From the NCBI GenBank assembly GCA_947475245.1, contig CANJLW010000026.1, forward strand, positions 1 to 59,246: a stretch of 59,246 bases of DNA. The letters run 5' to 3'. Below the pieces are notes generated by a model. That model was not told the origin of the DNA and searched no databases. It was given only the letters and a program-made list of their open reading frames with translations. Source of the stretch: Acetobacteraceae bacterium. Lineage in GTDB: Bacteria > Pseudomonadota > Alphaproteobacteria > Acetobacterales > Acetobacteraceae. Within the stretch, counting starts at the first letter, position 1. The number at the start of each line of letters is the position of its first letter. Position numbers and translations under genes: made by a program. Positions 1 through 59,246 of the stretch are shown here, piece by piece.

Positions 1-198
1 ACGCAAGGCGGGCCGCGACGGAACGAACGGGCGGAGATCGTGCGTCCGGACGGCACGCCGATCCCGCGGCTGTACAGCTCGGGCGAGTTGGGATCGATCT
101 ACAGCTATCTGTATCAGGGCACCGGCAATCTGGGCGAATGCCTGGCCTTCGGCCGTATCGCGGGGCGGAATGCTGTCGCGCAAGCGGCGTGGGGATAA
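1..198 (+). CDS. C-terminal end of an FAD-dependent oxidoreductase (fumarate reductase/ketosteroid dehydrogenase type), 5' truncated
   Basis: Reading frame 1 is open from the window edge to a TAA at 196-198 and encodes the last 65 residues of a protein. The end contains GELGSIYSYLYQG followed by GNLGECLAFGRIAG, the C-terminal FAD-contacting segment usual in the FAD-binding-2 / fumarate reductase flavoprotein family, where the G-E-x and A-F-G-R-I-A-G elements close the flavin site. The start and the N-terminal Rossmann motif lie outside the window, so the substrate cannot be named. It is followed by a strong hairpin and then by a convergent gene. The family call is fairly safe, the specific function is unknown. 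Confidence 0.75.
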   Translation, partial: TQGGPRRNERAEIVRPDGTPIPRLYSSGELGSIYSYLYQGTGNLGECLAFGRIAGRNAVAQAAWG

Positions 199-202
199 GC
201 AC

Positions 203-231
203 GGAAGCCGCCCGGGAAACGGGCGGCTTCC
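203..231. terminator. Hairpin between convergent genes
   Basis: A perfect 12-bp inverted repeat (GGAAGCCGCCCG at 203-214 and its complement at 220-231) with a 5-base loop lies directly after the flavoprotein stop and before the stop of the convergent SDR. There is no T tract on either side, so it is a terminator-like or 3'-stabilising hairpin rather than a canonical intrinsic terminator. Confidence 0.6.
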
Positions 232-242
232 ATTGGCTTCGG

Positions 243-1001
243 TCACATCGCGAAGCGTGACATGCCACCGTCCACGGGGATCACCGTGCCGGTGATGTAG
301 CCGGCGCGCGGCGAGGCCAGGAAGGTGACGAGATCGGCGAGTTCCTCCGGCTCGCCAAAGCGGCCCATCGGAATGTTCTGGGCGATATAGCGCTTGGTCA
401 CTTCCGGGTCCGGGTGCAGCCTTGTGCGAATTTGCTCGCTGTTGATCCGTCCCGGCGGAATGCAGTTGATGGTGATGCCGTCGGCGGCCAGATCGCGCGA
501 CAGGCCTTTCGACCAGGCGTGTACGGCGGCGCAGGCGGCCAGCGCCGCGCTGGTGGCGACCGGTTCGATAATGCCGGTGACGTTGACGATGCGGCCCCAT
601 TTTTGCGCGCGCATGCCGGGCATGAACGCATTGGTCAGGCGGCGCAGCGTCGTGAACTTCAGATCGAAGCCGGCGTTCCAGACCTCGTCGCGCGCCATCG
701 GTTCCGGCTTGCTCGACAATCCCGCGTTGTTGATCAGAATTTCCAGCCCGCCGAACGCGGCCTGGATCGCGGCGTGGACGTTGGTCGGGGCGTCCTGGTC
801 CATCAGATCGGCGACGATCACGACGGGGCGGGCGCCAGTTTCGGCGGCAATTTCGTCGGCCAGAGCCTCCATCGGGTCGCGACGGCGCGCCAGAATCGCC
901 AGTCGCACGCCCTCCCGCGCCAGGGACCGCGCGATTCCCACGCCGATCCCGGCGCTGGCGCCGGTTACCAGGGCGGTTTTGCCCGTCAGTTTCAGGTCCA
1001 T
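243..1001 (-). CDS. SDR family oxidoreductase lacking the catalytic tyrosine
   Basis: A 252-residue protein with the Rossmann NAD(P)-binding motif TGASAGIG at residues 13-20 and NNAG at 91-94, the normal length for a classical short-chain dehydrogenase. The active site is atypical. Lys165 is in place, but the residue four before it, normally Tyr, is His161, and the usual catalytic serine segment reads NVTG (140-143). The distal segment PPGRINSEQI (about 183-192) resembles a subgroup of SDRs in which the Tyr-x-x-x-Lys dyad is lost. It ends with the common substrate-loop/C-terminal PVDGG motif. The start ATG at 1001 matches the usual SDR N-terminus. It is divergent from the Bug-family gene. Cofactor binding is likely; classical dehydrogenase chemistry is doubtful. 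Confidence 0.85.
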   Translation of the reverse strand: MDLKLTGKTALVTGASAGIGVGIARSLAREGVRLAILARRRDPMEALADEIAAETGARPVVIVADLMDQDAPTNVHAAIQAAFGGLEILINNAGLSSKPEPMARDEVWNAGFDLKFTTLRRLTNAFMPGMRAQKWGRIVNVTGIIEPVATSAALAACAAVHAWSKGLSRDLAADGITINCIPPGRINSEQIRTRLHPDPEVTKRYIAQNIPMGRFGEPEELADLVTFLASPRAGYITGTVIPVDGGMSRFAM

Positions 1002-1143
1002 TGTTATCGCTCCTCAAGTGTCGCTGCATCGGATCGCCATCCGACGGGTTGGGTGGGCTGGTCAGCGCAGGTGGTTCGTGCTGGACTTTGCTTAAGGCCC
1101 GCAGCGGTCCGAGGCAAAATCACGTCCATACGGAGGATATACA

Positions 1144-2109
1144 ATGCGCCGTCGTAGTTTCCTGACATTGGCAGCCGGCGCGGCGGTGCCGCTTGCGGCC
1201 CCGGCCATCGCGCAGGGAAAGGCCTGGCCGAGCAAACCGGTCAAAGTCATCGTTCCATTTGCCGCCGGCGGTGGTACCGACATCGTTGCTCGGCCCTGGT
1301 GCGACAAGCTGAGCCAGATTTTCGGCCAGCAGTTCGTGATCGAAAATCGCGGCGGCGCCAGCGGCATGATCGGCACGGAAGCCGCCGCGCGTTCGGCCGC
1401 CGACGGCTATACGCTGCTGATGTCGTCGAGCACGACTATCGTCAATCTGCCGCTGCTGCGCACCGTGCCGTACGATCCGAAATCGCTGGAACCGATCGCG
1501 CGCCTGGGCGACGCGGTGACCGGTTTCGCGGTGCACCCGTCGGTCGGGGTCAAGACGTTTCAGGAGTTGCTGGACTACTGCAAGAAGAACCCCGGCAAGC
1601 TGGCGTTCGGGTCGTCGGGTCCCGGCACCGGGCCGCATTTGCGGTTGGAGATGCTGAAGTACCGAACCGGCGTCGATATCCTGCACGTGCCGTATCGCGG
1701 CGGCGCGGACAGCCTGACCGATCTGTTGTCGAACAACGTGCAATTGATGAACGAGCCGGTGACGACCGCGCACGTCAAAGCCGGCAAGTTGACGCTGCTG
1801 AACGTCAATCACTTCGAACGCAGCGTCGAATTCCCCGATATCCCGACGCTGACGGAACTCGGCTACCCCAACTCCGACGCGCCGATCTGGATCAGCCTGT
1901 GGTGTCCCGCCGGTTTTTCGCCGGAAATCAAGCAGCGGCTGAACGAAGAAATCGTGAAGCAGATGAAGGGAACCGAAATGCCCGACAAGCTGCGCCTGGC
2001 CGGTTCCGCGCCGGTGGTGCAGACGATCAAGGAGTTGGAGGCCTTTCGTGAGGCCGATGCCAAGATAATCGGGGAACTGATCAAGGCCGGGAATATCCGT
2101 ATCGACTGA
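1144..2109 (+). CDS. Bug-family tripartite tricarboxylate transporter substrate-binding protein
   Basis: A 321-residue exported solute-binding protein. The N-terminus MRRRSFL has a twin-arginine pattern followed by an Ala-rich hydrophobic stretch, with a likely cleavage after AIA at about residue 23. Mature-domain hallmarks of the Bug/TctC family (PF03401) are present: VPFAAGGGTDI at 37-47 and VIENRGGASGMIG at 65-77, which form the ligand-carboxylate loops, and length is typical. An AGGA-containing stretch (1134-1137) sits before the ATG. No TctA/TctB membrane components are nearby, which is common for orphan Bug proteins. The downstream acyl-CoA dehydrogenases suggest a carboxylic-acid ligand, but that is inference. 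A weak hairpin follows the stop. Confidence 0.92.
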   Translation: MRRRSFLTLAAGAAVPLAAPAIAQGKAWPSKPVKVIVPFAAGGGTDIVARPWCDKLSQIFGQQFVIENRGGASGMIGTEAAARSAADGYTLLMSSSTTIVNLPLLRTVPYDPKSLEPIARLGDAVTGFAVHPSVGVKTFQELLDYCKKNPGKLAFGSSGPGTGPHLRLEMLKYRTGVDILHVPYRGGADSLTDLLSNNVQLMNEPVTTAHVKAGKLTLLNVNHFERSVEFPDIPTLTELGYPNSDAPIWISLWCPAGFSPEIKQRLNEEIVKQMKGTEMPDKLRLAGSAPVVQTIKELEAFREADAKIIGELIKAGNIRID

Positions 2110-2112
2110 GTC

Positions 2113-2144
2113 GACCGCGTCCGCCGCGGTCCGTGCGACCTTTT
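2113..2144 (+). terminator. Weak terminator-like hairpin after the Bug-family gene
   Basis: GACCGCG at 2113-2119 pairs with CGCGGTC at 2125-2131 around a 5-base loop, and a TTTT run follows at 2141-2144. The gap between stem and T run is longer than in a standard intrinsic terminator, so strength is doubtful. Confidence 0.35.
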
Positions 2145-2189
2145 CGTGGCTGCTCTATCTGTCCTATATTGCGGGCAGAGGAGCAGTCC

Positions 2190-3320
2190 ATGAAATTCAG
2201 TTTTTCCAGTGAGCAGGACGAATTCAGAACCAACCTGCGGCGCTTTTTGACGGACCGGTCGCCGACCAAGGAAGTGCGCCGGTTGATGGAAACCGACGCC
2301 GGATGGGACCGCGACGCTTGGCGCGCGATGAACCAGGAACTCGGCCTGACCGCCGTGCGTATCCCCGAAGAATACGGCGGGCATGGCTTCGGCTTTGGCG
2401 AGCTTTGCATCGTGTTGGAGGAAATGGGCCGCGCCTGCATGTGCGCGCCGTATTTCGCGACGACGGTGCTGGCGGCGGGGGCAATCCTGAACGCGGGAAC
2501 CGATGCGCAGAAGCAGGCGCTGCTGCCCGGTATCGCGGCGGGCGACACCATCGCGACCCTGGCCTCGGCCGAAGACAACGGTCGCTGGGATGGCGCGTCC
2601 ACGACGCTGACCGCGACGCCGTCCGGTAGCGGTTACACGCTGAATGGCCACAAGAGCTTCGTGATCGATGGGCATACCGCCGATCTGATCGTCGTGCTGG
2701 CGCGCGCGCCGGGATCGTCCGGCGACAGCGGACTGTCGTTCTTTACGGTGTCCGGCGACGCGGCGGGGCTGACGCGTTCGGTGCTGAATACGATGGACCC
2801 GACGCGGAAGATGGCGCGCCTGACGTTTGACGGCGTGGAAGCCACGCTGTTGGGCGAAGCCGGCGGCGCGGCGGAACCGTTCGCGCGCACGATGACCGAA
2901 GCGGTCGTTTGCCTGTCCAACGAAATGGTCGGCGGCGCTGCTCGTCTACGTGAGGATTCAACGGCTTACGCGGTGATGCGGGTACAGTTCGGCCGCTCGA
3001 TCGCGTCATTCCAGTCGATGAAGCACAAGCTGGCGGACATGCTGCTGGAGGTTGAACTGGCGAAATCGACCGCATATTTCGCGGCGGCGGCGCTGGACGA
3101 TGGGGACGCGGACGCGGCGGCCTCGGCATCGCTGACCAAGGCGTTGGCGAGCGACACGTATATGCAGACCGCTGTTCATGCCGTGCAGATCCATGGCGGC
3201 ATCGGCTTTACCTGGGACAACGACACCCATCTTTGGTTCAAACGCGCCAAAAGTTCGGAGGTGTTGTTCGGCGACGCGCACCTCCACCGTGAACTGATGA
3301 TGCGCAACTGGGCCGCGTGA
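2190..3320 (+). CDS. Acyl-CoA dehydrogenase family protein (first subunit of a tandem pair)
   Basis: A 376-residue flavoprotein of the acyl-CoA dehydrogenase fold. The start at 2190 is chosen over an in-frame ATG at 2133 because the family N-terminus (MKFSFSSEQDEF) begins here and GAGGAG lies just upstream. N-terminal helical region, beta domain around residues 115-225, and C-terminal helical domain with RVQFGRSIASFQ and HGGIGFTW (335-342) are all visible. It sits 13 bp upstream of a second ACAD. Such adjacent non-identical ACAD genes commonly make heteromeric alpha2-beta2 enzymes in steroid and side-chain degradation. This copy lacks an obvious C-terminal catalytic E-G-T motif, consistent with a partner subunit. 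The substrate is unknown. Confidence 0.9.
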   Translation: MKFSFSSEQDEFRTNLRRFLTDRSPTKEVRRLMETDAGWDRDAWRAMNQELGLTAVRIPEEYGGHGFGFGELCIVLEEMGRACMCAPYFATTVLAAGAILNAGTDAQKQALLPGIAAGDTIATLASAEDNGRWDGASTTLTATPSGSGYTLNGHKSFVIDGHTADLIVVLARAPGSSGDSGLSFFTVSGDAAGLTRSVLNTMDPTRKMARLTFDGVEATLLGEAGGAAEPFARTMTEAVVCLSNEMVGGAARLREDSTAYAVMRVQFGRSIASFQSMKHKLADMLLEVELAKSTAYFAAAALDDGDADAAASASLTKALASDTYMQTAVHAVQIHGGIGFTWDNDTHLWFKRAKSSEVLFGDAHLHRELMMRNWAA

Positions 3321-3333
3321 GGGGGAGACAGAC

Positions 3334-4590
3334 ATGAGCGAGAACACAGAAGCCCAGGTCCGCGCCGAATGCCGCGCTTGGTTGGAAGCCAATTGGAACC
3401 CGGAATACGGGCTGGTGGAATGGCGCACGAAGCTGATTGAATCCGGCTGGGGTGCGCCGCATTGGCCGAAAGCCTGGTACGGGCGCGATCTGTCGACCGG
3501 GCTGGTTCCGGTGGTGGAAGAGGAATTCCAGCGCATCGGCGCGGTGGGTGTCGCGAAAGCCGGCATCCGCGTGTTGGCGGCTGCGACGATCCTGGCGCAT
3601 GGCACCGACATGCATAAGGAGAAGTTCCTGCGCCGCATCCTGACCGGGGAAGACACCTGGTGCCAGTTGTTCAGCGAACCCGGCAGCGGATCGGATGTCG
3701 CCGGTGCCGTGACCCGCGCGGAGATGAAGGGCAACCAGTGGATCGTCAACGGGCAGAAGGTATGGACCACCAGCGCGCATAAGGCGCATTGGGGCCTGCT
3801 GCTGGCCCGCACGGACTGGGACAAGCGCAAGCACAAGGGCCTGTCGTATTTCATCATCGACATGAAGCAGCCCGGCGTCACGGTGCAGCCTCTGCGGCAG
3901 ATGAACGGCCATGCTTCGTTCAATCAGGTGTTCCTGACCGATGCGACCGTGCAGCCGGAGTTCCTGGTGGCGGAGGTCGGCGACGGCTGGGCGGTGACGA
4001 CCACGACGCTGATGCACGAACGGCGCGGCGCGGACGCGCTACGCAGTTGGGCGCGCGGCTCCACCCGTCCGGGCAAGGTGTACGACGAAGAGCGCGCCGA
4101 AATCGAAACGACGATGGAGCCGTACAAGTGGTATCCGCAGCGGGCCGGTCGGGTCGATCTGATCATGCCGCGCGCGCGCGAAACCGGCAGCATCGACGAT
4201 CCGGTGGTGCGCCAGGAGATCGCGAAGCTGCTGTGTATGTCCAAAGCCGCGGAATGGACCGCGCGTAGGGCTCGCACGGCGCAGGAGCAGGGGCGTCCGC
4301 AAGGTCCCGAAGGCTCTCTGGGTAAGCTGATTTCCAGCCATGTCGCCCGCGCCTCGGCGCGTGTGCATACGCAGATGTCCGGGGCAAACGCGCTTCTGAC
4401 GGGTGCGGGCAGTCCGATGGATGGCGTGATCGCGGAAATTCTGGTGTCCGTGCCGGCGACGTCGATCGCGGGCGGGACCGACGAAATTCAGCGGAACATC
4501 ATCGCCGAACGCGTGCTGGGCCTGCCGAAGGAGCCGAGCGTGGATTCCGATAAGCCGTATCGGGATGTGCCGCGTAATATTGTCGGCTGA
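3334..4590 (+). CDS. Acyl-CoA dehydrogenase family protein (second subunit of a tandem pair)
   Basis: A 418-residue acyl-CoA dehydrogenase. A GGGGGAGA Shine-Dalgarno sequence precedes the ATG. The FAD/substrate loop CQLFSEPGSGSDVAG is at residues 110-124, followed by the beta-domain phrase VNGQKVWTT. The C-terminal helix carries GGTDEIQRNIIAERVLGLP, typical of the FadE17/FadE26-like branch, where the E-G-T glutamate is replaced by G-G-T. Together with the preceding gene it probably forms an operon and possibly a heteromeric enzyme introducing a 2,3-double bond into an acyl-CoA thioester. It would pass electrons to ETF, which is not encoded nearby. The pairing is inferred from adjacency and family precedent. 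Confidence 0.92.
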   Translation: MSENTEAQVRAECRAWLEANWNPEYGLVEWRTKLIESGWGAPHWPKAWYGRDLSTGLVPVVEEEFQRIGAVGVAKAGIRVLAAATILAHGTDMHKEKFLRRILTGEDTWCQLFSEPGSGSDVAGAVTRAEMKGNQWIVNGQKVWTTSAHKAHWGLLLARTDWDKRKHKGLSYFIIDMKQPGVTVQPLRQMNGHASFNQVFLTDATVQPEFLVAEVGDGWAVTTTTLMHERRGADALRSWARGSTRPGKVYDEERAEIETTMEPYKWYPQRAGRVDLIMPRARETGSIDDPVVRQEIAKLLCMSKAAEWTARRARTAQEQGRPQGPEGSLGKLISSHVARASARVHTQMSGANALLTGAGSPMDGVIAEILVSVPATSIAGGTDEIQRNIIAERVLGLPKEPSVDSDKPYRDVPRNIVG

Positions 4591-4714
4591 TCGCGACTTC
4601 TGAGTCCGACGGGGGGCGGTTGCGCCCTCCGTCACACGCGATTGGCCAAAGTTCGCGATCTGAGCTACGTCGGTACGGATTATCCGATCATCTGTATCAC
4701 CGGGAGCCGCATCG

Positions 4715-5512
4715 ATGGACTTGCGTCTGAAAGATAAGGTTGTGCTGATCACGGGTTCGACCCGTGGGATCGGTCTTGCCACCGCGCGGGCTTTTGCCGC
4801 GGAGGGATGTCGGATCGTGCTGTCCGGTCGCTCACCCGCGACCCTGACCGAGGCCGCGCGGGAATTGCGCGAGGCCGGCGCGACGGTCGTCGAACACGCC
4901 GCCGATGTGACGAAGGCCGAGGATGCGGCGGCGGTCGTGCAGGCCGCCGTCGCGGCGTTCGGCGGTATCGACATCCTGGTGAACAATGTCGGCGGCGGCG
5001 GCGGCGGGGCGCGGATCGAGAACAGCACCGACGAAGACTGGCACGGCGTGCTGGACACCAACCTGGTGCAAACCGTCCGCATGATGCGCCTCGCGCTGCC
5101 GCACATGACCGGTCGCCCTGGGGCTTCGGTGATCAATGTCGCTTCGATCTCCGGCTGGACGCCGCAACTGGCGATGTCCGGACAGTATGGCGCGGCGAAA
5201 GCGGCGTTGATCTTCGATACGGAACGTTGGGCGTTGGAGTTTGTGCCGCACGGCGTGCGGGTCAATACGGTTTCGCCCGGATCGATCCTGGTGCCGGGCA
5301 ATGGTTGGGACCGGTATCGTCTCTCCAATCCAGCCTATTACGACGATTACGTCGCGCAGGGCTTCCCGATGGGGCGGCTGGGTTCGGCGGAGGAAGTCGC
5401 GGACGTCATCGTTTTCACCGCCTCGCCCCGCGCCCACTGGATCAACGGGCGGAATATTCCGGTCGATGGCCTGGAACAGCCCTACCCGCCGTTGGATCGG
5501 CGCCCTTACTAA
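4715..5512 (+). CDS. SDR family oxidoreductase (canonical)
   Basis: A 265-residue classical SDR: TGSTRGIG at 13-20, NNVG at 90-93, Asn116, Ser144, Tyr158 and Lys162 give a complete catalytic tetrad, unlike the SDR at 243-1001. An unusual run of six glycines occupies residues 93-98 immediately after the NNVG motif. The C-terminal VDGLEQPYPPL tail extends slightly beyond the usual VDGG end. The gene lies 124 bp after the acyl-CoA dehydrogenase pair in the same direction and has its own GGGAG site, so it may be separately transcribed. A role as a 3-hydroxyacyl-type dehydrogenase in the same catabolic route is possible, but only by context. Confidence 0.92.
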   Translation: MDLRLKDKVVLITGSTRGIGLATARAFAAEGCRIVLSGRSPATLTEAARELREAGATVVEHAADVTKAEDAAAVVQAAVAAFGGIDILVNNVGGGGGGARIENSTDEDWHGVLDTNLVQTVRMMRLALPHMTGRPGASVINVASISGWTPQLAMSGQYGAAKAALIFDTERWALEFVPHGVRVNTVSPGSILVPGNGWDRYRLSNPAYYDDYVAQGFPMGRLGSAEEVADVIVFTASPRAHWINGRNIPVDGLEQPYPPLDRRPY

Positions 5513-5607
5513 GACGGCACCGCGATGGTCGTGACCCATAGGGTGGCGATGCGCGACGGCGTTCGCCCCCCTTCAAAACGCGGCGGTTTTCGCTATAGCC
5601 ATATGCC

Positions 5608-6357
5608 ATGATCGAGTTTTCCCAAGCACCGGCTTCCCTGCCGCCCGGCAGGCGCGTCTATGCCATCGGCGACATCCATGGTTGCGCCGAGCAACTGGCC
5701 AATTTGCATAGGTTGATCGAGGAGGATATCGCGAGCCGTCCGATCGATGCGCCATTACTGGTGCATATCGGCGACTACGTCGATCGCGGCCCGGATACCG
5801 CCGGCGTGCTCGCTCGTTTGGCGTCCGGGGATGTCATTCCCGGCGTGCCGACCGTGAACCTGATGGGCAATCACGAAAACACGATGCTGGAGGCATTGTC
5901 CGGCGAGCGTGCCGCCGCGACCGATTGGTTGTTCGCCGGCGGCAAGCCCTCGTTGGAAAGCTACGGTGTCGATCCGGCATCGCATCGCGATTCCTGGGCG
6001 CCGGCGATCCCCCCCGAACACATCGTGTTCTTGAAGAGCCTGGTGCTGATGCACCGAGAGGGCGGATACGCGTTCGTGCATGGCGGCGTGCGGCCCGGCG
6101 TGGCGCTGGAAAACCAGGCGCGCGACGATCTGCTGCGGCTGCGTCAGCCGTTCCTGTATTCCGAGTCCGACTTCGGCGCTGTCGTGGTGCATGGGCATAC
6201 GCCGGTGAAGGCTCCGGTGATCAAGCACAACCGCATCGCGATCGACACCGGCGCGGTGTTCGGCGGGCCGCTGACCTGCCTGGTTCTGGAAGCCGATCGG
6301 CTCGGCTTTTTGACCTCCGACCCGGTGCACGAGCCGGTTTCCATCGCACACCGGTGA
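5608..6357 (+). CDS. Metallophosphoesterase / PPP-family protein phosphatase
   Basis: A 249-residue cytoplasmic protein with the full calcineurin-like metal signature: GDIHG (21-25), GDYVDRG (55-61), GNHE (87-90), then VHGG and VHGHT in the C-terminal half. This order is typical of bacterial PPP-type Ser/Thr phosphatases and ApaH/PrpE-like enzymes with a di-metal (Mn/Fe) centre. Length matches the family. An AT-rich sequence with a possible -10 (TATAGC, around 5594-5599) lies close upstream, suggesting an own promoter. The substrate (phosphoprotein or a small phosphoester) cannot be decided from sequence. The next gene starts 55 bp downstream in the same direction. Confidence 0.9.
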   Translation: MIEFSQAPASLPPGRRVYAIGDIHGCAEQLANLHRLIEEDIASRPIDAPLLVHIGDYVDRGPDTAGVLARLASGDVIPGVPTVNLMGNHENTMLEALSGERAAATDWLFAGGKPSLESYGVDPASHRDSWAPAIPPEHIVFLKSLVLMHREGGYAFVHGGVRPGVALENQARDDLLRLRQPFLYSESDFGAVVVHGHTPVKAPVIKHNRIAIDTGAVFGGPLTCLVLEADRLGFLTSDPVHEPVSIAHR

Positions 6358-6412
6358 CGATGGGATTGGACGATTTGGCCTCGCCCGCGACCCGTCCAGC
6401 GCCGGTCGTGTG

Positions 6413-7561
6413 ATGCAGGCGATTTTCGCCGGGCTGTTGGCGGCGTTTGTCGGCTTTGCGTCCTCTTTCGCCGTGGTCATTCAGGGGTTGGTCGGCGTCG
6501 GGGCGTCGCAGGCGCAGTCGGCGTCCGGCCTGATGGCGCTGTCGATCCTGATGGGCGTCTGCGGGATCGCGCTGTCGCTGTGGCGGCGGGAACCGATCAG
6601 CGTCGCCTGGTCCACGTCCGGCGCGGCGCTTTTGGCGACGTCGGTGCCGCCGGAGGGCGGGTTTTCGGCCGCCGTCGGGGCGTTTCTGATTTCCGGCGGG
6701 TTGATTGTCGCCGCCGGATTGTTCCGGCCGTTCGGCAAGGCCGTCGCGTCGATCCCGCCGTCGCTGGCCAACGCGATGCTGGCGGGTGTCTTGCTCAATC
6801 TGTGCATCGCCCCGGTGAAAGCGGTCGCGACCATTCCGGCGATGGCATTGCCGGTCGTGCTGGTCTGGGCGGTCATGCTGCGGGTCAAACGGGTCCTGGC
6901 GGTGCCGGCCGCGGTTATCGTGGCGGTCACGGCGATCCTGCTGCAAGGATCGGCCGCTGATCCGGGCGGGTGGTGGCCGGAGCCTGTCTGGGTGGCGCCC
7001 ACATTCTCCGTGGCCGCGGCGATCGGACTGGCCTTGCCGTTATTCGTGGTGACGATGGCGTCGCAGAACATTCCCGGCATGGCCGTGCTGCACATGAACG
7101 GGTTTCGCCCGCCGCCGGGGCCGCTGTTCGTCGCCACCGGCGCGTTCAGCCTGCTCGCCGCCCCGTTCGGCGGTCATGCCCTTAACCTTGCCGCGATCAC
7201 CGCCGCCATGTGCGCCGGACCGGACGTGCACCCCGATCCCGCTCGACGCTATCCCGCCGCGATCGTCGCCGGTCTGGGCTATATCGTCCTGGGCCTGATG
7301 GCGGGGGCCGCGACGGCCTTTATCGCGGCCTCGCCGCCGGTGTTGATCCAGGCGGTCGCCGGGCTGGCCTTGCTGGGGTCGTTCGGCTCCGCCCTGTTCG
7401 GCGCGATGCGCGACGATTCCGCGCGGGAGGCAGCGGTCGTGACCTTTGTCGTGTCGGCGTCCGGTCTTGGGTTCCTGGGGATCAGCGGCGCTTTCTGGGG
7501 TTTGCTGGCGGGTGGCGCGATGCTGGCGCTGACGCGGTATCGGCTTTCGACCGGGCGGTGA
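6413..7561 (+). CDS. BenE-family benzoate/H+ symporter-like membrane protein
   Basis: A 382-residue polytopic inner-membrane protein with about ten to twelve hydrophobic segments and few charged residues. The phrase VGASQAQSASGL near the N-terminus, the motif TSVPPEGGF, the SQNIPGMAVL segment, and the late GAFSLLAAPFGGHALNLAAITAA stretch in pieces match the BenE family (PF03594) of aromatic-acid/proton symporters. ATG 6413 is preferred over an adjacent GTG at 6410. No ben catabolic genes are next to it, so benzoate as substrate is only a family default. Its stop is contiguous with the stop of the convergent Gfo/Idh/MocA gene, leaving no intergenic space. Confidence 0.85.
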   Translation: MQAIFAGLLAAFVGFASSFAVVIQGLVGVGASQAQSASGLMALSILMGVCGIALSLWRREPISVAWSTSGAALLATSVPPEGGFSAAVGAFLISGGLIVAAGLFRPFGKAVASIPPSLANAMLAGVLLNLCIAPVKAVATIPAMALPVVLVWAVMLRVKRVLAVPAAVIVAVTAILLQGSAADPGGWWPEPVWVAPTFSVAAAIGLALPLFVVTMASQNIPGMAVLHMNGFRPPPGPLFVATGAFSLLAAPFGGHALNLAAITAAMCAGPDVHPDPARRYPAAIVAGLGYIVLGLMAGAATAFIAASPPVLIQAVAGLALLGSFGSALFGAMRDDSAREAAVVTFVVSASGLGFLGISGAFWGLLAGGAMLALTRYRLSTGR

Positions 7562-8710
7562 TCAGGGGCGCAGCGGGGGAACGTCGATCCAGCGGCTTTC
7601 CCGATCGCTTTGATAGGCCAGTTCGGCAAGCTGCACGGCTTTCGCCCCTTCCAGGAACGTCGGCACGAACGGCGCATCTTCCGCCACGTGGCGCAGGAAG
7701 CCGTCCCAGCAGGCGCGGAAACTGGGCGGGTATGCGATGTTGTCGGGCACGGACTGCCATTGGTCATAGAAGTTCATGGGTTGCGGGTGATCCGCGTTCC
7801 AGGGCGGCTTCGGCGTGTTGACCAGGGCCTGCGTGCGGCAGTGGTGCAGACCGGCAACCGCCGAACCATGCGTGCCGTCGATGTGGATCGTCAGCATATC
7901 GTCGCGGCGCAGGCGCGTGGCCCAGGACGTGCTGACCGTGGCGAGGATGCCGCCTTCGAGTTCCAGCATTCCGTACGCCGCGTCGTCGGCATCCACGTCG
8001 TAATCGACGCCGCGTTCGTCTCGGCGCTTGGGCGTGTGAATGGCGGTGCGGCACAGGATCCGCGTGACCGGCGCGACGACGCGATCGACGATGTATCGCC
8101 AGTGCGCGTACATATCCAGGGCAACGCCGCCGCCCTCGGCCTTGCGGTAATTCCAGCTTGACCGTTGCGACGGCTGGAAGATGCCGTCGAAGACCCACCA
8201 GCCGAACTCGATCTTGACCGACAGGATGCGACCGAAGAACCCGGCGTCGCGCAACATGCGCAGCTTCATCAGGCCCGGCAGGTGAACCTTGTCCTGAATG
8301 ACGCCATGTTTGACTCCGCGCTGTGTCGCCAGACGTGTCAGTTCCAGGGCGGTATCCAGATCCGGCGCCATGGGCTTTTCCAGGTAGACATGCTTTCCCG
8401 CCGCGATCGCGCGTTTGGCCAGCGGAGCGCGATAGCCGGTGACCGAGCAGTCGAAGAAGATGTCGTTGCCGGGGTCGCCGAGGGCACGGTCCAGGTTCTC
8501 CGTCCAGCCCAGCACGTCGTTCGCGAGCACCAGGGCTTCCAGCTTTTCGGGGGAACGACCGGTCAGGATCACATCCGGCATAAGCCGGTCGCCGTTGCTC
8601 AGGAGGAGTCCGCCTTCCCTGCGGATCTCCATGAGGTTACGCAAATGCTGCGTCGTGCCCATCCGTCCGGTCGCGCCGTTCAGGATAATGCCCAGCCGTC
8701 GATCCGCCAT
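7562..8710 (-). CDS. Gfo/Idh/MocA family NAD(P)-dependent oxidoreductase
   Basis: A 382-residue protein. The N-terminal Rossmann domain has G-A-T-G-R-M-G at 12-18, and the family signature EKPMA follows a GKHVYLEKP phrase near residue 110, where the Lys is catalytic. The C-terminal alpha/beta domain contains GGGVALDMYAHW, matching the usual G-G-x-x-x-D-x-x-x-H active-site helix. These enzymes oxidise sugar or inositol hydroxyls or reduce the corresponding ketones. It lies between a BenE-like transporter (convergent) and a FAD oxidase (divergent). The substrate is not identifiable, but membership in the family is clear. Confidence 0.93.
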   Translation of the reverse strand: MADRRLGIILNGATGRMGTTQHLRNLMEIRREGGLLLSNGDRLMPDVILTGRSPEKLEALVLANDVLGWTENLDRALGDPGNDIFFDCSVTGYRAPLAKRAIAAGKHVYLEKPMAPDLDTALELTRLATQRGVKHGVIQDKVHLPGLMKLRMLRDAGFFGRILSVKIEFGWWVFDGIFQPSQRSSWNYRKAEGGGVALDMYAHWRYIVDRVVAPVTRILCRTAIHTPKRRDERGVDYDVDADDAAYGMLELEGGILATVSTSWATRLRRDDMLTIHIDGTHGSAVAGLHHCRTQALVNTPKPPWNADHPQPMNFYDQWQSVPDNIAYPPSFRACWDGFLRHVAEDAPFVPTFLEGAKAVQLAELAYQSDRESRWIDVPPLRP

Positions 8711-8760
8711 GTAATCTCCCGTATCAGCCGCGGCTCACGCACTGGTCGAACCGTTCGGCC

Positions 8761-10074
8761 ATGATAGCATCGGACATCATGCAATCCGAAACCGCCCGCT
8801 CTTCCCTGCCGCCAACCCTCTATGCCGAAACCGCTCGGCCCGCGCCGCCGACGCCGCGGTTGGACGGCGATCGGCGGGTTTCGGTCGCCATCGTCGGGGG
8901 CGGATATACCGGGCTGTCCACCGCCTTGCACCTGGCGGAACGCGGAGTCGACGTCGCCGTTCTGGAAGCGCACGAGCCGGGTTGGGGCGCGTCGGGCCGG
9001 AACGGCGGGCAGGTCAATCCCGGCCTGAAATTCGATCCCGATCAGATCGAGGCGGATTTCGGCCCGGATTTGGGCGCGCGCATGGTCGCGCTGGCGGGCA
9101 ATGCGCCGAATGTCGTGTTCGATCTGATCCAACGCCATCAGATTGCGTGCGAGGCGATGCAGACCGGCACCATGCGCGCGGCCTGGCAGCCCGGCGCGCA
9201 TACGGGGTTGCGAACGACGAGCGAGCAATGGGCAAGGCGCGGCGCGCCGGTGGCATTGTTCGAGGGTTCGGACGCGCAAGCCGCCACCGGATCGGCGCGG
9301 TACAGTGGTGTGTTACTGGATCGGCGGGGCGGGCAACTCAATCCCCTGGGCTATGCGCGCGGCCTGGCGCAGGCGGCGATGCAGGCGGGTGCCGCCGTGC
9401 ATGGCGATACCAAGGTAACCCGGATCGAACCCGTCAGCGGCGGCTGGCGCGTGGTGACGCCGACGGGGACGTTGCAGGCGGAAAAGCTGCTGCTGGCCAC
9501 CAACGGCTATTCCGACGATCTGTTGCCGACGCTGCGCCGCAGCATCGTGCCGGTCTACTCCGCCATCGTCGCGTCGGAGCCGATGCGGCCGGAGCTTGCG
9601 GCATCCGTCATGCCCGGGCGTGCGTCGCTGTACGAGATGGGCGACATCACCGTCTATTACCGGGTGGATCGAGAGAGCCGGCTGCTGATGGGTGGGCGCA
9701 GCATTCAGCGCGAGATCGGACGGGCGGAAGAACTTGGCTACCTCGTCGCCTATGCCGAACGGTTGTGGCCGGAATTGCGCGGCCTTCGCTGGACGCATGG
9801 GTGGAGCGGGCAACTCGCGGTTACGCGGGATCACTATCCGCATGTCCACGAACCCAACGAAGCGGCGCTGGTCTGCCTGGGCTATAACGGGCGCGGCGTG
9901 GCGATGAGTTCGGCGATGGGGCCGCAACTGGCGAACCGGCTGATCGGCGGCGCGAAAGCCGATTTCGATATGCCGGTGACCGGTATCAGGCCAATCCCGC
10001 TGCATGGTCTGTGGAAGCAGGCCGTCCAGGCCCGCGTCGCCTACGGCCGTATCCGCGATTGGCTCGGCCTTTGA
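8761..10074 (+). CDS. FAD-dependent oxidoreductase, DAO family (gamma-glutamylputrescine oxidase/DadA-like)
   Basis: A 437-residue cytoplasmic flavoprotein of the D-amino-acid oxidase superfamily (PF01266). The dinucleotide motif VGGGYTGLS is at about 45-53, preceded by an approximately 40-residue leader that reads LYAETARPAPPTPRL, a style typical of PuuB/OrdL-type amine oxidases. The motif WGASGRNGGQ near residue 80 and the C-terminal YNGRGVAMSSAMG segment form the flavin and substrate site of that subgroup. Translation may begin at 8761 or at ATG 8779, which has GGA upstream. It probably oxidises a secondary amine or amino acid, producing H2O2. Its 3' end overlaps 89 bp with an antisense gene. 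Confidence 0.9.
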   Translation: MIASDIMQSETARSSLPPTLYAETARPAPPTPRLDGDRRVSVAIVGGGYTGLSTALHLAERGVDVAVLEAHEPGWGASGRNGGQVNPGLKFDPDQIEADFGPDLGARMVALAGNAPNVVFDLIQRHQIACEAMQTGTMRAAWQPGAHTGLRTTSEQWARRGAPVALFEGSDAQAATGSARYSGVLLDRRGGQLNPLGYARGLAQAAMQAGAAVHGDTKVTRIEPVSGGWRVVTPTGTLQAEKLLLATNGYSDDLLPTLRRSIVPVYSAIVASEPMRPELAASVMPGRASLYEMGDITVYYRVDRESRLLMGGRSIQREIGRAEELGYLVAYAERLWPELRGLRWTHGWSGQLAVTRDHYPHVHEPNEAALVCLGYNGRGVAMSSAMGPQLANRLIGGAKADFDMPVTGIRPIPLHGLWKQAVQARVAYGRIRDWLGL

Positions 10075-10711
10075 TGGAAAACAGGCCCAACAGACCAAGC
10101 AGCAGCGGCGTGGCGGGAGGAGCCGGGACTGGGTTGCGGAAGACGAAGGTTCCGTTGGCCTGGCTCAATTCAAAGGCGTCGCCGGGATCGAAGCCCCAGG
10201 GGTCGCCGCCTTGCAGCACGAAGCTGTCGGTTGTCAGCCCCGACGGCGTGGTGCGATAAACGCCGGAATGGATATCGCGATCGGCGACCATCAGATCGAC
10301 CGCCATCGTGTCGGTCCCGTCGGTCATGACGCCGCTGAGATAGATCTGGATGCCGGGGCGATAGAAATAAGCAGGGCCGTTATAGCCGCCGACATCGCTG
10401 GAATCGAAAGCCATCGCGATGGAAATACTGTGTCCGGCGGCCAGCGTGGTGTTCGGCAGGGTGAACGACAGGTCTCCCGCGAAGGCGGAGACGGCGATGG
10501 TGCGGATCGTGCCGCGGAACGCGGTCGGCCCGGTATTGGCGATCCGCAGGAAGCCGGTATCGGGTTCGATGTAGAAGGAATCAACGCGGTTCGGAAAAGG
10601 ATTGGCGGTGGCATAAGCGGTCGTGAGGGTGATTTCGTAGGCGAGCGGGACCGCGGCGGCCGGGGCGGTGCCGACGAGGATCGCGGCGATGATCCATCCA
10701 GGGAGGCGCAT
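9986..10711 (-). CDS. Exported protein with PEP-CTERM-like C-terminus, function unknown
   Basis: A 241-residue protein starting MRLPGW, with a signal peptide ending near TAPAAA. The body is Gly/Thr/Asp-rich and beta-strand-like. Near the C-terminus it has V-P-A-P-P, then the hydrophobic segment TPLLLGLLGLF, then a basic cluster ending GRRRRG, the layout of PEP-CTERM exosortase sorting signals, although the conserved Glu of V-P-E-P is Ala. A further tail of about 20 residues follows the basic cluster and lies antisense to the end of the FAD oxidase gene, which is unusual. Alternative starts are at 10729 and 10750. No exosortase gene is in the window. The tail or the frame end could be spurious. 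Confidence 0.6.
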   Translation of the reverse strand: MRLPGWIIAAILVGTAPAAAVPLAYEITLTTAYATANPFPNRVDSFYIEPDTGFLRIANTGPTAFRGTIRTIAVSAFAGDLSFTLPNTTLAAGHSISIAMAFDSSDVGGYNGPAYFYRPGIQIYLSGVMTDGTDTMAVDLMVADRDIHSGVYRTTPSGLTTDSFVLQGGDPWGFDPGDAFELSQANGTFVFRNPVPAPPATPLLLGLLGLFSIKGRANRGYGRRRRGPGRPASTDHAAGLA

Positions 10712-10839
10712 GGCAACCCAATAGATCATCGCGCGATAAAATACAACCATAGGATGTATTAATCGTCAGCATCGCATGGGTTTCCCGAACGCGCCGAAAA
10801 TGCCATCTACCGCCGGGACCAACAGTTGGAGATCGACCG

Positions 10840-12423
10840 ATGAAACGCCGCCATTTGATCGCACTTTCCGCGGCGGCGCTCGCGCGTCCCGCATTGGCCC
10901 AACCGGCGATCGGCGGCAAGACGAGCACGCTGATCCATGTGCCGCAGGCGAACCTGACCAGCCTCGACCCGGTCTGGACCACGGCGGTGGTGACGCGCAA
11001 CAGCGCGGGCATGATTTTTGAGACGCTCTACGGCCGCGATCAATCGCTGACGCCGCAGTTGCAGATGCTCGAAGGCCACCTGGTCGAGGATAACGGCCTG
11101 CGTTGGACGATGAAGCTGCGCGACGGGCTGCTGTTCCACGACGGCACGCCGGTGCTGGCGCGCGACTGCGTGGCGTCGCTGAAGCGCTGGATGCGCCGCG
11201 ACCCGATCGGACAGACGATCGCCGAACGCCTCGACGAGTTGTCCGCCGCCGACGACAAGACGTTGGTCTGGCGGCTGAAGAAGCCGTTCTCCTCGCTGCC
11301 GTATGCCTTGGCGAAGACGCAGCCGTCCCCGGTGATCATGCCGGAGCGTCTGGCGATGACCGATCCGTTCAAGCAGATCCCCGAGGTGATCGGCAGCGGG
11401 CCGTTCCGCTATGTGCCGGATGAATACGTGTCCGGTCATCGGGCGGTGTTCGCGAAGTTCGATCGCTATAACCCGCGGCCGGAACCGGTCAGCTTCGCCG
11501 CCGGCGGCTATCGCGTGATGGTGGATCGGGTCGAATGGCGCGTGATCCCGGATGCCTCGACGGCGGCGGGGGCCTTGTCCAGCGGAGAGGTCGATTGGCT
11601 GGATGCGCCGTTGCCCGATCTGTTGCCGATGCTGAAGACCAAAAGCAACGTCGTCGTCGCGCCGATCGATATTTACGGCACATTCGGCGGTCTGCGGCCC
11701 AACCATCTGCACGGCGCGACGGCCAATCCGGGCGTGCGACGCGCGATGCTGGCGGCGATCGATCAGGTCGACGTCATGACGGCGGTGATGGGCAACGATC
11801 CGTCGCTGTATCGCGCGCCGGTCGGCTTCTTCATTCCGGGCACGCCGTCCGCCAACGAAGCGGGCATGGATCGTGTGCGCAAGCGGGCAAGCATCGACGA
11901 GATCAAGACGATGCTGAAGCAGGCGGGCTACGCAAACGAACGCGTGGTGCTGATGCATCCGACGGATCAGGTCTACTACGATGCCATGACCCATGTCGTC
12001 GCCGACGCCTTCCGCAAGATCGGCCTGAACGTCGACGAACAGTCGGTCGATTGGGGCACGGTGGTGGAACGTCGCACGAGCAAGGAGCCGTTGGAAAAGG
12101 GCGGATGGTCGATGTTCCCGTTCGGCTCCCCGGCGGCGGAATATCGCGATCCGATCTTCGCCACCAACATGCGCGGCAACGGGGCAGGGGCGTGGTTCGG
12201 CTGGCCGTCCGATCCGGAAGGCGAAGCCATGCGCGCGACCTGGATGGACAGCACCGACGCGGAGGAAAAAAAGCGCATCGATGCGGCTTTCCAACTGCGC
12301 GCGTTCGAGACGGTGCCGTTCATTCCGCTGGGCCAGTACCTGCCGCCGGCGGCATTCCGCAAAAATCTCAGCGGTTTGCAGAAGGGCGCCACGCCGGTGT
12401 TCTGGAACGTTACGAAGGGCTAG
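10840..12423 (+). CDS. ABC transporter substrate-binding protein, peptide/nickel (SBP_bac_5) family
   Basis: A 527-residue periplasmic binding protein. The leader MKRRHLIALSAAALARPALA is signal-peptide-like with a twin-arginine start. The mature part has the family phrases LTSLDPVWTTA, LRDGLLFHDGTPVLARDCVASLKRW, and the late VVERRTSKEPLEKGGWSMF segment, in the order of DppA/OppA-type proteins (PF00496). The length is normal. No permease or ATPase genes adjoin it, so its partners are elsewhere or it is an orphan receptor. It is divergent from the PEP-CTERM-like gene with about 130 bp between the starts. A GGAGA site (10827-10831) precedes the ATG. Ligand is unknown. Confidence 0.92.
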   Translation: MKRRHLIALSAAALARPALAQPAIGGKTSTLIHVPQANLTSLDPVWTTAVVTRNSAGMIFETLYGRDQSLTPQLQMLEGHLVEDNGLRWTMKLRDGLLFHDGTPVLARDCVASLKRWMRRDPIGQTIAERLDELSAADDKTLVWRLKKPFSSLPYALAKTQPSPVIMPERLAMTDPFKQIPEVIGSGPFRYVPDEYVSGHRAVFAKFDRYNPRPEPVSFAAGGYRVMVDRVEWRVIPDASTAAGALSSGEVDWLDAPLPDLLPMLKTKSNVVVAPIDIYGTFGGLRPNHLHGATANPGVRRAMLAAIDQVDVMTAVMGNDPSLYRAPVGFFIPGTPSANEAGMDRVRKRASIDEIKTMLKQAGYANERVVLMHPTDQVYYDAMTHVVADAFRKIGLNVDEQSVDWGTVVERRTSKEPLEKGGWSMFPFGSPAAEYRDPIFATNMRGNGAGAWFGWPSDPEGEAMRATWMDSTDAEEKKRIDAAFQLRAFETVPFIPLGQYLPPAAFRKNLSGLQKGATPVFWNVTKG

Positions 12424-12431
12424 GCATGGGC

Positions 12432-12461
12432 GGCGCGTCGTCGGTCAGGCCGACGCGCGCC
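12432..12461. terminator. Imperfect GC-rich hairpin between convergent genes
   Basis: GGCGCGTCGTCGG at 12432-12444 faces CCGACGCGCGCC at 12450-12461 with a 5-base loop. It fills the 42-bp gap between the stops of the binding-protein gene and recG. It has no T tract, so it is at best a terminator-like hairpin serving both directions. Confidence 0.45.
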
Positions 12462-12465
12462 GACT

Positions 12466-14523
12466 TTACCCGGCGGCCAAGGTGCGCATCGCCGCCGTAC
12501 GCTCGAACAGGCGCAACAGCACGCGGATCGCCTGACCGCGCGGGCTGGTCAGGCTCGGGTCGCGTTGCAGCAGCACCGCGGCGTCGCGGTGGGCGGTGTG
12601 CAGCAGCCCTTCGTGCTCCACCGGATCGGCCAGCCGGAAGCCGGGCTGGCCCGCCTGCCGCGTGCCCAGAATGTCGCCGCCGCCGCGAATGCGGAAATCC
12701 TCGTCCGCGATCAGGAACCCGTCATCGGTGTCGCGCAGCAGGACCAGCCGTTTGCGCGCGGTTTCGTTCACCCAGTCCTCGTGCAGCAGCAAACAGAAGC
12801 TGAGTTCCGAGCCGCGCCCGACGCGGCCGCGCAGCTGATGGAGCTGGGCCAGCCCGAAGCGTTCGGCGTGCTCGATCACCATCACGCTGGCGGTCGGCAC
12901 GTCGACGCCGACCTCCACGACGGTGGTCGCGACCAGCAGGCGGATCGTGCCCGCCGCGAAGGCCGCCAGGGCGGCGTCGCGGACTTCGGGGGCCTGCTGC
13001 CCGTGCGCCAGGCCGACGACGTCGCCGAAGCGCCCCTTGAGATCGACATAGCGATCCTCGGCCGCCGCGAGATCGATGACCTCGCTTTCCGCGACCAGGG
13101 GGCAGACCCAATAGACCTGCGCGCCTTCCTTCAGCTTGCGCGCGATGGCGTCGAGAATGTCCGGCATCGTGGCCAGCGCGTGCAACGTCGTGCGGATCGG
13201 TTGCCGCCCCGCCGGTTTGTCCGTCAGGCGAGAGATATCCATCTCCCCCCAATTGGTCAGCAGCAGGGTGCGCGGGATCGGGGTCGCGGTCATCACCAGC
13301 ACATCGGTATGCTCACCCTTGCCGCCCATCAGCAGTCGCTGCGACACGCCGAAGCGGTGTTGTTCGTCAATCACCGCCAAGGCGAGGTCCTTGTAGGCGA
13401 CGGCTTCCTGAAACAGCGCATGGGTGCCCACGACGATGGAAAGACTGCCGTCCTTCAAGGCCCGCAGCAGTTTGGTGCGCTCCTTACCCTTGACCGAACC
13501 GGTCAGCAGCGCGACCGGGAAGGGGCAGAGGCGGCTGAGCGTGCGGTGATGCTGCTTCGCCAGAACCTCCGTCGGGGCCATCAGCGCGGCCTGCGCGCCG
13601 GCTTCGACCGCGCGCAGCATCGCGAGTATCGCGACCAGGGTCTTGCCCGATCCGACGTCGCCCTGCAGCAGCCGCAACATGCGTTTGGGGGAGGCGAGGT
13701 CGGCGTCGATTTCGCCGATCGCGGTGATCTGCGATCCCGTCAGCGGGAAGCCGAAACGGCTGAGCGCGACGTCGCGATGGCGGGAGTCCCCGACCAGGAT
13801 GCGCCCGGCCCGCGCGCGGACCCTGCCGCGCACCAGCGCCAAAGCCACCTGATCGGCCAGAAACTCGTCATAGGCCAGGCGCGCGCGCATGCGCCGTTCC
13901 GGCGGCGCGTCGGTGGGGCATTGGACGGCGCGCAAAGCTTCGCCGATCGACGGCCACCTCTCCCGACGCAGCAGCGCCGGATCGTGCCATTCGGGAAACG
14001 CCGGTAACAAGTTCAGCGCCTGGGCCAAGCCGGCGGCGACCTGGCGCGGCCACAGCCCGGCGGTCAGCGGCCAGACCGGCTCGATGGCGGGCATCCGCTC
14101 CGGCTGATCGGCGGGGACGACATGCTCGGGATGGGCGATGGTCACCTTGCCGTTGAAGGTATCGATCTTGCCGGAGACCAACAGCCGCATACCCGGCGGC
14201 ATCTGGGCTTCGCGGGTGAACCGGAAGAACACCAGATCGGCGAAGCCGGTATCGTCCTTGACGACGATCCGCCAGGGTTGGCGGCTGGTCGCCGGGCGTT
14301 CGTGGCGCACGACTTCGACCTGCAGCGTCGCGACGGTCCCGGGCTTCGCGTCGCGGATGCTCGGTCGCAAGCTGCGGTCGAGATAGGTTTCCGGCATATG
14401 GAACAGCAGATCCAGGACCCGGTCGCCGCCCATCGCGCGCGTCATCAATGCCGCGACCTGGGGGCCGATGCCGCGCAGGCTGGTCAGTGGCGCGAACAGA
14501 GAGGCGAGGGAGTCGTGATCCAA
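12466..14523 (-). CDS. recG: ATP-dependent DNA helicase RecG
   Basis: A 685-residue superfamily 2 helicase that remodels stalled replication forks and Holliday junctions. The N-terminal wedge/OB region starts with the helix-hairpin motif LRGIGPQVA (16-24) and continues to about 150. The helicase core has LTGSQ at 261-265, Walker A GDVGSGKT at 288-295, APTEVLA at 316-322, the RecG-type DEQH box at 386-389, and a C-terminal QLRGRVGRG motif. Length matches the family. It is divergent from sdhE-mfd with 44 bp between the starts, an arrangement familiar from alphaproteobacteria. All catalytic motifs are intact. Confidence 0.98.
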   Translation of the reverse strand: MDHDSLASLFAPLTSLRGIGPQVAALMTRAMGGDRVLDLLFHMPETYLDRSLRPSIRDAKPGTVATLQVEVVRHERPATSRQPWRIVVKDDTGFADLVFFRFTREAQMPPGMRLLVSGKIDTFNGKVTIAHPEHVVPADQPERMPAIEPVWPLTAGLWPRQVAAGLAQALNLLPAFPEWHDPALLRRERWPSIGEALRAVQCPTDAPPERRMRARLAYDEFLADQVALALVRGRVRARAGRILVGDSRHRDVALSRFGFPLTGSQITAIGEIDADLASPKRMLRLLQGDVGSGKTLVAILAMLRAVEAGAQAALMAPTEVLAKQHHRTLSRLCPFPVALLTGSVKGKERTKLLRALKDGSLSIVVGTHALFQEAVAYKDLALAVIDEQHRFGVSQRLLMGGKGEHTDVLVMTATPIPRTLLLTNWGEMDISRLTDKPAGRQPIRTTLHALATMPDILDAIARKLKEGAQVYWVCPLVAESEVIDLAAAEDRYVDLKGRFGDVVGLAHGQQAPEVRDAALAAFAAGTIRLLVATTVVEVGVDVPTASVMVIEHAERFGLAQLHQLRGRVGRGSELSFCLLLHEDWVNETARKRLVLLRDTDDGFLIADEDFRIRGGGDILGTRQAGQPGFRLADPVEHEGLLHTAHRDAAVLLQRDPSLTSPRGQAIRVLLRLFERTAAMRTLAAG

Positions 14524-14567
14524 GGGGCTGACAGGTCCAAGCGGCGCGGCTATATGACATCACGCCG

Positions 14568-14840
14568 ATGACAGAACCAGAACATGCGGCGCCTGATGCC
14601 AGGCGCAGACGATTGTTGTTTCGCTCCACCCACCGTGGAACGTTCGAAAACGACCTGATGTTCGGCGGCTTCGTCCGCGCGCACCTCACCCGGTTTACCG
14701 ACGACGAACTCGATGCGCTTGAAGCGCTGCTCGACATTCCGGATGTCGATCTCGCGGATTGGCTGACCGGGCGTCGACCGATCCCGCCGGAGGATGCCTC
14801 TCCGATGCTGCTGCGGATCAAGGACTCCCTGCCGAAATGA
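14568..14840 (+). CDS. sdhE: Succinate dehydrogenase assembly factor SdhE (FAD assembly factor 2)
   Basis: A 90-residue protein of the Sdh5/SdhE family (PF03937), which promotes covalent FAD attachment to succinate dehydrogenase flavoprotein. The signature R-G-x-x-E appears as HRGTFEND around residues 22-29, followed by the helical segment with FTDDELDALEALLDIPDVDLADW split by normal family spacing. Size is typical. Its TGA overlaps the ATG of mfd by four bases (14837-14840), so the two are translationally coupled; the same sdhE-mfd coupling is common in alphaproteobacteria. It is divergent from recG. Confidence 0.95.
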   Translation: MTEPEHAAPDARRRRLLFRSTHRGTFENDLMFGGFVRAHLTRFTDDELDALEALLDIPDVDLADWLTGRRPIPPEDASPMLLRIKDSLPK

Positions 14841-17800
14841 CGACGCCGCTCAAGGTCTGGTCGGCGCCCGAAGGATGGGACGCCTTCCTGCTCGCCCAGC
14901 GTCGACGGGAATATCCCGGCGCCATCCTGCATGTTGCCCGCGACGACGCCCGCATGGCTCGCTTGGCCGAGGCGCTGGCCTTCGCGATGCCGGAAGCCGA
15001 GGTACTGCGCTTCCCGGCCTGGGATTGTCTTCCCTACGATCGTGTGTCGCCGAACCCGACGCTGGTGTCGGAGCGTATCGCGACGCTGGCTCGTCTGCTC
15101 GATCCGCCGACCGGGCCGCGCATCGTGCTGACGACCGTGAACGCGCTGGTGCAGCGCGTGCCGCCGCGCTCCGCCTTTTCCGGCGCCAGCATGGCGTTGA
15201 AGGTCAACGGCACGGTGAAACCCGAAGCCCTGGCGCTGTTCCTGGAGGCCAATGGATACGGCCGAGCAGGGACGGTGATGGAACCGGGGGAGTATGCGAT
15301 GCGGGGGGGGATTATCGATATCTTCCCGGCGGGGGAAGCCGAACCGGTTCGGCTGGACCTGTTTGGCGATACCATCGAATCGATCAAGACCTTCGACCCC
15401 ACGACCCAGCGCAGCGCCGGCAAGCGCGACCGGCTGTCGTTGCGTCCGGTGTCGGAAGTGCCGCTGGGCAAGGAGTCCGTCGCGCGCTTTCGTACGGCCT
15501 GGCGGGAAACCTTCGGTCAGGACGCGGCGCGCGACCCGATCTATTTGTCGATCTCGGAAGGCCGACGCCACCCCGGCATGGAACACTGGGTGCCGCTGTT
15601 CCATCCGACGATGGAGAACCTGTTGGATTATCTGGTCGATCCGTCGGTCAGTCTGGATCATCAGGCGGACGAGGTCTTATCTTCTCGGCTGGAAATGGTT
15701 GCCGATCACGCCCAGGCCCGCAAGGCGCCGCCGCGCGACGGCGAAGTCCCGTACCGTCCGCTCGCTCCCCATCTTCTGTATCTCGACCGTGCGGCATGGG
15801 ACGAGATGCTGTCTTTCGGCCCGTTGCTGGAGTTCTCGCCGTTCGCGATGCCCGACGGCGCCGCCGGCGTGGACGGCGGCGGGCGACCGGGGCCGATCTT
15901 CGCCCAGGCGCGGGCAACCGCCGCCGCCGGGTCGACGATCAATGTCTTCGACCAGATGCGGATACAGGCGGATCGCTGGGCGGGGGAAAAGCGGCGCATC
16001 GTCGTCGCGGCCTGGACTCGCGGTTCGCGCGAACGCATCGCCCATCTGTTGCGCGAACACGGGTTCAAGGACGTCGCGGCGGAAGAGGATTTCGCGGCGA
16101 TCCGACGCAAGCCGGTCGGCTCGGTCTCGCTGGTGACGCTGGGTGTCGAACGTGGCTTCGTGGCCGATCGTCTGGCGCTGGTGTCCGAGCAGGACCTGTT
16201 GGGCGATCGCATTTCCCGCCCGCAGCGACGGCGCAAGCGGGCGGATCAGTTCATCGCGGAAGCAACCGAGATCGCCGAGGGCGATCTGGTGGTGCATCAG
16301 GAATACGGGATCGGCCGCTATGACGGCCTCGCCACGCTGACGGTGTCGGGCGCGCCGCACGATTGCCTGCGGCTGATCTACGACGGCGAGGAAAAGCTGT
16401 TTCTGCCGGTCGAGAACATCGAGGTTCTGTCGCGCTACGGCAGCGAACAGCACGGAGTCGCGCTGGACAAGCTGGGCGGGCTGGGCTGGCAGAGCCGCAA
16501 GGCGAAGATGAAGCAGCGTATCCGCGACATGGCGGGGGAGCTGATCCGCATCGCGGCGGAACGCAAGGTGCGCGATGCGTCGGTCATGGCGCCGGCGGAA
16601 GGGACCTTCGACGAGTTCTGCGCGCGCTTCCCCTTTGCGGAAACCGAGGATCAGGCCCGCGCGATCGCCGATGTGCTGGAAGACATGGCCGCCGGCAAGC
16701 CGATGGATCGTCTGATCTGCGGCGATGTCGGCTTCGGCAAGACCGAGGTCGCCTTGCGCGCGGCCTTCGTCGCCGCGATGTCGGGATCGCAGGTCGCCGT
16801 TGTCGTGCCGACCACGCTGCTGGCGCGCCAGCATTTCCGCACCTTCTCCGCCCGCTTCGCCGGTCTGCCGATCAAGGTCGCGCAATTGTCGCGCATGGTG
16901 ACCGCCAAGGAAGCGACGGAGGTGCGCAAGGGCCTGACCAGCGGCGACGTCAACATTGTCGTCGGCACCCATGCGCTGCTGGCCAAATCGATCGAATTCT
17001 CCGACCTCGGGCTGTTGATCGTCGATGAGGAGCAGCATTTCGGTGTTTCCCATAAGGAACGGCTGAAGTCCCTGAAGGCCGACGTGCATGTGCTGACGCT
17101 GACCGCGACACCGATCCCGCGCACCCTGCAACTGGCATTGACCGGCGTGCGGGAAATGAGCGTGATCGCCACCCCGCCGGTCGATCGGTTGGCGGTGCGC
17201 ACCTTCATCATGCCGTTCGACAGCGTGGTGATCCGCGAAGCGTTGCAAAGGGAGCGTTTCCGCGGCGGACAGGTGTTCTGCGTCGTGCCGCGGATCGAGG
17301 ATCTGTCGCGCATGGCCGATCGCCTGGCGGAGATCGTGCCCGACGCGAAGATGGTGCAGGCGCACGGGCGGCTTGCGCCGACCGAACTCGAACGGGTGAT
17401 GACCGAATTCGGCGACGGTAAGTATGACATCCTGCTGTCGACCAACATCGTCGAGAGCGGTCTGGACATGCCGGCGGTGAATACGCTGGTGATCTACCGG
17501 GCGGATATGTTCGGGTTGGGCCAGTTGTATCAGCTGCGCGGACGGGTCGGGCGCGGCAAGCAGCGCGGCTATGCCTATCTGACCTGGCCCGCCAATCACC
17601 GACTGTCCGTCGCCGCCGACAAGCGGCTGAATGTGATGCAGACGCTGGATGCGCTGGGGGCCGGGTTTACGCTGGCGAGCCACGATCTGGATATTCGCGG
17701 CGCCGGCAATCTGTTGGGCGACGAGCAATCGGGCCATATCCGAGAGGTCGGGATCGAGCTTTATCAGCAGATGCTGGAAGACGCGGTCGTGGAAATTCGC

Positions 17801-18292
17801 GCCGGGCAGGGCAAGCGCGGTCAGGAACGCGATTGGACGCCGAACATCTCCCTGGGGCTGCCGGTGTTGATCCCCGATGTCTACGTCAAGGATTTGCCGG
17901 TTCGTCTGGGCCTGTATCGCCGGATCGGCGGACTGGCGTCGGATGGGGAAACGGAAGCCATGGCCGCCGAACTCGTCGACCGCTTTGGTCCGCTGCCCAC
18001 CGAAGTCGATAACCTGCTGGGCGTCGTTGCGCTGAAGCGCGCCTGCCGCGACGCGGGGGTGGAGAAGCTGGAGGCCGGACCGAAGGGCATGGTGCTGACC
18101 TTCCGGGGCAATCAGTTCGCCAACCCGGCGGGGTTGGTCAGTTGGCTGTCCGCGAAGGGCGGTTTGGTGCGGCTGCGCCCGGACCACAAGCTGGCGATTT
18201 CCCGAGAGATGGACGTCGCCGCGCGCCTGCGCTTCGCGCGGGATACGCTGGGGGCCTTGGTCAAGATTTCCGGGCAGGCGAAGGCGGCTTAG
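14837..18292 (+). CDS. mfd: Transcription-repair coupling factor Mfd
   Basis: An 1151-residue DNA translocase that displaces stalled RNA polymerase and recruits UvrA. The start is set at the ATGA overlap with sdhE; an upstream in-frame ATG inside sdhE is not supported. The UvrB-homology region occupies the N-terminus, the RNA-polymerase-interaction domain phrase VVHQEYGIGRYDGL is near residue 485, Walker A GDVGFGKT is at 629-636, DEEQH at 730-734, and the QLRGRVGRGKQRG motif follows. The C-terminal TRCF domain with the GLYRRIGGL phrase is complete. Its TAG stop lies inside the left arm of a long inverted repeat. Confidence 0.98.
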   Translation: MTTPLKVWSAPEGWDAFLLAQRRREYPGAILHVARDDARMARLAEALAFAMPEAEVLRFPAWDCLPYDRVSPNPTLVSERIATLARLLDPPTGPRIVLTTVNALVQRVPPRSAFSGASMALKVNGTVKPEALALFLEANGYGRAGTVMEPGEYAMRGGIIDIFPAGEAEPVRLDLFGDTIESIKTFDPTTQRSAGKRDRLSLRPVSEVPLGKESVARFRTAWRETFGQDAARDPIYLSISEGRRHPGMEHWVPLFHPTMENLLDYLVDPSVSLDHQADEVLSSRLEMVADHAQARKAPPRDGEVPYRPLAPHLLYLDRAAWDEMLSFGPLLEFSPFAMPDGAAGVDGGGRPGPIFAQARATAAAGSTINVFDQMRIQADRWAGEKRRIVVAAWTRGSRERIAHLLREHGFKDVAAEEDFAAIRRKPVGSVSLVTLGVERGFVADRLALVSEQDLLGDRISRPQRRRKRADQFIAEATEIAEGDLVVHQEYGIGRYDGLATLTVSGAPHDCLRLIYDGEEKLFLPVENIEVLSRYGSEQHGVALDKLGGLGWQSRKAKMKQRIRDMAGELIRIAAERKVRDASVMAPAEGTFDEFCARFPFAETEDQARAIADVLEDMAAGKPMDRLICGDVGFGKTEVALRAAFVAAMSGSQVAVVVPTTLLARQHFRTFSARFAGLPIKVAQLSRMVTAKEATEVRKGLTSGDVNIVVGTHALLAKSIEFSDLGLLIVDEEQHFGVSHKERLKSLKADVHVLTLTATPIPRTLQLALTGVREMSVIATPPVDRLAVRTFIMPFDSVVIREALQRERFRGGQVFCVVPRIEDLSRMADRLAEIVPDAKMVQAHGRLAPTELERVMTEFGDGKYDILLSTNIVESGLDMPAVNTLVIYRADMFGLGQLYQLRGRVGRGKQRGYAYLTWPANHRLSVAADKRLNVMQTLDALGAGFTLASHDLDIRGAGNLLGDEQSGHIREVGIELYQQMLEDAVVEIRAGQGKRGQERDWTPNISLGLPVLIPDVYVKDLPVRLGLYRRIGGLASDGETEAMAAELVDRFGPLPTEVDNLLGVVALKRACRDAGVEKLEAGPKGMVLTFRGNQFANPAGLVSWLSAKGGLVRLRPDHKLAISREMDVAARLRFARDTLGALVKISGQAKAA

Positions 18293-18354
18293 GGCTTGTT
18301 CGACAACAGTTGAATCGATCAACCGTGTTGAACAAGCCCTAACATATTGTTTTT
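18289..18354 (+). terminator. Long palindromic terminator overlapping the mfd stop codon
   Basis: A perfect 13-bp repeat (TTAGGGCTTGTTC at 18289-18301 and its complement at 18330-18342) encloses an inner GTTGA/TCAAC stem, giving one extended hairpin. A TTGTTTTT tract follows at 18347-18354, as expected of an intrinsic terminator for mfd. The arm includes the stop codon. The outer bases read TTAG and CTAA, which also resembles the ends of a small IS5-like palindromic remnant, but no transposase is present. Confidence 0.7.
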
Positions 18355-18416
18355 GAAGGAAAAATCGTCGACGTGCAGGCGCACTTATTTGTCGGCGTTG
18401 CCTTGGCGCCGCCCGA

Positions 18417-19817
18417 TTACGGCCAGACCGGTTGGTGATAGCCCAGCGCGACGGGGGGACGATCCCAGCGCGCGGGGGTTTCCGACATGCCGACGATCGG
18501 TGCCAGGAACTGAATCCGCCCGTCCGGTCCGGCCATGCTTGTGCTGAGCCGGGCGATGGTCTCGGGGGGCAGGTCTTCCGGCGCGCGACCATAGATCTCG
18601 GGGGCCAGGACGCCGCGATCGACGATCCAGCGGCCCGCTGTCGCCAGCGATGCGCGCACCATCCAGCTTCCGCCTTCCGTGGCGCGTCGAGCGAGCGCGA
18701 CCATGGCGCCATAGGCCAGCAGGTTGCCGCCGACGTAATCGATGGCGGATACCGGCATGTGCTTCGGGCCGGCGGCATCGCCGGAGGCATGGGCCATGCC
18801 GGTTGCCGCCTGCACGACGGTGTCATAACCGCGCCGGTTCTTCCACGGCCCGTCCTGTCCCCAGGCGTTCAGTGTCACATAGACGATGCCGGGCCGCAGT
18901 TCGGCGAGCGCTTCCGGGCCGAAGCCGCGTGCCGCGAGGGTGCCGGGACGGTAGGATTGGCTGAAGACGTCGCACGTGGCGGCCAGTTCGCGCAGGCGCG
19001 CGTGCTGATCCTGCTCTCGCAGATCCAGACGAGCGGAGAGTTTGCCGATGCCGGTGTCGAGGTCGAGGAGGCCGGAGTCGGCGAGGCCGATGCGGGTGAT
19101 TTTCAGCACGTCGGCCCCGTGTTCGGCGAGCGTGCGGGCGCAGGTCGGACCGGCGATGACGCGGGTCAGGTCAAGCACGCGAATGCCGCCGAGGGGGCGA
19201 TCGGAGGCGGGCAAAGGTTGCGGCGGGGCATCGCCGATCTTGACGATTTCGACGGCGGGCAGGGTGGCGACGGCATGGGCGTGCGGATGGCGCGCCCATT
19301 CTTCGTGCGTGCGGACAAACGACGCGCAGGCTCCGCCGCCATGCATGGCGGTTTCGAATTCCTCTCCGTCCCACTCGGCGATGGCGGATTTGACGGCGTC
19401 GTAGTCGTTGGGGACGCCGAGGATTTGCAGCGCGGCGTCGCGCAAATTGGGGAAATTGGCGTGCAGGAAGACCCAGCGGCCGTCGCGCGCCGGGTAGAAT
19501 TTCATCAGGGGCGCGAACTCCCGCTCGGGGTCGCGGCCTTCGAGCTTCATATAGCGGCTGCTGCGGAGCGAGACGGCGGCGGCGGCGACATCGACGCTGA
19601 CGGTTTGGCCGATCCCGGTGCGCAGGCGCCACAGTTCGGAGGCGGCGATCCCCGTGGCGGCGAGGACAGCGGCGCCGGCGGTGCCGATGCGGTAGCGTGT
19701 CGGCAGGATCGGGTCGTCACCGACGATGCGCGCGGTGTCGGCGAGGGATGCGGGCAGGTGTCCGAGTGCGAGCAGTTCCCGCAGCGCGGCGTAGGTCGGT
19801 CCGGCGGTGTCGGTCAT
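18417..19817 (-). CDS. CaiB/BaiF-type (family III) CoA transferase with rearranged halves
   Basis: A 466-residue protein of the formyl-CoA transferase superfamily (PF02515). Unusually the stretch that normally begins the protein, RVLDLTRVIAGP followed by AEHGADVLKI, is at about residues 213-240. The first 200 residues instead resemble the region usually found after it (GIGQTVSVDVAAAAVSLRSS, then FYPARDGRWVFLHAN). The later GYDTVVQAATGMA phrase corresponds to the region around the catalytic Asp. Variants of this length and order exist in proteobacteria. The enzyme should move CoA between carboxylic acids. It is convergent with mfd and has no catabolic neighbours in its operon. Substrate unknown. 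Confidence 0.85.
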   Translation of the reverse strand: MTDTAGPTYAALRELLALGHLPASLADTARIVGDDPILPTRYRIGTAGAAVLAATGIAASELWRLRTGIGQTVSVDVAAAAVSLRSSRYMKLEGRDPEREFAPLMKFYPARDGRWVFLHANFPNLRDAALQILGVPNDYDAVKSAIAEWDGEEFETAMHGGGACASFVRTHEEWARHPHAHAVATLPAVEIVKIGDAPPQPLPASDRPLGGIRVLDLTRVIAGPTCARTLAEHGADVLKITRIGLADSGLLDLDTGIGKLSARLDLREQDQHARLRELAATCDVFSQSYRPGTLAARGFGPEALAELRPGIVYVTLNAWGQDGPWKNRRGYDTVVQAATGMAHASGDAAGPKHMPVSAIDYVGGNLLAYGAMVALARRATEGGSWMVRASLATAGRWIVDRGVLAPEIYGRAPEDLPPETIARLSTSMAGPDGRIQFLAPIVGMSETPARWDRPPVALGYHQPVWP

Positions 19818-20011
19818 GTGCGGTGCCTCTCGATGGGGCCGGGGTTGCGTCGCGGAGAGTCGGAAAATTTTACAATGCTTGAATACTATTGCGGCGATGA
19901 CTCCGCAACCCGTTCAGCTTCTTCGCGATTTCTACATGGCATGATCCATGCATTGGGAGACAGCGGCTTGTTTGGGGGAACGGGCCGGCGTTGAGTTGGG
20001 GAGCTAATCCA

Positions 20012-20212
20012 ATGACGACTTCTTTAGGGTCGACAGATCCGACCATGCCCTCTGTCTGGGGGCCGCTGCTGCTTGCGCCCTTGGTTGCCGGACTGATCGG
20101 CTATGCGATCGACATCGCGCCGGACGAAGTCCGGACTCTGATGCTGATCTGGGTGTTCGGTTCGGTTCCGATGGGTATCGCGGTCGGCAGTCTTATTCTT
20201 GACAAAGAATAA
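20012..20212 (+). CDS. Small two-helix membrane protein, function unknown
   Basis: A 66-residue protein with two predicted membrane segments, WGPLLLAPLVAGLIGYAI near residues 15-32 and LMLIWVFGSVPMGIAVG near 43-60, and short polar ends. The ATG at 20012 is preferred over a TTG at 19991 because GGGGAGC lies about nine bases upstream. An AT-rich stretch with a TACAAT -10-like element lies near 19871-19876, so it may have its own promoter. No family is recognised. It stands alone on the plus strand, ending 4 bp before the stop of the convergent dnaE. Confidence 0.6.
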   Translation: MTTSLGSTDPTMPSVWGPLLLAPLVAGLIGYAIDIAPDEVRTLMLIWVFGSVPMGIAVGSLILDKE

Positions 20213-20216
20213 CTGG

Positions 20217-23200
20217 CTAGATTTCCTCGACCTGATCGATGCCGGGCAACATCTTCAGCGCCTCGGCTAATCGGGGCGTGACGCTGTAGCTGCCGGGCAA
20301 GGCGATCTCCACGCTCTGCGCGGTATCGAGGCGCGGCACCAGAATGACGCGGCCTCGGCCATTGCCTTCTTTCGACAGCAGGTCGCGGATATGCGGCACC
20401 GCCGCGGACTCCTTCAACCAGATGCGCACCGATGCGCCGGCCGACGCGGCGGCCTGATCCAACGAGACGACCTCGTGCGCCGTGATCCGCAAGGCGTCGC
20501 CTTCGATCTTCAGATCGGCGGTTACCAGCACGTTCGATCCCTGACCCAGCACATCGCGTGAGCGGCCGAGGACCTCACTGAAGCAGGTGACCTCGACGGA
20601 GCCGGAGGCGTCGGAAATCCGCACCCATGCCATGCGGCTGCCGGTCTTGGTGATCCGTTCCTTGGTCGCGACGACAGTGCCGGCGAGCTTGGCGCGGGTC
20701 AGTCCGGCCTGGGCGCGGGGTTCTATCTGGCTGGTGGAGATCACACCCAGTCGGCGCAGCGCCTGCGCGTAGGCGTCCAGCGGATGGGCGGTCAGATGGA
20801 AGCCGATCGATTCCGCCTCGAACGCCAGTCGCTCCAACGGCGGCCAGTCCTGGACGGTGGGCAGGCGCAGGGTTTCCGGCTTGCCGGTGCCGCCGAACAG
20901 GCCGATCTGTCCGCTTTCCTTTTCCTGCTGGTCGGCCTGGGCGCGCCGCAGGATGGTCTCCGCCGATGCGAAGACGCGGGCGCGGTTGGGTTCCATCGTG
21001 TCGAAGGCCCCGGCGCGCGCCAGGTTTTCGATCTGCATCCGGTTGATCTGACGCGGGTCCGCGCGGGTGGCGAAGTCGGTGATATCCGCGAAGGGGCGAT
21101 CGCCGCGGGCGGCCGACAGGGTCTGCATGGCGGCGAAGCCGACCTTCTTGACCGCGGCGAGCGCGTAGCGAATGGCCAGCTTGCCGTCATCTGTCCGTTC
21201 GACGGAGAAATCCGCGCGGGAGCGGTTGATGTCCGGCGGCAGGATACGGATATGGCTGCGCTCCGCCTCCTGCTTCAAGGCGGCCAGACGATCGGTGTTG
21301 CTGATCGCCAGACTCATGCAGGCGGCGATGAAGACTTCCGGGTGGTTCGCCTTCAGCCAGGCGGTCTGGTAGGCGACCAGGGCGTAGGCCGCCGCGTGGG
21401 ACTTGTTGAAGCCGTAATCGGCGAACTTCGCCATAAGGTCGAAGACTTCGGTCGCTTTCGCGGGATCGATGCCGCGCTTGATCGCGCCTTCGGTAAAGAT
21501 CGCGCGCTGGGCTTCCATTTCCGCCGCGATCTTCTTGCCCATGGCGCGTCGCAGCAGGTCGGCCCCGCCCAGCGAGTATCCCGCCATCTTCTGGGCGATC
21601 TGCATGACCTGTTCCTGATAGACCATGATGCCGTAGGTCTCGGACAGGATGTCGTGGATTTCCGGGTGCGGCGGCTCCCACTTCTCGCCGTGCTTGCGCC
21701 GGCAGTAATCGGGGATATTCGCCATCGGGCCGGGGCGATACAGCGCCACGGCGGCGATCAGATCCTCGAACCGGTCGGGCCGCATCTGGCGCAGCGTGTC
21801 GCGCATGCCCTGGCCTTCCATCTGGAAGACCCCGCCGGCGTCGCCGCGCGCCAGCATGTCGTAGGTTTTCTTGTCGTCGAGCGGCAGTCGTTCCAGATCC
21901 ACCGACACGCCCAATTCGGCCAGGAACCCTTCGGCGCGACGCAGAATCGTGAGTGTCGTCAGGCCCAGGAAGTCGAACTTCACGAGCCCGGCCTGCTCGA
22001 CATGCTTCATCGAATACTGGGTGACCAGGAAATCCGATTTCGGGTCCTTGTAGAGCGGGACCAGCTCGACCAGCGGGCGGTCGCCGATCACGACGCCGGC
22101 GGCGTGGGTGGATGCGTGGCGATACAATCCCTCAATCTGCAACGCGATTTCCAGCAAGCGAGCGATGCCTTCGTCTTCGTCGCGGAGGTCTCGGAGGCGG
22201 GATTCGCCGTCCACGGCCTGTTGCAGCGTGACCGGCTTGGCCGGATTGTTGGGGATCAGTTCCGCGACCTTGTTGACCTGGCCATAGGGCAGACCCAGGA
22301 CGCGCCCGACGTCGCGCACCGCGGCGCGGGCCTGCAACTTGCCGAAGGTAATGATCTGCGCGACGCGGTCGCTGCCGTACTCGTTGCGCACGTATTCGAT
22401 GACGCGGTCGCGCCCTTCCTGACAGAAATCGATGTCGAAGTCGGGCATCGATACGCGTTCCGGGTTCAGGAACCGTTCGAACAGCAGATTGAACTGCAAC
22501 GGGTCGAGATCGGTGATCGTCAAGGCCCAGGCCGCGACCGAACCCGCGCCCGATCCGCGACCGGGACCGACGGGAATGCCCTGGGATTTCGACCATTGGA
22601 TGAAGTCGGCGACGATCAGGAAGTAGCCGGAAAACCCCATCGACGCGATGACGTCGAGTTCGTACTGCAGCCGTTCGCGATACTTCGCGCGCTTTTCCGC
22701 ATCGGCGCCGACGGCGTCCATGCGACGCTCCAAGCCCTCATGCGCCATGGCGCGGACGGTTTCTTCCTCGGTCGCGCCTTCGCGCACCTTGGGGCACACC
22801 GGCAGCAGCGGCTTGCGCGTTTCCGCCATGATCGCGCAGCGACGCGCGATGGCCAGGGTGTTGTCGCAGGCTTCGGGCAGATCGGCGAACAGCGCGCGCA
22901 TCGTCGCGGCGGGTTTGAACCAATGTTCCGCGGTGACCCGGCGGCGGTCGCGTTCCGACAGCAAACGGCCCTCTGCTATGCACAGCAACGCGTCATGCGC
23001 TTCGTGCATCGACGGCTTGGCGAAATGGCAGTCATTGGTCGCGACCAGCGGTAGGCCCAGGGCATCGGCAAGGCCGATCATCCCCGGTTCGATCGCGCGG
23101 TCGATGTCCAGACCGTGGCGATGCAGCTCGATCGCCGTTCGGCCCGGAAAGGCCTCGTGCATCGCCGCCAGCATGCGTTCGGCTTCGGCTTTCTGCCCGT

Positions 23201-23636
23201 CCGCCAGCATGCGCCCGATCGGGCCGGTGGTGCCGCCGGTCAGCAGGATCAGTCCGGAGGCGCAGGCGGCGACGGTTTCGAACGATAGCTGCGGCTTCAG
23301 CGTCGGGTCGGTATCCAGGAACCCTTGCGAGGACAGGCGTTGCAGGTTGGCGAGGCCGACGGCGTCCTGTGCCAGGAGCACGATCGGGTCGGGAGACAGG
23401 CGCGGGTTGTCGGCCCGCGCGATCGCGATCTGGCAACCGACGATCGGCTGCACGCCCTTGGACACGCAATACTGGGAAAATTCGAGCGCCCCGAACAGGT
23501 TGCCGGTGTCGGTGATCGCCACGGCCGGCATGCCGGCTTCCCGCGCCATCGCCGCGAGCTTGTCCGGCTTGATCGCCCCTTCGCTGAGCGAGTAGGCGGA
23601 ATGGTTGCGCAGATGGATGAAATCGGCATGGGGCAT
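20217..23636 (-). CDS. dnaE: DNA polymerase III subunit alpha
   Basis: A 1139-residue replicative polymerase (DnaE1 type). The N-terminal PHP domain starts with HLRNHSAYSLSEG. The polymerase active site PDFDIDFCQEGRDRV falls at about residues 398-412 and carries two of the catalytic aspartates. Palm, fingers and tandem helix-hairpin-helix regions follow, and the C-terminal OB fold (from about 985) contains KTGSRMAWVRISDASGSVEV in family order. The length is normal for alphaproteobacteria. It synthesises both strands as the core of the replisome together with the chi subunit encoded upstream in this window. It is the last gene of a leftward run. Confidence 0.98.
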   Translation of the reverse strand: MPHADFIHLRNHSAYSLSEGAIKPDKLAAMAREAGMPAVAITDTGNLFGALEFSQYCVSKGVQPIVGCQIAIARADNPRLSPDPIVLLAQDAVGLANLQRLSSQGFLDTDPTLKPQLSFETVAACASGLILLTGGTTGPIGRMLADGQKAEAERMLAAMHEAFPGRTAIELHRHGLDIDRAIEPGMIGLADALGLPLVATNDCHFAKPSMHEAHDALLCIAEGRLLSERDRRRVTAEHWFKPAATMRALFADLPEACDNTLAIARRCAIMAETRKPLLPVCPKVREGATEEETVRAMAHEGLERRMDAVGADAEKRAKYRERLQYELDVIASMGFSGYFLIVADFIQWSKSQGIPVGPGRGSGAGSVAAWALTITDLDPLQFNLLFERFLNPERVSMPDFDIDFCQEGRDRVIEYVRNEYGSDRVAQIITFGKLQARAAVRDVGRVLGLPYGQVNKVAELIPNNPAKPVTLQQAVDGESRLRDLRDEDEGIARLLEIALQIEGLYRHASTHAAGVVIGDRPLVELVPLYKDPKSDFLVTQYSMKHVEQAGLVKFDFLGLTTLTILRRAEGFLAELGVSVDLERLPLDDKKTYDMLARGDAGGVFQMEGQGMRDTLRQMRPDRFEDLIAAVALYRPGPMANIPDYCRRKHGEKWEPPHPEIHDILSETYGIMVYQEQVMQIAQKMAGYSLGGADLLRRAMGKKIAAEMEAQRAIFTEGAIKRGIDPAKATEVFDLMAKFADYGFNKSHAAAYALVAYQTAWLKANHPEVFIAACMSLAISNTDRLAALKQEAERSHIRILPPDINRSRADFSVERTDDGKLAIRYALAAVKKVGFAAMQTLSAARGDRPFADITDFATRADPRQINRMQIENLARAGAFDTMEPNRARVFASAETILRRAQADQQEKESGQIGLFGGTGKPETLRLPTVQDWPPLERLAFEAESIGFHLTAHPLDAYAQALRRLGVISTSQIEPRAQAGLTRAKLAGTVVATKERITKTGSRMAWVRISDASGSVEVTCFSEVLGRSRDVLGQGSNVLVTADLKIEGDALRITAHEVVSLDQAAASAGASVRIWLKESAAVPHIRDLLSKEGNGRGRVILVPRLDTAQSVEIALPGSYSVTPRLAEALKMLPGIDQVEEI

Positions 23637-23706
23637 GCGCCTGTCTACCCGTTGCGCGCGAGTCTGGGAAAGCGTCGCGAGGGGAGGGGCGTCAGGCGGT
23701 ACTGCC

Positions 23707-23874
23707 CTACCACTGCTTGAAGACGATCCGCTTCTTGCGCTTCGGCTGGGGGATTTTGGTCATGCCGCCTTCGCGGTCAAGCTCGTGATCGATCAGCACC
23801 TGATAGACGCCGTCCTGCACGGTTTCGCCTTCGGACTCCGGCGGGGCGGGCGGTGTTTTGTCGGGGTCCGGCAT
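23707..23874 (-). CDS. Small hypothetical protein with proline-rich N-terminus and basic C-terminus
   Basis: A 55-residue reading frame from MPDPDKTPPAPPE to a strongly basic tail KRKKRIVFKQW. The ATG at 23874 is chosen over one at 23892 because GAGAG lies upstream of it. It contains no membrane segment or signal peptide. The middle, QDGVYQVLIDHELDREGG, looks like genuine coding sequence with acidic and hydrophobic alternation. It lies 70 bp upstream of dnaE on the same strand and could be cotranscribed. I do not recognise a family. The amphipathic Lys/Arg end could bind nucleic acid or another protein, but this is speculation. Confidence 0.5.
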   Translation of the reverse strand: MPDPDKTPPAPPESEGETVQDGVYQVLIDHELDREGGMTKIPQPKRKKRIVFKQW

Positions 23875-24000
23875 CGGGGTCTCTCGGTGCATGGGGTTGT
23901 CGCGCGCGGATTTGATCCGGGGAGGGCAAATGGGTCAGGGAGGCAACCCTATCCTAAGCGTCGGGTTTGCGCCAATCACCGCTGTGTATCCGTTGGATTT

Positions 24001-24654
24001 TCAGGGCTTCTGCCGCAAGAGTTGCGGCACGCGGCAATGTGGTCTCAGCCAGCCCATCTTGATCGGACAGAGCCATCCGAGCAGTTCCATCACCGCGCCA
24101 TATTCTTCCGATAGGTTCATTCGAAAAATCGGCTCGTGGTGCCAGATTCGATTCCGTAGATCAGCGATCCGTCTGGCGGATGCCGCCAAATCATACCGAG
24201 ACTTTTCCTCCGGCAGGCTCGGGAACGCGGCGCGTAAATGAGCGCTCCAGATCATCGAGTTGTACCGGGGCTGAAGCATGCCGACCCAGAACCCGAAAGA
24301 TAAATTCGCCACCACCTGACCTGTCACGCGCGGCTTCTTCCGGTTGTCGATCCGGCGCAAGGCGGTGTCGATATCGGCCTTTCGTTCACGGTCCGCGATC
24401 GACAAAAACGCAGGTGCGGACCACCAATCCGGAGAAAATTTTGCACACAGGGCGTGATTCACGGAATTGCGCAGCGCCACCTCTGCCCCTTGAATTGGGA
24501 GATGGAACGCCTCACCTATGTGGGCATTCCAGATATACAATCGTAATGCTCGGTCTTGATTGAACCCGGCGGCAGTAAGGTAAGTTCCCAATCGATCCGT
24601 GGAAATGGATCGACCTAATTTTTCAAAAAGCGTAATTTGCCTTTCTGAATTCAT
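24001..24654 (-). CDS. Abi-like HEPN-domain protein (abortive infection family)
   Basis: A 217-residue protein matching the Abi-like family (PF07751, AbiD/AbiF type). Visible family blocks are EVALRNSVNHAL (58-69) followed by SPDWW, SFGFWVGMLQPRY (119-131), SAHLRAAFP, and the C-terminal DLRNRIWHHEPIF (165-177). The last contains R-x4-H (Arg167, His172), the HEPN ribonuclease signature; a second R-x4-H is at 62-67. AbiD/F proteins block phage growth, presumably by RNA cleavage. Its base composition is visibly less GC-rich than dnaE and holC around it, with several AT-rich stretches such as at its 5' end, suggesting acquisition. It has no antitoxin-like or modification partner next to it. The defence role is inferred. 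Confidence 0.8.
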   Translation of the reverse strand: MNSERQITLFEKLGRSISTDRLGTYLTAAGFNQDRALRLYIWNAHIGEAFHLPIQGAEVALRNSVNHALCAKFSPDWWSAPAFLSIADRERKADIDTALRRIDNRKKPRVTGQVVANLSFGFWVGMLQPRYNSMIWSAHLRAAFPSLPEEKSRYDLAASARRIADLRNRIWHHEPIFRMNLSEEYGAVMELLGWLCPIKMGWLRPHCRVPQLLRQKP

Positions 24655-24719
24655 CGTGCTTTTCTACCAACGTGAGCCGGTAGTCGTCACTGGAAATCAT
24701 ACGACCCCGGACAGATAGG

Positions 24720-24760
24720 ACCCCGCGACAGCCGAAAGGCCCTCGCGGGGTTTCGCTTTT
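24720..24760 (+). terminator. Strong hairpin with T-rich tail on the plus strand, between holC and the Abi gene
   Basis: ACCCCGCGA at 24720-24728 pairs with TCGCGGGGT at 24743-24751, with an inner GCC-GAAA-GGC stem-loop, followed by TTTCGCTTTT. As drawn on the plus strand it is a classical intrinsic terminator with a GNRA loop. No plus-strand gene is upstream. On the minus strand it lies right after holC and could end pepA-holC transcripts, although the flank there is not T-rich. Confidence 0.65.
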
Positions 24761-24779
24761 CTGGAACAGTTACGAAGGC

Positions 24780-25226
24780 TCAGGCCTTCTTTTCCCAGCG
24801 CTGCGGACCCTGCTGCCAATAGGTCAGGGCGTGGCCCGCGGCCTTGGCGTCGCGCCAGCGTTGGCGGGCGGCGCCGACCGCGGCTTCGTCGTTGCCGTCG
24901 AACAGATCGAACACACGCTCGTAACCATCCAGCGTGCCTGCGTCAGCGCCGTCGACCAGGAACAGAAAGGTTGCGCCGTTGGGCGGCGCGGCCTCCACGC
25001 CCAGCCAGATCGGTTGCAGGTCGGGATCGCCGTCGGCGGCGGCGCCGTGCGGCAGCCAGGGAGGCTCCGGAGCCTCCCACAGCAGTTTGTCCAGCGCCGT
25101 GACGGTGGCGGCTTCCCGACACAGGACAAAGGCGCGCTTCTGGGCCGCCAGCGTGCGACCCAAAAGCTTCGGCAGTTCCCGGTCCAACCGCGTGCGGGTC
25201 AGATGATAGAACCCGATCTCCGCCAT
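24780..25226 (-). CDS. holC: DNA polymerase III subunit chi
   Basis: A 148-residue protein of the HolC family (PF04364), the clamp-loader accessory subunit that links psi to SSB. The N-terminus IGFYHLTRTRLDRELPKLL and the segments LDKLLWE, FLPHG-like WLPHG, PIWL and FLFVDGAD are in family order. It starts 7 bp after the stop of pepA, the standard pepA-holC pair, so it is most likely cotranscribed with pepA. Length is normal. A strong hairpin follows the stop. Confidence 0.95.
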   Translation of the reverse strand: MAEIGFYHLTRTRLDRELPKLLGRTLAAQKRAFVLCREAATVTALDKLLWEAPEPPWLPHGAAADGDPDLQPIWLGVEAAPPNGATFLFLVDGADAGTLDGYERVFDLFDGNDEAAVGAARQRWRDAKAAGHALTYWQQGPQRWEKKA

Positions 25227-25233
25227 CGTCGGT

Positions 25234-26715
25234 TCAGCCCTCGTAATGCTCCGCCACCAGGCGATCGAGCAGGCGGACGCCGAACGCGGTCGCGCCCTTG
25301 GGCGTCACGGGCCCGTCCTTGCCGCTCCACGCCATGCCGGCGATGTCCAGATGCACCCAGGGCTTGCCGTTGACAAAGCGCTGGATGAACTGCGCGGCGG
25401 TGATCGATCCGCCGGGACGGCCGCCGACGTTCTTCATGTCGGCGATATCGGACTTGATCTGCTTGTCATAGGCATCGTCGAGCGGCATGCGCCAAACGCG
25501 CTCACCCGTCGATTGGCCGACGGCATGCAGTTGGCCCGCCAGGGCATCGTCGTTGGAGAACAGACCGGCGTATTCGTGGCCGAGACCGATGATGATTGCG
25601 CCGGTCAGCGTGGCCAGATCGATCATGAACTTCGGATCGTACTTCTCCTGCGCATACCAAAGCACGTCGGCGAGCACGAGGCGGCCTTCGGCGTCGGTAT
25701 TGATCACCTCGATCGTCTGGCCGGAGTAGCTGGTGACGACGTCGCCGGGGCGTTGGGCGGACCCGGACGGCATGTTTTCCACCAGCCCGACGAGGCCGAT
25801 GGCGTCGACCTTGGCCTTACGCCCCGCGAGCGCGGCCATCAGGCCGATCACGGTGCCGGCCCCGGCCATGTCCCATTTCATGTCCTCCATGCCGCCGGCC
25901 GGCTTGATGCTGATGCCGCCGGTGTCGAAGGTGACGCCCTTGCCGACGAAGACCACGGGCTTTTCCTTGCCCTTCCGCCCGGTTCCCGTCGCGCCCAGCC
26001 AGTGCATCACGACCATGCGCGGTTCGTTCACGCTGCCCTGGCTGACGCCGAGCAGGGCACCGAAGCCGAGCTTGGTCATTTCCTTGGGGCCGAGGACTTC
26101 GACTTTCAGGCCGAGGTCGGAGAGCTTGCGGCAGCGATCGGCCATTTCGGCGGGGTGCAGGACGTTCGGCGGCTCACTGACGAGGTCGCGCGTGATAGCG
26201 ACGCCCTTGGCAACGGCGGCCTGGGTTTCCCACGCGGTTTTGGCGCGGGGGACTTCGCCGGTCAGGATGGTCAACTTCGCGAGCTTCGGCTTGTCCTCGG
26301 CCTTTTCCTTCGTGCGGTAGCGGTCGAAGCGGTAAGACCGCAGCACGCCGCCAAGGGCGAAGGCGGCGGCCTGCTCGCCCTTCAGCGCGCCGGTCGCGAC
26401 GGTCGCGGCGGGATCGCGCGACAAGGCGGCGACCGTCGACCCGCCGGCTTCTTCCAGGATGCGCGGGGTGATGTCGTCCGCCTTGCCCAGACCCACGGCG
26501 AGGATGCGGGACAATCCGGCGCCGGGTGCCAGAATCGCACAACTCTTCCCCTTACCCCCCTGAAATTCAGCCACCTCAAACGCTCGGCTGATCGCGCCTC
26601 CGGTTGCCTCGTCGGCCTGTTGCCACAGGCCGGACGGTGTTTCGCCCTCGGCGATCAAAAGGACGAGCGCCCCCGATTTGGGCAGGGTCGGTTTGGCGAA
26701 CGCGATATCGAGCAT
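25234..26715 (-). CDS. pepA: Leucyl (cytosol) aminopeptidase
   Basis: A 493-residue M17 metallopeptidase. The start MLDIAF at 26715 is chosen over an ATG at 26784 because the upstream residues do not resemble the family. The N-terminal macro-like domain occupies about 1-160. The catalytic domain carries VGKGVTFDTGGISIKP (257-272), with the zinc-binding Lys and Asp residues, and the M17 signature NTDAEGRL at 339-346. The catalytic residues are intact. It removes N-terminal residues from peptides as a hexamer in the cytoplasm, and in some bacteria also binds DNA. It heads the pepA-holC operon. Confidence 0.97.
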   Translation of the reverse strand: MLDIAFAKPTLPKSGALVLLIAEGETPSGLWQQADEATGGAISRAFEVAEFQGGKGKSCAILAPGAGLSRILAVGLGKADDITPRILEEAGGSTVAALSRDPAATVATGALKGEQAAAFALGGVLRSYRFDRYRTKEKAEDKPKLAKLTILTGEVPRAKTAWETQAAVAKGVAITRDLVSEPPNVLHPAEMADRCRKLSDLGLKVEVLGPKEMTKLGFGALLGVSQGSVNEPRMVVMHWLGATGTGRKGKEKPVVFVGKGVTFDTGGISIKPAGGMEDMKWDMAGAGTVIGLMAALAGRKAKVDAIGLVGLVENMPSGSAQRPGDVVTSYSGQTIEVINTDAEGRLVLADVLWYAQEKYDPKFMIDLATLTGAIIIGLGHEYAGLFSNDDALAGQLHAVGQSTGERVWRMPLDDAYDKQIKSDIADMKNVGGRPGGSITAAQFIQRFVNGKPWVHLDIAGMAWSGKDGPVTPKGATAFGVRLLDRLVAEHYEG

Positions 26716-26802
26716 GGCGGGGGGTCCCCAATGTGACGGTTGCCGAGATTGTAGACAGGCGGACTCGGGATTGCCATGCCCCACGCGCGGGTAGGCCGAT
26801 TG

Positions 26803-27009
26803 TTACCAGCGGCGATGCCCGCCATGGTGGTGCCCGCCACGCCAACCGCCACCGATCACGACGGGCGCGGCGATATAGGGGGCGGGGGCGTAGTAGCCGC
26901 CGTCATAGGCGGGATAGGCGACGCAACCCGACAGCAATAACGGCAATGCGACGATGGCTAATGGGATGCTCAAGGGGGCGATCAGGCGGGTCAGGAGCGA
27001 ACGGGTCAT
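26803..27009 (-). CDS. Small lipoprotein with Tyr/Ala and His/Gly-rich tail
   Basis: A 68-residue lipoprotein. The N-terminal hydrophobic segment ends in a lipobox LLSGC with Cys29 as the lipidated residue. The short mature part is rich in Tyr, Ala and Pro and ends in a Gly/His/Arg tail containing HHHGGHRRW, which could bind metal ions. GGAGG lies seven bases before the ATG at 27009, which fixes this start against a longer overlapping frame. It is divergent from the proline-rich exported protein with only 25 bp between the starts, so the two share a promoter region. Function unknown. Confidence 0.75.
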   Translation of the reverse strand: MTRSLLTRLIAPLSIPLAIVALPLLLSGCVAYPAYDGGYYAPAPYIAAPVVIGGGWRGGHHHGGHRRW

Positions 27010-27034
27010 CGAACGGCCTCCGGAAAGGGATTGC

Positions 27035-27388
27035 ATGACCGGAACTGTGAGCGGGCGTCGTGCCGTTTTGGTGGCCCGGGCATGGCGACATCTCGGCGCC
27101 CGAACGGCGGAAATGGGGCGGCGATGCCTTGGTTTGGCCGTTATGGCGTTGGTCGGGCTGTCGCCGGCGGAGTCACGCGCGGAGCCGGATATGTCCGCCG
27201 CACTGCCGACGATCGTGGCGCCACGACGCGTGCCGGACGTCGCGCTGCCCGCGACCCTGCCGCCGATGCAGGGGGAACCACCGAGGATCGTGCGGCCGGA
27301 ACCGGTTCGCCCGTCGGCGAAACCCTGGGGTGCCCCCCAGGATGTTCCTATCGTGACGATGCCCACCCCGCCGAAGGGCGGTCGATAG
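27035..27388 (+). CDS. Exported proline-rich small protein, function unknown
   Basis: A 117-residue protein. After a basic N-terminus of about 28 residues, a hydrophobic segment LGLAVMALVGLSPAE ends at a signal peptidase-like site ESRA. The mature region of about 65 residues is dominated by proline, with phrases such as LPATLPPM, PEPVRPSAKPW and MPTPPKGG, and probably has no compact fold. The start at 27035 has GAAAGGGA upstream. It is divergent from the small lipoprotein. It could act as a periplasmic spacer or envelope-associated peptide. No family is recognised. Confidence 0.55.
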   Translation: MTGTVSGRRAVLVARAWRHLGARTAEMGRRCLGLAVMALVGLSPAESRAEPDMSAALPTIVAPRRVPDVALPATLPPMQGEPPRIVRPEPVRPSAKPWGAPQDVPIVTMPTPPKGGR

Positions 27389-27401
27389 GCAGCGCTCGGC
27401 G

Positions 27402-28568
27402 TCAGTTGATGACGATGCGCGGGCCGCTGCTGCGCGCGATCGTAGCGCCGGTGACCTTGTCCCACACCCGGCGGGCGAGGGCGTCATAGGCACGGGCACC
27501 TTCGCTGTCGGGCGCCGAAGCGGCGATCGGGGTGCCGGCGTCGGCGGCGGTGCGGATATCCAGCAGCAGCGGGATTTCGCCCAGGAACTCCGCGCCGAGA
27601 CGAGCGGCTTCGGTGCGGGCACCGCCGTGGCCAAAGATTTCGCTGCGATGGCCGCAATTCGGGCAGCAGTAGAAGCTCATGTTCTCGACCAGGCCCAGAA
27701 CGGGCACCCGCGTCTTTTCGAACATGCGCACGCCGCGACGGGCATCGATCAGGGCGATGTCCTGGGGCGTGGAAACAATGACGGCGCCGGTCAGCGCGAC
27801 GCGTTGCGCCATCGTCAGTTGGGCGTCGCCGGTGCCGGGGGGCATATCGACGACGAGGATGTCGAGCGCGCCCCACTCGACCTGCCCCATCATTTGTTCG
27901 AGCGCGCCCATCACCATGGGGCCGCGCCAGATCATCGGGGTTTCTTCGTCGACCAGGAAGCCGATGGACATGCAGGACAAGCCCCAGGCCTGAATGGGGA
28001 TCATCTTGTCGCCGCGCACTTCGGGCTTGCGGTTCATGCCGATCATGCGCGGCAGGCTGGGGCCATAGATGTCGGCGTCGAGCAGGCCGACCTTGTGACC
28101 CTGGCGAGCCAGCGATACGGCGAGGTTCACCGCGACGGTCGATTTCCCGACTCCGCCCTTGCCGGAGGCGACGGCGACGATGGCCTTGACCTCGGGCAGG
28201 AGCAGGGGCGCTTTCTGCCCCGGGCCGTTGCCGGCGGGGTTCGCCCCGTGGCTGTGCCCATGGCTGTGGCCTCCCCCGGCGGGCGGGGCGGCGGGGCGTG
28301 TGGGCGCGGCGGTTTTATGCGCGGTCAGAATGGCCGTGGCGTTGGTCACATTGGGCTGACGCGCGAGCAAGGCGGCGGCCTGTTGGCGGATGGGTTCCAT
28401 CGCCTGGGCGTGGGCACGATCGGTCAGCAGGCTGAGTTGGACGAGGCCGCCGCGGATTTCGATCCCCTCGATCAGGCCGGCGGAGACGATATCGCGCCCG
28501 GATGTCGGGTCCTTGATCGCCCGTAGTGCTTCGCGCAACTGGTCCTGGGATGCTTCGGCCATCGTCAT
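27402..28568 (-). CDS. Mrp/NBP35-family P-loop ATPase, iron-sulfur carrier (ApbC-like)
   Basis: A 388-residue protein with an N-terminal MIP18/DUF59 domain (about 10-85), a Pro/Ala-rich linker, and the Mrp ATPase core. The deviant Walker A GKGGVGKS is at 136-143, followed by DADIYGPSLPRM. The metal-cluster motif C-P-N-C is at 302-305 within YCCPNCGH. The family binds and transfers 4Fe-4S clusters to apoproteins. The linker holds an unusual HSHGHSHG stretch at 101-108, a potential metal-binding element. Two in-frame ATGs (28568 and 28562) are possible starts. It is divergent from hflK with a 230-bp gap. Confidence 0.95.
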   Translation of the reverse strand: MTMAEASQDQLREALRAIKDPTSGRDIVSAGLIEGIEIRGGLVQLSLLTDRAHAQAMEPIRQQAAALLARQPNVTNATAILTAHKTAAPTRPAAPPAGGGHSHGHSHGANPAGNGPGQKAPLLLPEVKAIVAVASGKGGVGKSTVAVNLAVSLARQGHKVGLLDADIYGPSLPRMIGMNRKPEVRGDKMIPIQAWGLSCMSIGFLVDEETPMIWRGPMVMGALEQMMGQVEWGALDILVVDMPPGTGDAQLTMAQRVALTGAVIVSTPQDIALIDARRGVRMFEKTRVPVLGLVENMSFYCCPNCGHRSEIFGHGGARTEAARLGAEFLGEIPLLLDIRTAADAGTPIAASAPDSEGARAYDALARRVWDKVTGATIARSSGPRIVIN

Positions 28569-28800
28569 GCAAACCTTTCCGCCCGATCAATCGGCGACCC
28601 AACGCGCCGCCATCCAGGGCATATGGCCCAAGATGGCGGTTCCGCCAACGGGCGGGATGCAAACAAGGACTTATTAGCGGCTGATGGCATTCGTGGTGAA
28701 CCGTGATAAGGGACGTGCCGCATGGGTTACGGTCAATTCAGTTGACTCCGGACCGCCGGACGCGAGAACCATCCGACCCGACAGGAGCAATGACGTACCG

Positions 28801-30171
28801 ATGCCTTGGAACAATGGCGGCTCTAACCCGTGGGGGAATTCCGGCAGCGGTTCTTCCGGCGGGTCCAATCCCGGCCCTCGTCCCACCGGTGGGTCAGGCG
28901 GCAATGGGTCCGATAACGGTTCGGGGCAGGAGTCCTCCGGCGGCGGCGTGCCGCCCGGTGGTCCGCCGCCTGGTGGACCGCCCCCGGGTGGTCCCTGGGG
29001 CCAGGGCCCGTCGGGACGACGTCCGAACAATCCGTTTGGCGGTGGTGGCGGCGGCGGAGGTGGTCCGGGCGGACCGGTCCCCGACCTGGACGCTATGATC
29101 GCGCAGCTTCAGGCGTTCATCCGCGGCTTTCTGCCAACCGGTGGCGGCGGCGGCAACCTCCTGGGCGGGCGCGGCGCGATCGTGGTCATCGTGCTGCTGA
29201 TCGGGGCCTGGATTTCCAGCGGCTTCTATCGCGTGCAGCCCGACGAACAGGGCGTCATTCTGCGCTTCGGCGCTTACACCTATTGGACGCCGCCCGGCCT
29301 GCATTGGCATCTGCCCTGGCCGATCGAAACGGTGGAACGTCCCGCCGTGACCCGCATCAATCGGACCGAAATTGGCTATCGTTCCGGCCCGTCAGGACGG
29401 ATGGAAGCCGGTCGCGACCCCGGCGGGCGCGATGTGCTGGCGGAAAGCCTGATGCTGACGGGCGACGAAAACATCATCGACATCGACGTCGCGGTGTTCT
29501 GGCGCATTTCCAACGCCTCGGCGTTCCTGTTCAACGCGCGCAACCCGGAATTGCTGGTGCGCGGCGTGGCGGAAAGCTCCATGCGCGAAGTGATCGGCCG
29601 CACGCCGATCCAGCCGGCGCTGACCCGCCTGCGCGCGCAGATCGAATCGGACGTGCTGCGTCAGACGCAGAAGATCCTGGACGGCTACAAGGCCGGCGTG
29701 GAAATCACGCAGGTGCAGTTGCAGAAGGTCGATCCGCCCGCCGCGGTAATCGAAAGCTTCCGCGACGTGCAGCGCGCGAATACCGACGCGGAAAGAATGC
29801 GTAACGAGGCCGAGTCCTATCGCAACGACATCGTCCCCCGCGCGCGCGGCGATGCGGCGCGGATCGTGTTCGAAGCCGAAGGCACCAAGAAGTCCTCCAT
29901 TGCCTCCGCCACCGGTCAGACTCAGCGTTTCGACAGCGTGCTCGCGGCCTATGAGACCGCCAAGGACGTGACCCTGCGCCGGATGTATCTGGATACGATG
30001 CAGTCGATCCTGTCGAATTCGCAGACATTGGTGGTCGACGACCGGTTGAAGGGCATCGTGCCGTTCCTGCCGCTGACGCCGCCGACCGCCGCGCCCGCGC
30101 GCGATCACTCCAGGCCACAAGTGCCGCCGCTGCCGGTCGCGCCCGGTCAACCGACGGGAGCCAACCGATGA
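28801..30171 (+). CDS. hflK: FtsH protease modulator HflK
   Basis: A 456-residue SPFH-domain protein anchored in the inner membrane. The start at 28801 (MPWNNGGSNPWG, the usual HflK N-terminus) is preferred to an upstream in-frame ATG at 28684. Residues 1-95 are a cytoplasmic low-complexity segment with repeated P-P-G-G-P units and a run of Gly at 80-88. A membrane helix follows at about 125-143, and a periplasmic SPFH domain starts FYRVQPDEQGVILRFG. The C-terminal coiled-coil region is present. HflK and HflC form a cage around FtsH and tune membrane protein turnover. The stop overlaps the hflC start by four bases. Confidence 0.97.
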   Translation: MPWNNGGSNPWGNSGSGSSGGSNPGPRPTGGSGGNGSDNGSGQESSGGGVPPGGPPPGGPPPGGPWGQGPSGRRPNNPFGGGGGGGGGPGGPVPDLDAMIAQLQAFIRGFLPTGGGGGNLLGGRGAIVVIVLLIGAWISSGFYRVQPDEQGVILRFGAYTYWTPPGLHWHLPWPIETVERPAVTRINRTEIGYRSGPSGRMEAGRDPGGRDVLAESLMLTGDENIIDIDVAVFWRISNASAFLFNARNPELLVRGVAESSMREVIGRTPIQPALTRLRAQIESDVLRQTQKILDGYKAGVEITQVQLQKVDPPAAVIESFRDVQRANTDAERMRNEAESYRNDIVPRARGDAARIVFEAEGTKKSSIASATGQTQRFDSVLAAYETAKDVTLRRMYLDTMQSILSNSQTLVVDDRLKGIVPFLPLTPPTAAPARDHSRPQVPPLPVAPGQPTGANR

Positions 30172-31046
30172 ACCGTCTTCTCATGGCCGGCGTCGCCCTG
30201 GTCGGCGTGCTCGGCGCGCTCGCCAACGGCAGCCTCTTCACCGTCGCGCAAACCGAGCAAGTGCTGGTGGCGCAGTTCGGTGAGGTCGTGCGCCCGATCA
30301 ACACCGCCGGGCTGCATATGAAAGTGCCGCTGATCCAGAACGTGATCAGCTTCGACCGACGCATGCTGAATGTGGAATTGCCGGGCGAGGAAGTCATCCT
30401 GGGCGATCAGCGCCGCCTGATCGTCGACAGCTTCACGGTGTTCCGTATCTCCGACCCGCTGCGCTTCTATCAGGCGATCGGGCCGCAATCGGATGCCATT
30501 CGCGGGCGGTTGAACTCCATCGTCACCGCCAGCCTGCGGCGCGTGCTGGGAAACAACAAGCTGCTGGACGTGCTGTCGGCCGATCGCGAGCGGATCATGG
30601 CGACCATCCGCGATCAGGTGAACACCGAGATGCAGAATTTCGGCATCACGATCGAGGATGTGCGGATCAGGCGCGCCGACCTGCCGGAAGAAAACACGCA
30701 GGCGATTCTGTCGCGCATGCAGTCCGAACGTCAGCGCGTCGCGTCGCAACTGCGCGCCGAAGGCTCGGAAGAATCGCAGCGCATCAAGGCCGACGCGGAA
30801 CGGGAACGCACCATCCTGGTGGCCGAAGCCCGTGCCTCCGCCGATCGGCTGATCGGTGAGGGCGAAGCCGAGGCGACCCGCATCTTCGCGAAATCCTTCG
30901 GTCAGGACCCCGTCTTCTTCAGCGTCTGGCGCACGTTCCAGGGCTATCGAGACGTGTTCGACGCCGGCGGCGCGCGGCTGGTGCTGACACCCGACAACGA
31001 CTATCTGCGTTACCTGCAGGCACCACCGGCCCCGGCGGCCCCTTGA
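30168..31046 (+). CDS. hflC: FtsH protease modulator HflC
   Basis: A 292-residue partner of HflK. The N-terminal membrane anchor (about 4-22) is followed by SPFH domain phrases TEQVLVAQFGEVVRPI and GLHMKVPLIQNV, then the VRIRRADLPEENTQAI helix and a charged coiled coil with RMQSERQRVASQLRAEG. The order and length fit HflC. It is translationally coupled to hflK by ATGA. An 80-bp gap separates it from degP, so the three genes may share a transcript, linking FtsH control with periplasmic proteolysis. Confidence 0.97.
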   Translation: MNRLLMAGVALVGVLGALANGSLFTVAQTEQVLVAQFGEVVRPINTAGLHMKVPLIQNVISFDRRMLNVELPGEEVILGDQRRLIVDSFTVFRISDPLRFYQAIGPQSDAIRGRLNSIVTASLRRVLGNNKLLDVLSADRERIMATIRDQVNTEMQNFGITIEDVRIRRADLPEENTQAILSRMQSERQRVASQLRAEGSEESQRIKADAERERTILVAEARASADRLIGEGEAEATRIFAKSFGQDPVFFSVWRTFQGYRDVFDAGGARLVLTPDNDYLRYLQAPPAPAAP

Positions 31047-31126
31047 TATTAGTCACGCTGAGTCCGAGTGTTGTTTTTGAAGGCCAGCCTGACCATATCC
31101 GGCCAAATCGCCAGAAAGTCCTGATC

Positions 31127-32674
31127 ATGCGTGTGTTCCGTTCAGTTCTCGCTCGCGCCGTTCTGCTGGGTGTCTCCCTGACGCTTGTCGCGCCGATGGG
31201 GTCGAACCTGACCGTTGCGCCCGCCCAGGCGCGCGGGGCACCCGAAAGCTTCGCCGATCTGGCGGCAAAGCTGCTGCCGGCGGTGGTGAACGTATCCACC
31301 AGCCAGACGGTGCAGTCGCGCGGCGGCAGCGGTCAGTCGGGACCGGAAATGCCGCTGTTCCCGCCGGGTTCGCCGTTTGAACAGTTCTTCAAGGACTTCT
31401 TCAACCGCAATCGTCCGCCCGGCGGCGGGCAGGGCAGCGGCCCGCAGCAACCGGAACGCAAGGCCCAAAGCCTTGGGTCGGGTTTCATTATCGATGCCAG
31501 CGGACTGGTGGTCACCAACAACCACGTCATCGACGGCGCCGATCAGATCACCGTGACCTTGCAAGACAAAACCGTGCTGAAGGCCGAACTCGTCGGGCGC
31601 GACGAAAGCGTCGATATCGCGGTGCTGCGGGTCAAGTCGGACAAGCCGCTGCCGACAGTGGAATTCGGTGACTCGTCCAAGGCGCGGGTCGGCGATTGGG
31701 TTCTGGCGATCGGCAACCCCTTCGGCCTGGGCGGCAGCGTGACCGCGGGTATCGTTTCGGCGCGCGGGCGCGACATTCGTTCCGGCCCATACGACGATTT
31801 CATCCAGACCGACGCGGCCATCAACAAGGGCAACTCCGGCGGCCCGCTGTTCGACATGGATGGCGCGGTGATCGGCATCAACACCGCCATTTACTCCCAA
31901 TCCGGCGGGTCGGTCGGCATCGGGTTTTCCATCCCGTCCAACATGGCCAAGCAGATCGTCAGCCAGATCCGCGACTACGGCAAGGCTCGGCGTGGCTGGC
32001 TTGGCGTTAAAATTCAACAGGTTACGCCTGATCTGGCCGATAGCCTGGGGCTGAAGGAAGCATCCGGCGCAATGATCGCCGGCCTCATCGACGGCGGCCC
32101 GGCGGAGAAAGCGAAAATCCGCAGCGGCGACGTCGTGCTGAAGTTCAACGGCCAGGACGTAAAGGAAATGCAGTCCCTGCCGCGCATCGTGGCGGAGACC
32201 GAGGTCGGCAAGCAGGTGCCGGTGGTGATCTGGCGCGACGGCAAGGAGATGACGCTGACCGCGATCGTCGCCGAACGCCCCAGTGAGGCCGCTTTGGCGG
32301 CGGGCGACACGGGCACCGGCGGTACCAAGGGCGCGGATATCGCGAAACCGGTGGAAGTCGCCGGTCTCGGCATTAAAATCGCGCCCATCAGCCAGGACAT
32401 GCGCGACAAGTACAAGCTGTCCGCCGAACAAAAGGGCGTGGTGATCACAGAGGTCGCCGCCGACAGCAACGCTGCGGAACGGAATGTGAAAGCCGGCGAC
32501 GTGATCGTCGAGGTGCAGCAGAACGAGGTTGCCTCCCCGGCCGATGTGCAAAAGCGCGTGGACGCCGCGCGCAAGGCGGATCGGAAGTTCGTGCTGATGC
32601 TGATCCAGCGGAATGACGGGGTGCAATACGTGCCGCTGGCGCTTGCGAAGGATAAGGCCAAGCAGCCCGGCTAA
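31127..32674 (+). CDS. Do-family (DegP/HtrA) periplasmic serine endoprotease
   Basis: A 515-residue exported protease/chaperone. The start MRVFRSVLAR at 31127 begins a signal peptide ending near AQARG. The trypsin-like catalytic triad is His133 (NNHV), Asp163 (VDIA) and Ser237 (GNSGG). Two PDZ domains follow, at about 300-390 and 410-510, the DegP/MucD layout. A Gly/Pro-rich insertion (about 95-110) precedes the protease core, as in many alphaproteobacterial copies. The upstream gap contains TTTTTGAA and CCATAT elements that vaguely resemble a heat-shock promoter, though the spacing of 11 bp is short. It likely degrades misfolded envelope proteins. Confidence 0.96.
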   Translation: MRVFRSVLARAVLLGVSLTLVAPMGSNLTVAPAQARGAPESFADLAAKLLPAVVNVSTSQTVQSRGGSGQSGPEMPLFPPGSPFEQFFKDFFNRNRPPGGGQGSGPQQPERKAQSLGSGFIIDASGLVVTNNHVIDGADQITVTLQDKTVLKAELVGRDESVDIAVLRVKSDKPLPTVEFGDSSKARVGDWVLAIGNPFGLGGSVTAGIVSARGRDIRSGPYDDFIQTDAAINKGNSGGPLFDMDGAVIGINTAIYSQSGGSVGIGFSIPSNMAKQIVSQIRDYGKARRGWLGVKIQQVTPDLADSLGLKEASGAMIAGLIDGGPAEKAKIRSGDVVLKFNGQDVKEMQSLPRIVAETEVGKQVPVVIWRDGKEMTLTAIVAERPSEAALAAGDTGTGGTKGADIAKPVEVAGLGIKIAPISQDMRDKYKLSAEQKGVVITEVAADSNAAERNVKAGDVIVEVQQNEVASPADVQKRVDAARKADRKFVLMLIQRNDGVQYVPLALAKDKAKQPG

Positions 32675-32681
32675 AGTCTGT

Positions 32682-32705
32682 CGCCTCTCCCTTCTGGGAG
32701 AGGCG
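32682..32705. terminator. Perfect hairpin between degP-like gene and convergent SEC-C gene
   Basis: CGCCTCTCCC at 32682-32691 and GGGAGAGGCG at 32696-32705 form a perfect 10-bp stem with a TTCT loop. It occupies the 38-bp space between two convergent stops. No T tract is present, so it resembles a bidirectional 3'-end hairpin. Confidence 0.6.
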
Positions 32706-32712
32706 ATGTCGC

Positions 32713-33602
<890 letters not shown>

Positions 33603-33606
<4 letters not shown>

Positions 33607-34436
33607 GGGCTGGGGTCCTTGATAAGCGGCACGCAGTGCCGTGAGACGAAATCGGCAGCCGCTTCGGTCGCGCCGGCCGGGGCGAGGTCGTTATGCCCGG
33701 CTTGCGGCGCGATCCACAACTCCACCGGCGCGGTCGCGGCTTTCATCAACGCCTTGCCCATCCAGGTCGGCACGACGCGGTCCAGCGCGCCTTGCATGAT
33801 CAGGATCGGCGCGCACAGGCGGGGCATCCGCGCCAGCGAATCGAAGCGATCCCGCACCAGCCAGATCGCCGGCACATAGGGATAATGTGACTGCGCGGTG
33901 CGGGCGATGCTGGTGTAGGGCGATTCGAGCAGCACGGCGGCGACCGTATGCTCCGCCGCCAATCCGATGGCCAATCCGGTGCCAAGGGACTCGCCCCACA
34001 GCAGGATGCGTTCGGCGGGAAAGCCCATGGCGCGGACGGCATCGAGCCCGGCCTGTGCGTCAAGGCGCAGGCCGTGTTCCGTGGGCTGGCCGGGATTGCC
34101 GCCGAAGCCGCGATACTCCAGCAGGAAGACGCCCCAGCCGTGGGCGGCCATGCGCTTCAGACGTTCCGCCCGATAGCCGATATGGCCACCGTTACCGTGG
34201 AGATAGAGCACGACGAAGCCGTCGGGCCGGTTGGGTTTGGCATACCAGGCGAACAGCGGCGCGCCGTCGGCCGCTGTCAGCTTCAGGATCTCGATGCCGT
34301 GCAGCCCGAAATGGGCGGGCGGCGGCAGGTTGGCGTCGGGCCGGTAGAGCAGGCGACGTTGGAACACGGTCAGCGCGATCAGCAGCAGCAGGTATGCGAC
34401 GGCGAGCGCGCCGAGGAGAGTCCATAGCATGGTCAA
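33603..34436 (-). CDS. Alpha/beta hydrolase with N-terminal membrane anchor
   Basis: A 277-residue hydrolase of the ABHD13/Bem46-like type. A membrane helix covers residues 4-24 (LWTLLGALAVAYLLLLIAL), followed by QRRLLYRPDANLP, the typical family lead-in. The oxyanion element HGNGG is at 80-84, the nucleophile elbow GESLG at 148-152 with Ser150, and the later QGALDRVVP and QAGHNDL segments supply Asp and His. All catalytic residues are present. It is coupled to the SEC-C gene. A peptidase or esterase activity at the membrane face is likely but the substrate is unknown. Confidence 0.9.
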
Positions 34437-34448
34437 TGGCGCGCGCCT

Positions 34449-35861
34449 TCAGGGATCGCCGTCATGGTCGTGGCCTCCGCCGCATCGTTGGTAGACCTCG
34501 TAATTGGACCTTTTCGGGACCCGACGCCAGCAGTTGTCCGCCAGGGTTCGGCGGATCGCGGCGACGGATCGGCGGCTGGCATCGTCCTGCTCGATAGGGG
34601 CCAGGATCAGGCGGTCGCTATCGGGCGGGAGGTTGGGACCATCGAACAACAACAGTCGGGTGGTGGCCGGCGCTTCGATGGCGAATGCGCCGACGATGCC
34701 GACCCCGTCATTGCCGCGCGGCACCAATACAAGGCTGTCCGGCGGCAAATCGGCCGCCATAGCGCGGGCGGGCTGCATGGTTTCGGGGCGATGAAGCAGG
34801 CCGATCGTGGCGGCGAGTTGCACCAGCAGGAACAGCGCGGCCAAGGGGCGGGGCAGGGCGGCGGCAAGCAGCAGGGCGAGAAAGGGCAGGCCGAAGCAGA
34901 GATAGCGCAGCTCGATCGGCGTGTTGTTAAAGACAAGACCGAGCAGCAGCAGCCCCGCGGGCGGAGCCAGCGCGGTCAAGGTCGGCAACAGCGGCGGGCG
35001 CATGCGGACAATGCACCCGACACCGATCAGCAGCAGCGCGCCGAGACCCATTATCAGCAGGGAACGGACGGAGCCGTCGAGATAGAGCGGCAGCCCCCCG
35101 AAAAGCGCCCCGCCCTGCGCGCGGGCAAGCCGAACCAGGGCGTCCGCCAGGTCGAAGGGGGGAAACTGGTCCGGACGGCTGCCGCGTTGCGCCAGGAAGA
35201 ACCAAAGCGCCGCGGGCAGACACAGACCCATGCCCAGTGTGGCGGTCACCGCCGCTCGCCAGCCGCGCGCCGCCAGAAGCCAGGCCAGCGCCGCCGCCGC
35301 GACGAAGGCGGCGAGGTAGTTGGTCAGAATGGCGGCACCAAAGGCCAGGCCGGACAGGATGGCGGAGCGTCTGCCCGCCGCCAGTCGCCAGACACCGAAC
35401 AGCAGCAACATTTGCGCCAGGGCGAAGCCTCGCGCGGCGATGCCGGTCGCGACGAAGCCATAAGCCCCCACCGTGAAAGCCATCGCCAGAGCGGGCGCGA
35501 TGGCCAGCCGCCGAGCGATGCCAGCCAACAGCAGCAGCGCGGCGAACGAACACGCGACGGAGAACAGGCGGGCGACGAACAGGCTGTCGCCGAACACGGT
35601 GCGCCACAGCGCGACGGCCCAGAAATACAGCGGTGGATGCACGTCGGTGGCGCGCAGGTCGCGGGCGATGCCGATCGGATCGACCCCTTCCATACGTTGC
35701 GCCGCAAGCACGTCGGTCGCCGGAAACGGCGTATCGGGCCAGGCCGGGCGCGGCGTCCCGGCGGTCAGAAACAACGTGTACTGCTCATCGTATTCCGCCG
35801 AACGCGTCCAGGCGGCGGCGAGCAGAACAATGAGTGCCAGAAGCGCGATCGCTCGGGTCAT
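34449..35861 (-). CDS. Polytopic membrane protein, GT39/ArnT-like glycosyltransferase
   Basis: A 470-residue inner-membrane protein with about ten hydrophobic helices. The first periplasmic loop reads SAEYDEQYTLFL and ATDVHPPLYFW, where the D-E and D-x-H-P-P-L-Y-F elements are the characteristic catalytic and lipid-phosphate-sugar-binding motifs of PMT/ArnT-type GT-C glycosyltransferases. The C-terminus is a soluble domain ending in a CGGGHDHDGD-like His/Asp tail. Such enzymes transfer a sugar from a polyprenyl-phosphate donor in the periplasm. The GT2 gene immediately divergent to it could supply that donor. The acceptor is unknown. Confidence 0.8.
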   Translation of the reverse strand: MTRAIALLALIVLLAAAWTRSAEYDEQYTLFLTAGTPRPAWPDTPFPATDVLAAQRMEGVDPIGIARDLRATDVHPPLYFWAVALWRTVFGDSLFVARLFSVACSFAALLLLAGIARRLAIAPALAMAFTVGAYGFVATGIAARGFALAQMLLLFGVWRLAAGRRSAILSGLAFGAAILTNYLAAFVAAAALAWLLAARGWRAAVTATLGMGLCLPAALWFFLAQRGSRPDQFPPFDLADALVRLARAQGGALFGGLPLYLDGSVRSLLIMGLGALLLIGVGCIVRMRPPLLPTLTALAPPAGLLLLGLVFNNTPIELRYLCFGLPFLALLLAAALPRPLAALFLLVQLAATIGLLHRPETMQPARAMAADLPPDSLVLVPRGNDGVGIVGAFAIEAPATTRLLLFDGPNLPPDSDRLILAPIEQDDASRRSVAAIRRTLADNCWRRVPKRSNYEVYQRCGGGHDHDGDP

Positions 35862-35930
35862 TTTAACGGTTTGTCAGGGATTTGCCGACCATGATCCCAC
35901 CCTGACGGTAAAAGCTTAACGGATTGCCCT

Positions 35931-36932
35931 ATGCTCGACCGCTCTGCTTCGATTTTTCATCATTCCCGCCATCGTGCCCGCCATCCGGAACTGTCGGTCG
36001 TCGCGCCGGCGTTCAACGAGGCGGCGGGCCTTGCGGCGTTCCACCGTCGTCTGGTCGCGGCGATGGAGCCGTTGGGGACGTGGGAAGTGCTGTATGTCGA
36101 CGACGGCAGCAGCGACGATACGCGCGCGGTGCTGAATGGGCTGCGATTGACCGACGCGCGCGTGGCGGTGATCGCGCTGTCGCGCAATTTCGGCAAGGAG
36201 ATCGCGACGACGGCGGGCCTGGACCATGCGTCCGGCGATGCCGTCATCGTGATCGACACCGATTTGCAGGACCCGCCGGAAACCATTCCCGCCCTGGTCG
36301 CCGCCTGGCGCAACGGCTTCGACATGGTGAACGCTCGGCGACGGCGGCGCGACGGGGATGGGTGGGCGAAGCGGACCTCAGCGCAAGCCTTTTACCGGCT
36401 GATGCGCCATGCCGGGCGGGTGAAGCTGCCGTCGGATACCGGCGATTTCCGCCTGATGAGCCGGCGGGTGGTGGATGCGGTGCGTCAGTGCCGCGAGCAG
36501 CACCGCTTCATGAAGGGGCTGTTCGCCTGGGTCGGATTTCCGACGACGACGGTGTTGTACGACCGAGAACCCAGGCATGCCGGCAACGGCAAATGGGGCT
36601 GGTGGTCGTTGTGGAACCTGGCGTTGGAGGGAATTACCGGCTTCACCGTGATGCCGCTGAAGGTCGCGACCTATTTGGGATTGGCGGTGGCCTTGGTCTC
36701 CGTCGTGTTCGGTATTCAGGTGATCGTAAAGACGCTGATCTTCGGCAATCCCGTGGCGGGCTATCCCAGCCTGATGACGGTGATCCTGTTTCTCGGCGGG
36801 GTGCAGCTTGTGACGCTGGGTGTGATCGGCGAGTACCTGGGGCGCGTGTTCAACGAGACCAAGCAGAGGCCGCTGTACCTGGTGGATCGGTATGAGCCGA
36901 GCAGAGAGGGGATTGGGATGATGGGGGAGTGA
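35931..36932 (+). CDS. GT2 family glycosyltransferase, polyprenyl-phosphate sugar synthase type
   Basis: A 333-residue protein of the DPM1/ArnC/GtrB kind. The nucleotide-sugar site VDDGSSDD is at 56-63, the metal-binding D-T-D at 109-111 within VIDTDLQDPPE, and two membrane helices occupy the C-terminal third (around 245-265 and 280-300). It would attach a sugar to undecaprenyl phosphate at the cytoplasmic face for later use by a GT-C enzyme, fitting the divergent neighbour with a 69-bp shared promoter region. Its stop overlaps the start of the GH5 gene by four bases, a tight coupling. Confidence 0.92.
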   Translation: MLDRSASIFHHSRHRARHPELSVVAPAFNEAAGLAAFHRRLVAAMEPLGTWEVLYVDDGSSDDTRAVLNGLRLTDARVAVIALSRNFGKEIATTAGLDHASGDAVIVIDTDLQDPPETIPALVAAWRNGFDMVNARRRRRDGDGWAKRTSAQAFYRLMRHAGRVKLPSDTGDFRLMSRRVVDAVRQCREQHRFMKGLFAWVGFPTTTVLYDREPRHAGNGKWGWWSLWNLALEGITGFTVMPLKVATYLGLAVALVSVVFGIQVIVKTLIFGNPVAGYPSLMTVILFLGGVQLVTLGVIGEYLGRVFNETKQRPLYLVDRYEPSREGIGMMGE

Positions 36933-38023
36933 AGAGGGGGCGGTGGTGGATCGCGGCGGCATGCCTTGTGGCGTGGTTGGGGTTCGGCACGTGCCGGGCG
37001 CAGCCGCCGGCGGAGCGGGTGGAAACGCTGCGGCGCGGGATCAACCTGACGGGTTGGTTTCGCTATCCCGCCAGCCGGGACCCGGCGGCGCTCTCAACCT
37101 GGATCACCGACGCCGCCCTGGGCGATCTGGCGCGGGCCGGGTTCGGCTTTGTGCGCCTGCCGGTGGAACCGGACATGGTCGCCGATCCCGCGATCCGCGC
37201 CGTTCTGCTGCGCGCGATCCGACGCATCCAGGGGCATGGCATGGCGGTGGTGGTGGAGCCGCACCCGGCCAACTGGCGATTGGAGGAGTCCGCGGCCGAT
37301 CGCGCTGCCTTACTCGCGTTCTGGACCCGTTTGGCGCCCGATCTGCGCGCGCTCGATCCGGAGCGCTTGTTCCCGGAGATTTTGAACGAGCCGGTGTTCG
37401 CCGACGATCCCGCCGCATGGCATCGGTTGCAAGAGCAGGCCTACGGCATCGTGCGCGCGATCCTGCCGGATGCGACCGTGATTTTGACCGGGCATGATTG
37501 GGGCAGCGTGCGGGGGTTGTTGGCGTTGACGCCGCGACCCGAGCGCAACGTGGTTTACAGCGTGCACTATTACGACCCCTCGGAGATGACCGCGCTTGCG
37601 TCGTATCGCCGGGGCCTCGATCGGGCCGCGCTGTCCCGGTTGCCGTTCCCGTGGGAGGAGACGCGCTGTGCGGCGGCGAATACCGATGCGGAGACGGCGG
37701 GGTTGATCCGCTACCTGTGCGCGATGCGCTGGGATGCGGCGCGGGTACGCGCGGGGCTGGCGCTGGCGCGGGATTGGGGCCGGCGGCATGGCGTGCATGT
37801 CGTTGTCGGCGAGTTCGGCGCGGATATCGCGTGGAACCGTCCGTCGCGCCTGGCCTGGCTGAGCGCGGTGCGAACGGCGGCGGAGGAGAGCGGGATGGGC
37901 TGGGCGCTGTGGGGGTACGACGACATCATGGGGTTCGCGGTGCGGCGCCCTCTGCCGGCGCGACCGGTGCTCGATCCCGGGGTGCTGGCGGCGTTGGGTT
38001 TGTCGCCCGCCGCGCCGAAGTAA
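36929..38023 (+). CDS. Exported glycoside hydrolase family 5 (cellulase-like)
   Basis: A 364-residue exported hydrolase. The signal peptide ends near FGTCRA at about residue 24. The (beta/alpha)8 domain shows RGINLTGWF, FVRLPVEP, the acid/base Glu154 in LNEP, the substrate-site HYYDP (213-217), and the nucleophile Glu295 in VGEFG, so the GH5 catalytic apparatus is complete. The family hydrolyses beta-glucans and mannans. The ATGA overlap with the GT2 gene is unusual for a scavenging cellulase and suggests work on a self-made polysaccharide or glycolipid instead. Bacterial cellulose operons also carry such hydrolases, but no bcs genes are here. Confidence 0.92.
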   Translation: MKRGRWWIAAACLVAWLGFGTCRAQPPAERVETLRRGINLTGWFRYPASRDPAALSTWITDAALGDLARAGFGFVRLPVEPDMVADPAIRAVLLRAIRRIQGHGMAVVVEPHPANWRLEESAADRAALLAFWTRLAPDLRALDPERLFPEILNEPVFADDPAAWHRLQEQAYGIVRAILPDATVILTGHDWGSVRGLLALTPRPERNVVYSVHYYDPSEMTALASYRRGLDRAALSRLPFPWEETRCAAANTDAETAGLIRYLCAMRWDAARVRAGLALARDWGRRHGVHVVVGEFGADIAWNRPSRLAWLSAVRTAAEESGMGWALWGYDDIMGFAVRRPLPARPVLDPGVLAALGLSPAAPK

Positions 38024-38053
38024 AGCCTTGCGGCGGGGGCAATTTCACTCAGT

Positions 38054-38085
38054 AAAAAAATGCCCCCGACTATGAGCCGGGGGCA
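38054..38085 (-). terminator. Intrinsic terminator of the candidate small RNA
   Basis: TGCCCCCG at 38061-38068 pairs with CGGGGGCA at 38078-38085 with a 9-base loop; on the minus strand this is followed by seven T residues (38060-38054). The T tract is on the minus side only, so it ends a leftward transcript and not the GH5 gene, which ends at 38023 on the plus strand. Confidence 0.85.
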
Positions 38086-38190
38086 AGTATACAGGGAGGC
38101 TTCACGTCTGGGAGACGCGGGGACCAGAGGCCCCCTTCCAACCTTTCGGTTGGAACTCTGGCGGGCGAACCGCCGTATTCCGTGCGGCGA
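38054..38190 (-). ncRNA. Candidate structured small RNA with intrinsic terminator (unclassified)
   Basis: On the minus strand a highly structured segment runs from about 38190 to 38054. It holds a two-part stem: CCAGAG/CTCTGG (38156-38161 with 38124-38129) enclosing TTCCAACC-GAAA-GGTTGGAA (38155-38136) with a GNRA loop. A CGTCT/AGACG hairpin (38117-38105) follows, then the terminator. A TATAGA -10-like element sits at 38196-38191, but the -35 is weak. A possible stem CGCCG/CGGCG (38189-38171) overlaps the 5' end, so the true start is uncertain. It does not show the SRP or tmRNA motifs. 6S RNA is possible in size, but I could not match it. No reading frame explains the structure. Confidence 0.55.
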
Positions 38191-38414
38191 TCTATAGGCT
38201 TGGGGCGGATATCGAGGCCATGGCTAAAACTCGGACGCGGCCATGTCTTTCGCGCATGACAAAAGGCATTCCCGCACAGTGGGACACAACTTTGCCTCAA
38301 TTGGTCCGACGCGCATCCGTTGTCACGCCGGCGTCACAGGAAAACACCATTGGACTTGACGCGAAACATCGCGTTTCCCGGAATGGTCCGGTTACGCAGT
38401 GTTACCCGACGGGT
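38191..38414. other. Intergenic stretch between the small RNA and the LysR gene
   Basis: This 220-bp piece completes the only gene-free interval longer than 300 bases (38024-38414). Apart from the weak promoter-like TATAGA for the small RNA I see no convincing reading frame, repeat or tRNA. It is the likely promoter region for the small RNA and the 3' flank of the lysR gene. Confidence 0.5.
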
Positions 38415-39299
38415 TCAGTGCATCTCCGCGAGACGAGCGAGCAGGAAGTCGCGGAATACGGCGACGCGCTTGGAATTGCGCAATTCCTCGGGGTAGACAA
38501 AATATACGTCGACCTTGGGGCCCTTGAGGTCGGTCAGCACGCGGACCAGGTCGGGGTTTTCCGCCATCGCCCAATCGGGCACGGCACCGATGCCAAGGCC
38601 GGAGCGGATCGCCAGCAGCACCGCCTGCACGCTGTTCACTTCCAACAGGGCGCGTCTTGGGTTGCCGGGGCGGCGCCCGGCTTCGGCCAGCCAGTTGATG
38701 TCAGGCACAGGCGGGTGATGGTTGCCGAAAAGGATCAGGCGATGGGCGTCGAGGTCTTCCGGCCGCTTCGGCACGCCGTGCTTTTTCAGATAATCCGGGG
38801 AGGCGCAGACATGCCACTGCATCGCCAGCAGATGGCGTTGCACCAGGTCGGGTTGCTTCGGCGGGTGCATGCGGATGGCGACGTCGGCCTCTCGCATCGC
38901 GAGGTCGAGTTCGGCGTCGTCGAGCAGGAGGGAGACCGAGACCTCCGGATAGGCTTCCAGGAAGGCGTGCAGGCGCGGCGCGAGCCAGGAGGCGCCGAAG
39001 CCGACGGTCGTGGTGATCTTCAGCCGCCCGGCGGGTTTTTCCTTACTTTCGGTCAGCAGCGCTTCGGTCATCGCGAGCTTGGCGAAGACCTCGCGGACGG
39101 TGCGGTTCAGGGATTCCCCTTGCTCGGTCAGGATCAGGCCACGCGCGTGGCGGTGGAACAGCGGTACCTGGAGTACTTCTTCCAGCGCGGAAATCTGACG
39201 CGACACGGCGGACTGGCTGAGATTCAGCGTGTCCCCGGCATGCGTGAAGCTGCCAGCCTCGGCCACCGCGTGAAACACGCGCAGCTTGTCCCAGTCCAT
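38415..39299 (-). CDS. LysR-family transcriptional regulator
   Basis: A 294-residue regulator. The winged helix-turn-helix occupies residues 1-60 (MDWDKLRVFHAVAEAGSF, then LNLSQSAVSRQISALEE, ending LFHRHARG), followed by the linker helix and a periplasmic-binding-protein-like effector domain beginning GRLKITTTVGFG. Size is standard. It lies downstream of trxB on the same strand, a pairing repeatedly seen in Rhodospirillales and other alphaproteobacteria, but no direct link to thioredoxin is established by sequence. Its effector and targets are unknown. The gap to trxB contains an AT-rich element (TTATAT near 39417) that may be its promoter. Confidence 0.95.
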   Translation of the reverse strand: MDWDKLRVFHAVAEAGSFTHAGDTLNLSQSAVSRQISALEEVLQVPLFHRHARGLILTEQGESLNRTVREVFAKLAMTEALLTESKEKPAGRLKITTTVGFGASWLAPRLHAFLEAYPEVSVSLLLDDAELDLAMREADVAIRMHPPKQPDLVQRHLLAMQWHVCASPDYLKKHGVPKRPEDLDAHRLILFGNHHPPVPDINWLAEAGRRPGNPRRALLEVNSVQAVLLAIRSGLGIGAVPDWAMAENPDLVRVLTDLKGPKVDVYFVYPEELRNSKRVAVFRDFLLARLAEMH

Positions 39300-39471
39300 T
39301 CGATCCGCCTCTCCGTGCGCCGACGACGAGCCGGGGCGTGTTGTCCCGGGGTTCGATTGTGCCGGCGTTAAGTCTGGGCCGGTTACCCATCCCAGACGAG
39401 CACCGCAGTTTACACATATAATTCCGAGTCCGACGGCGGTAATCGAACCTATTTGTATGTTTTCGTATGGT

Positions 39472-39498
39472 CCGCCCGATTTTTCCTGCCTCGGGCGG
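39472..39498. terminator. Hairpin after trxB
   Basis: CCGCCCGA at 39472-39479 and TCGGGCGG at 39491-39498 form a perfect 8-bp stem with an 11-base loop, four bases after the trxB stop on the minus strand. There is no T run after it, so it may be an attenuator or 3'-end stabilising hairpin for trxB. Confidence 0.5.
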
Positions 39499-39502
39499 CG
39501 AT

Positions 39503-40447
39503 TCAGCCGTGTTCGGCCAGGAATTTTTCGACTTCCAGAGCCGCCATGCAGCCGGTGCCGGCGGCGGTGACGGCCTGACGGAAGATTTTGTCCTGCACGT
39601 CGCCGGCCGCGAAGACGCCCGCAACGTTGGTGCGGGTGCTGCCGGGGACGGTGCGGATATAGCCGTCTTGGTCCATGTCGACATGACCGGCGAAGATCGC
39701 GGTTGTCGGCGTATGGCCGATGGCGATGAACACGCCGTCGGCCGGCAGGATGCGTTCCTGTCCGGTCTCGGTGTCGCGCAGGCGCGCGCCCACGACCATT
39801 TCCGGGGTGCCGCCGCCAACGATTTCCGCCACTTCGGCATTCCAGACGACATCGATCTTGGGATGGGCGAACAGGCGGGTTTGCAGGATTTTCTCCGCCC
39901 GCAGGGTATCGCGGCGGTGGATCAGGGTGACCTTGTCGGCATGATGCGTCAGATACAACGCTTCTTCCACCGCTGTATTGCCGCCGCCGACCACGGCGAC
40001 CGTCTTGCCGCGATAGAAAAACCCGTCGCAGGTGGCGCAGGCCGATACGCCGCGCCCTTGCAGGCGTTCTTCGGATTCGAGGCCCAGCCAGCGCGCCTGC
40101 GCGCCGGTGGCGACGATGACCGAGTCGGCCAGATACGTGTCGCCCGAGTCGGCCTTGCAGCGGAACGGGCGGGCGGAAAAATCCACCTCCACAATCAGAT
40201 CGTTGACGATCTGTGTGCCGACATGGCGTGCCTGGGCTTCCATCTGCTCCATCAGCCAGGGGCCTTGGATGACATCGGCAAAGCCGGGGTAATTCTCGAC
40301 GTCGGTGGTGATCGTCAGTTGCCCGCCGGGTTGCAGGCCGGCGACGAGGATGGGGGACAGGTTGGCGCGGGCGGCATAGATCGCCGCCGTGTACCCGGCG
40401 GGTCCGGCGCCGACGATCAGGACCCTGGTAAGATGCGTTTCGGTCAT
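39503..40447 (-). CDS. trxB: Thioredoxin-disulfide reductase
   Basis: A 314-residue flavoprotein that reduces thioredoxin with NADPH. The FAD motif GAGPAG is at 13-18, the redox-active C-A-T-C at 137-140, and the NADPH motif GGGNTA at 154-159; the C-terminal phrase ASGDVQD-like AAGDVQDKIFRQAVTAAGTG is split across the FAD-binding end and matches the family. Length is normal and all catalytic residues are present. It is followed by a hairpin and the LysR gene in the same direction. Confidence 0.97.
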   Translation of the reverse strand: MTETHLTRVLIVGAGPAGYTAAIYAARANLSPILVAGLQPGGQLTITTDVENYPGFADVIQGPWLMEQMEAQARHVGTQIVNDLIVEVDFSARPFRCKADSGDTYLADSVIVATGAQARWLGLESEERLQGRGVSACATCDGFFYRGKTVAVVGGGNTAVEEALYLTHHADKVTLIHRRDTLRAEKILQTRLFAHPKIDVVWNAEVAEIVGGGTPEMVVGARLRDTETGQERILPADGVFIAIGHTPTTAIFAGHVDMDQDGYIRTVPGSTRTNVAGVFAAGDVQDKIFRQAVTAAGTGCMAALEVEKFLAEHG

Positions 40448-40501
40448 CGGCGCACTATCGGAGCGATGCGCCTCGGAGGCAAGGAAGCGGGAAGAGCGAG
40501 T

Positions 40502-41518
40502 TTAGCTGCCGTCCTTGCCGTGCATGTTTTCCCAGAACAGGTCTTTCCACGAGTCCGGCTTGTTTTTCAGGGTACCCGCGGCGTGCATGAATTCGGCATG
40601 CTTCAGGGTGCCGCGCGGCGTCGGGTTGAAGTGGATTTGCTTCGGGTTGACGATAATCGCCTCGATCCACGACAGGTCGCGTTTCTGCGGCTCCCGCGCG
40701 ACATAGATTTTCGCGGCTTCGCGTGGGTTCGCGGCGATGAACGTGAAGGCTTCCTCGAACGCCGCGGCCGTGGCGGCGTAGAGTTTCGGGTTTTCGTCGT
40801 GGAACTTCGCGCCGGCATACAGGACCGCGACCGTCGATCCCGGCTCCAGATAATCGTCGGAGTTCATGACGACGTGGACCTTGCCGGATTCCAGCTCTTC
40901 CAGGCTGAACGGCAGGATCGCGGCGTGGCTTTTGACCTCGCTCGATCCGCTGAGCAGCATGGCCATCGCGTCGGGATTGGACATCGCGACCAGCAGGGAA
41001 TCGAGACGGAAGCGTTGATCCCAGCCCCATTCCTTGGCGGCGGCCATTTGCAGCGAGATCGCCTGCGCCGTGACCTTGACCGCGCTGACCGCGATCCGGT
41101 CGTTCGGGCCGTAATCGCGGATGGAGCGGATGCGCGGATCGGTGCTGAGCACCAGGATTTGCCCGCCGGACAACGGCGTCACGGCGCGGACCTTTTGCGC
41201 GCCGCGGGTCTTGTCCCACAGGATGAAGGCCGGCCCGTAGCCGCCCATGGCGAGATCGGCATCCCCCGCGAGCAGCAAGTCGCTGCTCGCCGGTCCGCTG
41301 GCCATGTGCACGAGGCTGACCTTGATGTCGCCGAGACCGGCGGCCTTGGCGTGTTTCTCGATCAGCCCGCGGTCGACGGCGACATAGGTCGGCAGATAGG
41401 CCAACCCATAGGGCATCACGATGCGCACGCGATCGGATTCCGCCCGGGCGGGCGGGGTCGACAGCATGGCGCAGAGCAGCAGCGCGATCGCCGCCGCCTT
41501 TGTCACGAGATCGCGCAT
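40502..41518 (-). CDS. ABC transporter substrate-binding protein, SsuA/NitT/TauA-like
   Basis: A 338-residue exported protein. The signal peptide (AAIALLLCAMLSTPPARA) ends near residue 26. The mature protein has PYGLAYLPTYVAVDRGLIEKHAKAAG in family order, then SSDLLLAGDADLAMGG, hallmark regions of the NMT1/SsuA type (PF09084, PF13379), which bind sulfonates, nitrate, taurine or thiamine precursors. No ATPase or permease lies next to it, so ligand and partners are unknown. It sits downstream of the MBL hydrolase (17 bp gap) and may be cotranscribed with it. Confidence 0.88.
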   Translation of the reverse strand: MRDLVTKAAAIALLLCAMLSTPPARAESDRVRIVMPYGLAYLPTYVAVDRGLIEKHAKAAGLGDIKVSLVHMASGPASSDLLLAGDADLAMGGYGPAFILWDKTRGAQKVRAVTPLSGGQILVLSTDPRIRSIRDYGPNDRIAVSAVKVTAQAISLQMAAAKEWGWDQRFRLDSLLVAMSNPDAMAMLLSGSSEVKSHAAILPFSLEELESGKVHVVMNSDDYLEPGSTVAVLYAGAKFHDENPKLYAATAAAFEEAFTFIAANPREAAKIYVAREPQKRDLSWIEAIIVNPKQIHFNPTPRGTLKHAEFMHAAGTLKNKPDSWKDLFWENMHGKDGS

Positions 41519-41534
41519 GGCGTTGCCCCCCGGT

Positions 41535-42416
41535 TCAGACGCCTTCGAACTTGAACCCGTTGCCCCAGCGCTTCATGCGCCCGGCGGACGGGGAGGGGAA
41601 ATGCGCGGTGCAGACCAGGGTGGAGGTCTCGCACAGGCAGTCGAACAGCTTGCGGCGGGATTCACCGGCCTGGGCGGAGTTGTAATCGACGCGCATGCCC
41701 AGTTCCGGGTAGCGGGCCTGGAGCGGCGAATGGATCATATCGCCGGTGATGACGGCATCCGCGCCGGGCTTGCCGATCTGGACGGAGAAATGGTCGATCG
41801 TGTGCCCCGGCGTCGGGATCAGCTTGATGGTGTCGCCGAACACATGATCGCTTTTCACGACCTCCTCTTTCTTCGCGGCGACGATGGGCAGCACGGAATC
41901 GGTGATCCACGGCGCGGCGGACGGGTCCTTCTTTTCCGCTTCGGTCCAATAGGCGAGTTCCCGGTCGGAGAAGACGTATTTGGCGTTCGGGAATGTCGGA
42001 ACCCAGCGGCCGTTATCCAGCTTTGTGTTCCAGCCGACGTGATCGACATGCAGATGCGTGCACATCACGTAGTCGATCTGATTGGGCGTGACACCGGTGC
42101 CGGCGAGGCTTTTCTCGAACCGGTCGGAATCCATCATGTCCCAGAAGGCGCGCGTCGGGCGCGGCTTGTGATTGCCGACGCAGGTGTCGATCAGGATGTT
42201 GTGATGCGGCGTCTGCACGAGATAGGACTGGATGCAGAGCACGAGTTCGCCGTTCGCGCGGTCGAGGTAGCCGCCCTGGGTCATCCAGTCGCGGTTTTCC
42301 TCCAGAATTTCCGGCGTCAGTGTCGGGAAGAAGACCAGCGGGTCGAAGAACGGCGCCTCCTGCTCCACGATGCGGTGGATGGTGGTGTCGCCGATTGTGA
42401 AGGTCGTCGTGGCCAT
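41535..42416 (-). CDS. Metallo-beta-lactamase-fold hydrolase
   Basis: A 293-residue MBL-fold protein. The zinc site H-L-H-V-D-H is at 121-126 and further ligands lie in the later TPGHTIDHFS (about 208-217) and TGDMIHSP segments. The N-terminal phrase NILIDTCVGN is typical of the AHL-lactonase/quinolone-hydrolase-like branch. No signal peptide is visible. It probably hydrolyses a lactone or ester, but the substrate is unknown. It starts after the alcohol dehydrogenase in the same direction (64-bp gap) and precedes a binding protein, suggesting a small catabolic operon. Confidence 0.9.
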   Translation of the reverse strand: MATTTFTIGDTTIHRIVEQEAPFFDPLVFFPTLTPEILEENRDWMTQGGYLDRANGELVLCIQSYLVQTPHHNILIDTCVGNHKPRPTRAFWDMMDSDRFEKSLAGTGVTPNQIDYVMCTHLHVDHVGWNTKLDNGRWVPTFPNAKYVFSDRELAYWTEAEKKDPSAAPWITDSVLPIVAAKKEEVVKSDHVFGDTIKLIPTPGHTIDHFSVQIGKPGADAVITGDMIHSPLQARYPELGMRVDYNSAQAGESRRKLFDCLCETSTLVCTAHFPSPSAGRMKRWGNGFKFEGV

Positions 42417-42480
42417 TGGTGTTTCTCCCTTTACTGGTCCGCGATGTTACAGGCTTTGCCGGAAGACGGGAAATCCCCGG

Positions 42481-43512
42481 CTAACGAGACGGGTCGATCA
42501 GCACTTTCGCGTGCCGGCCCGGATGGCGCAGGCTTTCGAAGGTTTCCGGCAGGGTGTCGAGGCCGACGATGCCGGTAATCAACGATGACGGATCGATGCG
42601 TTTGGCGGCGAGCATGTCGAGCACCATGGCGAACTCCTCCGCCGTGTAGCCCAGCACGAATTGCAGCGTCAGTTCCTTTCGGATGGCGACGCGCGGCATG
42701 ATCCGGTCTTCCGGGCGGCACACGCCGACGACGACGATGCGCCCGTGCAGCGGGGCGAAATCCATGGCCTGACGCAACATGCCGGGAATGCCGACGCATT
42801 CGAAGACCACATCCGGTGGGCCGCCGGCGGAACGGGCGAAGGCCGCGGCGGGGTCTTCCGCGGCGGGATCGATGGCGATCGCGCCCAGATCTTCCGCCTG
42901 GGATCGGCGGGCGGGGGAAATCTCGCTGATCGCCAGGTGGCGCGCTCCGGAGGTCCTGGCGAACAGCGCGACGGCGAGGCCGATCGGTCCGGCCCCCAGG
43001 ATCAGGACCCGCATGCCCAGCAGGGACCCGGCCTTGCGCACGGCGTGCGCGCCGACCGCCAAAGGCTCGGTCAACGCCGCCAGCTTCAGATCGAGCCCGT
43101 CGGGCACGCGCAGCGCGTGATGCGCGGGCATGCGAAGGTATTCGGCGTAGCCGCCGGGGACCGAGGCGGACAGGCCGATGATCCGGTTGCGCGGGCACAA
43201 AATCCCCAATCGGTCGCGACAGCCGGTGCCGGAGGGGCGGCATTCGTCACATTCCTGCAACGGCAGGCCGATCACGCGATCGGCGAGCGCGAAGTTGGGG
43301 CTGTTGGATTCGGTGACGATGCCCGCGTATTCGTGACCGAGTACCGTGCCGGGTTCCAGCGGCGTCGGGCTGGGTTCGGTGGCGTGCAAATCCGATCCGC
43401 AAATGCCGCAATAGGCGACCTTAACGACGATATCGTTCGGACCGGCCGTGGGGGTCTGGCGATCCTCGATCGCGAGGGGTTGGCCCTCGCCATGAAATAC
43501 GGCTGCGCGCAT
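42481..43512 (-). CDS. Zinc-dependent alcohol/threonine dehydrogenase-like (MDR family)
   Basis: A 343-residue medium-chain dehydrogenase. Catalytic zinc ligands are Cys38 within CGICGSD and His60-Glu61 within GHEYAG. The structural-zinc lobe has four cysteines at 88, 91, 98 and 106, although the 91-98 spacing is longer than in classical ADH. The NAD-binding motif ILGAGPIGLAVALFA follows near residue 170. It oxidises a secondary alcohol or polyol, such as 2,3-butanediol or a sugar alcohol. It lies 17 bp downstream of the GST-like gene. Substrate is not identifiable. Confidence 0.92.
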   Translation of the reverse strand: MRAAVFHGEGQPLAIEDRQTPTAGPNDIVVKVAYCGICGSDLHATEPSPTPLEPGTVLGHEYAGIVTESNSPNFALADRVIGLPLQECDECRPSGTGCRDRLGILCPRNRIIGLSASVPGGYAEYLRMPAHHALRVPDGLDLKLAALTEPLAVGAHAVRKAGSLLGMRVLILGAGPIGLAVALFARTSGARHLAISEISPARRSQAEDLGAIAIDPAAEDPAAAFARSAGGPPDVVFECVGIPGMLRQAMDFAPLHGRIVVVGVCRPEDRIMPRVAIRKELTLQFVLGYTAEEFAMVLDMLAAKRIDPSSLITGIVGLDTLPETFESLRHPGRHAKVLIDPSR

Positions 43513-43529
43513 GCGAACGAACTTTCAGG

Positions 43530-44258
43530 TCAGGTACCGTCAGGACCGGAGCGTTCGGCGGGGTAGCCGCCGAAGCGATCGGCAAGATTATCGTGAAGCG
43601 CGATCATCGCCGAACGCCAGCGATGCATCTCCGGCAGGTCGTCTTGCGGCAGAACATCGCGCGGGCTGCCGATGCGCGCCCATTGAAAGGCTGAGAATAC
43701 CAGGTAATCCGCGAAGGCCGGGGTCTCTCCGCACAGGAACGGGTCGCGGCGCAAGGCGCGCTCCAGCACCTGAAAATGCGGCAATGCTTCCGCCGTCCAG
43801 CGGGGCCGGTCGGCGCAGGCGTCTTCGAGGCTCGCGCCCAACATCGCTTCGCGCGTGCGGCGGTAATAGGCGCGGTCGCCGGGATCGAGGCACCAGAGAA
43901 AATCGGCGGCGATCAGGCGGCGGATCGCGGGGTGCAGCACCATGTCGCACCACACGTAATATAGACGAGCGAGGCCGCGTCCTTCGGGCGGGCCGAAGAG
44001 GTTGGGGCGATCCTGGAAGCGGATTTGCAGGTGCATCGCGATATCCCAACTATCGAAGATGACCTGCCCGTCGTGCTCCAGGATCGGCACGAAGCGTTGC
44101 CCGCTGAGGCGTTCGATCCGATCGACATCGGCGAAGCGTGTCGGCACGATCGCGGCGTCGAGCGCCTTGTGCGCCAGCGCATAGCGGATGCGCCAGGAAA
44201 ACGGGCTGATACGCCGCCCGTCGAGCCCCACACGTTCGTGAAAGATCAGATCGGACAT
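43530..44258 (-). CDS. Glutathione S-transferase family protein
   Basis: A 242-residue protein. The start MSDLIFHERVGLDG at 44258 is set because upstream in-frame residues are the shadow of the neighbouring SDR gene. The thioredoxin-like N-terminal domain has ISPFSWRIRYALAHK and RFVPILEHDGQVIFDSWDIAMHLQ in family order, the cis-Pro (VPIL) and the glutathione-binding E/D-S pair appearing as DSW. The C-terminal helical domain contains FLCGETPAFADYLVF. It likely conjugates or isomerises with glutathione; the role here is unknown. It lies 5 bp after the SDR stop, so both are in one operon with the ADH. Confidence 0.88.
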   Translation of the reverse strand: MSDLIFHERVGLDGRRISPFSWRIRYALAHKALDAAIVPTRFADVDRIERLSGQRFVPILEHDGQVIFDSWDIAMHLQIRFQDRPNLFGPPEGRGLARLYYVWCDMVLHPAIRRLIAADFLWCLDPGDRAYYRRTREAMLGASLEDACADRPRWTAEALPHFQVLERALRRDPFLCGETPAFADYLVFSAFQWARIGSPRDVLPQDDLPEMHRWRSAMIALHDNLADRFGGYPAERSGPDGT

Positions 44259-44263
44259 GGTGC

Positions 44264-45049
44264 CTACATCATGGTTTGCATGTCGGCATCGACGTTCATG
44301 GCCTGACCGCTGATCGTCGCGCCGAAGGGGCTGGCGAGATAGAGCGCCATGTTGGCGATATCCTGCTGTGTCACGAAGCACTTCAGGCTGGTGACGGCGA
44401 TGGTGCGTTCGGTCATCTCGTTCTCGGAAATGCCCGCCGCCTGGGCCTTGGCCTTGATGACGGCGCGGATGCGCGGGCCGTCGACCGGGCCGGGCAGGAT
44501 CGCATTGACGCGGATGCCGTCCCCGCCCAATTCGACGGACAGGGATTTGGTGAAGCCGATCACGCCCCATTTCGCGGCGGCGTAGGGCGCGCGCATGGCA
44601 AAGCCGAACCGTCCGGCGGCGGAGCTGAGATTGACGATCGCCCCGCCGCCATTCGCGCGCAGCGCGGGAATGGCGCGTTTGGAGCAATGGAACATCGACG
44701 CCAGATCGATTTGCAGGGTGGCGTCGAGTTCCTCCGCCGTGACGTGTTCGACCAGGGCCGTCGGGCCGGCGATGCCGGCATTGTTCACCAGCACGTCGAG
44801 CCCGCCGAGATGCTTGACGGCGGCGTCGACGAAGGCTTCGCATTCCGCGACGACACCGGCATTGGCGCGCATGCCCGGATGTTCGCAGGCCGCGAGGGCG
44901 GCCGGATCGACGTCGCTGACGAAGACGCTCGCGCCGCAGGCGGCGAAGCTATCGGCGATCACGCGGCCAATGCCGTTCGCGCCGGCCGTTATGGCGACGC
45001 GATAGCCACCCAGATCGACCGTCAGCGGCGTGCGGGCACCAGATATCAT
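44264..45049 (-). CDS. SDR family oxidoreductase (canonical)
   Basis: A 261-residue classical SDR: TAGANGIG at 21-28, NNAG at 89-92, Ser142/Ser143, Tyr156 and Lys160. The start at 45049 is supported by AGGAG about eight bases upstream, and the longer upstream frame is not protein-like. The C-terminus has a 2-oxo-acid-type phrase ITSLKCFVTQQDIANMALYLAS in slightly altered form (VTSLKCF), common in a proteobacterial SDR subgroup. It heads a run SDR, GST-like, zinc ADH, MBL hydrolase, binding protein on the minus strand. A role in oxidising a small hydroxy compound is likely. Confidence 0.9.
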   Translation of the reverse strand: MISGARTPLTVDLGGYRVAITAGANGIGRVIADSFAACGASVFVSDVDPAALAACEHPGMRANAGVVAECEAFVDAAVKHLGGLDVLVNNAGIAGPTALVEHVTAEELDATLQIDLASMFHCSKRAIPALRANGGGAIVNLSSAAGRFGFAMRAPYAAAKWGVIGFTKSLSVELGGDGIRVNAILPGPVDGPRIRAVIKAKAQAAGISENEMTERTIAVTSLKCFVTQQDIANMALYLASPFGATISGQAMNVDADMQTMM

Positions 45050-45300
45050 CGGCGGAACTCCTGAAGCAAAACAATGTACGACCGCGCCACGGCAATCCGC
45101 GCCGTCGACCCGGTGCCGGGTGTGGCATTGTTCTGCATGGCGCGTTTCCTTCTCGAGGATTTCGCGCAGTGTGCCGACCGAACCATCGGATAGGCAAGAC
45201 TGACCATGCGCCGGGTATCGGTTTGTCGCGGGGGGCGGGTTGCTGTATGTCGGCGGAGACGACGCCGGATTGCACACTCTTAAATGGAGGAGCGCCTGAC

Positions 45301-46224
45301 ATGGCCGAAACAGTCATCGCGGTGTGGATTGTCGTTCTCGTTCTGGTCGTTATTACCCTGTTCGCGGGCGTCAAGACCGTCTCCCAGGGGCAGGTCTGGA
45401 CCGTCGAGCGCTTCGGCGCTTACACGCGCATGCTCAACCCCGGCCTGAATTTCGTCCTGCCTTACATCGACCGCATCGGTCGCAAGCTGAACGTGCAGGA
45501 ACAGGTGATCGAAATCCCCGAGCAGAGCGTGATCACGCGCGACAATGCCTCTGTCACCGTCGACGGCATCATTTATTACCGCATCATGGAACCGGAAAAG
45601 GCGGCCTATCAGGTCGCCAACCTGTCGCTTGCGCTGACCACGCTGGCGATGACCAACATCCGTTCGGTGATCGGAGAGATGGAACTCGACGCCACGCTGT
45701 CGTCGCGCGAACGCATCAACACCGCGCTGTTGGTGACGTTGGACGGGGCGACGATGGTGTGGGGTGTGAAGGTCAGCCGGGTGGAAATCCGCAAGATCGA
45801 GCCGCCGGAAAATCTGATCAAGGCGATGAATCTGCAAATGACGGCGGAGCGGGAACGCCGAGCGGTTGTTGCGCGAGCGGAAGGGGAGAGGGAGGCGCAG
45901 GTGAAGCGGGCGGAAGGGGAAAAGCAGGCGCTTATTCTGGCCGCAGAGGGCCGCCAGCAGGCCGCCATTCGCGATGCCGAAGCCCGTATCGCGTTGTCGC
46001 AGGCGGAGGCCGAGGCGACACGGCTGGTCTCCGACGCCGCCTCGAAACACGGTAACGCGGGGCTGCAATACTTTATCGCCGATCGCTACGTGCGGGCGTT
46101 TCAGGCCATGGCCTCCGCCCCCAATACGCGTCTGGTGGTGGTGCCGATGGAATCGGCCGGCATCGCGGGCGGGATTGCGCAGGCGATGGAATTGTTACGC
46201 ACCAGCGACCCCCGCGCGTCATGA
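45301..46224 (+). CDS. SPFH/Band 7 membrane protein (QmcA/stomatin-like)
   Basis: A 307-residue protein with one N-terminal membrane helix (about 3-24), an SPFH domain starting VSQGQVWTVERFGAYTRML, and a C-terminal coiled coil rich in Glu/Arg with the KRAEGEKQALILAAEG repeat characteristic of slipins and QmcA. GGAGG lies just before the ATG. It assembles ring-shaped membrane microdomains that stabilise other membrane proteins. The 3' end overlaps the NfeD gene by four bases, the standard stomatin-NfeD pair. The gap upstream (45050-45300) contains no recognised gene. Confidence 0.95.
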   Translation: MAETVIAVWIVVLVLVVITLFAGVKTVSQGQVWTVERFGAYTRMLNPGLNFVLPYIDRIGRKLNVQEQVIEIPEQSVITRDNASVTVDGIIYYRIMEPEKAAYQVANLSLALTTLAMTNIRSVIGEMELDATLSSRERINTALLVTLDGATMVWGVKVSRVEIRKIEPPENLIKAMNLQMTAERERRAVVARAEGEREAQVKRAEGEKQALILAAEGRQQAAIRDAEARIALSQAEAEATRLVSDAASKHGNAGLQYFIADRYVRAFQAMASAPNTRLVVVPMESAGIAGGIAQAMELLRTSDPRAS

Positions 46225-46640
46225 CGGGGTGGGCGATCTGGCTGATGGTCGGCATGGGATTGCTGATCCTGGAGATGCTGGTACCCGGCGTCTTTCTGAT
46301 GTGGATCGGTCTGGCCTGTGTCGGCACCGGTTTGGCGGTGCTGACTCTGCCGCTGGATTTCGCCGTTCAGGTGGTTATTTTCGCGGTGCTTGCGACATTG
46401 GCCCTGACCCTGGGCCTGCGATTGCGCAAACCGGTAACGCGCCTGAACACCCAGACCGCCGGTCTTGCCGGGCGTTCCGCCATCGCCCTAACTTTCGCCG
46501 GGCGAGAGGGGCGGGTGCGGCTGGGCGACAGCGACTGGTCGGCACGCGTGCCGTCGGATGCCGAACCGCCGGAACCTGGGGACCGCCTGGTCGTCGAAGG
46601 CGTGGACGGGACCGTATTGGTCGTGCGCCGTCGGGACTGA
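46221..46640 (+). CDS. NfeD-family membrane protein (short form)
   Basis: A 139-residue protein with membrane helices in the first 70 residues (WAIWLMVGMGLLILEMLVPG, then MWIGLACVGTGLAVL) and a C-terminal OB-fold soluble domain that begins near AGLAGRSAIAL and contains the phrase GDRLVVEGVDGTVLVV. This matches the NfeD C-terminal family (PF01957). It lacks the ClpP-like protease domain of long NfeD. It forms a functional unit with the preceding SPFH protein in membrane-domain organisation or protein quality control. Confidence 0.93.
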   Translation: MTGWAIWLMVGMGLLILEMLVPGVFLMWIGLACVGTGLAVLTLPLDFAVQVVIFAVLATLALTLGLRLRKPVTRLNTQTAGLAGRSAIALTFAGREGRVRLGDSDWSARVPSDAEPPEPGDRLVVEGVDGTVLVVRRRD

Positions 46641-46713
46641 ACCGGACGCGTGGCGTTGACACGGTCGGAACGGATCGTTATCCGCGAATCCAACCCAAAA
46701 CCAGGACGATCCC

Positions 46714-47565
46714 ATGACCGTCATCGCCGATCTTGCTCGTCCCTTATTCTTCGAGCGGAATGTAACTTTGTCGCATGGTTTGCGGACGAAATCGGCGTTC
46801 GATCTGGCCTTGTATCCCGCGATGGGGCGACGCGACGTCGGCGTGCTGATCGCCACGGTCATCGGTGTCGTCGAGTTTATCGACGGTGAGGAACAATACG
46901 AATACGAGGTCTATAAGAAAAAATTTCCCGACCTGGTTGCGCCCGCCTCGCAGTTTTTTAACCCAGCGTTTCCGCGCAAATGGGGTGCCGGCGAAAAGCA
47001 GGTGTTTATCTCCGAAGGCAATGCGATCGTTTCAAGGGTCTGGAGCGGCCGGCACATCCTGACACCGTCGAACGATATGACGGAGATGAAGAAAATCCAT
47101 GTCCAGGTCGACTGCCATTTGAAACAAGGCTGGGGTCTGCACAGTCACTGGAACGTCGCGGTTAAAAAATATCCGCCGTTTTATAAAACCCGCAGTTTCG
47201 TGCGGGCGGGCACCGCGGGCGCGATCGATAACGGCGAGGTCAACCTCAACATGATCGATATCTACCCGGAGGATCTGGGCGGTCCCACGAAATTCGTCAC
47301 GATCGCGCATGAGTTCGGCCACGTCCTCGGTATGCGCGACGAATATCTGGAAGGTACGGTCCCCGCCGACGTGCCGTGGTTCGTCAGCGATACCGCCAGC
47401 ATCATGAATCGCGGCAATGTCGTGCGTCCCCGCCACTACGTGCTGTTCGCCACCTGGCTCGACAAGGCGTTCCGCAACGGCACCTTGCTGCGCGGCCTGA
47501 CCCCGGGTTGGCGGGTCGGGGAATTCCCGCCCTTCACCACCGTCGCCAACGCGGGCATCGGTTGA
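46714..47565 (+). CDS. Metzincin-like zinc metalloprotease, no signal peptide
   Basis: A 283-residue protein with H-E-F-G-H-V-L-G-M-R-D at 199-209, the extended metzincin zinc motif HExxHxxGxxD in which His199, His203 and Asp209 would be the metal ligands and Glu200 the base. A Met-turn-like S-I-M-N follows at 229-232. These features resemble the snapalysin-type Asp-ending subgroup. The N-terminal 190 residues have no recognised domain and contain a Lys/Tyr-rich segment (EYEVYKKKF). There is no signal peptide or propeptide, unusual for a metzincin. The gene is less GC-rich than neighbours in places. It stands alone between NfeD and a small hypothetical gene. Protease activity is inferred. Confidence 0.65.
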   Translation: MTVIADLARPLFFERNVTLSHGLRTKSAFDLALYPAMGRRDVGVLIATVIGVVEFIDGEEQYEYEVYKKKFPDLVAPASQFFNPAFPRKWGAGEKQVFISEGNAIVSRVWSGRHILTPSNDMTEMKKIHVQVDCHLKQGWGLHSHWNVAVKKYPPFYKTRSFVRAGTAGAIDNGEVNLNMIDIYPEDLGGPTKFVTIAHEFGHVLGMRDEYLEGTVPADVPWFVSDTASIMNRGNVVRPRHYVLFATWLDKAFRNGTLLRGLTPGWRVGEFPPFTTVANAGIG

Positions 47566-47635
47566 AGCAGGCCCGTGATTTCCTTTGGGGGGCGGCATGC
47601 GCTAAACTGCGGCGGATGCAGACCTTCTTTTTCGC

Positions 47636-48007
47636 ATGAGCGACCTGTTCGCGCCGCCCGGCGGCTGGCGTGTGCGCATTCTCGATATGTCGGGCGGCGC
47701 TCAGGATAACATCGTCGAAGACATCGCGGGCTTTCCCACGCTGATGCAGGCCAACGCCTTCGCACGCCGCTATGTCCGTGATTCCGTGGAACTCTGCCGC
47801 GGGGCGGGGCTGTCGACCAAGCAGGTGTTGGAGGCCTGGTTCGCGTTCGGCGAAGACGCGGTCGTGCTCGACGCCGACGAAGGCGGCTGGAAAAGCGCCA
47901 ACGAGCTGGGCGATTTCGTCGATACCCCGGCGGGGGCGGAGGAACGCAACTGGCGCGCCTTGGATCCCAGGCGCGACGATCCGGATGACGACGAGCCCGA
48001 CGCATGA
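47636..48007 (+). CDS. Small conserved-looking hypothetical protein coupled to gltX-like gene
   Basis: A 123-residue cytoplasmic protein. The first half is mixed alpha/beta (GWRVRILDMSG, ANAFARRYVRDSVE), with a middle FGEDAVVLDADEGGWKSA, and the C-terminus is a very acidic tail (DPRRDDPDDDEPDA). No family is recognised with certainty. Its stop overlaps the start of the gltX-like gene by four bases, so the two are translated together, which makes a functional connection plausible. The upstream gap of 70 bp may hold the promoter for both. Confidence 0.7.
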   Translation: MSDLFAPPGGWRVRILDMSGGAQDNIVEDIAGFPTLMQANAFARRYVRDSVELCRGAGLSTKQVLEAWFAFGEDAVVLDADEGGWKSANELGDFVDTPAGAEERNWRALDPRRDDPDDDEPDA

Positions 48008-49344
48008 TCCGCGTCCGCTTCGCGCCCAGCCCGCACGGCCATCTGTTCGTCAGTGGCGCGCGGGTCGCGTTGATGAATTTTCTGCATGCGCGCCGGCACA
48101 AGGGTCACTTGCTGCTGCGCTTTGACGACACCGACCGGGACCGCAGCAAGCCTGCCTATACCGAATCGATCCTGCACGATCTGCGCTGGTTGGGCATTGC
48201 CTGGGACGAAACCTTCAACCAGTCCGACCGGTTATCGCTCTACGAGGAAGCGGCCCAAAGCCTGATCGCCGCCGGTCGGGTGTATCCTTGCTTTGAAAGC
48301 CCGGAAGAGCTGCGCGCCAAGCAGGATTTCCGCGTCAAGCGCGGGCAATCTCCGGTCTACGATCGGGCCATGCTGCGCCTGACGCCGGAACAGCGGGCGG
48401 CGGCGGAAGCCGGCGGTAAGAAGCCGCATTGGCGGTTCCGCCTGTCCAACCGCACCCTCGAATGGCCCGACATCGTCCTTGGTCCTCGGCAGGCCAAACT
48501 GCCGGCGGTGTCCGATCCGATCCTGATCCGGGCCGACGGCTCCGTCGCGCCGATGCTGGCCAGCGTGGTCGACGACATGGCGAGCGGCATCACGCACGTC
48601 ATCCGCGCGGAGGACAACGCCGCGAATACGGGCATTCAGATCGAGCTGTTTTCCGCCCTTGGGATGGACCCGTCGCGGCTGACGTTTGGGCATCTGCCGC
48701 CGCTGGGCGGGGCGGAAGGGAAAGCGGCGGGGCTTGCCGGTCGCATCGGTTCGATGTCGATCCGCGCCTTGCGCGGCGACGGCGTGCAAGCGAGCGCGAT
48801 CGTGGCATGTCTGGCGCAACCGGTGTCGCAGACCCGGGTCAAGCCGGGGCCGACGGCGGGGTTGGCGGAGCATTTCATGCTGTCGTCGCTGTCGCGGACG
48901 AATGCAAAGTTCGATACGGCGAACCTGCTGCGCGTCAACCGAGAGGTCTTGCGGACGACCGATTTTGCCGACGTCGCCGATCGTCTGCCGAGCGGGGCGA
49001 CGGAGGCGTTTTGGGGGGCGGTGCGGGGGCATATTGATCTGTTGAATGAGGCGCGCGGCTGGTGGGATGTCGTGTCCGGAACGATCGTGCCGCCGGAGAT
49101 GGAGGACGAACGCGCGTTCCTGCGTCTTGCGGAGGAGTCTCTGCCCGCGGAGCCTTGGGATGGCGATGTGTGGTCGGCCTGGCTGGCGGCCCTGCGCGAG
49201 TCGACGGGGCGGAGCGGCGGGGCGCTGATCACGCCGTTGCGTCTGGCGCTGACCGGGGAAGAGCAGGGGCCGGATCTGGCCGATCTGCTGCCCCTGATCG
49301 GTCGCGCGCGCGCGGTCGGTCGCCTGGGAGTGGCATCGGGTTAG
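48004..49344 (+). CDS. Glutamyl-tRNA synthetase paralogue with degenerate ATP-binding motifs
   Basis: A 446-residue protein with the full GluRS layout: N-terminal class I Rossmann domain, and an anticodon-binding helical domain after about residue 290. It aligns in order with the alphaproteobacterial GltX type through FAPSP, RFDDTDRDRSKP, YPCFES and KLPAVSDPILIRADG. However the catalytic motifs are eroded. The HIGH box, normally H-V-G-G/N, is F-V-S-G (15-18), Thr of PSPTG is His11, the R-G-E-D-H motif reads RAEDN (201-205), and KLSKR is GLAGR (243-247). The Tyr of the YTFTSVVDD segment is also lost (APMLASVVDD). The frame is intact, so this may be a non-catalytic or altered-function paralogue; a true gltX elsewhere is expected. 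Confidence 0.85.
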   Translation: MIRVRFAPSPHGHLFVSGARVALMNFLHARRHKGHLLLRFDDTDRDRSKPAYTESILHDLRWLGIAWDETFNQSDRLSLYEEAAQSLIAAGRVYPCFESPEELRAKQDFRVKRGQSPVYDRAMLRLTPEQRAAAEAGGKKPHWRFRLSNRTLEWPDIVLGPRQAKLPAVSDPILIRADGSVAPMLASVVDDMASGITHVIRAEDNAANTGIQIELFSALGMDPSRLTFGHLPPLGGAEGKAAGLAGRIGSMSIRALRGDGVQASAIVACLAQPVSQTRVKPGPTAGLAEHFMLSSLSRTNAKFDTANLLRVNREVLRTTDFADVADRLPSGATEAFWGAVRGHIDLLNEARGWWDVVSGTIVPPEMEDERAFLRLAEESLPAEPWDGDVWSAWLAALRESTGRSGGALITPLRLALTGEEQGPDLADLLPLIGRARAVGRLGVASG

Positions 49345-49354
49345 GGGGAAAGTC

Positions 49355-50518
49355 ATGCAACGCAGCACAAACCGCATTCTGACAACGCATACCGGCAGCC
49401 TGCCGCGTCCGCCGTCCCTGGTGGAACTCTACGTGCGCAAGGGACGGGGGGAACCGGTTGACGTCGAACTCGCCGAAGCCGGGCATCGCGCGATGCTGGA
49501 CGTCGTGCGGCGGCAGCAGGAAGCGGGCATCGATATCGGCAATAACGGCGAGCAGCAGCGCGAGGCGTTTTTCCTGTATGTGCGCAATCGCATGAGCGGT
49601 TTCGGCGGTGCGTGGGATCGACCGCCGCGGGGGGATGTGGATCGCTATCCCGTGTTCAAGGCCGCGCTGGCGAAGGAACAGGCGGGCATGGTCTGGGTCA
49701 GCGCGCGGGAGGCTTTGCCGACCGTGGTGGGCGACATCGCTTATCGCGATCGCGCCGAGATCGAGACGGAATGCGCCGATTTTCGCGCGACGCTGGATGC
49801 GATGGGCAATCCGTTCGTCGAACCGTTCCTGACGGCGCCGTCTCCGGGTATCGTCGCGGCGGCGATGCGGAACGATTACTACCCGGATCAGGCAAGCTAT
49901 CTGGCGGCGCTGGGGAAGGCGTTGCAGGTCGAGTATGAAGCCATCGTCGCCAAAGGCTTTCTGTTGCAGCTCGATTGTCCCGATCTGGCGATGGAACGGC
50001 ATTATACGTGGCACGAACGCCCGTTGAACGAATTCCTGGATTTCGTCGACAGTGTCGTGAAGACGATCAACGCGGCTCTGGTCAACATTCCCCGCGACAA
50101 AGTTCGGCTGCATGTGTGCTGGGGCAATTACGAAGGCCCGCACGATTGCGACGTTGAACTGCAAGAGATCATGCCGGTGCTGCGCGCGCTGAAGGTCGGC
50201 GGCTTTGTGCTGCCCTTCGCCAACCCGCGCCATGCGCACGAGTATCGGGTGCTGAAGCAGTTTCCGCTGGATCAGGATCAGATCATCGTTGCCGGTGTGA
50301 TCGATTCGGTGACGAATTTCGTCGAACATCCCGAAACCGTCGCCGAACGGATCGAGCGGGTGGTGGAGGTCGTGGGCGATCCGTCACGGGTGCAGGCGGG
50401 CACGGATTGCGGCTTCGATACCTCCGCCGGGATGCGTCGCGTGGCGTCCGACGTCGTGTGGGCGAAGCTCGCGGCGCTGAGCGCCGGTGCCCGGATCGCG
50501 TCGAAGCGGGTGTTCTGA
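49355..50518 (+). CDS. MetE-like cobalamin-independent methionine synthase II family protein
   Basis: A 387-residue protein corresponding to the C-terminal catalytic half of MetE (PF01717), without the N-terminal half, a common single-domain form. It has the N-terminal LTTHTGSLPRP motif, GNNGEQQREAFF near residue 55, the zinc-site region LHVCWGNYEGPHDCD (about 250-264), and AGTDCGF near the C-terminus with the second zinc Cys. These supply the usual His/Cys/Cys ligands. It may transfer a methyl group to a thiol using methyltetrahydrofolate or a related donor. It follows the gltX-like gene by 10 bp with GGGGGAAAG as ribosome site. Its stop is immediately followed by a convergent stop. Confidence 0.9.
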   Translation: MQRSTNRILTTHTGSLPRPPSLVELYVRKGRGEPVDVELAEAGHRAMLDVVRRQQEAGIDIGNNGEQQREAFFLYVRNRMSGFGGAWDRPPRGDVDRYPVFKAALAKEQAGMVWVSAREALPTVVGDIAYRDRAEIETECADFRATLDAMGNPFVEPFLTAPSPGIVAAAMRNDYYPDQASYLAALGKALQVEYEAIVAKGFLLQLDCPDLAMERHYTWHERPLNEFLDFVDSVVKTINAALVNIPRDKVRLHVCWGNYEGPHDCDVELQEIMPVLRALKVGGFVLPFANPRHAHEYRVLKQFPLDQDQIIVAGVIDSVTNFVEHPETVAERIERVVEVVGDPSRVQAGTDCGFDTSAGMRRVASDVVWAKLAALSAGARIASKRVF

Positions 50519-50800
50519 TTACATCACCAGACGGCGCGGCAGCGCTTCCTCGATCACCGGGGGCAGGGCAGGGGCATGTGTCGCGGTCGGCGTGGGGGCC
50601 TGGCCGATCGCGCGCAGCTGATTTTCCAGTTCCAGGGTGATTCGCGCGCGTTCGGCGGCCTGCGGATCGTCCCAGCGGTTCCCCGCCAGCGGCGCGCGGT
50701 ACTGGATGGCCTGAAAGGCTTTCCGCGCGGTGTCGAGCGGGTCTTCGGCATGGGCGGGCAGTGCCAGAAGCGTGGCGAGTATGGCGAATGTCGTCTTCAC
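50519..50800 (-). CDS. Small exported protein, function unknown
   Basis: A 93-residue protein that begins with GTG at 50800, preceded by GAAAGGA. The signal peptide MKTTFAILATLLALPAHA is cleaved near residue 18. The mature part contains a helical region (DTARKAFQAIQY, then DPQAAERARITLELENQLRAI) and a Pro/Thr/Ala-rich stretch. No family is recognised. The GTG start overlaps the stop of the TPR lipoprotein by four bases, so it is coupled to that gene and probably works with it in the periplasm. An upstream in-frame reading is antisense-like and rejected. Confidence 0.65.
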   Translation of the reverse strand: MKTTFAILATLLALPAHAEDPLDTARKAFQAIQYRAPLAGNRWDDPQAAERARITLELENQLRAIGQAPTPTATHAPALPPVIEEALPRRLVM

Positions 50801-51381
50801 GATCGATCCTTTCGGGAGAGTGAGTCGAGGGTGACGCGCGCGGCATCGTTGTCGCCGCGGCCGGATTGCGACGCGGCGAGGCGCAGCAGGGCGGGCGCGC
50901 GGGCCGCGGGATCGGCGGCGGCGGCGCGGAACAGCCGTTCGGCATCGTCGAAGCGCGACAGGGCGAGCTGCGCCTGCCCCAGGGCCAGCATGGCTCGGGC
51001 GCTCGTGGGATTGGCGTCGAGATAGGGGCGCAGCCGCTGGGCGGCCTCTGTCGGACGGCCCGCGTGCAGCAGGCTCATGCCCCACTCGAAGTCGAGTTCC
51101 GGCTGGCGTCCGCCGGCACGGGCATAGGCGGCGAAGGCGTCGGCGGCGGCGTTCGAGCGCCCCATCCGATCCAATGCCACGGCGCGCAGAAAGGCGGCGC
51201 GCCCGTCGCGGGGTGCCAGCAGCAGGCGGGATTCCAACAGGGTCAGCGCGTTCTCGAACTGGCCGTCGCGCATGGCGCGCCAGGCGGTTTCCGTCGCCGC
51301 GGGGCTGTCGGCGGTTTGCGTGGCGCAGCCGGCGGCGATGGCGGCGCAGAGCGTCAAGGTCAGAATGGTTTTACCCTGCAT
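50797..51381 (-). CDS. TPR-repeat lipoprotein (TadD/PilF-like)
   Basis: A 194-residue lipoprotein. The lipobox IAAGC ends at Cys19. The mature part is made of tetratricopeptide-like helices with the TPR pattern in AWRAMRDGQFENALTLLESRLLLAPRDGRA split at the usual 34-residue repeat, and again around AARAMLALGQAQLALSRFDDAERLF. It resembles the pilotin-type TadD/PilF proteins, but no secretion or pilus genes are nearby, so general outer-membrane or assembly roles are equally possible. It is coupled to the following small exported protein by a GTGA overlap. Confidence 0.85.
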   Translation of the reverse strand: MQGKTILTLTLCAAIAAGCATQTADSPAATETAWRAMRDGQFENALTLLESRLLLAPRDGRAAFLRAVALDRMGRSNAAADAFAAYARAGGRQPELDFEWGMSLLHAGRPTEAAQRLRPYLDANPTSARAMLALGQAQLALSRFDDAERLFRAAAADPAARAPALLRLAASQSGRGDNDAARVTLDSLSRKDRS

Positions 51382-51620
51382 AAATCCTCCCCCCGGTAAG
51401 ATAATCTGTTCTGACGGGTGGTCAGGATAGGCGTATGCATCCGCGTGTCGGAAGTAAAAATGTATTTATTGCAGATATTACTTTATATCTCCATGGCATG
51501 ACCGCTCGAAACGTTCGGCGACAAACTCGCAATTCCTGCCCGTTAACCCACTGGCCATCCCGACACCGTTGCGCTTCACTGGCGAGGACAGGCTCTATAA
51601 ATCCAGGGGAGATTGCCGCC

Positions 51621-53228
51621 GTGGCCGAGACGGAAGAATTCGATTTCATCATCGTGGGTGCCGGTTCGGCCGGCTGCGTGCTTGCCAACCGCCTGAGCGC
51701 CGATCCGAACACGCGCGTGCTGCTGCTGGAAGCCGGCGGCAAGGATACCGATCCCTGGATTCATATCCCCGCCGGGTTCTATCGCAATATCTATAACCCC
51801 AAGGTCGCCTGGTACTATGAGACGGAGCCGGTGCCGGAAATGCACAACCGTCGCATCTCCTGGCCGCGCGGCAAGACTTTGGGCGGATCGTCCTCGATCA
51901 ACGGGCTGATCTACATCCGCGGGCAGAAGCAGGATTTCGACCTCTGGCGGCAGCTTGGCAACGCGGGATGGTCGTATGACGATGTGCTGCCGTTTTTCCG
52001 CAAGGCGGAAAACCACGAGCACGGCGCGAACCCGTTTCACGGCGCGGACGGGCCGCTGGGCGTGTCCGATCTGAAGACGGATCACCCGCTGCACGATGCC
52101 TTCATCGCCGGCGCGCAAGAGGCCGGGTATCCCTATAACCCCGACTTCAACGGTGCGTCCCAGGAAGGCGTGGGACCGCTGCAACTGACGGTGCAGGGCC
52201 GTCGGCGTTCCTCCACCGCGGTTGCCTATCTGAACCCGGCGAAGCAGCGCCCGAACCTGACGATCGAGGTGCATGCCCTGACGCATCGCGTGTTGCTCGA
52301 AGGCAAGCGCGCGGTCGGCGTCGAATATCGCGGGAAAGACGGGATGCGTCAGGCCCGCGCGAAGCGGGAGGTGTTGTTGTGCGGCGGTGCGATCAACTCA
52401 CCGCAATTGCTGCAACTCTCCGGCATCGGTCCGGGCGGGGTGCTGCAATCCGTCGGCATCGAGGTCAAGCACGACCTGCCCGGCGTCGGCGAGAACCTGC
52501 AGGATCATATCGGCGGGCGCATCATTCATCGCTGCGTCGACGGCACCGTGACGATGAACGAAATCTATCACAGTTGGACGCGCCGGCTGATCGCGGGCAT
52601 GGAATGGGTGTTCGCGCGTAAGGGGCCGCTGATGACCGGCGCGGGGCCGATCGGTTTGTTCGCGAAGACCCGTCCGGAACTGGAAAGCCCTGACGTGCAG
52701 TATCAGTTCCTCGCCGGCAGCGCGCCGAAGACCGGCGAGCCGCTGCACAGCTTCCCCGCCTGTACGCTGGTGGCCATTCCCTGTCGGCCGGAAAGCCGCG
52801 GCTGGCTGCGGATCACGAACCCAGACCCGACCTTGCCGCCGGCGATGCAGCCGAACTACCTGTCCACGCAGCGGGATCGCGATACCATCGTCGCGGCCTT
52901 GCGCATCACGCGGCGGATCTTCGCGACCCCGGCGATGCGGCCTTATTTGTCGCGGGAAATCTTCCCGGGGCCGGAGGCCGCGTCGGACGAGGACCTGCTG
53001 AACCATGTCCGCGAAACCGCCGGCACGACGTTCCACCAGACCAGCACCTGCATGATGGGACCTGGGCCGAAATCGGTCGTGGATGTCGATCTGAAGGTCA
53101 AGGGGCTGGACGGGCTGCGGGTCATCGACGCGTCGATCATGCCCACGGTCGTGTCGGGCAATACGAACGCCACCGTCATCATGATCGCCGAAAAAGGCGC
53201 GGATTTGATTTTGAACAGGGCTGCCTGA
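51621..53228 (+). CDS. GMC family FAD oxidoreductase (choline dehydrogenase-like)
   Basis: A 535-residue flavoprotein. The GTG start at 51621 gives the standard beginning AETEEFDFIIVGAGSAGCVLANRL with the FAD motif GAGSAG at 13-18; a GGGGAG site precedes it, and an upstream ATG at 51435 would add an unrelated leader. GMC signature PRGKTLGGSSSINGLIYIRG (split) and the C-terminal GTTFHQTSTCMMG with catalytic His472 are intact. It oxidises a primary or polyfunctional alcohol to the aldehyde or acid. The following SDR starts 2 bp after its stop, forming an operon. Substrate is unknown; choline is only the family default. Confidence 0.93.
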   Translation: MAETEEFDFIIVGAGSAGCVLANRLSADPNTRVLLLEAGGKDTDPWIHIPAGFYRNIYNPKVAWYYETEPVPEMHNRRISWPRGKTLGGSSSINGLIYIRGQKQDFDLWRQLGNAGWSYDDVLPFFRKAENHEHGANPFHGADGPLGVSDLKTDHPLHDAFIAGAQEAGYPYNPDFNGASQEGVGPLQLTVQGRRRSSTAVAYLNPAKQRPNLTIEVHALTHRVLLEGKRAVGVEYRGKDGMRQARAKREVLLCGGAINSPQLLQLSGIGPGGVLQSVGIEVKHDLPGVGENLQDHIGGRIIHRCVDGTVTMNEIYHSWTRRLIAGMEWVFARKGPLMTGAGPIGLFAKTRPELESPDVQYQFLAGSAPKTGEPLHSFPACTLVAIPCRPESRGWLRITNPDPTLPPAMQPNYLSTQRDRDTIVAALRITRRIFATPAMRPYLSREIFPGPEAASDEDLLNHVRETAGTTFHQTSTCMMGPGPKSVVDVDLKVKGLDGLRVIDASIMPTVVSGNTNATVIMIAEKGADLILNRAA

Positions 53229-53230
53229 GC

Positions 53231-53986
53231 ATGGACCAGACATTTGCCGGAAAAGTCGCCCTGGTGACCGGGGCGGGGAAGAATATCGGACGCACCATCG
53301 CGCTCGATCTGGCGGCGCGCGGGGCCTCGGTCGTCGTGAACGGCCGTTCCGACCGTGCGGCAGTCGATGAAGTCGTCGCCGAAATCAACCAGGCCGGCGG
53401 GCAGGCGATCGGCGCGCTGGCCGACGTGTCCGATCCGGACGCGGTCGCGCGGATGACGGATGCCGCGGCGGCGGCCTTCGGCGGGATCGATATCGTCGTC
53501 AGCAATGCCGGGTTGCGGCGGCAGACCCCGTTCCTGGAGATGGGGCTGGCGGAATGGCGAGAAATTCTGTCGGTCGCGCTCGATGGGGCGTTCATCCTGG
53601 CCAAGGCCGCGGTGCCGCATATGATCGGGCGCGGCGGCGGCGCGATTGTCGCGCTGTCCGGTATCTCCACCCATGTCGGGACCGCCAATCGCTGCCATGT
53701 CTCCGCGTCCAAGGCGGGGCTGGAAGGGCTGATGCGCGCATTGGCCATCGAACTGGCGCCGCACGGGATTACCTGTAACAGCGTCGCTCCCGGCTCGGTC
53801 GATACGGTCAGGGGCGCTTCCGCCGGCGGGGAGGCACCGCGCACGCTGACCGAACGCGGCATCCCGCTGGGGCGGAAGGCGTCGGTGACGGAGATTTCCG
53901 CCGCCGTGCGCTATCTCGCGGGACCCGACGGCCGCTATGTCACCGGGCAGACGCTGCACGTGAATGGCGGGGTATTTCTGACGTAG
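53231..53986 (+). CDS. SDR family protein lacking the catalytic tyrosine
   Basis: A 251-residue SDR with TGAGKNIG at 13-20 and SNAG (for NNAG) at 91-94. Ser143 is present in ALSG, and Lys161 is present, but the Tyr four residues before it is replaced by Val157 (CHVSASKAG). Similar sequences with RAHVSA-SK are known in SDR databases and are considered atypical. The fold and nucleotide binding look intact, with the C-terminal TLHVNGG motif. It is cotranscribed with the GMC oxidoreductase, 2 bp away, and could act as partner or as a binding protein. Its last 47 bp overlap the convergent auxiliary lipoprotein gene. Confidence 0.88.
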   Translation: MDQTFAGKVALVTGAGKNIGRTIALDLAARGASVVVNGRSDRAAVDEVVAEINQAGGQAIGALADVSDPDAVARMTDAAAAAFGGIDIVVSNAGLRRQTPFLEMGLAEWREILSVALDGAFILAKAAVPHMIGRGGGAIVALSGISTHVGTANRCHVSASKAGLEGLMRALAIELAPHGITCNSVAPGSVDTVRGASAGGEAPRTLTERGIPLGRKASVTEISAAVRYLAGPDGRYVTGQTLHVNGGVFLT

Positions 53987-54551
53987 CCGTCGCGATCCGA
54001 TCGGCGAGCGCGTCGATCGCGCGGGTCATGGCGGCAACGACGGCGGCGTCGTCCCGACCGGACGCCTGCACGACGATCGTGCTGCGTTCGCCGACCGGTT
54101 CGAAAGCTGTTTCCGGGATGGCGTCAGGGCGCAGCACGCTCCAACGCGCGCTCAGCACGCAGCGCCCGTCGGGCAGGACGTCGAACGCTTCCACCTCCAC
54201 CCGCGCGCGCCAGGCCCGGGTTTGGCCGGAGGCGTTCTGCACCACCCGCAGCGCGGGCAGGCGCGAAACCAGGGCACCGCGCAATGCCTGGGCAAAGCCG
54301 ACCGACAGGCGTTCGCCCCAGCGCCCGGTCGGGCTGACGCGCAGTCCATTGGTCCCGTCGCGCAGCAGAATATCGGTGGTATCCAGGAAATCGGGCACGG
54401 AAACGCGGCGCAGTTCCAGCTCCGTCTCGCCGCCATCGGGCGCGACGGTGGCCGTCGGCGGCTCCGGCGCGCGCAGCACATACAAATGCTGCGCCGGACC
54501 GGCGGAACAGCCGGTCATCGTAAGCAGCACCATCAGGCAGAAACGCTTCAT
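53940..54551 (-). CDS. ABC-type transport auxiliary lipoprotein (PqiC-like)
   Basis: A 203-residue lipoprotein of the ABC_trans_aux family (PF03886). The lipobox ends at Cys15 (TMTGC), followed by the family opening YVLRAPEP and RRVSVPDFLDTTDIL, then the SVGFAQALRGAL helix. Such lipoproteins sit in the outer membrane and complete MCE-type lipid transporters (PqiABC, Ymd). It ends the mlaE-mlaF-mlaD run; its ATG overlaps the MlaD stop by four bases. The C-terminus overlaps the convergent SDR. Consistent with an MCE system whose outer-membrane end is PqiC-like rather than MlaA. Confidence 0.9.
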   Translation of the reverse strand: MKRFCLMVLLTMTGCSAGPAQHLYVLRAPEPPTATVAPDGGETELELRRVSVPDFLDTTDILLRDGTNGLRVSPTGRWGERLSVGFAQALRGALVSRLPALRVVQNASGQTRAWRARVEVEAFDVLPDGRCVLSARWSVLRPDAIPETAFEPVGERSTIVVQASGRDDAAVVAAMTRAIDALADRIATATSEIPRHSRAASAR

Positions 54552-55534
54552 TGGCTGGATCGTCCCATCAGGGCCGCGGCGGGGTTACGTTCAAGTTCGC
54601 GGGTAAAGCTGCGCAATGCGCCCGCGCTGGCCGCGAGGTCGCGGATCGCGGCCTCCAGGTCCTCTCGGATGGGAGCGCGCGGGCCGGTCATCGCGTTCAG
54701 CGCGCCGATCAGTATTTCCGCGCGTTCGGTGGCGCGCGTCGCCGATGTCAGCACCTTCGTCATGTCGCGCCCGGTGACGGCGATCTGGGCCTGCGTCGCG
54801 TTCGCCAACCGATCGATCGACCCCAGGGTACGGCTGGCGTCGGCCTGCACCTGCCGGATCGCGGCGGTGCTGGCTTCCAGCGCCACCCGCGCGGCGTCGG
54901 TGGTTTGCTGGGCACTGCCGGCGAGCGGGGCAATGGTGCCGCTGAGCTCGCCGACGATGGTCTGAATGCCGGTCAGCGCGAGGCGGGCCTTTTCCGCGAG
55001 GTCCGGCAGGTTCAGATCGGCGATCTGGTTCTTGATATGCTCCAGGTCCGACGGGATCGACGGGATTTCCGGCACCTCGCGCGCCAGACCGGTCAGGCGA
55101 ACCGGCGTGTCCGGATGAAAGTCGAGGTTCACCGCCAACTGTCCCGTCACCAGGCTTTGCGTCGCCAGTTGGGCGCGCAGCCCCGCCTTGACCGCCAATT
55201 CGAAATCCGCCGATCCGGTGCCCAAGGACCCCTTGTTCCACGACACCTGGCCGGGTTCGATTTCCAGATAGACCGGGATGACCGGGGTCAGTTCCGGCAG
55301 GCGGACATAAACCTTCATGTCGCGCACCGTGCCGACCTTCACGCCGCGCAACGTCACCGGCGCGCCGACCGTCAGCCCGGCGACGGAGTCCTGAAAGAAC
55401 ACGACCACGCGCAGCGTGTCGGTGAACAGGCGCAACCCGCCGAACAGCAGGATCGCCGCAACCCCCAGCCCCATCGCGCCCAGCACGAAGGCACCGACCG
55501 CTGTCGATTTGCCGAGGGTCATGCCAAGGGTCAT
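54548..55534 (-). CDS. MlaD/MCE-domain periplasmic lipid-transport protein
   Basis: A 328-residue membrane-anchored protein. The helix at about 10-33 (STAVGAFVLGAMGLGVAAILLFGG) precedes one MCE domain (about 38-125, with VAGLTVGAPVTLRGVKVGTV and FPELTPVIPVYLEI-like LPELTPVIPVYLEI). The C-terminal region after 200 is a long coiled coil rich in Ala and Thr (DASRTLGSIDRLANATQAQ), forming the periplasmic channel or needle. The start could be the ATG at 55534 or 55522; no strong ribosome site discriminates. It begins 7 bp after the ATPase stop and carries lipid substrates across the periplasm with MlaE and MlaF. Confidence 0.93.
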   Translation of the reverse strand: MTLGMTLGKSTAVGAFVLGAMGLGVAAILLFGGLRLFTDTLRVVVFFQDSVAGLTVGAPVTLRGVKVGTVRDMKVYVRLPELTPVIPVYLEIEPGQVSWNKGSLGTGSADFELAVKAGLRAQLATQSLVTGQLAVNLDFHPDTPVRLTGLAREVPEIPSIPSDLEHIKNQIADLNLPDLAEKARLALTGIQTIVGELSGTIAPLAGSAQQTTDAARVALEASTAAIRQVQADASRTLGSIDRLANATQAQIAVTGRDMTKVLTSATRATERAEILIGALNAMTGPRAPIREDLEAAIRDLAASAGALRSFTRELERNPAAALMGRSSQ

Positions 55535-55541
55535 ACGGGTG

Positions 55542-56315
55542 TCATTCCAGGGGTTCCAGTCGTTCGCGGTGCATGAAGGCGCGCACCGTCGGGTGCTCGC
55601 AGGTCTCGCGCAGGTCCTTCGGCGCGCCGAAGGCGATGGGAACGCCACTGTCCGCGTCCAGAAAGATACCATCGTCGCAAATCGCCATCAGGCTGGGCAG
55701 TTCGTGGCTGACGAGCACGACCGTGACCCCAAACCCGTCGCGCAGCGCCACGATGAGATCATCGAGCCGGCGGGCGGAGATCGGGTCGAGACCGGCGGAC
55801 GGCTCGTCGAGAAACAATATGGCGGGGTCGAGCGCCAAGGCGCGGGCAATGCCGACACGCTTGCGCATGCCGCCGCTGAGGTCGGCCGGCATGACCGATC
55901 CCGCCGCGTCCAACCCGACCAGCGACAGTTTCAGACGCGCCAAAGCCAGGATGCTCGCTTCGTCCAGATCGGTGAACATTCGCAGCGGCAGGGCGACATT
56001 GTCCTCGGCCGACATCGAACTCCACAGCGCGCCGCTCTGGAAGACCACGCCGAAACCGCGCCCGACCTCGGCGCGTCGATCCTGTGTCGCCGCCCAGTAA
56101 TCCTCCTCCCCCACCAGCAGCGCGCCTTCGGAGGGGCGCAGCAGGCCGACCATGACCTTCATCAGGGTGCTTTTGCCGCAGCCGCTGCCGCCCATGATGG
56201 CAAAGATCGATTTCGGGGCGACGGTAAACGTGACGTCGTGCTGCACGGTATGCGCGCCGTAGCCGAAGGCGAGTCCCTTCGCGGTCAGCACGGGCGCGGG
56301 TTTTGCTTCGGTCAT
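55542..56315 (-). CDS. ABC transporter ATP-binding protein MlaF-like
   Basis: A 257-residue ATPase. Walker A GGSGCGKST at 42-50, signature LSGGM at 146-150, and Walker B ILFLDEP at 166-172 are intact, and the phrase GVVFQSGALWSSMSAEDNV is typical of the MlaF/Ttg2A group. It couples ATP hydrolysis to lipid movement by the MlaE permease. It begins 4 bp after the mlaE-like stop and is followed by the MCE gene 7 bp later. No mlaC or mlaB genes are seen; the STAS part is fused in the permease. Confidence 0.95.
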   Translation of the reverse strand: MTEAKPAPVLTAKGLAFGYGAHTVQHDVTFTVAPKSIFAIMGGSGCGKSTLMKVMVGLLRPSEGALLVGEEDYWAATQDRRAEVGRGFGVVFQSGALWSSMSAEDNVALPLRMFTDLDEASILALARLKLSLVGLDAAGSVMPADLSGGMRKRVGIARALALDPAILFLDEPSAGLDPISARRLDDLIVALRDGFGVTVVLVSHELPSLMAICDDGIFLDADSGVPIAFGAPKDLRETCEHPTVRAFMHRERLEPLE

Positions 56316-56319
56316 CGGG

Positions 56320-57450
56320 TCAGAAATCCAGCGCGTTGGCGCAGATGGCGAACACCGCGTCGAGCGCGATGACGCCGACGATCCCGATCACCACGGCGGT
56401 CGTCGCGGCTTTGCCGACATCGGCGGCGCTGCGTTTCGCCTTGATCCCGGAGCGGCAGCCGGCAATGGCGATCAGCAGGCCGAAGGTCACGCTCTTCAGA
56501 AGCCCGAACAGAATCTCGCCGCCGGTCACGGATTGCCGAGTCTGCTCGATGAAGGCTTCCGGCGACAGGTTCAGCATCGAAACCGACACGGCAAAGCCGC
56601 CGAGGATACCGACGGCGGCGCCGTACAGGCAGAGCAGCGGCATCATCGCGGTCAGCGCCAGTATCCGCGGCAGAATCAGATAGTCGTGCACGGGAATGCC
56701 GATCGCGCGCAGGGCGTCGATCTCCTCGTTGCCCTGCATGGTCGCGATATGCGCGGCATAGGCACCGCCGGTGCGCCCCGACATGACGATCGCCGTCATC
56801 AGCGCCGCCATTTCCCGCGTCATCGCCACGCCGACGAGGTTCGCGATATAGATATCCGCGCCGAATTTGCGCAATTGCACCGCGCCGACGAAGGCCAGGA
56901 TGCCGCCCACCAACAGGTTCACGATGGTGACGATCGGCAGCGCCGCGACCCCGGCCTCGTGCAGGCACACCAACAAATCCACCCCGCGCATCCGCGCTCG
57001 GCCTCTGATCGCCGCCCATCCCCGCAGCAGCGACTCGCCCAGCAGCGTCATGACCTCCAGCGCTTCCGTCCACAGCGCGATAGTCGAACGACCGACGTGC
57101 GCGGCTAACCCGGCAGTTTCCGGCGGCACGGGCAGGGCCGACGGGGCCGCGGTCAGCGACAGCAGCTGCGCGACGGCGGGCGGGAGGCCGGTTTCGTCGG
57201 GGGTAATGTCGTCGGCGCGCGCGCGCTCGCGGATCGCCAGGACGAAGACCAGTAAGGCGCTGTCCCAGGCTCCCAGATCGGCTGCGTCGTACGATATCGC
57301 CGAGACGCCCGCCAGGTCGGGCAGGGGGGCGACGCCGTCGCGCGCGATCCAATCGCCGCTCAACACGACGACGCGACCGCCGTTGGCAGGCGAGGCGGCG
57401 TCTCTCAGCGTCCATTCCCGGCTTGGGGCAGATTCCGCCATTGTGATCAT
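56320..57450 (-). CDS. MlaE-like permease with N-terminal STAS-like domain
   Basis: A 376-residue protein. Residues 1-105 form a soluble STAS-like domain ([22 protein letters not shown], then [17 protein letters not shown] in altered form), equivalent to MlaB fused to the transporter. The MlaE permease domain (PF02405) follows with [32 protein letters not shown] (read in parts), [23 protein letters not shown] and [13 protein letters not shown]. Start at 57450 (MITMAES) or 57441. It heads the operon to MlaF, MlaD and PqiC, divergent from guaA with an 81-bp shared region. It moves phospholipids or related lipids at the inner membrane. Confidence 0.92.
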
Positions 57451-57531
57451 ATGGGGTGCGTGACGGGTGCTTGCCATCCTAAGGTCCGGCGTGGTCCAAG
57501 CGCCCGATCACGCCTGACCCCGGGAATTGTC

Positions 57532-59109
57532 ATGACCGACCACCTGCCCGATCCCGCCGACATCGACGAACGCGTTCTGATCCTGGATTTCGGCAGCCAG
57601 GTGACTCAGTTGATCGCCCGCCGTTTGCGCGAGTCCGGCGTCTATTGCGAAATATGGCCGTTCAACGTCGATCCCGAACGCATCCGCGCCTTTAAGCCGA
57701 AAGCGTTCATCCTGTCGGGCGGGCCTGCCAGCGTGCACGAGGGGGAGTCGCCCCGCGCGCCGCAGATGGTGTTCGAACAAGGCGTGCCCGTGCTGGGCAT
57801 CTGTTACGGCCAGATGGTGATGTGCGCGCAGTTGGGGGGAGAGACCCAGGGCTCCGATCATCGGGAGTTCGGGCGTGCTTTTGTCGATGTGACCGGGGAT
57901 TGCGCGCTGTCGGACGGTGTCTGGCGGCAGGGCGCGCGAGAGCAGGTCTGGATGAGCCACGGCGATCGGGTGACCGCCCTGCCGCCGGGCTTTCGCGTGG
58001 TGGGATCGAGCGAGGGGGCGCCCTTCGCGATTTTCGCCGACGACGAGCGACGCTTCTACGGTCTGATGTTCCATCCCGAAGTCGTGCACACCCCGCATGG
58101 CGCGCAGTTGCTGCGCAACTTTACCCATAAGGTCGCGGGGCTGAGCGGATCCTGGACCATGGCGGGATTTCGCGCCACCGAGATCGCGCGCATCCGTGCC
58201 CAGGTCGGCGACGGTCGGGTGATTTGCGGGCTGTCCGGGGGCGTTGATTCCTCCGTCGCGGCGGTGCTTATTCACGAGGCGATCGGCGATCAACTGACCT
58301 GCATCTTTGTCGATCACGGCCTGTTGCGCCACGGCGAGGCCGACGACGTCGTGGCGACGTTCCGCGATCGGTTCAACATCAAGCTGGTGCATCGCGACGC
58401 GTCGGATTTGTTCCTGAACGCGCTGGATGGCGTGACCGACCCGGAAATCAAACGCAAGACCATCGGCCGGCTGTTCATCGAGGTCTTCGAGGAAGAAGCA
58501 ACCAAGATCGGCGGCGCCGACTATCTGGCCCAGGGCACGCTGTATCCCGACGTGATCGAGAGCGTGAGCTTCACCGGCGGCCCTTCCGTTACCATCAAGT
58601 CGCACCACAATGTCGGCGGCCTCCCCGAGCGGATGCGCATGCAATTGGTTGAGCCGCTGCGCGAACTGTTCAAGGACGAGGTCCGTGTGCTCGGCCGCGA
58701 ACTGGGTATCCCCGAGATCATTGTCGGCCGCCACCCGTTCCCCGGCCCGGGTCTGGCGATCCGTATCCCCGGCGCGATCACGCGGGAAAAGGCCGACATC
58801 CTGCGCAAGGCGGATGCGATCTATCTGGAGGAAATCCGTTCGGCCGGATTGTACGACGCGATCTGGCAGGCGTTCACCGTTCTGCTGCCGGTGAAGACGG
58901 TGGGCGTGATGGGTGACGGGCGGACCTATGACAATGCCTGCGCGCTGCGCGCTGTAACGAGCACGGACGGGATGACGGCGGACGTCTATCCGTTCGACAT
59001 GGCGTTTCTGACGCGGGTCGCGAACCGGATCGTGAATGAGGTGCGGGGGATTAACCGGGTGACGTATGATGTGACGTCGAAGCCGCCTGGGACGATTGAG
59101 TGGGAGTGA
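57532..59109 (+). CDS. guaA: GMP synthase (glutamine-hydrolysing)
   Basis: A 525-residue enzyme that aminates XMP to GMP. The glutamine amidotransferase domain begins [17 protein letters not shown] (14-30) with catalytic Cys91 in GICYGQ and the His-Pro-Glu triad in MFHPEVVHT (about 182-190). The ATP pyrophosphatase domain has SGGVDSS at 235-241, and the C-terminal dimerisation domain ends in KPPGTIEWE. The start MTDHLPDP at 57532 is chosen over an upstream in-frame ATG at 57451. The final codons (59089-59109) are the well-known integration site of guaA-targeting elements. All active-site residues are intact. Confidence 0.98.
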
Positions 59110-59185
59110 TTTTGCCCAACCGGAGATGGCAAAAACCGGTTGCTTGCTTGACGAGATACTCGGAGCGCGATCTGCTATCCGTATA

Positions 59186-59199
59186 GCGTCAATTGACGC
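59186..59199 (+). promoter_or_regulatory. 14-bp palindrome overlapping a -35-like element at the window edge
   Basis: GCGTCAATTGACGC is a perfect palindrome at 59186-59199. It overlaps TTGACG (59193-59198), which with CATTTT/ATTTTA at 59216-59222 (17-18 bp spacing) makes a fair sigma-70-like promoter. An ATG follows at 59227 (M-K-I-R-N-V to the edge), possibly a near-leaderless start of the next gene. The arrangement resembles an autoregulated promoter with a dimeric repressor site. Composition drops in GC just past guaA, which would fit the start of an inserted element, but that is inference. Confidence 0.4.
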
Positions 59200-59246
59200 A
59201 ATACGCGGTCTGCGGCATTTTAGGCCATGAAAATCAGGAATGTGAT

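Follow-up and report, generated by a model that had tools for sequence, protein, structure and literature searches.

An eroded GluRS2 in GlnRS-carrying Acetobacteraceae as a candidate tRNA-binding pseudo-synthetase

The open reading frame at positions 48004–49344 (+) of the window, the whole 59,246-nucleotide stretch of Acetobacteraceae DNA that was analyzed, encodes what, judged from phylogeny, is an ortholog of the alphaproteobacterial GluRS2, eroded in its catalytic motifs within a clade that carries GlnRS, rather than a lineage-specific spare copy; an earlier note had described it as a GltX paralogue. We put at somewhat better than even the chance that its product is a retained non-catalytic, probably tRNA-binding pseudo-synthetase descended from GluRS2, the chemistry of which was made redundant by GlnRS. 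The features of the locus, in window coordinates, are as follows.

47636..48007 (+): orf123, conserved small gene directly upstream of gltX2, 123 aa, overlapping gltX2 by 4 bases (ATGA)
48004..49344 (+): eroded GluRS2 (pseudo-gltX2; protein P0001), 446 aa
48007..48813 (+): class I GluRS catalytic domain, PF00749, residues 2–270, 178.6 bits, over cut-off
48046..48057 (+): HIGH position, FVSG replacing H-phi-G-N, residues 15–18
48550..48552 (+): residue 183, Pro, the invariant Tyr being lost; aligned with Tyr187 of Thermus thermophilus GluRS
48604..48618 (+): RGEDH position, RAEDN, with Arg201 kept, residues 201–205
48730..48744 (+): KMSKS position, GLAGR replacing K-L-S-K-R, residues 243–247
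49102..49326 (+): anticodon-binding domain, PF19269, residues 367–441, 41.6 bits, over cut-off

Architecture, catalytic motifs and origin

The frame opens with ATG and comprises 446 codons plus the stop, with no internal stops, and the presence of both PF00749 and PF19269, the domain combination of bacterial GluRS, bears out the full-length architecture, anticodon half included, that the earlier note had described, along with its account of eroded motifs (FVSG, RAEDN, GLAGR, and Pro for Tyr183) in an intact frame. The fold of the protein is predicted to be that of a complete GluRS, and the loss of conserved catalytic residues from a predicted fold that is kept is what characterizes a pseudoenzyme. 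The score against the bacterial GluRS equivalog model TIGR00464 (261.2 bits) falls below the cut-off of 289.95, and the HIGH and KMSKS motifs of bacterial GluRS are not intact, with FVSG and GLAGR in their places. A truncated GluQRS-like or GlnRS-like gene is ruled out by the domains and profile scores: the GlnRS model TIGR00440 gives 66.8 bits vs a cut-off of 425.8, all GluQRS models listed stay below cut-off, and PF19269 is present, unlike in GluQRS (YadB).

The genome (5.23 Mb, 89 contigs, 99% complete) contains four PF00749 genes, namely, GlnRS on contig C1, a GluQRS-like gene (L004) on C5, GluRS1 on C9, and the frame studied here. GluRS1 displays the canonical motifs HIGG, RGDDH, and KLSKR; it is the second, canonical gltX on which the reading of the earlier note depended, and it rules out the eroded protein as the sole GluRS of the genome. 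Because GlnRS, a canonical GluRS1, the GluQRS-like gene, and GatB are all present, charging of tRNA-Glu and tRNA-Gln appears to be covered without the eroded gltX2.

His15, Asn18, Tyr183, His205, and Lys246 are all missing in each of the 30 readable same-genus orthologs, so that the substitutions recur at the same positions in relatives, a point that the earlier note had wanted checked, and the 90%-identity protein cluster of the product consists of three member sequences on eight contigs; sequencing error or chance is thereby ruled out. Tyr183, aligned with a Tyr187 that we take to be a substrate contact in T. thermophilus GluRS, and Lys246 each occur in 0/30 own-genus, 0/14 other eroded, and 118/118 intact Acetobacteraceae family sequences. 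All 118 intact sequences have His15 and none of the 30 own-genus sequences does, but it persists in 8 of the 14 other eroded ones. Asn18 occurs in 0/30 own-genus sequences, and the protein lacks the H-phi-G-N signature of GluRS2. Within KLSKR, Lys246 is the informative loss because the first K varies (K, P, Q, or A) among intact Acetobacteraceae copies and four marine alphaproteobacterial copies (L068, L074, L075, and L080) have Gly where the Ser would be; position 246 holds Arg in 87% of the own genus and Gly in the protein studied here. The change from RGEDH to RAEDN does not of itself inactivate the enzyme and is weak evidence of lost catalysis, since T. thermophilus GluRS reads RAEEW there; the earlier note, in which every substitution costs a contact to ATP or the adenylate, goes too far for this motif. 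Nor is the HIGH His universal among GluRS2: it is Gln in one otherwise intact protein of another family (L034, genome G027), an alphaproteobacterial GluRS2 with QAGN for H-phi-G-N, an intact KLSKR, and no GlnRS detected in its genome.

Loop 240–246, in the KMSKS region, is predicted at pLDDT under 50, and the KMSKS loop is absent in five genomes (G004, G007, G190, G066, and G152), while many relatives keep basic residues there, for example RLSRK. We infer the loss of catalysis from the motifs, and some residual activity may persist, Arg occupying the Lys246 position in many relatives. Among the best 120 of 7407 database matches, the query included, motifs are intact in 62, eroded in 56, and mixed in 2. 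One of the two mixed relatives (P0044), in which His and Lys are kept and Tyr is replaced by His, is a possible intermediate of erosion.

In alphaproteobacterial relatives at about 35–60% identity, the motifs are mostly of the H-phi-G-N, RGEDH, and KLSKR-like kinds. A published survey assigns the H-phi-G-N motif type to GluRS2 and describes the characterized gamma- and epsilonproteobacterial GluRS2 as glutamylating tRNA-Gln (PMC3927822). In a tree restricted to sequences over 350 aa, computed without the motif columns and rooted on an outgroup of eight, the 42 eroded sequences all fall into a single clade nested among intact Acetobacteraceae copies, and the support for it is modest (0.715); midpoint rooting made the eroded set paraphyletic, and the outgroup-rooted tree was used instead. 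The length limit excludes two eroded sequences (L116 and L125, from G072 and G157) that are counted in the conservation analyses. The protein is thus nested in the GluRS2 tree, and its gene lies at a locus common to intact family members.

Distribution of GlnRS and GluRS2 and the orf123 locus

Among 150 evenly drawn Acetobacteraceae genomes, GlnRS was found over cut-off in 22. In 15 of these carriers GluRS2 is eroded, with a length of only 318–327 aa in G072 and G157; no carrier has an intact ortholog, and in seven no ortholog was found, three of the seven being incomplete (G151, G167, and G182; 73–88% complete). The 128 genomes without GlnRS comprise 117 with intact GluRS2 (one with two copies), 2 with a partial gene that is intact where readable, 8 with a fragment or no gene found, and a single exception with an eroded copy (G108, 85% complete), which clusters in the tree with the GlnRS carrier G116 and was counted as eroded both there and in the conservation analyses. 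G103, where GlnRS was not detected, has two GluRS2 copies (L090 and L256) with intact HIGH and KMSKS, the second motif reading RGDDH and RGADH, respectively. Within the own genus, GlnRS was found over cut-off in 30 of 33 genomes, plus one in two pieces, and in 23/23 of the high-quality genomes; every one of the 30 genomes with a readable GluRS2 has it in eroded form, and of the other three, two yielded contig-end fragments and one no copy. The own genome and G010 belong to both samples. G017 (84% complete) and G021 (77%) have an eroded GluRS2 with no GlnRS found, and G002 (80%) has GlnRS with no GluRS2 found. Orthologs with intact motifs, which the earlier note had named as evidence against its reading, do exist at the orf123–gltX2 locus outside the clade, but GlnRS was not found in their genomes, which may account for the difference and keeps it from being a refutation.

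Across the class, GlnRS was detected in 56 of 385 genomes. The 55 carriers other than the own genome include two with full-length GluRS2, one with a contig-end partial gene, and one with only a C-terminal GluRS2 fragment (G362); motifs of the first three are intact where readable. The remaining 51 show no GluRS2 match, their matches scoring like GluRS1 or GluQRS or being absent at the threshold. At one threshold, GluRS2 is present in 4/56 GlnRS carriers vs 266/329 other genomes. As 51 of the 55 other carriers lack a GluRS2 match, GlnRS usually accompanies the absence of GluRS2, and retention in eroded form is unusual, a peculiarity of the Acetobacteraceae clade. GatB is present in 22/22 GlnRS carriers of the family sample, where it probably serves Asn-tRNA. 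Most of the family carriers are in one clade, and the association of GlnRS with erosion may be a single event.

The small gene orf123 scores over cut-off against none of the Pfam or NCBIfam families. Where the flank is long enough, it precedes gltX2 almost throughout the Acetobacteraceae, being found at 29/30 own-genus, 13/13 other eroded, and 27/28 intact loci examined, and in 0/7 genomes of other families. The 4-base overlap recurs at 25/29, 8/13, and 18/27 of the respective loci with orf123, and orf123 may couple its expression with that of gltX2. By its distribution, orf123 does not depend on GluRS2: it remains in four genomes where gltX2 is gone (G059, G149, G090, and G167). Neither gene was found in G128 or G182. 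In the GlnRS carrier G151, a different, intact-looking GluRS of 491 aa lies directly downstream of orf123 on contig C387 (L123/L269), a possible in-place replacement of GluRS2. G080 (L271, 90% complete) and G089 (L275, 82%), two of the eight family-sample genomes without GlnRS that yielded a GluRS2 fragment or nothing, have orf123 with no adjoining GluRS2, and neither GlnRS nor GatB was found in them, a pattern perhaps due to assembly gaps. Elsewhere in the window, a 283-aa protein encoded at 46714–47565 (+) contains a HEFGH metalloprotease-like motif, with only sub-threshold similarity to peptidase M6, and a Meth_synt_2 (MetE C-terminal-like) protein is encoded directly downstream of gltX2 at 49355–50518 (+), as also at L007, L028, L257, and L263.

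Selection and conservation

Since synonymous sites saturate quickly, dN/dS was drawn only from independent close pairs (dN under 0.13); all-pair values are unusable owing to synonymous saturation in these GC-rich genes (medians of 0.51 for eroded and 0.44 for intact copies, with eroded values above 1). Eight independent close eroded pairs, all from the own genus, gave 0.10–0.21 (median 0.14), and 23 intact close pairs gave a median of 0.13. No nonsense changes were observed in any eroded pair, vs the 8–44 per pair expected under neutral drift at the same synonymous divergence. To judge from these substitutions, purifying selection rather than simple decay governs the eroded frame within the own genus, which agrees with the argument made in the earlier note; the other eroded lineages offer no close pair, and the result applies to the own genus. 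The selective retention expected of a pseudoenzyme is thus found in the own-genus pairs, along with a divergence relative to orf123 that exceeds that of intact copies: at orf123 distances of 0.2–0.3, eroded divergence is 0.42 vs 0.28 for intact copies, with few intact pairs available at closer distance. Such a pattern fits a protein in which fewer sites are constrained rather than one that drifts neutrally.

Of 110 positions conserved at at least 97% in the 118 intact sequences, 72 are kept at at least 90% in the 30 own-genus sequences, and losses gather in the catalytic motifs. Within motif windows, which were set after per-position conservation had been inspected, 13 positions are lost and 5 kept, compared with 7 lost and 85 kept among the remaining positions of the own-genus sequences; the Fisher P values from this comparison take no account of relatedness and carry no weight here. 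Retention of well-conserved residues in the own genus is 0.77 in residues 1–60, 0.85 in 61–100, and 0.88 in 101–175, the acceptor-side insert by homology; it is 0.69 in 176–225, 0.61 in 226–270, and 0.69 in 271–330, and reaches 0.90 in 331–380 and 0.88 in 381–446, on the anticodon side, where the 14 other eroded sequences retain 0.79 and 0.75. Part of the amino-acid pocket may persist as well, because Arg5, Asp41, Asp42, and Arg201 are kept at at least 90% in the own genus. The conservation counts omit L123 (the different GluRS of G151), L131 and L132 (contig-end fragments), L254 (split frame, G132), and L255 (N-terminal fragment, G121).

Possible functions and known systems

That most of these bacteria keep the gene, and under selection, points to a continuing role for the apparently inactive enzyme. 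In the scenario that we favor, GluRS2 would formerly have supplied Glu-tRNA-Gln to GatCAB; the arrival of GlnRS would have made this reaction redundant, or harmful through competition for tRNA-Gln, whereupon the ATP/adenylate site would have been lost and a second, non-catalytic job kept. Most likely, that job would be to bind tRNA-Gln or tRNA-Glu by means of two parts that are retained, the acceptor-side insert and the anticodon domain, a role that we infer from region-level conservation, and the protein could act in tRNA holding, sensing, or scaffolding beside GlnRS, GluRS1, or GatCAB. A broader proposition is more tentative, and we rate it somewhat short of an even chance: throughout the clade, once GlnRS had been gained, a GluRS2 that charged tRNA-Gln would have been converted into a full-length pseudoenzyme, kept by selection, that binds tRNA without catalysis and helps to regulate or scaffold the supply of Gln-tRNA and Glu-tRNA.

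The main rival is slow decay, in which GluRS2 became useless once GlnRS was present and residual selection acts only against toxic misfolding or for translation coupling with orf123. The absence of an ortholog in 7 of 22 GlnRS carriers, which indicates that some lineages, at least, can dispense with the function, is what decay would produce, as are the survival of orf123 beyond gltX2 in G059, G149, G090, and G167, the shortened forms in G072 and G157, the faster divergence relative to orf123, and the scarcity of GluRS2 among GlnRS carriers elsewhere in the class. We nevertheless regard decay as unlikely in view of the low dN/dS in eight independent pairs, the lack of any stop where 8–44 per pair would be expected, and the preservation of 72 of 110 invariant sites across 30 same-genus sequences. 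The shortened proteins, the faster divergence, the retention of only 0.69 in residues 271–330, and the lower anticodon-side values outside the genus count against a selected tRNA-binding protein, as do the eroded copy of G108 with no GlnRS found, the G080/G089 pattern, the replacement GluRS of G151, and the three GlnRS carriers outside Acetobacteraceae with motifs intact where readable.

A rebuilt site might activate glutamate or another substrate and modify tRNA or protein in the manner of GluQRS; the conserved Arg5, Asp41, Asp42, and Arg201, the basic residues persisting in the KMSKS loop of many relatives, and the precedent of L034, which lacks the HIGH His with its other motifs intact, would suit such an altered catalyst, but Lys246 and Tyr183 are missing in 44/44 eroded sequences, five genomes have lost the KMSKS loop altogether, and loop 240–246 is predicted with low confidence, so that we consider it quite improbable. 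No likelier to our minds is a tRNA-independent sensor of glutamate or another ligand that acts on GluRS1, GlnRS, or another partner, as HisZ regulates HisG. The Arg5 and Arg201 that the protein retains do correspond in the alignment to T. thermophilus GluRS residues Arg5 and Arg205, presumably glutamate contacts, but none of the eroded copies counted has Tyr183, presumably also in contact with substrate, and pure glutamate sensing leaves the conservation of the anticodon domain unexplained.

Known systems offer partial parallels to the proposed tRNA-binding pseudo-synthetase. The alphaproteobacterial GluRS2, orthologous to the eroded copy by tree and, within the family, also by locus, resembles it in two-domain architecture and length, whereas the eroded copy has lost the catalytic motifs and coexists with GlnRS. 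Coexistence of GluRS2 and GlnRS is reported by the survey only in two Mesorhizobium and six epsilonproteobacteria, with motif erosion in them unmentioned in its abstract and the sections consulted (PMC3927822). The nearest inactive GluRS is GluRS2 of Thermotoga maritima, likewise a second full-length GluRS; the same source describes it as inactive, charging neither tRNA-Glu nor tRNA-Gln, and as having originated by catalytic-domain duplication, with an H-phi-G-G motif (PMC3927822). Unlike the eroded copy, it is not linked to GlnRS, and the records are not uniform: PDB entries 3afh and 3al0 (T. maritima GluRS 2) are titled, respectively, as a non-discriminating GluRS with a glutamyl-AMP analog and as the glutamine transamidosome. 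GluQRS (YadB), which a separate gene of the own genome (L004) resembles, is like the eroded copy a GluRS-derived paralogue outside canonical charging, although it is without the anticodon domain and keeps catalysis (PMC9437257). HisZ, which is without adenylation activity, and SLIMP derive from HisRS and SerRS, respectively, and have non-charging roles; YadB is the only GluRS paralogue in the table of that review (PMC9437257). No described pseudo-GluRS2, nor any account of the Acetobacteraceae clade, was found in searches of the open-licence PMC literature.

The clade offers a natural experiment in which one Gln-tRNA route was replaced by another. GluRS2 was mostly kept there after loss of its active site, which separates catalysis from a second function of the synthetase, and relatives with and without the gene allow that function to be tested. 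Several of the eroded proteins go by the name glutamyl-tRNA synthetase in source databases, so that charging enzymes may be overcounted where Acetobacteraceae carriers are annotated or their pathways modeled. If the conversion into a tRNA-binding protein is true, GluRS2 would always have had a second, non-catalytic job beyond the reach of GlnRS.
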